64,000 nt of DNA. Source: Owenia fusiformis. Taxonomy: Eukaryota; Annelida; Polychaeta; Sabellida; Oweniidae. The position numbers and the translations under genes are program-made. The stretch covers positions 27,455,915 to 27,519,914 of the forward strand of contig CAIIXF020000001.1 in NCBI GenBank assembly GCA_903813345.2. Direction: 5' to 3'. Shown here one piece after another: positions 1 to 64,000 of the stretch. Position 1 is the first letter of the stretch. Each line of letters opens with the position of its first letter. A model generated the notes under the pieces. It was given only the letters and a program-made list of their open reading frames with translations. It was not told the origin of the DNA and did no database searches.

Positions 1-654
1 GAAAGCAAATAAAGGATAGGTATCGATATGGTGAACTGAATTCAACAATGTATTTCTCTTCAACCAATTATTGAAAACATTCTGTAAAAAACACTATCCT
101 TTATGTAATGTTTACTGATTGACTACAATTTAATGCAAAAATTATTTACAGGGTGTCCCGAAAGTATGGGGCCCCCTAGGCAGACATATACCAGTGTTGT
201 CATAGTATGTGTCATATATCATTTTAAAGCTTATCCAAAGTTACATTGATTCACCAAGTATCATGGTTCAACTCTCAAATGTGAGAAAATTCCAGGCATT
301 TCAAAATTGAGTGTTTGGTCAAAATTAAGTTAAATTTTACACCAATTAAATCACGAGTCAATGTGTCCTCCCGGGCCAACTTAACAGCAGCAATTCTTTT
401 CAGGTCGGAGGGTCAGATTGCTTCATTTCCATGAGACACTTTATCCTTACTGGGGTTGTGGCAGGCAGGTTTTGGGTTGGGACTGGGGCATGGGTGACTA
501 GACAAGGGGTCGGATAGACCTAATACAACAATGGAGGGTGACTATTGGCCTATTCAACCATCTACATATACTTAAACAACCTAAATGCCGACAAAATAGA
601 ATTCCAATAACTAGAGACTTGCTCTTTTTTGAATTGATCAAACCCCCCCTCGTG

Positions 655-3600
655 ATGTATATGCTCTTATATGCATACCTGAGATTCTTCGACATATCAT
701 ATGTGATCTATGGGATTTTACTATTGTTGTATCTGGTCAGTTGCATAACAACTTGTCTTTTCCTTCCACTGTTGATAATATACCATATAAATCAGCATCT
801 CAAATACATTGTGAGTCCTTACTCCCTATGTTTGACCTTAAAAGTTCTAGCAACCAGTTGTGTTGTACCTGGAATTTGCATATTAACATTTGCTCCAAAC
901 TTGAAAATGTTATTACTTCTTATAGCAGGAGATGTCCATCCTAATCCAGGTCCGAACAATCTTTCATTTTTGTTTTCCAATATAAATAGCCTCTCAGCAA
1001 ATGGGGGTACACGATTTGACTCTTTGAAACTAAGAATAAATGAACTTAATCCAAGCATTATTGGCCTTTGTGAGGCTGGAATTTCCAAATCCAAAATGGA
1101 TTCGGGTGATTTTGACATTAATAATTATAATGTTTTTTACAGTGAAAGAGGTAGAGGTCTGGTAATTTATACTCATAAAACCCTAGTGACAAAAATCTCT
1201 AATGACTTTATCATAGATGGGCTTGACATCCTGTTAGTAACTGTTATTGTGAACCATAAACGAATTTTATTTGGCTCTTGCTACAGGTCACCCAGTCAGA
1301 ATGCAACAGAAACAAGAAATTATTTTTCATTATTGGAAACTCAACTTGATCAAATAGTAACATCTCAGCCGGCCTTTGACCATGTCATACTGATGGGTGA
1401 CCTGAATGCAAAACATTCAATCTGGTATGATAATGATGACATAAACTTAGCAGGAACTAAACTCTTAGAAACCATAGATAACCAAGACTTTGTACAACTT
1501 GTTAGTGAACCAACTAGAATAACTGATCACTCCAAATCCTGCATTGATCATATTTTGACCGATTCTCCAGATATTTTTGACAACTGGGATGTCACTGATC
1601 CCATTGAAAAAACCGACCACAGCACAATTGTAGCTCAAATTAAAGTTGGTGTGACTAAGTCCAAGCCTATTAAAAAAACCATTTGGAAATACCATGAAGC
1701 TAATCTTGAAACTTTGAATGATGCTATTAGAAATACCGAATGGACAGATATTATCGATAGAAACATAGACTTGGACTTAGCTACCTCTAACTTTATTGAA
1801 AAACTCTCGGACATATACAAATCCAAAATTCCAAATAAAATCATCACTGTAAGGTCAAATGACCAGCCATGGTTCAATGATAATCTTAAACGTGAAATAT
1901 CAAAAAAGAAAGTTTTATATAAGAAATTTTCAAAAGCTCCTAATCAAGTTAACAAATTCAATTATAATCAACAAGCTTCTAAAGTTTCCCAACTAATTGA
2001 ACAAGCCAAAGAGGCACATGAACTCAAAACTATCTCATCAATTGACCAACTCAATAAATCTGATAAAAACTATTGGAGGTTAATTAAATCATTCCTTGGT
2101 AACAATTTACATAAAAATGATATTTCTAGTATCTATGATGATGTCTCTGGACACGACTTATCTAACAACCTTGATATAGCTAACCGATTTATGAGTTTCT
2201 TTGCCTCAAAAAATCATACTGATGCAACTTTTGATCAATTGCCCCATTTCCCAATTAGGACTAATTCTCTACTCATTTCCGCCCAGACCGATCAATTTGA
2301 GGTAATGAAAATAATTTTGTCCTTAGACACCTCAAAGGCATGTGGCCCAGATAACATCACAAACAAAATGTTGAATTTGACAGCCCATACCATTTCAAAA
2401 CCTTTAGCCAACTTATTCAACAAACTTTTATCAAAGTGTACCTACCCGGATATCTGGAAAATTGGAAATGTTTGCCCAATTTTTAAGAAGAATGACAAAT
2501 CAAACATCAACAATTATAGACCTATCACTCTTTTAAGCTGTATCTCTAAAGTATTTGAAAAAGTAATAGCTGATCGAATCAGGAAGCATTTAATTGACAA
2601 TAATCTTCTTTTCAAACATCAGTCCGGATTCTTACCAGGTCATAGTACTATTCATCAACTTTTATCTATTGAACATTTTCTTCAGAGCACATTTGAACAA
2701 GGAAAAGCTTCCAAAACAATTTTTCTAGATATAGCGGCTGCATTTGACAGAGTACCACATAAGCTACTACTTCATAAACTTTCAGCATATGGCTTCCAAG
2801 GGCAAATTCAAAAAATTATCAAATCTTACCTTACTAACAGAAAAATTGCTGTGCAGATATCTGGGGAACTTTCAAATTATTCTGAAAATGACTTTATCAA
2901 TTGTGGTGTCCCCCAGGGCTCAATACTTGGGCCAATATTATTTCTCCTATACATTAATGACCTTCCAGACAATCTGGAGGGGCATTGCTATATTTATGCG
3001 GATGACACTTCTCTACATCATCCTTTTGACCCTAAGCATCCACAAGAAGTAGATGCAATAGCCAGATCTAACCTAATTAAAATTGAAAAATGGTCTGACA
3101 CCTGGAAATTGGAGTTTAAACCTGAAAAGAGTTCTGAAATGATATTCCACTCATCCAGATCTAAAGTCGATAATGTTTCTGTTTCAAAGTTAAACAATGT
3201 TGAAATTACCAGAGATCACGAGCACAAACATCTGGGATTTACTTTTGACCCAAGCTTATCATATGACAAGCATATTGGAGAAATCATATCAAAAATACGA
3301 AAAATGTTGAACCCTTTAAAGAAACTTAAATATAAGTTAGGTAGTAAGCATCTAGAAACCATATTTAAGTCCTTTATTTTACCCCATTTTGACTATGGTG
3401 CTATCATGTACAGCACAGCCTCAAAGTTCCTATTACAACGACTCGACAGTCTTTATTATAAAGCTGCACTTTATTGTTCTGGGTGTATCCAAGGGAGCAG
3501 TTCAAAAAAGGTTTTAAACCTACTCAATTGGCCAACTCTTGAATCAAGACGCAGTATCCAGATTAACAACTTTATGTTCAAAATTGTAAATGGTACAAGT

Positions 3601-4191
3601 CCTCCCTATGTAACTGATATTTTTGACAAATTTAGAAACCAAGCAAACAGAGTATTGAGATATAATGAAGCATTTAAAATGCCCATTAGATGCTCAAATA
3701 GGTTCTCCACCTCAGCAATACCAGCTGCAATTTCAAATTGGATCAATCTTCCACCTGCTATTAAATCTAAGAATACTCTTTCGAATTTTAAAAAACACCA
3801 AAGAGTACATTTCCAAAAAACGCCCTCGATTTTGTCAACAAGCCAGCTTAATCTAACAAGGGTTCAAGAAATAGTTCTCAATAAAGTGAGAGCTGACCTA
3901 TACTTCAAAGCCCAGTTCTACGCTCACAACTTTCAGTCTATTGACAGCCCTAATTGCACTTGTGGAAAACCACAAACTCTGAAACATTTTCTCTTTCAAT
4001 GTGACTTACTTACTATACAAAGACAGCAATTCATGGACAAACTCACTGATCTCGAACCAAACATCTTCAGTCATAATCTCTCTCAAACTGATTTCATAGC
4101 TATCTTGAAAACAGGAATTCCCAAATTAAACATAGATGCAAATTCCCAAATACTACTTCTCATTGTTAATTTTATCAAAGACAATAGCTAA
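655..4191 (+). CDS. LINE polyprotein: hydrophobic leader, 2A-like motif, APE endonuclease, reverse transcriptase
   Basis: The frame opens after a stop at 499-501 and its first ATG is at 655, giving 1,178 residues. Residues 1-98 are very hydrophobic, with several leucine-rich stretches, and end in GDVHPNPGP (Gly99/Pro100), a 2A-like ribosome-skipping motif. The APE-type endonuclease follows (about 105-330) with GDLNAKH, CIDHILTD and KTDHS as catalytic-core motifs. The reverse transcriptase lies at about 550-830, with PISL-type block NNYRPITLLS, GVPQGSILGP and the catalytic YADD at 781-784. A cysteine/histidine cluster of the form C-x-C...H...C sits near the C-terminus (after SPNCTCGK). The protein would copy its own RNA at nicked chromosomal DNA. 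I see no internal stop. Confidence 0.9.
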   Translation: MYMLLYAYLRFFDISYVIYGILLLLYLVSCITTCLFLPLLIIYHINQHLKYIVSPYSLCLTLKVLATSCVVPGICILTFAPNLKMLLLLIAGDVHPNPGPNNLSFLFSNINSLSANGGTRFDSLKLRINELNPSIIGLCEAGISKSKMDSGDFDINNYNVFYSERGRGLVIYTHKTLVTKISNDFIIDGLDILLVTVIVNHKRILFGSCYRSPSQNATETRNYFSLLETQLDQIVTSQPAFDHVILMGDLNAKHSIWYDNDDINLAGTKLLETIDNQDFVQLVSEPTRITDHSKSCIDHILTDSPDIFDNWDVTDPIEKTDHSTIVAQIKVGVTKSKPIKKTIWKYHEANLETLNDAIRNTEWTDIIDRNIDLDLATSNFIEKLSDIYKSKIPNKIITVRSNDQPWFNDNLKREISKKKVLYKKFSKAPNQVNKFNYNQQASKVSQLIEQAKEAHELKTISSIDQLNKSDKNYWRLIKSFLGNNLHKNDISSIYDDVSGHDLSNNLDIANRFMSFFASKNHTDATFDQLPHFPIRTNSLLISAQTDQFEVMKIILSLDTSKACGPDNITNKMLNLTAHTISKPLANLFNKLLSKCTYPDIWKIGNVCPIFKKNDKSNINNYRPITLLSCISKVFEKVIADRIRKHLIDNNLLFKHQSGFLPGHSTIHQLLSIEHFLQSTFEQGKASKTIFLDIAAAFDRVPHKLLLHKLSAYGFQGQIQKIIKSYLTNRKIAVQISGELSNYSENDFINCGVPQGSILGPILFLLYINDLPDNLEGHCYIYADDTSLHHPFDPKHPQEVDAIARSNLIKIEKWSDTWKLEFKPEKSSEMIFHSSRSKVDNVSVSKLNNVEITRDHEHKHLGFTFDPSLSYDKHIGEIISKIRKMLNPLKKLKYKLGSKHLETIFKSFILPHFDYGAIMYSTASKFLLQRLDSLYYKAALYCSGCIQGSSSKKVLNLLNWPTLESRRSIQINNFMFKIVNGTSPPYVTDIFDKFRNQANRVLRYNEAFKMPIRCSNRFSTSAIPAAISNWINLPPAIKSKNTLSNFKKHQRVHFQKTPSILSTSQLNLTRVQEIVLNKVRADLYFKAQFYAHNFQSIDSPNCTCGKPQTLKHFLFQCDLLTIQRQQFMDKLTDLEPNIFSHNLSQTDFIAILKTGIPKLNIDANSQILLLIVNFIKDNS
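925..954 (+). other. 2A-like translational recoding motif
   Basis: Codons 925-954 read AGDVHPNPGP. The 2A consensus is D-(V/I)-E-x-N-P-G-P; here the Glu position is His. In 2A peptides the ribosome fails to join the last Gly to Pro, so the hydrophobic leader would be released from the enzyme part. 2A-like motifs at the N-terminus of APE-type LINE proteins are known in several invertebrates. Activity of this His variant cannot be judged from sequence. Confidence 0.7.
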
Positions 4192-4869
4192 TTCCCTCCT
4201 TCTTATCCATCTCTAGTATCCTCAAGTCCCGTCACACCTGCCCTAGTCCAAGACCCTGCCTGCTCTGCCACTTCTACTTCCACCTGCCCCCTATTCTTAT
4301 ATAATGCCATTGTGGCGATTTAAGAATTTACATGTCTGTATTTACATTTTTTGTATTCTATTGAAATAAATTTAATAATAAAAAAAATAAAAGGGATATT
4401 CAGTTGGAAAAAGAGAACGGTGAGGGTAGAAACTCTAAGGAAACTCTTCTAAAGTCCCTTAACAGGTTTTAAGAGGGTTATAAAATTCCACACCCCTATT
4501 TGAAGGGCTTTTAAGGTCATATCTGAAAATAATTGCTGCTGTTAACATGGCCAAGGGGGAGACATTGACTAGTAATGTGGTGTAAAATTGAACTTTATTT
4601 TGACAAAACACTAACTTTTAAAATGACTGTAACTTTTTCCCGTTTGGGAATTAAACCATGATACTTGGCAAATCAATGTAACTTTGGATAAGCTTTAAAA
4701 TGATATATGACACATACTATGAGGACACTGGAATATGTTTGCCTAGGGGGGGGGGGGCATACTTTCGGGGCACCCTGTATATATATTTTATATAACTGTT
4801 TTTGTTAAAAAAAAATGTTTTTTTGGTGCTATTATTTCTTGTTCCCTTCTACAAATTCTTGAGAATTAG

Positions 4870-5165
4870 ATAAAATGTCTTTCCGAACATTGTTGGAACA
4901 AAATAACATATACAACATTTTCTTAGACCTCTCAATATTATAGTTATACAAAGGAAATTTTGGTTGATTTTACCGAAAGTATGCAAAAACTTAAAACAAA
5001 AACCCTCAAAATAGATAAAAATTAAGATAAATATTTTATTTCATTAACAAGATACTTTTTTAAAATCAACCAAACTTTCCTTTATACAATTACAATATTG
5101 AAAGACCTAAACACATTGTGTTTATGTCGTTTTGTTCCAATGAGGTTCGGATAGATGTTTCATTT
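4870..5165. repeat. Imperfect inverted repeat, arms of about 95 bases
   Basis: The left arm (about 4,878-4,975) and right arm (about 5,055-5,155) are reverse complements with some mismatches; AAAATCAACCAAA occurs at the start of the right arm and, reversed, at the end of the left arm. Copy B of the duplication keeps only the right arm (about 17,598-17,705), so the palindrome arose or was lost after the duplication. Confidence 0.7.
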
Positions 5166-5177
5166 CATTCCGAACAT

Positions 5178-5888
5178 ACACTCCCCTCCATAAGTTTGGC
5201 AACCTTAGCTCCCATATTGAACTACGTGCTAAAGCCTCTTTACCTTTAAATTTTACTTCAAATTTTACTTATCCTGCGATGAAAATAATTATACTATTAA
5301 TGAAAACGTAATTTGACTTTATTTGCAATACCTCCAAATTTTGGCAATTACAATAAGTCGAAAATTGATGATACCCGTGTCAACCAATGGGAAATGGTAG
5401 GTTTGCCGCAAGTCATATGACAGAATATCCATCCATCCGAGTCCTTGCAAAAATACGAGTTAGGCAGGCAATTGAATTTGCTTTATTTAACAAAAAATTG
5501 ATATGTTTCTTCGGGTTCAACAAAGTAATAGGGTTTTAAAGTCGAAATTGTTTTTCAAAAACCTCTCCCATTGAAATAACACAGGAGGCGAAAAGTTATT
5601 TTCAAAAATTAATTTGAGGCGCTGTAACTTTAGTATTCATCAAATAAACTAAACACTTAGCGTACAAAAAAGTTAGACAATTCAATTTTCTATATAAAAA
5701 TATTTTTTGCTGAATCTTTTACTGAAAAGATATCCCGATTTCTGATTTGCCCCAAACCCTCAATTTCCCATTGGATAGCATAGGAATGACGATTTTCAAA
5801 AAATCATCTAACTTATCATCAATTTTCGACCTATTGTAATTGAGGAAAAAAATTGAGAAAATTTGGAGGTAATTACGGAAGGGAGTGT
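5178..5888. mobile_element. TIR/foldback element, 711 bases
   Basis: The ends are ACACTCCC on the left and GGGAGTGT on the right, flanked by AT on both sides; reading the ends as CACTCCC with a TA duplication is also possible. Subterminal inverted blocks continue inward: TACCTCCAAATTTT near 5,330 pairs with AAAATTTGGAGGTA near 5,860, and CAATGGGAAA near 5,385 pairs with TTTCCCATTG near 5,764. The paralogous position 17,717-17,718 lacks the element, so the insertion followed the duplication. No coding capacity seen. Confidence 0.7.
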
Positions 5889-5940
5889 ATGATACCAAGA
5901 ACAAAACAAGTGTCTGATGTGTTTCCTAAAACAATATGTA

Positions 5941-6288
5941 CAGGGTGGTCCAAAAAAATGGGACACTCGTATTTCAAAAATAAATATTGATTTTCTTGAT
6001 GAAAACATGTCATATTATATACCAGTGGATAGGGAATTTACTTATCTTTAATTTGGTATATCATAAGTTCAAATTAATTATAATTTCTGTCAACCAGCGT
6101 CTATAATATAAATGATGTCATTTTCATTTCAAAACGGGTTCTCCAAAACTTGCAAAAACCAAGTTTTTGTCAACTTTATTTACATAAACAGATACTCAAT
6201 ATGCCCACCATTTTGATCAAATTTAGCCCTCAATTTTGGCCTAAACTATTTTTGAAATACGAGTGTCCCATTTTTTTGGACCACCCTG
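5941..6288. mobile_element. MITE, 348 bases, Tc1/mariner-like
   Basis: The terminal inverted repeats are perfect over 42 bases, starting CAGGGTGGTCC on both ends, and TA flanks each side (5,939-5,940 and 6,289-6,290). Copy B at about 17,763 has no insert. The interior has no open frame of note. It shares the CAGGGTG tip with the element at 149-4777 but is otherwise different, so the two look like separate families. The perfect repeats suggest a young copy. Confidence 0.85.
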
Positions 6289-6409
6289 TATATATCTCTG
6301 TATATAACTGTATACGTAATACTGTACTACTTTTACTTGTATTACAATCTATGGATTAGAAAATTTGTAGATGTTTACATGTATGTTGTATTTATAATTT
6401 TTGTCAGTG

Positions 6410-6645
6410 AAATCATTTTTATGGATTTTCAAAATTTCTAGTCTGTGAAATCTAGTCATTTCTATGCATTTTCAAAATGATGTCTACATATAGATGTTGT
6501 ATTTATATTTCTAGTCAGAGTGAAATCTAGTCATTTCAAGTTTTTACATTTCCAGTCAAAGTGAAATCTAGTTATTTTAACTGTATACATATTTCTAGTT
6601 AGAGTGAAATCTAGTCATTTCAAAGCTCTTTCAAAGCTAGCCATT
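6410..6645. repeat. Degenerate tandem repeat
   Basis: Variants of TTTCTAGTCAGAGTGAAATC followed by TAGTCATTT recur about four to five times with spacers of uneven length. It lies in a part of copy A that copy B lacks. Confidence 0.6.
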
Positions 6646-8811
6646 GTATCATACATGTAGTATATAATGTGCATATCTTTAATGTGTTGAAATATTTTAA
6701 ATAGATTTATGCAAAATAAAATACCTGTTTTGTTAATTTCCTAGAGGGAGGACTTAGCATGTTAACAGCTGTGTAGAATCTAATATGAAAATGCTTCATG
6801 TCTTTGCCTTATCAAGCTCTAAACTTAAAGCTCCAAAAGCCTATTCCACACCCTGACATCTGTCATGTCTAGCCCAGTTGAATGACTATATCATGTTTTA
6901 CTCCATCCTATATTGTGACTAAATTCGTTCAGAGGGGGTGAGTATGCAATTGTAATAGCCGTTACTTTTTTGGTCTATATTGAAATTAACAGGTCATACA
7001 TACCCCAATATAGACCAATAAATCAATTGTTCTCGTTATTGTGACATCACATATCATGTTAGAATTCAAATTATAATGTTACAATCCAAAAGATGACCAT
7101 TAAATTGACGATGTGTAAAATTTTCAGAATGTTTCGATGACTGGTTTAACAGAAACGCGTGTTCAAAAAGTTCACCATATCAATACCACTCCTTTACAAA
7201 TACAATATTATTGAGTTCTTCTGACTCAAATAGTTGAGTATTTACTCATTTTAAGATATTTTGGAGATAATTATAAAATTATCATGAAATGATCAATAAT
7301 GATGTTTCACTTATATAGCTTAACTTAACTGACATTTTGAATGGCAACCAACGCAATTATAGGCATCGAAAAAGGAAATTGTGGAAACGTATTCCATATC
7401 ATGGGTTATGGCGAAACTTCAACTGAGTTTCTTTGCAAAACATGTTTGAAGCAAATATCAATTCAATCTTACTTTATAACAAACTAAGTTAGTTTGTTAG
7501 TAACAATGTATAGAAATATGTTCCATGATTATTGTAGATCTAAACAATGATTTACAAACATTAAAACTCAACTCCAATACCTTTTCTTCATATGTAGAAG
7601 CCTAAAAGGGTTGATTAAGCAATGCAATATTATGAATTAAGCTCAAAACATATCGTGAAATGTTGTTTTCGACTGTTACTACCCCATGATACGGAAATGA
7701 CAATGGAGTCACCAATAGGCATTTATATTTTATGAATCATATATAATCACTTTATTGGACATTGAATTATCTTTCAAATGATATATAATTTATGGATATT
7801 TCTAACATACTAGCGAAGGTATTACTAAAATAAAAGTATGGACATTTTTATTTGCCCACCCTGTATTGTCGTCATGCCAGTAAAATTCCCCTCCAACAAC
7901 ATTTGACTAGATTGAAACTGTGCCTGATCCGTGACCATCATTATGACACATACAGTATGTCCTTGATTTCTTTGTGTCTATGTCTTATAGATAAGACAAT
8001 GAAAGGTAGTTACCCATTGTGATAATACATAAAACAAATTATGCAACTTTGTATGAAAATGTGAGGTCATTTGGAGGTAAACAGCATGTAAAAAATCTAC
8101 AAATCATCTTCCAAAACCGCTTACAAAAGGGTGACCCGCCTACCCAAAACAATCGTCACCATGGCAACAGCCAAAACAATTGAAGTGACGCTAACCCATT
8201 GTCATTGGTCTTGTTTGATAGGTTAATATTTTCTACATCATCAGTGAAAATTTCAATATGATTGAATAAAGTATGAACAAATGAATTACTTTCTGATCGG
8301 GCCTCGTTTCAACATCTACTCACCTCTATTTTGTCACTAAATAGAATTTAGAAAATTATGAAATTACCCTCTCCACTACAAGGTTACCTATGTATCGCAA
8401 TCGCTTATTTTTAGTTAATGATGTTAACCCTATGGTTTTCTCAATGAATATATTTCTTGGCGGTCTATCACTTGAGTAATAGCAGATTAAATTATTGGAG
8501 TGCAACAATACATGGCTTAGCTAACAGACTTAAAGGGATATTACTTTGCAGACACTCTCTCTCCTAATATGGTAGCTATAACCATATAATGTTTAGCAAA
8601 ACATGGACAAATGTTTTGATATAGTCAATATTGATCAGTTAAATATGTAGCGCTGAATTCAATTAGGCTGTCATATTGTAAGACTTCACACAGGAAGTGA
8701 TGTCTTCGACTCTCAAATTTGCACGTGGCATTAGGTAGGGAGGTGTTAAGTACAACCAGCTGAATATTCCTTTTTCATTGTGTCTATGATTTTATCCTTC
8801 CGATAATCTCT
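6646..8811. other. No gene seen; patches of copy A and repeat fragments
   Basis: Only short open frames occur. Patches at 7,075-7,190 and 7,870-7,985 match copy B. About 8,560-8,720 is an inverted, diverged relative of the insert at 20,462-20,757. The string CACCCTGTA at about 7,858-7,866 resembles a right TIR tip, but I found no matching left end. Confidence 0.6.
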
Positions 8812-9414
8812 TCTTTAATTCAAAGTTGACAAGCACTTAAATATTTGTGCACAGAGCTAATTGTCTAGAAGTGATTTTTGCTAGTTTCGACAGAAACTAG
8901 AATATATATTCACCATCACGCACGGGTACTATAACTTTCCTAGTTTACAAGAAAATAAGAATTGTCTGGAGGGGAAAATATCTGGAAATTATAACCCCTC
9001 ATGCATTATCATAATAATTATCTTTGGAAATGTAAACACAATAAAAAATCTAGTTTTGTGTTGAATGAAACATTTGATGAAAAAGAAGATTTTTCTGACG
9101 ACATCTATACATTTAAGATGGACATAAAACTAGGACCTGAAACTAGTTGTACTATCCATTCGTTCACTACGTTGTTAACGTATCATTCTGTTACCCATCA
9201 ATATTGTCTGGTGATATATTTTATCAAAATATATCTAACATATAGTCGGAGTTAGACTTTACATCCTCGGAAACCAGGTTAGGATCACCTGGGTTCCAAG
9301 AATGTATGATAAATATGTCGAGTCAAGTACCGGACGGGGGCTATATCAACAGGGACACGAAACAAAACAAAACAGAATATAGATTTTCATACAGTATTCG
9401 AAACATTTATTTTT

Positions 9415-10028
9415 TCATTTTTGATTACAAGCAAATGTGCCTATTTTTGATGCTATGGCTTTGGCGAGGCTTAAATCAGCAACTTGATAAAGAGGTGGCA
9501 GAAACGTGTGTTCCGCATCGGGGTCGGTAGCAAGATCATTCCAGTGGGTCCCAGGGTCTTTAGCTCGCTTGTGGGGTAAGCCAACTACAATGACATCTGC
9601 ATTGTAAGGATGTCCCTCAAGTTTCCTGGCTAGTGCTACAGCTTTTGGCTTAAAACGTTTTGGATGCGTCACACCATCGGTTATGATACAAACAAAATTC
9701 TTATTGTTAGGCCGATCTCCATTTTTATCCAAGTACTCCTCAGAGATTTGCTTAAGAGCTTTATCTGTTCTTGTTTTCCTCCCGTCTAACTCCATAAATA
9801 AGCCAGCAATATTGTCCAAGACTCCATCTTTTGTGTTGTTAGTATTTAAGTAAAACTGGTCTTTGACGGTCTTGTCGAATACCAGGGCTGCAAACTGCAC
9901 TTCTGTCTGACGGGGACCAACTTCGAACTGGTTGACTATGTTTGCCATTAACGTTGTCACGTCTTTTAATACTTCTCGCTTTACACTGTAGCTGTTATCT
10001 ACCGCAAATACCACGTCGGGACCACATT
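9415..10028 (-). CDS. Extra vWA-domain terminal exon (orphan or alternative last exon)
   Basis: This 614-base block is the same length as the last exon of the vWA gene at 21,279-21,892. It has the same splice acceptor and the same entry phase (two bases finish the first codon). The encoded vWA domain differs from that exon at only four residues (Ser to Thr, Gly to Arg, Ala to Val, Ile to Phe, reading from the other copy). The metal-ion site DNSYS and the ITDG aspartate are kept. The stop is followed almost at once by AATAAA on the minus strand (9,406-9,411). No partner exon with a fitting donor is visible between it and the gap at 11,001. It could be spliced from the upstream exons near 22.3 kb across the PAN/EGF/LamG gene, could use exons hidden in the gap, or could be a silent duplicate. 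Confidence 0.6.
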
Positions 10029-10139
10029 CTTAAAAAAAGCATATGAACTTTTCATAATACTCATACTTTTCATAATAACCAGAGGTTTAAGATTGCAAGC
10101 AATCTTACGGAGGCCCCGTAGGCTTTTTTGAACATTTAA

Positions 10140-11000
10140 AGGTCAGCCAAAGGTCAAATCTTAAATACAATGTCATATATGAACTCCAGGCATCTTGTAG
10201 ATGATTTAAAAAAAAAAGTTTGGTCAATTTGAAGCAATGTGAAATTTGACCTTGAAAAATTTCAACATTAGACCTTTTTCAGTTTTTGAGGTCCAATATC
10301 TCAAAACTGGTGCAGAATTTTAATAGATAATCAATTGTTAATATGTGTAACCTTTAGAGAAATATATATCTTGACTTTAATTCAAAAATATTGATTTGTA
10401 GTCACAAACTTTGAGAAACTTAGAAAACACAGTTTGTGATCTTGTTTGATGACCTTGACATTTGACCTTAAAAATTTTACTTTTTTAGACCTCAGTGGGT
10501 CCTTTGTGATCAAATATACCTAAATTTGAATCCGGAAAATCAATTTGAAAAATCAACTTTTTTTACCTTCCGAAGGTCACCGAAGGTCAACCAAAGGTCA
10601 AAAGTCAAAAGTAAGGACATATTTGAGTTCCTGAGATCTTGTAGATGATTTTTAAAAAAGATTCTGGTTCATTTGAAGCAAGTTGAAAAATGACTGATTT
10701 TTGCTGATTTTTGCCGATTTTTGACGTCAAATATCTCAAAAACGGTAAAAAATTAACGCGTACATATAGTGAGTGTAAATTTGAAGCAAGTTGAAATTTG
10801 ACCTTAAAAAATTCCGAAATTTCACCGTTTTCAGTTTTTGAGCTCTAATATCTCAAAGCTGGTGCAAAATTTTAATAGATAGTCAATTGCTAATATGTGT
10901 AGAACCTTTAGAGGAATATATATCCAGACTTCCATTCAAAACTATTGATTTGTAGTTACAAACTTTGAGAAACTTAGATAGAACAGTTTGTGACCTCATT
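10140..11000. repeat. Two units of a long-period (about 420-base) repeat
   Basis: The stretch at about 10,140-10,480 reappears diverged at about 10,570-11,000: shared strings include CTTGTAGATGATTT, AATATCTCAAA and ATTGATTTGTAGT. Both units are rich in AAGGTCA-like words. The second unit runs straight into the assembly gap, so a larger array probably caused the gap. Confidence 0.7.
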
Positions 11001-11500
11001 NNNNNNNNNNNNNNNNNNNNNNNNNNNNNNNNNNNNNNNNNNNNNNNNNNNNNNNNNNNNNNNNNNNNNNNNNNNNNNNNNNNNNNNNNNNNNNNNNNNN
11101 NNNNNNNNNNNNNNNNNNNNNNNNNNNNNNNNNNNNNNNNNNNNNNNNNNNNNNNNNNNNNNNNNNNNNNNNNNNNNNNNNNNNNNNNNNNNNNNNNNNN
11201 NNNNNNNNNNNNNNNNNNNNNNNNNNNNNNNNNNNNNNNNNNNNNNNNNNNNNNNNNNNNNNNNNNNNNNNNNNNNNNNNNNNNNNNNNNNNNNNNNNNN
11301 NNNNNNNNNNNNNNNNNNNNNNNNNNNNNNNNNNNNNNNNNNNNNNNNNNNNNNNNNNNNNNNNNNNNNNNNNNNNNNNNNNNNNNNNNNNNNNNNNNNN
11401 NNNNNNNNNNNNNNNNNNNNNNNNNNNNNNNNNNNNNNNNNNNNNNNNNNNNNNNNNNNNNNNNNNNNNNNNNNNNNNNNNNNNNNNNNNNNNNNNNNNN
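11001..11500. other. Assembly gap of 500 N
   Basis: Exactly 500 undetermined bases, a conventional placeholder, so the true size is unknown. Confidence 0.99.
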
Positions 11501-11632
11501 GTTTCAATGTGAAAACGTCAACTCTTACATATGTGAAATATATAATTATAAATAACACAAATGTATTATCTTAAAAGCAAGGAAATTGTATCCCAGGCTT
11601 CCATCTCGTTATTCTGCCATATATGGAAAAAT
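11501..11632. repeat. Short duplication, empty-site copy
   Basis: It matches 13,225-13,334 closely (both begin GTTTCAATGTGAAAAC and share CATCTCGTTATTCTGCCATA). The match continues without interruption through CCATATATGGA, exactly where the other copy carries the foldback element, so this is the unfilled site. The left limit is cut by the gap. Confidence 0.8.
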
Positions 11633-11784
11633 CGAATGTAACGGCCACACAAAGGTGTATGTGTATGTATCTTTTATTTCCCAATTTGGAATTGGAGTTT
11701 TTAAACATAAGCACATTTATATGTATACACGTATACAAGTTGACATGAACATTATTTACATTTTATATAAAATAAATTAAAACG

Positions 11785-12003
11785 TTACGTAGGATATGGT
11801 GGAGTTAAATCGATGTCCCCAGCCTTACAATTGTATTGATGTATTTGAAGAACACTTCTACATAGATTGCAGAGGTCGGCTTGTACCATAGCGCTAAAGT
11901 TGTCGAGGTGTAAGGACGCATTGCCAAAGATTGCTCTAATATCATTGATGAATGTTTGTCTGTGTTCCGTGTAGGCTTGACACTTCAGCAAAGCTTGATT
12001 TAA
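11785..12003 (-). pseudogene. Remnant of a LINE reverse-transcriptase C-terminus
   Basis: An open stretch on the minus strand encodes LLKCQAYTEHRQTFINDI and about 45 more residues. A leucine-rich lead-in to Cys, then a Tyr/Glu/Arg-Gln run, is typical of the C-terminal zinc-binding tail of non-LTR retrotransposon proteins (compare FLFQCDLLTIQRQQF in the LINE at 655-4191). Nothing of the polymerase core lies upstream before the PAN/EGF/LamG gene begins. The assignment rests on a short motif. Confidence 0.4.
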
Positions 12004-12054
12004 TTGTTAACTGCGAGGAGATCTTGGTTTTTAACAAATTTCAAGTCAAGAACT

Positions 12055-15000
12055 ATGGATAAATTTTTGGTTACACTCACCATGTTATGCTGTGTTCGCG
12101 GGAACATATTAGATGGGATTTTCGAAAACAAAGATGTATGCGCTGATACTGCAACGCTGACATCTGCAATCCAGTTTCTTCTTCATGACGTAAGCAGACT
12201 TAATTGCGCACGGACGTGCTACGAAACACCTGACTGCACTGCGTTGTCGTATTCAAAAAGCTCAAAATCGTGTACGCTATATGAGCTGACGATGATAGAA
12301 CCACCTTGTCCTTTCGTTGAACGACTTCTTGTAAAGGTGAGGCATGACTTCGTAATATCTTATCATAATCGTTATATATAATATATACATTCGAATGCCT
12401 TCCTATCATGTTTACACTTATATTTCTATTACAGGGATTTAAATGTTTCAACGGAGGACGTGGCGTTAGAAATGAATGCATATGTTACGGTGACTTTACT
12501 GGTGTAACCTGCTTGGGTAAGTATACCTTTGAAACCAACCCTATAACAACATCTATACAAGAGTTAACAATCCATAGCATTTTTAGGAAATTCATACTTT
12601 ATTTCACAAACCATATTCAAAAATATGCACATTGCATGTAGTGATCACAAATTGAAATTGACGATGGAAATAAGTCTATGTGTATATTCTTGGTATATTC
12701 ACACTTTGATAAATTATTATTGGTCCCTGGAAAGAGAACTGGTATAATGGAAGCTGCTATTTTTAAAAGTTGGTTAATGTACAAAGCGTTTTTTACCTTT
12801 TGAGTCCAATGGGAGAATAGGCCATGGGTCTTTAACAGGTCTATTTAAAGAGGATCTTTTGACAGGATTTTATGGGATTTCCCTGCACTTAGCCTTTCTT
12901 GGAAAGGTCTTTTCAAAAATCCGATGGGACTCGCTTAAAGGACAGCAACAATGGGCAGGTCGATTCTTTTGTCGGTCCTTAGAGGCTAGATTTTGGACAA
13001 AGTGTATTTGATCCTTTTTTGATTTGTCTTTGAATAATTAGCGTATTGGAATATTTGGAAGCTGTTTTTTTCTGCTGGGGCTGAAAACAAATGTCAAAAG
13101 TTATGATCATTCAAAGAAAATGTCTTGAAAATATTAAGTGTTTACAGGTACCGACAGGTAAAGTGTCTGCACATCAATGTATTTTGAGAAAAGCGCAGTA
13201 TTTCACAATAGTACTGTGACACTTGTTTCAATGTGAAAACTTCAACTCTTACATCTATGAATATCACAAATGTATTATCTTAAAAGCAAGGAAAATTGTA
13301 TCCAAGGCTTCCATCTCGTTATTCTGCCATATATCACACCCGGTGATCGTGAAAATGGGACGGAGGGGGGGGAGCAGGCAATTTCCGCTAGAAAATTCAA
13401 CAAATCTGGTAAAATTATTTTTTCAAGACAGAGTTTACGATTGAATTGCAAATTGAATAAGCGCACCGTATGATAAAATATGTTAGGTATTCTAGGATTA
13501 TTTTTAAACCGATACTCTTTTAAGATATAAGATCTATTAAAAAAGGCGCAACGCAACCAACGTGCAAAAGTCAAAGTTTTTGCTATAAATCAAGCAACAA
13601 TGGACTACACGACCTGTAATAAATACTTGTAAGTGATGTTATCATAACTAAATTAATGTCATTGCTGAATTTATAAAATAAGTTTCCATACGTAAAATAA
13701 AAAATAATCGAAAATAATTAAAATGGGACGGAGGGGGGGAGGGGACGGAGGGGGGAGTAATAATTCTATAAAGTGAAACAACTTCACACGAATTCTTGTA
13801 TTTGAAAAATGAACTCATTAACTTAGTAAGAAACTGGATGATATACCCTTGGAGACTGAAAAATGGGGACATTTGGAGTAAAAGGACTTAAAGTCGCGAA
13901 ACATCTCTAATCATGTCTTATATACATATTGCTCCCCCCCTCCGTCCCCTCCCCCCCCTCCGTCCCAAATTCATTATTTTCGATTATTTTTTATTTCACA
14001 TATGGAAACTTATTTTATAAATTCAGCAATGACATTAATTTAATTATGATAACATCACTTACAAGTATTTATTACAGGTCGTCCAGGCCATTGTTGCTTG
14101 ATTTATAGCAAAAATGTTGATTTGTGCCTGTTGATGGCCTCGCGCCTTTTTTAATAGATCTCATACCTTAGATACGTATCGTTTCAGAAAAAATCCCAGA
14201 AAACCTAACATATTCTACCATACCGTGCGCCTATCCATTAAGCAATTCAATAGTAAACATTTTCTTGAAAAAATAAATCTTCCAGATTTGTTGAATTTCC
14301 TAGCATTAATTGCCTGCTCCCCCCCCCCCCTCCGTCCCATATTCACGATCACCGGGTGTGTATATGGAGATATCTTTATTACAAAATTCGAATTCAAACA
14401 GCCGCCAATTTGTTCACTTCAGAGTTTGAATAGCGAGTTTTGATCTTATTTCTAAATAAAAAAATTCAAAACACACAAGACGTAATCGAGATATTGGTCC
14501 GAATCTGTTGGACTGTTTATTATGAAATAATAGTCAGTTATAATGTCAGAAAATAAGGACATTTTGAATGTTGATATCGATTAACGTCAAGGTCAACATC
14601 GAGTAGCGTCCCTTGAATTCATTTCTCTATGATCGTAAGTATATGTGAACAGCATTAGAAGTTACTAAAACTTCTTGTCACCAATTGAACATTGATATCT
14701 TATGATAGAAAACGTCTAAACAATTTGATACAAAACAATTACCTTAATTCCACACAAATTTTACTGACACCTCTCACTTAGGAGAGTGATCATTCCAATT
14801 GCTGGAAAACATCTCATCCAATCATTTATTGGCCATCACATCTATGGTATCTTTACTATCTCAATAACATTCCCAGATATAATATCCCATTCTCTAGATT
14901 ACAAACGTCCATTTAACAAGTTTGTTATGTTACTCTCCAGATACATCAATTAACACACAATGTCTGAATTGCTTCAATGAATTATTGTAACCAATTAAAA

Positions 15001-18000
15001 TCAATGCATATTATGAAGATATGATCCACTGATGTTTGAAGTATGATGTTTGAACTTAATATTATATATACTACTCAGATGGTATATATGTAACCCTATC
15101 TCACGTACCGTGAAAATTTTGAATCTAAACTGAAGTACCTCGTGGCTTGCGCTATGGATCTGGCACATCTCGCCACGTGGTATCTCAAATTATCAAACCA
15201 GATGAGACATCTAGTGAAACAAGTGATACAAGGATCTGAAACCTGGTCAAAGCTGGTCAAAATGGCAATGTTATTTTCCTATACCTAGTGAAAAAAATCG
15301 ACTGATCCGTATAAAAAGCGACCTGGCAATGACCAGTGGAAAGCCCCTTAGGACATACACTGCATGCACTGAAGCCCAACATGTACATGTACTAAAGGGG
15401 GGAAATTCCACTTGCCCAATGGAGTTCCACCGTGCCCCATTGAGCACTTCGAAGTCTCACGGGACATCATTAACGTAGTCCCATTGAGTCCCACCGTGTC
15501 CCATGGAGTCCCTCGAAAATGGTGTAATTTAGTTAAAAAGGTTTTACCTTTACATTGATCCAAAAGTCACCTGCCACGTCTCCTTATCAAAGGAACAACA
15601 ATGCCCCATGTTAAGAATGAACGTGTTCATTCTCGAGTCCCATAGGGAAGTTGTACACCAAGGTTAAAGGTCAATAATCTAAGAAAGTGAAGAATCGTCA
15701 TTTTGCAGTAGTCTATTTTTTCAAAATAAAAAAGCCGTACAAAAAGTAATAAAAATACCATATTATTATTTTATACTTAATTTGCATTTTTATATATACC
15801 AAGTTGTTATAATTTTATTTCAAAAACATTTGATACTCAAAATATTTAGTTGTCGTCATAGAAACTAGCATCGAAATGAACCAAATGATATAATATAATG
15901 ATGATTTTTAGATCATTAATTACTTGAAAATGCATGGATTAACCTCGTAACAGAATCTACTACTTTATGTATTTCTTTATATGTCATTGTCCCAAAATAT
16001 TGAATCATTATCTCAACGGAAGGATGCCAAAATGGCGAACAATGGGGACATCCGACTCTTCCGAAGGACATTGACATTAGTTTAGAGGATAACTACCGTT
16101 CGATACACTCTCACTCAAGGCTTTTATCTTTAGTTTTAACAAATTGTTTCATATAAATAGGCCTCATTGTGTGAGTTATTGTAATCATCCACTTGTTATA
16201 ATTGCAATAACGTCCAGGGTATCATTCGTTCCTTATCGCTCAAACAATATCTATTGATTCTGCTTCGATTTCACAAAGTATACATTTACTTAGATAGTAG
16301 TATAGGGGAGAGTGACAGGAATAAGGATATTATGATATTACGCAAGTCTGCTAGTTTCAAAGTTGATTAGTCCTAATTTTCGACATGTTTTCTTATAATA
16401 TAAATAACTTCAAATGAGTTATTTTTCCAGAAAGTGATTTCTAATAGCATTTTTTCTTAAGATGATCCTTGACCTCAAATTAACTTTCCAGAAAATAAAT
16501 AAAGTGGTGCAATGATGGTGTAAAAGTTAGCGAAGTTATTTTTTTATATTGTATTTTCATTTTTGAACAACAACCTTTTTTGATATTTCTATTTTTACAC
16601 ATGGTTATATTTTTTCGTTTTGCCTTCCATTTGTCCCATAAGTGGTGTCTCAAACACTCGCCTCGTTTCAAAATGAAATTATATAACTTGCAGAACCTGT
16701 TGCTACAACTACGTCTACTGCAGCGCCGACGACAGAAGTCGTTACTACTGCTCCAGCTCTCCCAGGTATACATGTACAATGATTAATATTACATTAAGCA
16801 TTAGTTGTTCAGTCAGTATTTAGCTCATATGGTGTGAGTTATTGTTGTCACCCACTATCCCTCCGTCCGAGCCGTCTTTCAACATATTGGTACCTCATTC
16901 GAAATCCCCAATGACAATTCAAATGGTTTCACTTTAAAATGTGTCAATTAAAAGGTCCATTTGTCCCATTAGTGGTGTCTCAAAAGCTCGCCTCGTTTCA
17001 AAATGGCGGCTAGTTTTATTGCCAAAAAATCAGGTCTTCAGCTTTATTTGTTATAATTCAATTGAGTATTTTAACAATTCAAATGGTTTTGCTCTTAAAA
17101 TGTGTGGATAAAGTACAATTGTCCCATAAGTGGCGTCGCAAAAGCTCGCCTCTTACAAAATGCACTTTTATCCCGAAAAACCAGGCGTTATTCTCTTAAT
17201 GTGCAAGGAGTTTTACATGTAGCTTATTTCATAGGTTAAAAATAATGTCTACAAGTTTCGACAAAATATGGCGCAAAGATTCAAAGTATCCCGATCCGCA
17301 ACTTGAGATATCTCTTTTTATCCAAACGTACTGCATTAATTTGTTTAAAGATGTACAGATTGAGAGTAAGAAGTCAAGAAATTTTGGCAAAAAATCTCGT
17401 AAAGGATTGGTATCGATATTGAGAACTGAATTCAACAATGTTTTTCTCTTAAGCCAATCATTGATAACTTTCTGTAAAAACACGTTTTTATGTAATGTTG
17501 ACTAATTGACAACAATTTAATGCGAAAATTATTTAGAAATATTTTATATAACTGTTTTTGTTGATAAACCTTTTATTTCATTAACAAGATACTTTTTTAA
17601 AATCAACCAAAGTTTCCTTTGTACAATTACAATATTGAGAGACCTAAACATGTTGTGTTTATATATCGTTTTTTTCCAATGAGGTTCGGAAAGATGTTTC
17701 ATTTCACTCGGGAAACATGATACCAAGAACAAAACAAGTGTTTGATTTGTTTTCTAAAACAATATAGATGAAAGTATATATAGTTTTTCAAATTACATTG
17801 TTACCATTCAAAAGATGACCATTAAATTGACGATGTGTTAAATTTTTAGATTTTTTATGACTGGTTTAAGAGAAACGTGTGTTCAAAAAGATCTCCACAT
17901 CGATACCATTCCTTTAAAAATTGCCGCCGTTGTAATTGCTGAAATATCCTTTTTCAGCTCTTTATTGTCATTACTCATCAAGGTATTCGATCAATTCAAT

Positions 18001-19735
18001 GCTTGAAATTTTACAGCTACCTTATTTTAATGTCTCCAAGTTACAACAATGGCCATGGTCTTTTGAAAACGGGTACACTATGTGCGCCCAGTGCTTATGG
18101 TACTATTCTATTTAAAGGTCATATATAAAGTTTAAACTACTTCGGCTTATTTTGTAGTCTTACCAAATGTTATCAAGTTGTGATGTGGGAAACTTTGTTT
18201 TTGAATTTCAAAAAGTGGTTTTGAAGGACTTTTTGTTCGAAAAATCGTGAATTTATTCAAAACTTTAGAGCACATAAACATCTTTTAAAAAGTGATAATT
18301 CACACCTATGCATAGCATTAATTCGCACGTGTCTTTTGTATAAATAAGTATGAAAATTGATTGATAAATAAGCGAGAAATGAACTCATCCATGTGTGAAA
18401 GTAGTTCAGAGAAAAATGCATTTTAAAAGTTTAGTTCTGATAAAAACAAATGGTACAGCAATATTTAAACACAATATATTCTTCTTTTCAACCCAGTTAG
18501 ACAATCGATATTGGTTTATTTTGAAAGTTTAGCATATCATTTAGACACAGTTGTCAAAAGAAATTGAATTTTTTCCAAAGGATTTTTGCACCCTAAATGA
18601 CATCACGATGATAAGTTTATATGTTTTGCCCTATATAGTGGAATATTTGATGATTAAAAACGTTCAACTTTTATTTGAAAAATGGCGGGAAATTTGAATA
18701 TTTGAAAAAATGAAAATCGAAATAACTTCTTTCCCTAATTTTTTTTCAAAATCTCTAAATAACTTTTAAAGTCATGAAAAATACTAAATGAATGATAAAA
18801 ACATATTTTCAAATTTCAGAAAAATAAGCAAAATGACTACTTTTTGTTTTCAATCATTTAGAAATGTTCTTGTCATGGGAAGTAAATCTCAAATCTCATT
18901 ATGCGAATTTTAATAATTTCAGTTTTAAAATTGTACAGGTTTATTTCCAGAATTGCCACGCGCCCATTATCTTTGTCTAGCAACGATTCAATACATTACA
19001 CTTCTGAAATAATTATAATATGTGTCCATTTCTCCGCCTGATACGTTTTGTAGCTTTTTTATTATAGTTCCAGATGTGCACATTTCCTTTAACATTGATT
19101 CTGTGAGTGGGACAACGATCACCTCAACCGATGGCCTTCTCAGTGGAACACTTTGGTCTTCTCCTTACTTCGTATCAGGTAAGGTAGGAAAGACCATATC
19201 ATTTGACGGAACTGGACAGATGATCGATTTTGGAAATCAGCGCGCTACCTGCTTTGGAAATCTTGACAATTGTGTCAATGGACACAGCATGGTATTTTGG
19301 TTTTATCACACACCAACTATATCCACATACTATTACTATATATCATCAGGTGGACAACCTAACGGTGGAACTAGCCATGGAATAGCGGTCCGGATTAATG
19401 CGGATGACACTCTTGGTTTCTACCATGCAACAACAGCGAATAAACAATGGGACACTACGGTGAACAATATTGCTACCAACACATGGTATCACATAAGCGT
19501 AACGTGGAGCACAACTGGCGGACAGAATGTGTACATAAATGGCATACTCAAAGCGTCAAACACCAACCCATATACCAGAATTAATTCACCAACATCATAC
19601 AACAACTTCAAACTCGGAGTCCCAAACAACTACAATGGGTTATATGCAAAAGGAATGCTGGATGAATTCCGTTTCTACGAGGTAGAACTAAGTTCTTCTG
19701 ATATAGCCGCGATATATTCAGTCGATAACATTTGA
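12055..19735 (+). CDS. Secreted PAN/EGF-like/LamG-like protein, complete four-exon gene
   Basis: Coding exons are 12,055-12,336, 12,435-12,516, 16,694-16,765 and 19,068-19,735, each with GT-AG borders; phases 0, 1 and 1 match throughout and give 367 residues. Residues 1-16 (MDKFLVTLTMLCCVRG) look like a signal peptide. Residues about 27-94 form a PAN/apple-like domain (Cys pattern with LNCARTCYETPDCTALSYS and SCTLYE). Exon 2 adds an EGF-like piece (CFNGGRG...ECICYGDFTGVTC). Exon 3 is a Thr/Pro/Ala-rich linker suited to O-glycosylation. Exon 4 is a LamG-like (Laminin_G_3/ConA-type) jellyroll ending in GMLDEFRFYEVELSSSDIA. Such proteins bind carbohydrate or matrix outside the cell; the ligand is unknown. 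The gene overlaps copy B of the duplication, and copy A has no LamG exon. Upstream non-coding exons may lie in or before the gap. Confidence 0.82.
13225..13334. repeat. Short duplication, filled-site copy
   Basis: Partner of 11,501-11,632. Homology is broken at 13,335 by the foldback element. After the element, from 14,361, only a short and weak match can be followed. Confidence 0.75.
13335..14360. mobile_element. Foldback element of 1,026 bases with about 400-base inverted arms
   Basis: The ends are CACACCCGGTGATCGTGAA and its near-exact reverse complement. The left arm (13,335 to about 13,740) and right arm (about 13,940-14,360) are inverted copies with scattered mismatches. TATAT flanks both sides (13,330-13,334 and 14,361-14,365), and the unfilled paralog near 11,620 has one TATAT. 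Runs of the form GGGACGGAGGGG occur at the outer end of each arm and again next to the central loop, giving alternating G-rich and C-rich blocks. No coding capacity. It lies in intron 2 of the PAN/EGF/LamG gene. Confidence 0.8.
14366..16625. other. Intron sequence, no gene seen
   Basis: This is the rest of intron 2 of the PAN/EGF/LamG gene. About 15,400-15,530 has a loose repetition of CCCA(T/C)(T/G)GAGTCCCACCGTG-like words; otherwise I see only short chance open frames. Confidence 0.6.
16626..17161. repeat. Three dispersed copies of a 45-base sequence
   Basis: CCATTTGTCCCATAAGTGGT with the following CTCGCCTC(GTTTCAAAATG) occurs at about 16,626-16,673, 16,960-17,005 and 17,113-17,161, with diverged flanks. 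The first copy ends about 20 bases before exon 3 of the PAN/EGF/LamG gene. Confidence 0.65.
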
Positions 19736-19876
19736 TTTATGATAAGCATTTTAAAAGGCATTGTGTATAGTTTTCATGATTATCATGTACAATGGACATA
19801 GTCACTCACGAGACAGGCAAGTGCTGCGTAAAATTATATAACATAGAAATTTGAAAATGAAATCAACTGACAGCAG

Positions 19877-20058
19877 GCCCGTAGCCAGAGGGGGGAGCTG
19901 GGGGAGCGGAAGTCCCCCCCCTGGCCAGAAATTCTTTCAAAACCATGCAGTTTTGCACCATTCTGAGAATTTTTCACATGCTTTTTAGCCAAAATTGTGA
20001 AAAAGCCCCCTTCCCCTTGGAAAAAAGCTCCCCCTCCAAGTAAAAGCTGGCTACGGGC
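19877..20058. mobile_element. MITE-like element, 182 bases
   Basis: The 12-base ends GCCCGTAGCCAG and CTGGCTACGGGC are perfect inverted repeats. G-rich sequence follows the left end and C-rich sequence precedes the right end. No clear target duplication, so the family is undecided. Confidence 0.6.
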
Positions 20059-20461
20059 AAAGACAGTATCACATTTTTATACCTTAAAATGCCTCGCCTA
20101 TTCTTTTCGCTCCCCAGTTTGGCTTATATTATCTATTTCTAATAGGCTCTAGGCTCCGCCATGGTCACCACAACGTTTAGATATCGAACCTTCAACTATG
20201 CACATAATTTCCCAATACCATCGTCGGTTATTTGGGCTCTATGGGCCCCGGGGTCTATGGGATGGAGTTTTGTCGTCATGTCAGTAAAATCCCCCTTCAA
20301 CAACCATTTGACTGGATTGAAACTTTGACTGATCCGTGACCATCATTATGACACATATCATGTTCTTGATTTCTTTGTGTCTATGTTAATTCAAAGTTGA
20401 CAAGCCCTAAAAATATTTTTGCACAGAGCTAATTGTCTAGAAGTGATTTTTGCTAGTTTCC

Positions 20462-20757
20462 TCTATCGTTATAGGCAATGTCATATCAGCTAAAAGTTGA
20501 TGAAATCACTTCCTGTGTGAAATGTTAAAAGATGGCAGCATACTGGAAAATGAGTACTGGTGATCAATGTTGACCATATTAAACATTTTCCCGTGTTTTG
20601 CTTGATATGGAACCTACAATTCAATTGTATATTTTAGTAATGTAACTAAAGTATATACTCAGAACTAATCATCTAGGACAAATGTAACAAGATATAGACA
20701 TGGTTCCCATGGACATGTCTTAGTAGAAATATAAATAAAAAGTAGCTGCCTGGCGAT
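20462..20757. mobile_element. MITE-like insert specific to copy B
   Basis: Copy A reads straight through (GCTAGTTTCGACAGAAACTA), whereas copy B carries about 296 extra bases at this point. The ends, CTATCGTTATAGGCA and the reverse of CTATCGCCAGGCAG, are imperfect inverted repeats. An inverted, diverged relative lies at about 8,560-8,720. Confidence 0.6.
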
Positions 20758-21278
20758 AGAAACTAGAATACATATTCACCATCACGCACTTGTACTTTAA
20801 TAGAAAATAAGAATTGTCTGGAAGGAAAAATATCTGGAAATTATTATCCCTCATGCGTTATCATAATAATTATCTTTGGAAATGTAAACATAAATATAAA
20901 AAAAATCTAGTTTTGTGTTGAATAAAATATTTGATGAAAAAGGAAGATTTTTCTGACGACATCTATACATTTAAGATGGATATAAAACTAGGACCTGTAA
21001 CTAGTTGGACTATCCATTCGTTCTCTACGTTGTTAACGTATCATTCTGTTACCCATCAATATTGTCTGGTGATATATTTTATCACAATATATCAGTCGGG
21101 AGCTAGACTTTACATCCTCGGAAACCAGGTTAGGATCACCTGGGTTCCTAGAATGTATGGTCAAATATGTCAAGTCAAGTATGACAAGTCAAGTATCAAG
21201 TCAAGTATATCAACAGTGACATCAAACAAAACAAAACTGAATGTACATTTCCATACAGTATTCGAAACATTTATTTTT

Positions 21279-24200
21279 TCATTTTTGATTACAAGCAAAT
21301 GTGCCTATTTTTGATGCTATGGCTTTGGCGAGGCTTAAATCAGCAACTTGATAAAGAGGTGGTAGGAACGTGTGTTCCGCATCGGGGTCGGTAGCAAGAT
21401 CATTCCAGTGGGTCCCAGGGTCTTTAGCTCGCTTGTGGGGTAAGCCAACTACAATGACATCTGCATTGTAGGGATGTCCCTCAAGTTTCCTGGCTAGTGC
21501 CACAGCTTTTGGCTTAAAACGTTTTGGATGCGTCACACCATCGGTTATGATACAAACAATATTCTTATTGTTAGGCCGATCTCCATTTTTATCCAAGTAC
21601 TCCTCGGAGATTTGCTTAAGAGCTTTATCTGTTCTTGTTTTCCTCCCGTCTAACTCCATAAATAAGCCAGCAATATTGTCCAAGACTCCATCTTTTGTGT
21701 TGTTAGTATTTAAGTAAAACTGGTCTTTGACGGTCTTGTCGAATACCAGTGCTGCAAACTGCGCTTCTGTCTGACCGGGACCAACTTCGAACTGGTTGAC
21801 TATGTTTGCCATTAACGATGTCACGTCTTTTAATACTTCTCGCTTTACACTGTAGCTGTTATCTACCGCAAATACCACGTCGGGACCACATTCTTAAAAA
21901 AGCATATGAACTTTTCATAATAATAATTGTGCTAAGAGCTGTAAGACGTATCACAGCGTAATCAAACACAGGAATATGTATCCGATGAATTAGTTTCGAG
22001 ATCTATTTTTAATCTAGATGTGACATAAAATTGAATAAAATATTGACAAATAGTTGGTTCTCTAAGGATTTATCTCATTCCTCTCATGATCAAATAAAAA
22101 ATACTTGTACATTATTATTAAAATAAAAGATGCTTGCATATCTTTTATATCATTATTAAAATAAAAAATATTTGTATATTATTGGAAATTAGATTTGTTA
22201 TTTAATGTATGGTCATGATAAATAAATCTGTACAGACATCATTTGAAGGACATTTTTAAAATTACTTACGTGGTATTGGAATGTCGTCGCCTAGTCCGGC
22301 TGAAAAATAATAACGTAACTAAAAAAGATGCAAATGGTACTTTTACAACCGATTATCAATGTGTTATCAACCAGTAAATTTATTTGAGCAAACTGTCTTA
22401 TTTGATATTAAATAATAATCACCTATAATGTTCAAACTATTCAGACAAACGTACCATTAATACGTCAATCGAAATACATATCTGACTTGCATTAACTGAC
22501 ATTATATTGCTATTCAGACTTTCCACTTTGATAAAGAAATATCAAATTTACTTGAGCAATCCGTTCCAGACCAGATTTTGTTGCTTCAGGCCATTTTCGA
22601 TTTAACATTGCCAATTTAACAATCAATGTGTAAGTCTTACATTGGAAGTAAATATATCTCAATTGGACAAGGTCTTTATTTAATATTCTATAACCATAAA
22701 GGCACTAACCGTCATCACCTAGTGGGGGCAGATCAAAATGTGGTGGTCCTGTAAAATAAAATACCGTAGTGTTATCAATGGAAGCTCCATCTATACGCAG
22801 TAGTTAACTTCATCGCCATTAGGCAAAAGAGAATCGTTTTAAAGATATTGAAAATAGTAAAATTATCCAATTATATTTTTCGTAAAATTGTACCTACTGT
22901 ACCTCAAAGAATGGGGTATATAATCTCTTCTAATGATGAAATTCTTTATTTTTGAACGAGAGATGACAGTTGATTCTGATTATGAGAAACGACGAATGCT
23001 TTGAATTCCATGTGATCTTATACCAGTAATTACCCTTTGCAATCGTTCGACTTCGCTTCTCAAAATAGAGCTTCGTCTTCAGAAGCTCATAACTAGACTC
23101 TGCGCGCGGGGTAATTACCATCACTGTATGTTTAATATTACTTTTTGAGACAAAACAAATGAAACCGACATTCGTTTTTTAGTTCTTTTGAACTCTATTT
23201 TATGATCATTTTAAATAGACCATGCTACACTCTAAAAGGTTCAGAAAATGAATAAGGCATATTGTACTGATGGAGTAATGGATTCAATTATTTGGAACAA
23301 TAATTTAATCAAAACAATTGGAAAACAGAATAAAATAATGCCATATGAACAATTATCTCATATCATCGGAAAAATGCAACAAACCTAATTCAGTATTTAG
23401 GCTTAAAAGCCAATATTAGCAAACAAATTATTGATGAAAATATGAATACTAATGAAGACAATATTAATTTTATGGGTAAAGATATAACACAATGTACCAC
23501 ATCAGATTTTAAAAATGAATTCGTTAAATATAAACATGTTGGCATTTTAATAAATAATATGAAAATTGATAAAAGTTCTTGGTTAGGTGCTCATAATTGT
23601 ACTTATGAAAATGTGTTCCGTATTTTACATTGGAAGTCACTTCACAATATTTTTCCGTGTAATTCGATTCTGTTAAAGTTAAAGTTATTAACCATTAAAA
23701 TAGCTTTCTAATTAATCTAAATATTGTGTCGGTTGCAGTGATTGCCTAATGCGATTTAGTGAATCATACACTATTGAACGGTGATAGACAATGAATTACA
23801 TTATTTGATTTATATCAAAATTGAATCCGGCCGACATTGTTGGTGAAGTTAACTGCAGCCATCGCCAATGTCTTTCAAATCAGAAACACATTTTCAACAC
23901 ACATACGAGAATACGGCAATACTCACTATCTTGAAATAAAGCTCTAAGTGCATAGAGCCTAGGCACGATCCATAAGGAAGGTTGATCCCAATTATACGTT
24001 CCTCCTACTTGGAAATCTTCATCGTACCTAAAGATGTTATAAAATAGAGGTGCTAAAAGTATGGCTAGTATTTACAAAAGTAATATTTTAATAGGTTCCT
24101 TTTAGATAAAGTGGAAAACAATATTTCCCATGTTATTTTCCCATAGGGAAAAATCATTGCTTTCAGCTAAGTTTGGTCACCCATAATGGGTACCAAATCC

Positions 24201-27162
24201 TACGTCCTTCAGCATCTCAAGTGGTAAAACTTGAAACTTGAATGAGAAAGCCACTTACGATTTGATATTGAGGGTGTCATACATCGTTGTATAAGGTATG
24301 TTATCCGTTGCAGCTTGCCAAGGATTTGCATTCGATATGACACCGACGGGATCATCTTTTGAGTAGAACACTCCCAAAACATTCATTTGATTCACCCTGA
24401 GCTAAAATTTAGTATGGAAACATTTCAAAATATACCGTCGCATTAACAGTTTTAAAGTGGTACGAACTGCTTGATAAAAATAATTTCAAAAAACATAGTT
24501 TCATATTTTTGTAAACACTGATATCGATCTTACATAAGCCTCTTGCGGTATCGAAACTGTGACAAGTCCTCCTTGATCTCCTTGTGAAGCGTCCCATGGT
24601 AAGGCAGTTTTGTGCTTAAGAGTATATTCGTATTTTTCTGGACCGCTAAATTCCCAAATGCCAACGTATGCAGTACCCTTTGAGCCAGGATGGCGGTAGT
24701 ATTCATATCCAGTAACCACACCATCACACGGAAAGATATCTCCTACCTTAAAAGCAGTGAAATAGGGATGACGTCAACATTTTTACCATCGCATATATAT
24801 TTTCTCCCATAAGATACACATGTACAATATCCAGTTGAATTGACTTACGATTCCAATCATATGGTGGAATTATTTCAGATTCAAGGTGTAAAATATTTAA
24901 ATTATATGGATATTCACATAATGAACACAAAAATGTATAAATCATAAATTTTCCCGGGATAGAGATTATATACTATAAGGAAGATGAGTCAAAACCATTT
25001 TAATTAGAGCTGATTCTGCATTCCCTTATGGGGGGGGGGGGGTATGATAAGGTAATTCATCTGATCATGAAAGGAGTTTTTCTTTTTGTCATGGATAAGG
25101 GCCTCGGGGTTTACTAAGAGCATTTTCTGAAAAGATATTAAGCACTTATCTAGGGTGAGAGAGAAGAGAGACCGAAGTGTCATTAAGCTTGTTATTTACA
25201 TCAGTTTACTTAAAAAAAGAATCTAAACAGGTAACGAGGAAAAGGCACCTGTAGGTTTCCCCAGTTATCCCCGCTTTGTGGTAACTCCTTCATAAGCGCG
25301 TTTACAGGGACAGTATCAAGGGCTTGACATTTTGCATTGTCAAATATAGGACCTTGACTTGCAGTTGCATCATCTAAAAGTCAAAATTAAAATTGTGAAC
25401 AGTCCATTATTATATAAGATGCTTAAAAATATATTTATATATATATAAAAGATATCTAGATGTTTTGTTTATCATTTTGTACAATACCTCCTTCAAATTC
25501 AGCTTGAATTGCATATGTTCTCTTCACGTAATTCATCTGATTATTTGGGGCAAAGTTAAACTCCGCACCAACTGTAAATTGGTCGTCAAAGTACTACAAT
25601 CAAGAAAAGTAATTATATAATAATACTAAGAATACTTATATAAATACAGACTTTTTCTGAGAATTTACATCTGAAAAAAAATCAGTTCTCTAACGATATC
25701 GGAATATACATGTATATTTTATGATAGACGTATCACACAGGTTAATGTAAAATCAGTTTGATGTTTAACATTTTTACACTTCACCATTTAGGCATTTTCA
25801 AAATGATTCCAATGGCCATGTTGCTTGTTAATTTCCGGTATAAAGATCTTACCCCTCCGTTAAACGTAAAGAAATAATCTTCTAATAATAGTTCAGGATT
25901 TTCTCCCTTATACAAATTAGCATTTGCCACTCCACATTTAGAAGCACTCCTCGAGAAATGGATTCCTATAAAGTCTCCCTTCTGTACGGGCGCCTGAAGT
26001 AGAACAAACACATGCATATACACATGATAACTAACTACTGAAACATGTAATCTGGCTCAAACACTTATCTCATACCTCGTACACTGTAGCTACCGCATGT
26101 TTTCCAGAGTTGCAAGTGTAACATCGACGACATCATGTTTATAAGAAATACCTGCCATAAAACCTCTCCATAAGTTTGCCAACCGAAAGTCAATGCTGTG
26201 TTCTAAGAACTGCCCTAGTTTTGTATATTTTTTAGAATAACAATTAAGTAGAAACTTGATGACTATGATGTATTTGGAGTGGGTGTGTAAATACCTCAGG
26301 ACTGACGGGAACTGTATGCTTTCCAACGGTAGTTGCTGGCAATTCTGTTTTAAAGATAAGCTTAAATACGCCATTTTGTACGATTCTCCATACAGACACA
26401 AATGCTGCATCTTTAGGGTCGTTCCTAAATAAGAAATCACAGTAATTAAACATACATCAGAAAATCATATTATAGGGCCAATATGAAAACAGCTATTGTT
26501 CTGTAATTAAAACAACGATCATTTAATATCTAAACGTATCTAGTCATTTCTTTAAGGCGAGTCTAGTGGAGCGACATGAACATCCGTTTCTCCAATGCAT
26601 CCTTCACATTAGCCACTCATTCTACTCTACCTTTAACATATCATAGCACATGTTTAAGTATTAGTATTATGAGAGGTGTTCTCATTTCATGAATACCTAT
26701 AATATGTCCATGATTTCACGACACCATTACACGGGAAAACATTATCAGTCATAAGGTTTGCCCAATTTCCACCAGTGTCAGGCAACGACTTCACCTCTCC
26801 CCCACCATTCTTGGGAAAACCTACTACGCTAGGGCATGTCCCTGTAGCTTGCCCTGGAAAGACAATTACGCCAATCTTGCTTATTATATCATGGTCAGAA
26901 ACAAAAGATGGTTACAGTCGGTTCAATGAGAAAGAATTTAAGCCTGAAAGTAGGAATGTCTTTACAAATGGATGAGACCCAAGTCTTGCTTGATTACGAC
27001 AAATAAAAGTGTAATGGACATTTAAATAAAAAAATTGTTCCATTTATTGTTCACTCATTTTGGGGCTGGGTATATAATAGCCGCAAATATTGAATATACA
27101 AAAAGTTATTTACCTTTAACCACTGCACACGCAGCTACCATAGTGACCAAACGCATCAACAT
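21279..27162 (-). CDS. Secreted protein with two copies of an unrecognised domain and a C-terminal vWA domain, complete 12-exon gene
   Basis: Coding exons in order: 27,162-27,114; 26,853-26,697; 26,424-26,295; 25,993-25,853; 25,593-25,488; 25,373-25,249; 24,746-24,534; 24,401-24,259; 24,027-23,927; 22,748-22,710; 22,299-22,270; 21,892-21,279. Phases match across all joins and give 615 residues. Residues 1-15 or so (MLMRLVTMVAACAVV) are a signal peptide. Two homologous units follow, about 17-194 and 195-388; matching pieces are NWANLMTDNVFPCNGVV / NWGNLQVGDIFPCDGVV, AFVSVWR / AYVGIWE, FKTELP / HKTALP, DFIGIHFS / NVLGVFYS and YFDDQFTVGAEF / YDEDFQVGGTY. I do not recognise this likely all-beta unit. 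A short acidic/proline linker from two tiny exons (LPPLGDD, LGDDIPIP) leads to the vWA domain (about 413-615) with intact MIDAS DNSYS (422-426) and ITDG. It is probably a matrix or recognition protein that binds metal-dependently. The donor after exon 6 (GTGCCT) is weak, but the A/B alignment supports it. Confidence 0.85.
23262..23711 (+). pseudogene. Possible LINE ORF fragment
   Basis: Very A/T-rich broken frames read DGVMDSIIWNNNLIKTIGKQ and, further on, a frame at 23,442-23,711 with SSWLGAHNC. A WNN-x-x-I-K stretch resembles the region after the polymerase in some LINE proteins. It lies in the intron between vWA-gene exons 9 and 10. The likeness is weak; it may be chance. Confidence 0.2.
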
Positions 27163-27799
27163 GACTCTAAAATGGCGAGTGAAGCTTAAAACATTCACCT
27201 GAAAATTCTACCTAAAACATCCTGGCTAGTAATTTCATTCAGCCATTCGAGTTTGATTTGGTTCCTTTTACGTTGAAAATAAAATGGTAGCAAAAACAAG
27301 GTTTCTATTGTCCAAAAACACACGGTTGCTCTAACCTACCTGCTAAAAACCTGAAATAAAATCAATTGAACTCCTGTGTGTTTTTGAGTCGGTTCAATCG
27401 CCCATAAAGTGGCAGTAATTTCATTAACATTATTTCAGTAAGGAACTATAATCTAAATCAATTAATCCATGCTATTAATAAAGCATCGGAGAATTGTTTT
27501 CGGACATCGATCTCATTCAATGAAATATCAATTAAAGTATACTAAAACAATCAAAACAGCCACAGAGTAATTAAAACCTTATACCTATAGTACATGTATA
27601 CTTATTCTCATAGGACGATCCCAATGAGTTTGATTTGGTTTCTATATATAAACCTTGACACTGAATCTTGTGTGTGACAATCGATTCGAAAAATGCATTG
27701 ATCTAGGCTCGAATATTAATTTACATTTTTCAAAATGCTTTTATATTGTCCCTGCGTTCGATCATGTTTTGGGATACTGAGGAATGGGAATTTGTTTCC

Positions 27800-28250
27800 A
27801 GATTACCGATTGTATTCTTAATTGTTATCTTGATGTGTCTAGATTACCGATTGTATTCTTAATTGTTGTCTCTTAGTGTCAAGATTACCGATTGTATTCT
27901 TAATTGTTATCTCGAAGTGTCTAGATTACCGATTGTATTCTTAAGTGTTGTCTCTTAGTGTCCAGATTACCGATTGTATTCTTAATTGTTGTCTCTTGGT
28001 GTCAAGATTACCGATTGTATTCTTAATTGTTGTCTCTTAGTGTCAAGATTACCGATTGAATTCTTAATTGTTATCTCGAAGTGTCTAGATTACCGATTGT
28101 ATTCTTAATTGTTATCTCGATTTGTCTAGATTACCGATTGTATTCTTAAGTGTTGTCTCTTAGTGTCCAGATTACCGATTGTATTCTTAATTGTTGTCTC
28201 TTAGTGTCAAGATTACCGATTGTATTCTTAATTGTTGTCTCTAAGTGTAT
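27800..28250. repeat. Minisatellite, 11 units of 41 bases
   Basis: Each unit begins AGATTACCGATTGTATTCTT. Two unit types differ in the second half (TTATCTCGAAGTGTCT and TTGTCTCTTAGTGTCA). Units 3-6 and 8-11 repeat the same type order, so a four-unit block was itself duplicated. It lies in the 5' intron of the vWA gene, between the proposed first exon and the ATG exon. Confidence 0.9.
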
Positions 28251-28610
28251 TTTAAAGTGTATTTTGTTAAATGAAACTTGTCATTATGCATGTATTGATA
28301 TTTTGATATTTTGAATAAGATGACATGACGGTAGTAATGTCATTAAGGATAAAAAAATGAATTATCCAATGATAAAATAAAGTATCAAATGAACAGTTCT
28401 AAAATATATTTTTTCCAAAATGCTACCTTCGTGAAATAATGTCAGTGGAGTATTTGCCAATTCGAAAATTTAATTAATATGCAATTGGCCTATATCAGAG
28501 AAAACAAAATTAGTTAAAATACCGATTTCATATCAGATCAACCCTGTCTAAAAACAAGAATATAATGAACAAACTTAGGAATGAATAATACTATTAAAGT
28601 CCTTGCTTAC

Positions 28611-28688
28611 CTTATGAGATGCCAGCTACCTACAAGTGTTGATGTCACCGCAATATAGGGAGATGTCCTAACTAGATAGTCTTATATA
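28611..28688 (-). promoter_or_regulatory. Candidate TATA box and 5' untranslated exon of the vWA gene
   Basis: On the minus strand TATATAAG occupies 28,688-28,681. About 30 bases downstream a short untranslated exon would start and end at 28,611 with the strong donor CATAAG/GTAAGC. The matching acceptor CCATTTTAG lies four bases before the ATG at 27,162, which shows that exon 1 of the coding sequence is preceded by an intron. The transcription start is inferred. Confidence 0.5.
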
Positions 28689-28999
28689 CTAGTCGCTCAA
28701 ACAATGTGTCATCAATCATTAATCCTAGATAAAAGCAACGGATTATTATTTTTTAGTACAATTGACTAATTAAAAAGTCAAGATTGCATGAAATTATTCC
28801 CGATAAGAAGGGCAAAAGTTGTTTGTGAACGGGTTGTTGGCACAATCAGTATGGATGGTTAGATCTGCTTAGCATCTCAGTCGTATCACCGATCATCTAT
28901 CTTTCAATGTAATTTTCAAAGTAATTATAAACAATAATTATAAAGTATCGTTTTTATTCCAAGACTGGTAGAGAGGATGGAGAGGAGTACGTATGGTAA

Positions 29000-29166
29000 C
29001 ACCCCGGTCACATTTCCTACGGCGACCTTGCGGTCTATCATTTCTGCGGCCAGTAACATTTCTACGTTCGCCGTGGAATTTCCGCGCTCTCATACTTTTG
29101 CAGTCACATTTCCCACGGCAGCCGCACGGTGAATTTTAAATTTCCGTAGGAAATGTGACTGGGGTG
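29000..29166. mobile_element. MITE, 167 bases, PIF/Harbinger-like
   Basis: The ends CACCCCGGTCACATTTCC and (reversed) CACCCCAGTCACATTTCC are inverted repeats of about 23 bases with one mismatch. TAA flanks both sides, the three-base target duplication typical of PIF/Harbinger elements. ACATTTC(C)-type words also recur inside. Confidence 0.7.
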
Positions 29167-30335
29167 TAAGTCAAACGAATGCAAAGAGTATGTATGTTTT
29201 GAATAACTTGTCGAATTTGATCTCGATGATGCATTTGCACCATAATGCTTCAAAATGGTAGTCATTGTAATACTACACTGATCCTAAATCATTAGAAATA
29301 TTGTGATAATTTTGGATAATGCATCCAAGGGAAATGCAAGACAATCCAAATTCTTTAAAACCATGGTTTAATCGTATGACAACCAACATGTTCATGTTTA
29401 ATCACAATATGTTCATTGAAAGGGTCATTTAATAGTATGCCATTCAAATTTCAGACAGATTTTCATGAAATCAAGTGACTATTGCAAGCTTTTAGCATAG
29501 AACTCTATTGAAGGTTGGCCCAAGATGAACAAAGGTGACATCTATTATGTCAGCTTTATTCAGCTTTATTTAGCTATTTAGAAACTATACTATTCAACAG
29601 TTTGCAACATGGAGAATGTTATGCCACTCGATCTTAACTCCAAAGGACAAAATGATCCAATAGTTTTGACCGGATGGTTAACTTGAAATTTCTGCACAGT
29701 CAAAAGATGCCACGATGAGTTTGTGATTCAGCTAATCTCAAATTCTAAGATTTTTGAGATATTTCTTCTCAGCTCACTTGTTTCTAAATAACAGTGGTAG
29801 ACATAATACTGGGGCATTGGTATAAGAGCAATACGCACGTACCATTGTCACTCCTCCTGTCAAGCGATGATCAAAGAAGTTTCAAAGCATGTTACAATGG
29901 AAAGAAAAAGATATGCTATGTATATTTACAAACAATATGGAAGCCTAATCTACAACTTCTATGAGCACATATCATTTGACATTATTGACATTATTATGTT
30001 ATTTTTATTATGGTGTCATGTATAATTATTAAAATGTTAATCTCATGTTCAATTATACAACGCCTCTTTTTATTTTACTTCAAAGATATGCCTGTGTTTC
30101 AAGTTTAATGTCCATGAAATTTGTCGTTGGAGCAATTTTAATATCTTAATTGGTTTAGTGACATGTCATTTAGATGATTAGACATCGTGTTTTTATAAAC
30201 TTTTTTATGCATTGCACTTATTGCATTGTCCAAGCATATATGGTCAGTATAGATTTTTATTCTCTAAGAGACGTATATCGAGTTAGTAATGAGGTCAACA
30301 TCGAAGTGGTTTGGTTTGACTACACTGTTAAGTTG

Positions 30336-30451
30336 ACAGAATCGTCGATTTAATACAACTACTTTTGTTACCGAAACGGAAATTCAAAAACGAAGAACTG
30401 CGCTTCTAACCCGTTCCGTTTCGGTAACACGTATTAAATCGACGATTCTGT
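30336..30451. repeat. Short palindromic element, 116 bases
   Basis: ACAGAATCGTCGATTTAATAC on the left pairs with its reverse complement on the right, followed inward by TTACCGAAACGGAA on both arms. The RNA or single strand would form a near-continuous hairpin. Confidence 0.7.
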
Positions 30452-30715
30452 TGTCTTCTGAACCACTTGTTCGCAAAGATATACATTTTCTTAAATATAT
30501 GATAATGACATACGTTTTGTGAAAAAAATGTCGTGGATATTCTGCCTTCAACGCGTGAAATGGGGAAAAAAGAAAAAAATCCTTTAAGGGTCCGACATTT
30601 TATTCATTCATTTCGAGTGGTGGGATTAACTCCAGAGTTCAAAGATGACGTACACTTAAAATGTAAACCTGTATTGAGACCTACGTCTCTGATTGGTCAA
30701 AATCGACAAACAAAT

Positions 30716-30817
30716 ATGGCGGCCTCGAAATTTTCGAAAGACGCTTCGAATAATATGATGTTAATTTCTGGCGTGTTAACCAATATCATAGCTTTTTATT
30801 TCATATATCAAGTTTAA
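30716..30817 (+). CDS. Possible 33-residue membrane microprotein or first exon
   Basis: ATATGGCGG gives an ATG in good context, and GATTGG (an inverted CCAAT box) lies about 25 bases upstream. The frame encodes MAASKFSKDASNNM followed by a hydrophobic stretch ending FYFIYQV and a stop. A small single-pass membrane protein is possible. Equally it may be a chance frame near a promoter-like sequence; no splice partner was found. Confidence 0.2.
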   Translation: MAASKFSKDASNNMMLISGVLTNIIAFYFIYQV

Positions 30818-31056
30818 GAAAGATGTACGGAATATGACTACATTAATCAAAATATCATATCGAAGCGTTGTTTTTGGAAACCAGCCGGTGAAAATTCAAA
30901 CAAACGAAGGTGGTAAGCCATAAATCATGTCTGTTATCTCTAAGCTTTGGGGCTTTCCCTCCTCTTAGCGTTATTGATGTATTATCTCCATATCGTTCAT
31001 GCCATCTATTTTGTAGCTATGGTTATATCTCAGGATTTAGAATCTGATAAATATAA

Positions 31057-31770
31057 CACCCTATACAGACTGTGCTATACGAAAACAAGCGGTGTGGATA
31101 TCATGTGCGCAAGGTGCGGATATTAACGGTCAATTTTGAATTTGTGATATTTCATAAACTAAGGCATGTTGGGTTCTCAATTATAGTAATCCATTTGTAG
31201 AGGATAATTAATAAAAGGGAAATTTTGTGTATAGTTGTATTCTTCATTTTTTAACGACGCACTAAGCATTCATCCTTGCTCCATAGCATTTGAATTTGAG
31301 ATTGTTGCTTTATTACACAGTTTACAGCCTTAATTCAGTACAGGTGATCGAGAAGGCCAATCGATATAAATTATTTTTGCATTTTTTCTGTATCGGATAT
31401 GTGCTACCTCTAAACAAGCGGTGCGGATATCGTCACTTTTCAAAATGTAAATATAACTTGTATTGATAGGTCATCTCGATCATCAATATCAATGAATGAA
31501 TTCTGTTTACGCTGTGAAACAGCTGCAATTCAAATTATTAGAAAGTATTATTGCTTGATGTGTCGCCATAGAATGAAATACACACCTATTTACAGAATTT
31601 CCTTTTTATTAGGGCACCTGCACACCTGTACGAATATAGTTGAGTACACAACATGCCTTATGTTGGTGAAATATCACGAAATCAAATTAGAAAATTACCG
31701 TTAATATCCGCACTTTGCGTACAAGATATCCGCACCGCTTGTTTTGGTATAGCATAGTCTGTATAGCGTG
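31057..31770. mobile_element. TIR element, 714 bases, PIF/Harbinger-like
   Basis: Ends CACCCTATACAGACT and (reversed) CACGCTATACAGACT continue as inverted repeats for about 150 bases, including AAAACAAGCGGTG and GTGCGGATATTAACGG. TAA flanks both sides (31,054-31,056 and 31,771-31,773). AACAAGCGGTGCGGATATCG also occurs once more inside, near 31,413. No transposase frame. Confidence 0.75.
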
Positions 31771-31773
31771 TAA

Positions 31774-34700
31774 AGCATCCACAACGCTCTGCAAATCAGT
31801 CGCAATAAAATAAAATTATGAGAAATAAACATCAATAATCGACTGTATTATTGGGATGAATGTGTCGACTTGGCATTTGTGACTGTTCTTTATGGCATCA
31901 TCGAAGTAGTTTTAACTTTGAAGTTGGAACCTGTATTCTGGTTATCCCAATATATCAATGAATCCAGACATTTATAGTGTATCATTTTGCATAATTATAC
32001 GTACAATTATTCAAAAGCCCCAAGCCGGCCGACAATGGCTTATGAGACACTGTCCATCTCAGAAATATTGCTAATAAAATTATTGATTTTGAATGAAAAA
32101 ATATTAAAGAACCACAATCAGTCAATTACTAGTACGTCGAATAATCCACTCATGCGAAGTGTCATGTCGGTACGGTGGCCTCTATATGTGAATGAATCCA
32201 AACATATCTATAGTGTACTTAGCATGTATAATTACGATTTGGTAGTTTGGGGCACGCCATGCACACTGTAATAACACACCTCGATTCATTCTTGGTGTCA
32301 GTTCTCATTTGGTAAAAAAAAACATTGCTTGGGAAGCTTGGCAGGACGAGTTGATTTTTGTCAAGATGGTAATTAAAAATGACTTTAGCGACGTCTTCTG
32401 TAATCTAAGGGAGCATTATAAGATCATGAGGTAATGTAGCACATAAAACACATTTCAAAATTGCATTGAATTTGGTAATGCTAGCATATTGGACACATGT
32501 AATCAGCTTCTGTTCCATTCTGTTGGATACGGACAGTCTAACGCAATCCTGACATGGAAGTAGGCCTTTAGAAGGACACTGGCAATAGTCTATGACACGG
32601 ATACCTAAAATCGAGTCAAAATGTTCGGACGTCAAAGGCTAGCCTTATCAACATACTATTGGGTATCCGTATACTAAACTATGAAGAAAACTGGCAAAAA
32701 CAAAAGACTCAGATTTGTAACTGGAGTCTAATAATCAACTATACTATGTACTGTGGGAATCGATCCTCAACATCGATACGCAATGAAATATACAAGATAT
32801 ATAGACCAACTCCCAAATCAAAAAGTCAAAAACCCGTCAGTTCGAAAGAATTTCGGCCAATAGTGTTAGCAATTTTCTTTTTTTTTGTTTTATTACGACG
32901 CTTGCAAGTCAAACATGGTTGACCGAAGTCTTGCATGAATTGCGACGACATTGACCGTCTCCCCAGGGCATGCTGGGCTTATATTAAATCGAAACCATCA
33001 TCCGAAGCACACAAAGTCATTAAAAACAGATGTGACGTTCATTTGTCTTTGTCCTGTGGAAGCTATCGTGATGCAGCAGATTCAAATGAACAGAGACTAT
33101 TAAAGGGTTCCGATTAGCATCCCGTATAAAAACAATATGGCGGCTCTAGGCGAATCAACTGGATCAGTCCATTTTTAAGAAATAAGGGGAGTTCTGTAAA
33201 ATCCAGTTTATTGAAATTGTCTTTGAGATAAAGTAATCCGTTTATAATGATTTTGAAAACGTTATCCAAAGAGTGATTGCGTTCAAAGAATACATGTACA
33301 ACAGCCAATATAAATCCTTGCATTAGAAACCGGTTTGTCTTGCTTTGTTTCATTTGTAGGATATTTCATATGCCAAGCTGTGTGCTATTACGTTATGGGG
33401 AAATTTAGATGCCAATTTTTCCTTATTATACACAAATAGATGATCCTGAAACTTCGCCCATAAATGTGGAATTGATTTGTCAAAATAAAAATCACCCTTT
33501 TATAAATGTGTGACGATCTATAATATACTTATGCTATATAACAGTTAGAGGTGTTGACACAACGATCTCAAACCTGTGAACCCTTGAGTATTATTCCGGG
33601 ATCGGGCCTTTTATACTAAACGGTGAGCAACACCAGAAACGAGCGTTCGATTTGCTAAACGATATGCGTCACCCTTTAAATCAAAAGAAATGACACGATA
33701 TACCAACTAAGAGAGCGTCTTAAGGGGAAACAGATAAAATAGATGCACCGATTGGGTCATCAATTAAAAGGTTTTAGTCACAGGGGACCTTAAGTGATTT
33801 CTCCAAGTCCCCAATGTGATTTAAAAACTGATATCAGTTCCCCGGGAAGGAGTTCAAACCCCGCAACAATGTCATACTGATCCTCAAGATTATCGTATGG
33901 TTTATAGGAGGTACTCGAGACTCGAGCAACAAGCGCTTCATCATTCAAAGTACCTTTTAGATTTGTTTGTATTCAGATCTTAAAGGTGACCTCTAGTTTG
34001 CAACTATACTGACTCTGCATTCGGGTACATAGCCCTATATGGTGCCTTCAAAGATACAATTACATAAGCGCAAATGCCAAAGGGAAGGGTGACTAAAAAC
34101 TTCAAAGAAACCCAACAAGAAAAGCAAACTGTAAGTGTAAGAAAAGTAGACCCTATATATCCCAAAACCATGATCTAACGTGAAAAGAAACAATGTCTAA
34201 CATCCCAAAATAGAGTTTCATACATCCATCGATTTGAATGGCATACTGAGTTCTAACTTTAATCTTCATCACATATTTGCAGCTGTTGGCAGAGAGAAAA
34301 GTGATTGTTTCACAAACTACAAAGAAAAGTTATGATTAACTCTTGAACTAAGTATATAAAAATCGGTTTGCACCCTTCGAGAGGCAATCAGGTCTCAAAT
34401 GCTGTCGTAACTCAAATCATGCACTATATACTTCTCTGCTTGAAACGAAGATGGCATTATCTATGAATTATTTCTGTATTTTCATGTATTTTAATCTTAT
34501 ATCAAAATCTGAACACACTATTTTTACGTTTCATTCATAGAATTTACTTCATTAAAATTGAGTTTTCAAAGTTTGATTATATTGTTAAAACTTCCCATTT
34601 TCCAATGTACGTATTCAAATACGGCAAATGAAACTTTTGATTCGATTGGCTACGAATTAAATGGAATCGCATAAGCCACAATATCGATTACCCGATCCCC

Positions 34701-36225
34701 ATTCTTGAAAATGCTAATCCCCTCTATAGTACAAGACTTGAGCTGGTATCATTTCTTTGATGAATTAAGGACTAAAAGATAATGTCTTTCCGCATGCCAT
34801 TCTCTCTTTTTCTACTTTACACAGCGAACTGTAGGCAACTAGATCTCTCAGCCAAACAGACCGAAATACGTCAAAAGGGAAATGATCATAATATTTTTTG
34901 CAGAAACCTAGCTAGCCTGAATAATATTTTCATTAACAAAAATAATGACATAGCTTTACATAGGTCACCTTAATAGAATGATATGTCCCGTTTGATGAGC
35001 AACTAAAAGCCTACGTGAAGTGCCAGGGGCCATAATCTAATTACGCCAATTTATTTTAACCGTTCAACAATTCCTTGTTTAATTCATAGTGGACCCGTTT
35101 ACTCATGACATTTGGTATTGTAATCACATAGTATTCAACACGATATTGTAGTAATAACCAAATTAACGATGACAATACTGGCATAATGATATTCAATAAA
35201 ACATACACAAGGCGATGCAATTGAATCATAGTGACATCCACATTCAATCATCGAAAATCAAAGAATTCGAAGTTAGAACGAGTTTAGTGATCGCTCTATT
35301 GACACAACAACAAATCCAAGTTGTACTCAATGTGTTTACATATGAAATTGTTTGAACAATTCTTTGGAACAAACTGCGGACATTAGAAAATCGAGTATTG
35401 TTGACATTCATATGATTGTACCGTGAATAACAGTTTAAATGTAATGGGAAATTAGTAGTAGAGGAATCCTGTACCATACTTTACAACGACAAAATACATC
35501 AACGTTTTGGAAAAAGACTTGTTGAAAGAATTTGTTCCCGAAATTGGAAGAACGCGGCATGTCCGTGGAACTAAAGGGAAAAGAAATTCAGATTATTGCA
35601 ACCAAAATGGATAAGTGTTAATTTTAGCTGGAATAAATTACTGATTCCAGTTGGTGTCACAATCAAAACCAAAGAACATAAATCATTATTCGAAAGGTAT
35701 TTGGGATTACATCTCTTATACTGTACACTGAAGAGACTACCAATGGGCAGTATAAACTATAACAGCCAGCTACAACAAACGATGCAGTTCACTCAATCAA
35801 AAGCCTGCTTGGATGTAAAATAGCAGGACACTGTATTCAGTTTTGAACAAAATACTCAATCGGAGGGGCGCCAGCCGATAAATCGGAGCATATGTGACTG
35901 ACATTACCTCCAAATATACAGAAAATAGTATATTCTAAAATCGTTACTCTCAAACGAATATAAATAACAGGTATATATATACAAAGGGAAAGATCGCAAT
36001 GCAAGTAAGTACATATATACAGAAAATCAGACATTCATGTATCGTTCATCGCATAAATTGAAAATATAATATTCTCACATTTATTGATAACTGGTGTTGT
36101 TTGATAGTTTCGCCAGAGGCTAATCACAGAGTGGCTGAAATGTGAAATTACAATTATGTCAATGCTATCTATCAAATTTTATTTATGACCACTGCACTTT
36201 CTAGAGTAGGTATACACTGATTTAA
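31774..36225. other. 4.4 kb with no gene or clear repeat
   Basis: Open frames are all short and lack codon or domain signals. About 32,025-32,050 shares GGCTTATGAGACAC with 43,540-43,553, perhaps tails of one old repeat family. I see nothing else to annotate. Confidence 0.5.
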
Positions 36226-36840
36226 CAGTCACAGGTAGGGATCAAATTCGCCCCTTCCCGTTCATACCGCCGTTTTCCGTAGAGGTTACCGCGCCTTCGA
36301 GTAGAAATACCGCCCCTTCGAGTAGAAATCACGGACAGGTAGGTCATAGAACTGCATCTAAATCGTAATTCACAATAATTATCCGATCTGTTTATGGTCT
36401 AATAAGTTGAATCACATATTTATCTACCATTTTCACCCATGTCCCACGCCAGCTTACCTCAAGTTTCTTCATAAACGGGCGCACAGTCGGGAATTATCAT
36501 TCGAAAATCTCTCGTGGCCAGTTGTTTTGGTAAAACTCATGTTTGTATTAGTTCCCCCAGCTACCACATATAATTGGAATTGTGCCATGAATGTTAAAGA
36601 TAATATCCTTTTGTTCGTTCATATAATATTCCATCCCATTTGACGATCAACACAATTTGACACGAAGCTCCACTGTTTCTTTGTAACAGTTCCACACCTT
36701 ATTAGTAGGTGTACTGTACGTACATTGAATATTGATTCCAGTTCATCTGCTGGCATATGTTAAACGAAGTGTGCAAACTGCAATCAATGGTGTGGAATAG
36801 CACTATATTGGGAAGGAATTCTCTATTTTGTACACATACG

Positions 36841-36897
36841 ATGTTAGTTTCTCGCGACGATGTTAGTTTCTCGCGACGATGTTAGTTTCTCGCGAAT
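36841..36897. repeat. Three tandem copies of a 19-base unit
   Basis: GATGTTAGTTTCTCGCGAC is repeated three times, the last copy ending in A instead of C. CTCGCGA is itself partly palindromic. Confidence 0.85.
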
Positions 36898-36965
36898 AGG
36901 CCCATGGGCGTTTATTTGAAAGTGTGGTGTATGAAAAGGTTTTTCCCTCTTTAAAAAGGTAACTG

Positions 36966-37107
36966 GTCAACTCAACCCCAAGTCAACTCAACCCAAGTCA
37001 AGTCAACCCTTAGTCAACTCGACCCCAAGTCAAGTCAACCCTTAGTCAACTCGACCCCAAGTCCATCTCAACCCTTGGTCAACTCAACCCTTAGTCAACT
37101 CGACCCC
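36966..37107. repeat. Minisatellite with a 15-17-base unit
   Basis: About nine variants of AGTCAACTC(A/G)ACCCC(A) and AGTCAAGTCAACCCTT follow one another in tandem. Confidence 0.85.
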
Positions 37108-37479
37108 ACCATATTTAAATATCTATAAAAACAATTAGATGTACCTTTCATTATGATATTGATGAATTTTGAAAGAATTAGGGATAAATTAGAAACTAGA
37201 TATAAATCGGAAATGTTAAGTAATTTTCTGAATTTATTGATTGTAAAAAGTAAGGTGAATTAATTCTAAAAGATTAAATCATATTGGTTTTATCTAGAGA
37301 AGTTTATGCTAAACACTTTTAATTTAACAATTTATAATTTTTATGAATATGACATTTATTTACCAAAATAATACGTGATTAATATGAGTATAGTTTTAAC
37401 AGAATTAGCCTAGCCTATCTTAATAGGGCTATTCACGATGCTATTCATATATTTCACACCTTCAAGGTAAATTGGCTGG

Positions 37480-38290
37480 CTATTGGATTAACTTTCCAAA
37501 ATAAAGGAGCACGTAGGTTATCGCAATTAATTTCAAACGATTCTAACTTGAATTATGAATATTTTCTGATCATGAACATGGGTGTATCTTTTAGATCCAT
37601 TCATTATCTTCAAGAAAAGTACATATAATGATAATTTAGTTAATCAGACCTAAGTGATATTGAAGGGGCAATGGACCAATCAACATACTTTTTCAAAAAT
37701 GTTGACCTAATTTTCACCAAAAATGCAACCTTTTATTATATTGTTGAATGCATAATTAGAATGTGCTTGGAGACATGTTCGATTTCCTAAAAGAAGAAGT
37801 TGATTGCTCCAGGGACTTTAAAGATACTGAATTTGGATGACCAAAATGAACTGAAACTAATGGATAGCATGGGATTTTTCAATGAAGAAATAACATGGGT
37901 AACACTTATCTTAAAGCAATTAAGTTTTTCTTTCAAGAACTATTTGATACATCAAAATAAAGAATAGTCATGCATTAAACATTGTAAAAAATGATTGCAT
38001 TTTCGGTGAAAATTAGGTCAACATCTTTGAAAAAGTGTGTTGATGGGTTGATTGCTAGATAAATATCTCCGAGTTTGTTTGACTTTATTATTGCTACGCA
38101 TAATTTTCTTTGAAATAATGAATTTATCTAAAAGAGAAACTTGTCTTCATTGTCAGAAAATAGTCATAATCCAAGATATAACCTTCTGAAATTGTTTGCG
38201 ATAACCCACCTGCTCCTTTGTTTATTAAAAATTATTTCAAATAAATGCCCAGTTGGCAAAACATTTGAGAAAAGGGATGAAATTGCGAAT
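37480..38290. repeat. Nested inverted repeats (element inside a palindrome)
   Basis: The outer arms are about 37,495-37,620 and 38,110-38,235: AAAGGAGCACGTAGGTTATCG on the left against the reversed AAAGGAGCAGGTGGGTTATCG on the right. Inside them lies a second inverted pair, about 37,670-37,735 and 38,000-38,062, sharing TGTTGACCTAATTTTCACC. The inner pair looks like a roughly 390-base MITE inserted in the loop of the outer one. Confidence 0.65.
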
Positions 38291-38939
38291 AGTACATATG
38301 TAAGGTAATACGTGATTAATGTCGTTCAAGTACAAATGATTAATAAAAATGAGGTCACATATTGGTCAACGTTTTTGCCCACGTTCGTGATCATACTAGT
38401 GCGTGAGTATGAAGGCCATGTGTCAACTATACAATCGATAATATCCCCCTAGCTATTCCTCTAAATAAACGCCTATCCTCCTTGGAAAATTGTTTTCTCC
38501 CTCTTAATATAGGCCCATGGGCGTTTATTAAAAATTCTTTCAAATAAACGCCCTGTGCAAAATAAACGCCCGTAGGCTTATTCGCGAGAGAGAGTAAAGA
38601 ATAACTTGTAGATTTGTGATCATAACCACTGGCGAATCCAGAAGTTAACAAGGGGGGGGGGGTGTACATTTCAAATCCAAAAACTTTGAATGCCCATTTT
38701 TGATAATTTGACCTAAAAAGGCCCACTGCAAAAAATTTTGGCACACAATTGTTTGTGGGCCCCGGTAATTTGGCTCATTAACATAAATGTGACGACGTTT
38801 TTGCACTTTAACCAACCAGGACAGCAGAGGTTTTGATTTTCGTGGCCTCTTTGTTTAAATGTTTACGACATAAAGGTGAGAAGTTCTGCTGTATTTTATT
38901 GCAATTCTTTAAAAATCGATGGGCTGCGATTTGAGAAAT

Positions 38940-39030
38940 TCTAATCTATTTACATAGACTATGATTTGTGTCGTTTGTATCGTTTTTGAAAGAACTCTAA
39001 AAACGACACAAATCACGTGTAAATAGTTCT
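38940..39030. repeat. Hairpin
   Basis: Sequence around ATGATTTGTGTCGTTT (about 38,960) is followed after a short loop by AAAACGACACAAATCACGTG (about 38,999), with the flanks CTATTTACA and TGTAAATAG also pairing. Confidence 0.65.
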
Positions 39031-39639
39031 CTGTGATCTGAACTTTGCCAATTTAACATTAATCTGAATAAAAGGAGAGTTCTACCTATCTGAAACCAAA
39101 ATACGATTAAGGTGCGTAATCCAAAAACGAAAACGGCGGAATTTGACAGAAACTGTAAAGTCGAAACAATGCTGGTATAACAGGTATATATTCTTATACA
39201 TTTAGCCATTTAAACAGTAAAATCAATCAAATTTTACGTTGGACGAGGTGTGAAGGAACAAAAATGACCCCAAATCCAAGAAAAACGTACTTAACTGAAA
39301 TGGTGGATGTCAGGGGGTAATTTGTGTGCTGTCCTACGAGCAACCTAGACATATGTAAGTACCCTTAAAAACGTAGATGATATGAAACACATTCCTCTAA
39401 CTGAATATACTATGAAGAAAGGGCTAGGTTGACTGAATTAAAAGATAGAGCCTTTGTGTTCGTAAATTCTGTCGATTATCTACTCGAAGGAGCGGCAACC
39501 TGTACGGAAAACAGCGGTATGGACGCGAAGGTGCGATCTGATCCCTACCTGTGACAGTATGATAGTGCATATTTCTTAATCACTTGTCATATTTAATCCA
39601 AACTCGAAAAAGTGTTTATATACTGTATACATTAAGGTG

Positions 39640-40640
39640 ACATTTAAGTTAATCAAAAGTACAAAAACATGGGAGCCATATTTTTTTGATAAAGTCAGAA
39701 GATTTTGTATTCTGTTTTCCTTGTATGTGAATGCATTTCCTGACTTAAGAGACACATAAAAGAAAACCTCACATTTAAACGCATTTTTCCAAACTATGAA
39801 TTGGAGGTGCATGGCTCCCCAAAGCTAGCATGAAGAGTGTGAAGTGGGGCTATTTTTTGAAAGTTTCAAGGAGTAGCCTTGCAACAGTCACACATTTGCA
39901 AGAATTCAAAATTTCCAGATATAATCTTACCTTACCAAGGAACAACGAAGGAGCATGAAAATGTGTACTGCTTGCATTGTTAGAGTATAATAAAGCTCAA
40001 ACCATTGTGAATTCTAAATATTTCATGTCCACCATTTTATTTCCTGGAACTATTTTTTAGTCCAGAGTTATCCTCATTCATGTATCCATTGTTTATCATT
40101 CATAAAGCCTCTATCATGTATCTATCATGATAATAATACTGTAATAGATAAAATATACAAGTGATAATCCATGCCACTTGGTGTAGTCACAAAACTTGTA
40201 TGAGGATTAATCAGGAAGTCTAGAAGTAGTTCCGGCAAACAAAATGGTGAACATGAAATATTTAGAATTTACAATGGTTTGAGCTTTATTATACTCTAAC
40301 AATGCAAGAAGTGCACATTTTCATGCTCCTTCGTTGTTCCTGGGAAAGGTAAGATGATTTGTGGAAATTTTGAATTCTTGCAAATGTGTGACTGTTGCAA
40401 GGCTACTCCTTGAAACTTTCAAAAATTAGCCTCACTTCGCACTCTTCATGCTAGCTTTGGGGATCCATGCACCTCCAATTCATAGTTTGGAAAAATGCGT
40501 TTATGTGTGATGTTAACTTTGACATGTTTCACTAGTCAAGATATACAATTCATATACAAGGTAAACAGATTTTAAAAACATGTGTCTTTATCAAAAAAAT
40601 ATGGCAGTCATTTTTTGTACTTTTTATTTAATTTAGCTTC
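39640..40640. repeat. Long palindrome 1, arms of about 400 bases
   Basis: The left arm (39,640 to about 40,060) and right arm (about 40,235-40,640) are inverted copies with few differences. Shared strings include TAGAGTATAATAAAGCTCAA, CAACGAAGGAGCATGAAAAT and GAATTGGAGGTGCATGG, each reversed in the other arm. The spacer is about 180 bases. Confidence 0.8.
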
Positions 40641-40659
40641 GCCTTAGGTTATTCTTTCC

Positions 40660-41040
40660 AAACAACATTTTTGAAAAAATCCCTATACCTGCGCATGTTA
40701 TTTTCTGGTACAAAGTATGAAGGCATGTGTGTATTTCCTTGCTTTTTTCAGGAAAGTATCCTTGCAATGTCTTCTTTTAGTAAACCTGGTAACAGGTCAA
40801 TGGCAACTCCAGGAAATGCTGATATTTCAAGAAAAATCATTCAAAATGGCCGCCTTTTCAATTTTCCAAATTTCTTCTCCAAGTTTCTGGATTTCCATTG
40901 ACCACTTAATAGGTTTACTTAGAGAAGACAATGTAATGATACTTTCCTGGAAAAATCAAGGAAATTCACACATGCCTTTATTTATTTTGTTCCAGAAAAT
41001 AACATGTGCAGGTATAGCAAATATTCCAAAATGTTGTTTG
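40660..41040. repeat. Long palindrome 2, arms of about 145 bases
   Basis: CCTGCGCATGTTATTTTCTGG near 40,688 pairs with the reverse of CCAGAAAATAACATGTGCAGG near 40,993, and GGAAAGTATC near 40,751 pairs with GATACTTTCC near 40,938. The spacer is about 90 bases. Confidence 0.75.
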
Positions 41041-41059
41041 GAATTAGTGTATACGTTTG

Positions 41060-41410
41060 GTATTTTAATGCAATCCTCAATGGAGTCGCATGTTAATTTC
41101 AAATGTGAACCACCCTTCCCTACATCTTTAAATTGTTCACAGAGTGCACCAATGTACCTAGAAAAGAGTCTAGGGATGCTTTTTTATGAAACATATATGA
41201 AAAATGAGAAAATTCAGTGGCCCACTTTTTGTACTTTTGTGCTTTTTAAGTAGGTCACTAAATTTTCTCTTTTTTATACATTTCATAAAAACATTCTCTA
41301 GGTGCCATGCATAGTGCACTCTGTGCAAAACTGAAAGATGTATATGTGGGGAAGGAGGAGTTCACATTTGAAAATAACATGTGACTCTATGAGGATTGCA
41401 ATCAAAATGG
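41060..41410. repeat. Long palindrome 3, arms of about 165 bases
   Basis: GCACTCTGTG near 41,318 pairs with CACAGAGTGC near 41,138, and CTCTAGGTGCCAT pairs with TAATGTACCTAGA-like sequence. The arms meet almost without a spacer near 41,235. It ends about 125 bases before the GT92 exon. Confidence 0.7.
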
Positions 41411-41535
41411 CCTAAAGTACACAATGACGTTAAGTAACCTGCAGTTTTTAGAGCAAACTCGGGATCGACGTTTTGGGTCACCGTGTATGTTTCTAGTATA
41501 TTGCACAATATTTAAAAAATAATTCATCATTTCAG

Positions 41536-43222
41536 AAAAGGCTTAAGCGATGTTTGGTCCTCGCAGGGTTCCTGCTGGGCATTTACATCCTGCAGACAGT
41601 ATTTGTACTAACAGTTACCAATGATGAACAACCAAATATCGCCAGCAATGATTCTATTATCCTACCTCGAGAACTAAACCCATCAACTGCAAACATTCGT
41701 ATGGCGATTCACAAATACAACGATACAAATAGCATTGAGCCATTGAGTATTGTCACTCCAAGTAGACATGTTAAAGTACGTTATAATTTCAACAAGGGTT
41801 GGCAAATCCAAACCGATTATTTTGAGATTTACCTGTACAGGGCATACTACGATAATCGTGAAACATTAGACACTAACCCAGCTGTGAGGGTGATAGGCGT
41901 TTCAGAATTCATGGAAAATAGAACGCTGCATTGTTTATTATGGTTCAAGGGACAAAGACGCCCTACAAGAACCAATGTAATATTAGGGCATATAGGAGAA
42001 GGAGTCCCGAGACATGGAAAAATGTTTAGAGAATACATATACTCATGTATCTTACCAACAACTATTGATAATACCTATATATCCCCAGAATATGTCTCCA
42101 TTATAACATCAGAGTTTAGCACGCCAACCAATCTGTTGGAAGTCAAAATACCAGAGATTCCGAAAAAGAAAATAGACTTCGGTATGTGTGTATCAATAAC
42201 ATATTGGAACCAAGACCCTTATAAACTTATAGAATGGCTGGAACTTTTAAAATTGTGGGGCGTTGGTGAAGTTAGCGTTTACAATAACAGCCTTGTTGCA
42301 GCGAGTGATGCCGTCTTCCGCTATTACAGTGAGAATGGGTTCGTTGACTACAGAAGTGGAGAATTACTAATGGAAGATCAGGGTAATTCAACATTTTCCT
42401 CTACTCTGACCTTGAAAAATTAATTATTTTTTACAGATAAAATCATAACATTTTTCACTAAATTCATTGTTTCTATCATTGACTTTACTTTTGTTATTGG
42501 ACTCACAATTACATCGTGCATTGACTAATTTAACCCAGATTTTATAGTTGATTGTACATGTTTATCTGTTGATGTGGTTACGCTATGTTATTTAAATATA
42601 TTAATGAACCAAACTATTTTCAGGTGAATATACTCTCTTACTGATGATGACACCTGTCCTCAATGACTGTATGTACAGGAACATGTTCCGTTATCGCAAA
42701 CTTGTTATCACCGACTTCGATGAACTTATCGTACCACGTCTTCCATCTATGAACAACTACCACGATCTTTTACGTGAAATAGACCGCGAACAACCAAGAG
42801 ACTTTGATTACAAGATGTATTGGTTTAGAAACGTATACTTCTTTCTTGATCTTCATCCTAATGTTAATAGACCAAAATACCTCATTACTCCCCGGTATCT
42901 TACCAGAATTACCAATAGTGAGTATGGATATTCTATCAAATCTATCAATGATCCGATGATTTGCATCCGTGTCCATAACCACTACTGTTGGGAGGTTATA
43001 TCAAAGTATGACAATGGACCATGGACAGTGGACGTTGATACGACACTAGGTATGAATCAGCATTACAAACGTTGTCATTTTGATGATTATCTTCAAGAAC
43101 CAGGCTCGTGCAAGAAAATGATGCAGGTTACATATTTTGATGATACCATGCTGAGATTTAGGGACCCCATTGATTCAATTGTGAGACAGACGATTGCAAA
43201 ACTGAATATGACACTGATGTAA
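41536..43222 (+). CDS. Glycosyltransferase family 92 (DUF23) type II membrane protein, 5' exon not found
   Basis: Exons are 41,536-42,382 (acceptor TTTCAG, donor G/GTAATT) and 42,624-43,222 (acceptor TTTTCAG); the phase-1 join restores Gly. They encode 481 residues if the first exon is read from its acceptor. The frame opens KRLKRC, then a transmembrane anchor LVLAGFLLGIYILQTVFVLTV, the layout of a Golgi type II enzyme; the ATG must lie on an upstream exon I could not place. The GT92 core begins with DFGMCVSITYWNQDPYKLIE and continues after the intron with TPVLNDCMYRNMFRYRKL and DFDELIVPR, where DFDE is the candidate metal-binding DxD motif. GT92 members add galactose to N-glycan fucose in worms; the acceptor here is unknown. 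The stop is TAA at 43,220. Confidence 0.82.
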
Positions 43223-43973
43223 CAAATTAAGAATCTCTGGTATTAAGCGCACACGACCCAAGGAAAATTGATGGCAAAAAGTAATCGAATCCTCATTATA
43301 TGCTCAGAAAATGGTAACTTAGTTTAATACCTGCAAACTTAATCTATCAAGATAAGAACCATCATTTTCAATTACCAATTATGAAACCTGGCGCAAGATC
43401 CAAACAATCCCATTCCCAAGTACTTAAACAATATAGAAAATTGTAAGTTTAGTTCATATAGTTTATTTAAGTGTCACATGTTCATACATACAATAAAATA
43501 CAATACTAAAATACATTAATAAAAACCTCTGGCCGATGCCGGCTTATGAGACACTTACATATGAATAAATAAATAGCATCAATATTATTACAATGTTATT
43601 ACAAACGTTCCCGATTAAATGCCCTCTTTTGAAATATTTTTTATAAAGAAGAAGCAATTTATTATAGAGTGGAGTGTAATATTATTTCTCTTAAATATGG
43701 AAATAGGTCATTTCTGGCTCTGTCTCTGAGTGTAAAACACATAAGATACGGAAATGTATCAGTGAGGCATTGCTCGCTAAAATATAACGGTAACCCAAAA
43801 TATTTACATCATTATAAACAATTCTGTAACAATTAAGAATTGATTTGTAACATACATCATTATATACAATAAAATGATTTATATATTTTAATTATTCGCA
43901 AGTCGGTTTCACAGTCGTTTATCGATGGGCTTCCCCATTTCTTTAATATTAGTCTCCAATGTGACATTGAATC
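43223..43973. other. Space between convergent GT92 and receptor genes
   Basis: No gene seen. A plus-strand AATAAA occurs near 43,491. GCCGGCTTATGAGACAC near 43,537 recalls a similar word near 32,030 and may be the tail of an old repeat. Confidence 0.5.
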
Positions 43974-46900
43974 CTATTGAAGATGTTCACCTAGTGATTT
44001 CATAGGCCTTGCAAGTGGAATTATCAAGAGCAGAACTACAGATAATGTAACGACAACCGTAGTAGAAATTACAAAACAGAATCGGTCAACAACTCTGGCA
44101 ACCTCGATCCATTCTTTCTGGTAACTAGACTCGGCTTCATCTTCTTGTTGTTTCTTGAGAATTTCTTCCAAGAGAGTGACAATCTTTTGAATTTCTCCGC
44201 CGTTGTTCTCATCCTCTTTGCGCTGGGATTCACGTTTTTCAACCACAATAGACTCAATAGTGGCTACGCTATCTTTCTTCTGCAGAAAATTGTTGCGCGG
44301 ATGTACTTTCGCAAGGTCAGAGTGTCGATTCGCAAGAGAATGAGCATGTTTCAAATTAACCATTTTCGCCATAATGCCAAACACAATCTTGCGCACCCAT
44401 TGTGGTACTGGCTTGGCTGCATGATGATGCATTGCAAGAACCCAAATAGTGAGAAACACAGATGCAGCCGTCATCGCCATTATGCTTGTCAAGTAGATAC
44501 CTGGAGTGAGAATCACAACAACGGCAGGATAAGCAACAAGAACGCACAAGAAGCAACATTTGAACCACAAAATATCATTAATTTGGACAGTCGTGTCTTT
44601 AAATCTGGCTATTTTCTAACCATTCATTTCAAAATGTTACATGTATATCAGGTCAATACATCTCCAATGATATTGCATTGAATGGAAATATCAACCTATA
44701 TACAGTGATATGTATTGGATTAGGTAGAAACTCATCTTATATACATTGACCATTATGTTGACCAATTAATTTCCATAAAGTGATTCATCTTTAATGACAC
44801 TACTAATGCAAAGATATGTAAAAAATACCTTCCGTTATCTCAAAGTTAGAATTGTCGATAATGTGCTTTAAAATCTCTTTGACATAAATAATGCAAACTG
44901 TACTATGTTGAACATATTTACTTGCATGGGTTTTAAAGATGGCGTGAGAAACTCATCATGATAAACCATGACATCTCATTTCTTCCCAGCCCTGATGCTC
45001 AAGTGAAACAGAAAGATGCCATGTATTTCAGAATGTGAGCAACTGAATTTGATAGAAACGAGTGGAATCTATATTGTATGACTTTTGTACACCCCTACTG
45101 ATTTATCAATCGGGAATCCAACGTACTTTGGATCACTTATTAAAGCTTGTTTACATTTAGCGATTTAAAACTCATTCGGTTTGATTACATTTCCCAACCA
45201 TTGTAATATTGGAAAATAAAATTGAAATTCAGACATAGACAGTTTTTGATATTGATAACAATATGCTATCGAATGATAATGTCTCGGTTGCCAAACACAA
45301 AATGGAGTGATATTCAGTAAACAATCATAGGGGAAGTATAAAAAGAAGTATAAAGGGGTTGAAAACAATGAAGTGGCTGAAAAGTCCAATAATGAGGTCA
45401 AACAGTTCATCAAATAATATATGGCTACATCTAGTCGGTATGAATGTCTGTCAAACAAAACATTTATACACCCTAATCAATAATTAATTACAAACAAATA
45501 TACTAGAACAATCCGATTTCGTTAATAATGATACATTTATAATTGATACACCTTATTATTTTCAATTGTTAAGGTGTCAAATCTAAACTGTACCACCAAA
45601 GTGCTATGTAATCGAGCAGCGTGTTTGACACACATGTTTCTTGATACAATAACATCCCACTGATTATGTCTTATCGGGTCCCGATTCTCCACAAGGAAAT
45701 CTTTGTGAAAGAGAGGAGTGTGTTTTAGAGTAAACTCTGATGTACACTGAAATTTGTTGAGATTTTGGAAATCTTTGTGAAAGAGAGTAGTGTGTTTTAG
45801 AGTAAACTCTGATGTACACTGGAATTTGTTGAGATTTTGGAAATCTTTGCGAAAGAGAGGAGTGTGTTTTAGAGTAAACTCTGATGTACACTGGAATTTG
45901 TTGAGATTTTGGAAATCTTTGCGAAAGAGTGGAGTGTGGTTTAGAGTAAACTCTGATGTACACTTGAATTTGTTGAGATTTTGGAAATCTTTGTGAAAGA
46001 AAGGAGTGTGTTTTAGAGTAAACTCTGATGTACACTGGTATTTTTCATTCTATACTTCTCAAATGAAAACTGATTTTCAAAAATCCACTGAAACAAGATA
46101 CTAAATAATTACCTAAACAATAGATTATAATATTTGCGTTTTTGCTAGTGCTACCCTATAGATTAGGGTACATACAAAGCTCTTAAATCCGCAAGGTGAT
46201 TTAATAAAGAGATATGAACGTTAATCTGTATCAAAGGAAAGTGGGAAAAATAAAACGAATATAAAGAATAAAAAGTGTATTCTTTCACTTACTAATGAGA
46301 GGTACAACTTCTGATGTCCTCGGCATGGAGTCATCTACGATCAACAGAAACACGCTAAATGACAACAGGACAGTAAGGCCTAGTCCCACCTTCTCCCCAG
46401 CCTCAGGGGGCAAACAGAACACGCCCACAGTCAAAAGACTAAGTAGTATGCACGGTAAAATCACGTTCAATCCAAAGTAAAGAGGTTTCCTGATCATGTG
46501 TACTTTGAAACGCATGATACTGTACATGTTGGTCTCGTCTTGTACCAGCGAATGTTCAACTTTAGATTCAGCGAATGTGTCGTCAATGTGCCACTCGCCA
46601 TGTTCCCTGTATTTTCTCATCAGGATCGTCTCTTGGATTGGGGTTATGATTATGTTGTGAGTGCTGGACGACCAAGCCATGATTATAATCTCACAAAGTT
46701 GTTCATCAAAGGGGAAGTATGCTATATCGATATCGCATTGTATCGCGAATTCACCGCCAGGTTGCCATATGAGTTTCCCATCATTCCTGACACGGATGTA
46801 GAAGTTACTTAACCAGTCAGACAGCTTGCTATCATGTGCCCTAGAATTATACAGAGAGTATAGTACAGATTCTAGTAAAAAAGAATTTTTATTTTATGCA

Positions 46901-48216
46901 AATTTACCTATCCAATAAAGAACAAGTATGTATTAAGTCTTGATTTTATCACTACTTTTATCATTTTGTTTAATGTAGGAAAACGTATATGGTCTATTAC
47001 ATTGTTCATACGATTAGCCTTCACACAGTCGCACAGTGTACCTCACTTTAAATGTTCAAGTTATAGTCCCTACTTCATTATTCAACTTTGTTGCTGCAAG
47101 AAGTTTCTACATCTTGTTGATAATTATGACTTTGCTTCTCTATATTATATTTTGACTTACGAGTTTTCTAATGTTAGATCAGGCGTCCATACATTCGATG
47201 CTGGAACGATGATTTGGTCCACATTCTCATAATCAACGGGGTTCCAAGTCAATCGAGGATCTCTCCAAATCTGAGATAAATATTAATAATATTTGATTGA
47301 TATAATTTGTTAAATAAGTGTATTTGTACATCTACAATAGAATTTTTTATTTAAAGACTCAAGTTAAATCGTTTAATAATGCGGTAATTTTTCTTTGTTC
47401 GTGCCGATTGTTGATTGCAATTATGAATTGTTAAATGAGTCATATGATGTAAATTTTAGGGATTTGGCTCATATTGTAGTCTAATCTTTTTTGTGTTAAA
47501 AAATAAATAAAAAAGGAATTAATTCTTTCAAAAGTCGTATTTTTCGAAACAATGCATCAAACTGAGTGATTAAAAATAATGTATTGACGAAAATATGTGA
47601 TGCGTCTTTATAACTTACCACGTCTAGCCAGCCATGGAAAGACATTTCTTGTTGATGCTCATCCTAAAAATTAGTATGGTATAATGAAATGATATTCATA
47701 ATGTGAATCAGCCATAACCCTCACTAGATGAAAAATATTAGAAAAATAACCTGTATAACCTGTAGTTTTTTAATATGTTAAATAAACTAAAATGATAATA
47801 ATATTCTGACCACATACCATAGATTTTATTTGTAGAATAGTGAAACTCATATCTATGGTAACGGGTTGTGACGCATCATATCTTGGTATCACTACTTTCT
47901 TGTATGGGCGTTTATCTAGGAGATCGGCATATAGTCGCTCCTCTGGAGTTGACGTGTCTAAAATAGCAAAAAGTATAGTAATTATCCAATAATGAAAATT
48001 AACTTTAAAAAATGTTTTTTCTTATTTCTTAAATTCTTTCTCTCACTATTTCCTACTTCAAAATGCTTTTGTAGCAAAGTTCTCAACAAACACGTTTTTA
48101 CACTTACAATTATTTCCGATGTCGATTCCCTTGCCATCACAGATTCTTGAGAACATTGACAAGAAAAATATACAATTGAAACTAAGGAATAAGCAAGCGC
48201 CATATCTTTCTTCCAT
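43974..48216 (-). CDS. Nicotinic-type Cys-loop ligand-gated ion channel subunit, complete six-exon gene
   Basis: Exons: 48,216-48,108; 47,957-47,818; 47,663-47,619; 47,270-47,161; 46,840-46,293; 44,500-43,974. All phases match and give 492 residues. A signal peptide (MEERYGACLFLSFNCIFFLS) is followed by the ligand-binding domain with ERLYADLL, TIDMSFTILQIKSM and the loop D/A block WNPVDYENVDQI. The signature Cys loop is C170-C184 (CDIDIAYFPFDEQLC), and loop B has MAWSSST. TM1 starts near PLYFGLNVILPCILLS. TM2 is GEKVGLGLTVLLSFSVFLLI, with the GEK intermediate ring of cation channels. TM3 begins IYLTSIMAMTAASVF. An intracellular loop with an acidic/basic coil and TM4 (ISTTVVVTLSVVLLLII) complete it. 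Loop C lacks the paired cysteines of alpha subunits, so it should be a non-alpha partner or a divergent subunit. The large intron 5 (44,501-46,292) contains a 72-base minisatellite. Confidence 0.9.
45695..46039. repeat. Minisatellite, about 4.8 units of 72 bases
   Basis: Units start with GGAAATCTTTG(T/C)GAAAGAG at 45,695, 45,767, 45,839, 45,911 and 45,983. Because 72 is a multiple of three, frames stay open on both strands and mimic a repetitive protein (for example VYIRVYSK and KSQQIP), but it lies within intron 5 of the receptor gene. Confidence 0.9.
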
Positions 48217-48310
48217 CTTGTAGTTATGTGTCAGCCTGTGTAACTATAGTTGATGAACAATAGATGAAAATATGATTCGATTACAAACTGCTGATCAAGA
48301 TGCTTAATAA

Positions 48311-48316
48311 TTTATA
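48311..48316 (-). promoter_or_regulatory. Candidate TATA box of the receptor gene
   Basis: Minus strand TATAAA, in the context CCTTATAAATTATT, about 95 bases before the ATG at 48,216. An identical box sits in the duplicate at 49,915-49,920. Confidence 0.45.
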
Positions 48317-49019
48317 AGGCTACCATTGTTGAACGATGAAAGCTAAAAGTACAGAGGGAAGGCGTCGTGTCGTTTAGTCACTTCACTATACGAAAATATA
48401 GTGACAAGATATTCTCACGATATGCATGTCAATAAAATCCCGAACTGTTGTGGAAACACACGAAACAAAGTGTGGGGCTCTGAGTACAAACCACTCCTTT
48501 GTTGGTCATGTTATCAAATTTTTCTCTATACGAAGTAACTGGAACTCTCACTTTTGAATGTTTTGCTTGCGCCCTTATAATGATGGAATTATATATCCAA
48601 ACATTTTTTGAAATTTACTGACTAAAAAAACATTTGAATGATACATAACATTAAACATTATTTCTTGTAATATTTATAATTGGAAGCCAGACTCATATCA
48701 AGTAAATGTTACTTGGGAAGTATTTGAAGTAATTCAACACTACAGCATTTCATAAGTAATTTCATGTAATTTAAAACCTGAAGTAGTATTGCTTTTTTGT
48801 GCGAGGGATGTTTTCTTTTGTTTTAAAAAATAATTCCCAGTCCCAAATGATCTCAAAAATTAAATGCACGACAGTTCAGTCAATATTTATGACTCCAGGC
48901 CCATAGCACATTTCATATAGGGATAAATGTTTCTTGAATGAACAGTTAATAGTATATCTTCCGGTTTTACTGAATTGGGCATTTGAATATATCTTTACGT
49001 TTTTCAATGGTTTTTGCTT

Positions 49020-49630
49020 ACACAGGTTGTTATAATTAAACCTCAATTGGTACAGTAGTAACTATTATATTTCAAATGGTTAGATTACACAGGTTACTAT
49101 TAAACCTCAATTGATGCAGTAGTACCTTTGGATTTCAAAAGGTTTACACAAGTTGCTATTAAACCTCAATTGGTACACTGGTATCTATTAAATTTCAACT
49201 GGTTTACACAGGTTAGTATTAGACCTCAACTGGTACAGTAGTAACTATTAGATTTCACATAGTATACAAAGGTTACTATTAAATCTCAATTGGTACGGTA
49301 GTAACTATTAGATTTCAACGGGTTTACATAGGTTACTGTTAAATATCATCGGTACAGTAGTATTAGATTTTAAATGATTTACGCAAGTTACTATTAAACC
49401 TCAATAGGTACACTGGTATCTATAAAATTTCAACTGGTTTACACGGGTTACTATTAAACCTAGGCCTTAATTGGCACAGTAGTAACTATCAGATTTCAAA
49501 TGGTTTACACAGTTTACTTTTGGACCTCAATTGGTACGGTAGTAACTATTAGATTTCAAATGGTTTACAAGATTACTATTAAACATCAATTGATACACTG
49601 GTAACAATAGATTTCAACTGGTTTACACAA
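49020..49630. repeat. Minisatellite, about 10 units of 60 bases (unit 1)
   Basis: Units follow the pattern GGTTTACACAGGTTACTATT, AAACCTCAATTGGTACAGTA, GTAACTATTAGATTTCAAAT. They are noticeably diverged from each other, while the whole array is nearly identical to its copy in unit 2, so the array is older than the 1.6-kb duplication. Confidence 0.9.
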
Positions 49631-49765
49631 AGGGGCGATCAATAAATTGCAAGTGACCCACTATTTCTGACAATATTTGAAGTCACGTGATCAAACATAC
49701 ACATAAGTATAGTAGATCGATAGACCAGTAACAAATAATTGACTGAGTCAAATGTTATGAACAGC

Positions 49766-51380
49766 AGAAAAAGATACAATTGAAACTAAGGAATAAGCAA
49801 GCGCCATATCTTTCTTCCATCTTGTAGTTATGTGTCAGCCTGTGTAACTATAGTTGATGAACAATAGATGAAAATATGATTCGATTACAAACTGCTGATC
49901 AAGATGCTTAATAATTTATAAGGCTACCATTGTTGAACGATGAAAGCTAAAAGTACAGAGGGAAGGCGTCGTGTCGTTTAGTCACTTCACTATACGAAAA
50001 TATAGTGACAAGATATTCTCACGATATGCATGTCAATAAAATCCCGAACTGTTGTGGAAACACACGAAGCAAATGTGGGGCACTGAGTACAAATCATCCC
50101 TTTGGGACCAGATTTGTTGGTCATGTTATCAAACTTTTCTCTATACGAAGTAACTGGAACTCTCACTTTTGAATGTTTTGCTTGCGCCCTTATAATGATG
50201 GAATTATATATCCAAACATTTTTTGAAATTTACTGACAAAAAAAACATTTGAATGATACATAACATTAAACATTATTTCTTGTAATATTTATAATTGGAA
50301 GCCAGACTCATATCAAGTAAATGTTACTTGGGAAATATTTGAAGTAATTCAACACTACAGCATTTCATAAGTAATTTCATGTAATTTAAAACCTGAAGTA
50401 GTATTGCTTTTTTGTGTGAGGGGATGTTTTCTTTTGTTTTAAAAAATAATTCCCAGTCTCCAATGATCTCAAAAATTAAATGCACGACAGTTCAGTCAAC
50501 ATTTATGACTCCAGGCCCATAGTACATTTCATTTAGGGATAAATGTTTCTTGAATGAACAGTTAATAGTATATCTTCCGGTTTTACTGAATTGGGCATTT
50601 GAATATATCTTTACGTTTTTCAATGGTTTTTGCTTACACAGGTTGTTATAATTAAACCTCAATTGGTACAGTAGTAACTATTATATTTCAAATGGTTAGA
50701 TTACACAGGTTACTATTAAACCTCAATTGATGCAGTAGTACCTTTGGATTTCAAAAGGTTTACACAAGTTGCTATTAAACCTCAATTGGTACACTGGTAT
50801 CTATTAAATTTCAACTGGTTTACACAGGTTAGTATTAGACCTCAACTGGTACAGTAGTAACTATTAGATTTCACATAGTATACAAAGGTTACTATTAAAT
50901 CTCAATTGGTACGGTAGTAACTATTAGATTTCAACGGGTTTACATAGGTTACTGTTAAATATCATCGGTACAGTAGTATTAGATTTTAAATGATTTACGC
51001 AAGTTACTATTAAACCTCAATAGGTACACTGGTATCTATAAAATTTCAACTGGTTTACACGGGTTACTATTAAACCTAGGCCTCAATTGGCACAGTAGTA
51101 ACTATCAGATTTCAAATGGTTTACACAGTTTACTTTTGGACCTCAATTGGTACGGTAGTAACTATTAGATTTCAAATGGTTTACAAGATTACTATTAAAC
51201 ATCAATTGATACACTGGTAACAATAGATTTCAACTGGTTTACACAAAGGGGCGATCAATAAATTGCAAGAGACCCACTATTTCTGACAATATTTGAAGTC
51301 ACGTGATCAAACATACACATAAGTATAGTAGATCGATAGACCAGTAACAAATAATTGACTGAGTCAAATGTTATGAACAG
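49766..51380. repeat. Tandem duplication, unit 2 (extra receptor promoter)
   Basis: Same content as unit 1: start codon region at about 49,770-49,820, TATA box at 49,915-49,920, then upstream DNA. A transcript starting here would encode MEERYGACLFLSFNCIFF, leave the duplicated exon at the junction and reach a stop three codons later, unless splicing skips it. Confidence 0.9.
50636..51246. repeat. Minisatellite, about 10 units of 60 bases (unit 2)
   Basis: Near-identical copy of the array at 49,020-49,630, with the same order of unit variants. Confidence 0.9.
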
Positions 51381-52000
51381 CCTGTGTTAAAACATGAGTG
51401 CTATAACAACTGATGATTAGGTACCTGACGCACTTTCAGAATTCAAGTAACTATTTTCGTGTCCATAAAGCCTATTTACAATGGTAAGCAAAATATCCAT
51501 ATATTCTGTGAACCAGATTGACAAGTTTAACAAGTTCATTATGTGACATATTCTGTGATACGATGTATTAAATCATTTACGACATGCAATATGTGATTAA
51601 ATGTTTGCCTTACTTGCACAAAATGTAAATTGTTCAAAGCTAGCAGTGAGAGGTAGTAACAAAAGCTAAGGATGTTGAACCAGTAATTAATATCAGTAAC
51701 TACATATTCAACATAATAAGACTATAATTTAATGAAACAATTTTATTTACTAACTACATACAGTGAACGCCTGTATTTATGGCGCTAATAACTCATATTC
51801 ACATTTGTAATAAATTGTCATTAGCAGGTTGTTCTACAGCACACGCACCATTGGTATGTGTCCAAATATTGGTTTTATTGAATATAATTTAAGCAAATGA
51901 ATTCTTATTCATCTACATTATTAAGTACACGTTTTTGTATCCAGTTCTATGCATACGATGTTTCTAAGGTTATACCTTGTTTTGGATTTTAGAAATCTAT
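51381..52000. other. Space between the receptor promoter region and the FAS gene 3' end
   Basis: No gene or repeat seen. It contains the FAS 3' untranslated region; I could not fix its polyadenylation site. Confidence 0.5.

Positions 52001-64000
<12,000 letters not shown>

Follow-up and report, generated by a model that had tools for sequence, protein, structure and literature searches.

A gene in the 64,000-nucleotide stretch of Owenia fusiformis DNA analyzed here (the window) raises two related questions. What is the unit that occurs twice in its product, and what could a protein do in which two such units are followed by a vWA domain?

The gene has 12 exons, which extend from 27162 to 21279 on the minus strand. 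The joins are clean, i.e. the borders are AG/GT and the phases agree, and the spliced model is an open frame of 615 residues. Exon 1 (27114..27162) contains the start codon and the signal-peptide-like sequence MLMRLVTMVAACAVVK and ends in phase 1. Hydropathy is the basis for this prediction; with this qualification the signal peptide of the initial annotation stands, and the product is probably secreted. Unit 1 is encoded by four exons. Exon 2 (26697..26853) provides its N-terminal part with a Cys, NWANL, FPCNGVV and YYR, exon 3 (26295..26424) the Trp strand and KTELP, exon 4 (25853..25993) the V-KGDFIGIHFS strand and exon 5 (25488..25593), which ends in phase 1, the C-terminal part. Unit 2 follows with its N-terminal part in exon 6 (25249..25373; Cys and NWGNL), its core in exon 7 (24534..24746; FPCDGVV, YYR, the Trp strand and KTALP), the LGVFYS strand in exon 8 (24259..24401) and the C-terminal part with EDFQVGG in exon 9 (23927..24027), again with a phase 1 end. 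Exons 2-5 and 7-9 are also supported by a profile of the unit; exon 6 alone is weak against this profile (E 0.0085). Exon 12 (21279..21892) encodes the vWA domain (PF00092, 9.1e-25) with an intact metal site and the stop codon.

The initial annotation had described two recurrent units with a set of common motifs and an intact metal-ion-dependent vWA site, and these descriptions were borne out. In a BLASTP comparison the units are identical in 53 of 181 positions (74.7 bits, E 7e-22), and their Smith-Waterman score of 190 is far from the maximum of 63 reached in 2000 shuffles. Unit 1 and unit 2 are homologous, well above chance. Both contain NWxNL, FPC[ND]GVV, YYR, the Trp strand, KTxLP and [DE]xFxVG. 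The vWA domain passes the Pfam cut-off of 23.8 bits for PF00092 with 84.5 bits (1.4e-23), and it includes DNSYS at 422, KTRT at 496 and TDG at 528, which we take to be the MIDAS residues (DxSxS, T, D). With its profile match and metal-site residues this copy of the vWA domain is itself ordinary; the part without a name is the adjoining unit.

A paralogue is located about 1 Mb away (C1:28.473-28.478 Mb). It retains 10 of the 12 exons, namely exon 1 with the same donor, exons 2-9, whose borders are AG/GT and whose frame is unchanged, as well as the vWA exon. Comparison of the two genes gave a dN/dS of 0.22 over the units and of 0.38 over the vWA domain; both genes are under purifying selection. 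In a tree of units with several long rows and with 7 of 13 inner branches left open, the first units of the two genes pair up (g1u1+g2u1, support 100/99) and so do the second units (g1u2+g2u2, 100/100). The duplication of the unit is therefore older than the duplication of the gene.

The unit is not confined to these two genes. A unit consensus composed for this analysis matched 80 places in the genome at E<=1, spread over six contigs, with the window gene and its paralogue among them; 62 of these matches have E<=1e-3. Many of the loci are clustered on C2 and C6. These dozens of unit exons are one family in the O. fusiformis genome. The domains around them were identified by a Pfam scan of 20 chosen open frames, and adjoining frames were assigned to one gene at the DNA level, by order, strand and spacing. 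An AbfB and a SUEL lectin domain, both over the Pfam cut-off, each share one open frame with a unit. Kringle, AbfB, CUB, PAN_1 and Methyltransf_FA domains, also over the cut-off, occur in same-strand open frames that adjoin units. The loci with Kringle and AbfB frames have the unit in common with the window gene, but a vWA domain was not noticed in the frames scanned there; in two of these loci (L036 and L037) an exon follows that looks by eye like a membrane helix. The pairing of unit and vWA domain, which the initial annotation had emphasized, holds for the window gene and the paralogue. It is not general: among 19 fetched unit-bearing loci a vWA exon was noticed in the paralogue only, and a Pfam-confirmed Kringle is present in 6 of the 19. 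Since it recurs in dozens of other exons, close to domains of sugar-binding and sticky proteins, the unit has the look of a genuine but uncatalogued extracellular domain.

Two cysteines of the unit are invariant, in 29/29 and 33/33 rows of the alignments. The module is probably rich in beta strands and held together by one conserved disulphide. Folding of exon 7 from the single sequence (71 residues) gave a mean pLDDT of 50.5 and no usable structure. In the window gene the borders of the modules fall in phase-1 introns. Twelve units are encoded by a single exon each. In 7 of the 12 a phase-1 AG lies precisely five bases ahead of the codon for the first Cys, and in 7 there is a phase-1 GT at the codon for the last Gly. 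The latter count is less than independent evidence, since a GGT codon for Gly itself yields a phase-1 GT; only 5 of the 7 donors run on as GTA. The spread of the module apparently involved both duplication and the shuffling of exons between introns of phase 1.

The statement that the unit matches no named family was also upheld: searches of Pfam, NCBIfam, PHROGs and PDB sequences did not place it in one. Unit 1 has no Pfam match at E<=10, and PDB sequences gave a best E of 0.57 against a profile of 14 units. A match of the double unit, as a single query, to antibody heavy chains in the PDB (E 0.0068) was dropped after the profile search of the units did not repeat it. A phage tail protein, phrog_16185, was matched by 1 of 14 units (E 7.5e-5; 1.5e-4 with the longer open frame, residues 119-187 only) and was set aside because a single unit and only part of the domain were matched. 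Other partner domains, which the initial annotation had proposed to look for in related genomes, were found in the genome of O. fusiformis itself (Kringle, AbfB, SUEL lectin, CUB and PAN). Collections of prokaryotes, viruses and plasmids yielded no relatives of the unit. Pattern searches gave 20 matches in the genome contigs and 17 in the viral contigs, none of which was confirmed, and the plasmid and phage collections gave none. Since the relatives were sought in prokaryote, virus and plasmid collections, nothing follows for other animals. In the literature, a search for FPCDG returned nothing that is by title related to the module; no paper was found that pairs AbfB with kringle or combines kringle, arabinofuranosidase B and lectin, and the module is absent from the best-ranked titles on tubes, matrix and vWA domains.

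The closest approach to a known family is DUF4082 (PF13313), and one could argue that the unit is no separate family but belongs to this bacterial domain as a divergent branch in animals. DUF4082 ranks first among the Pfam hints for unit 2 (E 0.005, 17.3 bits, profile positions 26-70, located in exon 7), for the unit consensus (E 0.016, 15.6 bits, positions 26-90) and for 2 of 14 units at E<=1. An hhalign comparison of 16 units with 18 DUF4082 sequences gave a score of 23.8 (P 0.0047) over 71 columns with the same order of motifs, i.e. G-x-[IV] ... [FY]-Y, then W, then a later strand. This score exceeds all 100 shuffles of the DUF4082 columns (max 21.0) and all 200 shuffles of the unit columns (max 20.2), while Kringle, AbfB (only 4 rows) and vWA decoys scored 9.1-12.3. 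With 52 unit rows the score was 24.4 (P 0.0026) or 20.4 (P 0.012), depending on the gap setting; in the second setting it was above 200/200 shuffles (max 19.0), with decoys at 10.2-13.9. DUF4082 is, like the unit, repeated in multidomain proteins. Four of six bacterial open frames scanned pair it with Big_5, Big_7, Big_3_5, DMFA2_C or Ice_binding; one has DUF4082 alone, and one, probably a wrongly picked frame, is without a match. However, the hhalign probability was only 7.5% for the 16 units, 3.5% or 11.5% for the 52 rows and 0.06% in global mode. No unit reached the curated cut-off of 28.4 bits, a comparison that covers unit 1, unit 2, the consensus and the search of the own genome, the tally of 14 units being without bit scores. 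A search of the own genome with DUF4082 found two matches, the better one (E 0.26, 19.4 bits, positions 26-110) with two stops inside. The alignment includes only the middle of the 143 profile positions, and none of the 18 DUF4082 sequences has a cysteine, as opposed to the two invariant ones in the units. The likeness to DUF4082 is faint, and membership of the unit is rather less likely than not.

As to the function, we consider it rather probable that the gene encodes a secreted adhesion or recognition protein that bridges matrix components. The product would consist, in this order, of a signal peptide, two uncatalogued extracellular modules of about 160-180 residues each, a short linker and a single vWA domain. 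These modules may bind a ligand on a surface or in the matrix, and the vWA domain may bind a protein ligand through its metal ion; in this way the protein could connect two components of matrix, tube or mucus. We infer the ligands and the tissue alike. A glycan is our first guess for the ligand of the modules because of their domain neighbors. This is guilt by association, as the window protein itself is without these neighbor domains, and Kringle, CUB and PAN are often protein binders. An extracellular role would fit both the extracellular neighbor domains and the invariant cysteines; the more specific matrix role is our inference.

A different role, as an immune recognition factor (a lectin-like opsonin or a complement-like vWA protein) and not a matrix component, is unlikely in our estimate. 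It draws on the clustered and diverged unit families next to SUEL lectin, CUB, PAN and Sushi-like domains (the last below the cut-off); families of this kind may resemble expanded recognition repertoires. The purifying selection on gene and paralogue (dN/dS 0.22 and 0.38) and the lack of a protease or collagen-like part among the Pfam matches of the gene model speak against it, although both are compatible with an immune role. To return to the adhesion protein, a broader proposal is tentative: the unit may represent an uncatalogued animal extracellular superfamily with a remote ancestor in common with DUF4082, shuffled in phase 1 into dozens of unit exons as a module for glycan or matrix recognition and joined here to a metal-dependent vWA domain in a bridging protein.

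The mechanism is not of a new kind. If the module had a named profile, dozens of exons of this genome that are so far unexplained would be annotated, and perhaps others in relatives too, and the mobile extracellular modules would gain one more entry. A clean test system is at hand in this pair of similar genes, each of which has the module twice beside a metal-dependent binding domain.

Between unit 2 and the vWA exon the gene model contains two uncertain linker exons, exon 10 (22710..22748) of 39 bases and the acidic exon 11 (22270..22299) of 30 bases, both on the minus strand and placed by splice borders and frame only. The exon joins on which the initial annotation depended are mirrored in the paralogue for exons 1-9 and 12; no counterpart of exons 10 and 11 could be detected there. 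That unit 1, unit 2 and the vWA domain belong to separate genes, or to a decayed gene that was joined wrongly, is very improbable, since these linker exons and a solitary copy of the vWA exon at 9415-10028 point in this direction but in the paralogue the unit exons and the vWA exon follow one another in the identical order, with frame and phase preserved. When exons 10 and 11 are both skipped, exon 9 still joins exon 12 in phase and the open frame has 592 residues.

The 12-exon gene on the minus strand at 27162-21279 was rebuilt from the DNA; with AG/GT borders and consistent phases it gave a protein of 615 residues. The two units in this protein (residues 17-194 and 195-388) match each other with an E value of 7e-22 in BLASTP, and their alignment score is 190 versus a maximum of 63 in 2000 shuffles. 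The last exon encodes a vWA domain (PF00092, 9.1e-25), in which the residues of the metal site are all present. The initial annotation, which had proposed two repeated units and a vWA with an intact metal site, is thus confirmed in these points. A six-frame scan found unit matches at E<=0.01 only in this gene, with no further unit exons of weight elsewhere in the window at that threshold.

A paralogue is located on the opposite strand about 1 Mb away (contig C1, 28.473-28.478 Mb). It contains a counterpart of exon 1, exons 2-9 with AG/GT borders and an identical frame, and the vWA exon. In the units 343 of 372 residues are identical (dN 0.036, dS 0.163), and the vWA has a dN/dS of 0.38; these values indicate that the shared exons evolve as coding sequence. 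The linker exons 10 (39 bases) and 11 (30 bases) have no detectable counterpart in the paralogue, where their best alignments scored lower than the 95th percentile of 200 shuffles. A reading of the gene that skips both is possible, because the end of exon 9 and the start of exon 12 share phase 1; we regard these two exons as uncertain.

The unit was compared with named families. Unit 1 had no match in Pfam at E<=10; at the same threshold unit 2 matched the bacterial domain DUF4082 (PF13313; E 0.005, 17.3 bits, below the cut-off of 28.4) and MFP2b (E 0.13). DUF4082 was matched by two of 14 full-length units (best E 0.0042) and by the unit consensus (E 0.016); four other Pfam families matched one of the 14 units each (best E 0.018). 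The best E value was only 0.16 in NCBIfam and, for a profile of the 14 units, 0.57 against PDB sequences. A PHROGs tail protein was set aside as the identity of the unit; it matched only one of the 14 (E 7.5e-5). As had been suspected, none of the four collections (Pfam, NCBIfam, PHROGs and PDB sequences) yielded a named family for the unit. Judged against these, the module is best called an unnamed domain family inside a well-known kind of protein; the protein itself is no new kind of system. With few search words, no published description of the module was found in the open-licence literature.

The profile-profile check proposed for the units gave a divided answer. In local mode, hhalign aligned them with DUF4082 (a set of 18 bacterial domains) over 71 columns with an identical motif order (score 23.8, P 0.0047, probability 7.5%). 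None of 100 shuffles of the DUF4082 columns (maximum 21.0) or of 200 shuffles of the unit columns (maximum 20.2) reached this score, and the decoy profiles Kringle, AbfB and vWA gave 9.1-12.3. However, the probability fell to 0.06% in global mode, and an iterated 52-row alignment of the units, including 18 long rows, gave 3.5% or 11.5% depending on the gap setting; in the 3.5% comparison the score still exceeded 200 shuffles. On these values the likeness is probably more than noise. It does not amount to proof of kinship, and the unit failed the curated cut-off for membership in DUF4082.

In the 52-row alignment the first Cys of the unit occurs in all 29 rows that reach this position, and the Cys within FPC[ND]G is likewise present in all 33 of its rows; the invariance of both suggests that they form a disulphide. 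The module borders in the window gene (exons 1/2, 5/6, 9/10 and 11/12) are in phase 1 throughout. Shuffled extracellular domains are typically symmetric phase-1 modules. In seven of 12 single-exon units elsewhere, a phase-1 AG lies exactly five bases 5' of the first Cys codon. A phase-1 GT falls at the last Gly codon in seven of the 12, five of these reading on as GTA; this second count is weak evidence, since the Gly codon GGT itself creates such a GT.

The unit recurs in the genome (498 Mb, 525 contigs). The 372-residue double unit found 69 places at E<=10, and the consensus found 80 at E<=1, 62 of them also passing E<=1e-3, spread over contigs C1, C2, C6, C7, C11 and C12. These places are exons rather than genes; the window gene and its paralogue account for six of the 62. 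Unit matches were present in 19 of 20 fetched loci.

Twenty neighbouring or unit-bearing open frames, picked mostly for their domain-like look, were scanned with Pfam. Kringle was above cut-off in six and AbfB in five, one frame having both; SUEL lectin, CUB, PAN_1/PAN_2 and Methyltransf_FA occurred above cut-off in one frame each, Sushi and Amnionless in one each below cut-off only, and four frames had no Pfam match. The unit shares a single open frame with AbfB at locus L030 (2912-4069) and with SUEL lectin at locus L039 (3555-4592). By eye, loci L036 and L037 have a following exon that resembles a membrane helix and carries an NPxY-like tail. Across the fetched loci, 32 Kringle-like stretches matched a regular expression. 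From L030 to L046 (C2, C6), Kringle, AbfB and the unit are intermixed on one strand. The open-licence literature, searched with few words, gave no paper on AbfB paired with Kringle.

This genomic company (lectin, AbfB, Kringle, CUB, PAN) is typical of cell-surface and matrix proteins, and the modules are therefore likely recognition domains. The secreted protein would display two compact, probably disulphide-held modules together with a single vWA that carries a metal site. Of these parts the vWA is the best-founded candidate for binding. A general role in adhesion or recognition seems reasonably probable. As a more specific function we prefer that the protein would bridge matrix components; the main rival is that it acts in immune recognition.

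The 3' end of the window gene is duplicated in part at 8815-10059. The vWA copy (9415-10028) differs in 10 of 614 bases and four residues, and no unit exons occur beside it in the window; this is a recent duplication or an assembly duplicate. At C1:37.84-37.86 Mb many near-identical vWA exons stand in tandem, following one another at regular intervals of about 1.9 kb. Two tandem arrays of a 60-base unit (49035-49629 and 50651-51245), about 1.6 kb apart and equal in length, copy number and score, are probably a single duplicated segment. An apparent inverted repeat at 13350-14400, with G-rich 'gggacggaggggg' and its complement around similar AT-rich stretches by eye, looks like a mobile element. 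Also by eye, an open frame of 1229 residues at 502-4188 (plus strand) resembles a non-LTR retrotransposon product, a plus-strand frame at 12004-12378 has a signal-peptide-like start and then a PAN/apple-like cysteine pattern, and minus-strand frames at 53263-59827 resemble animal fatty acid synthase or polyketide synthase.
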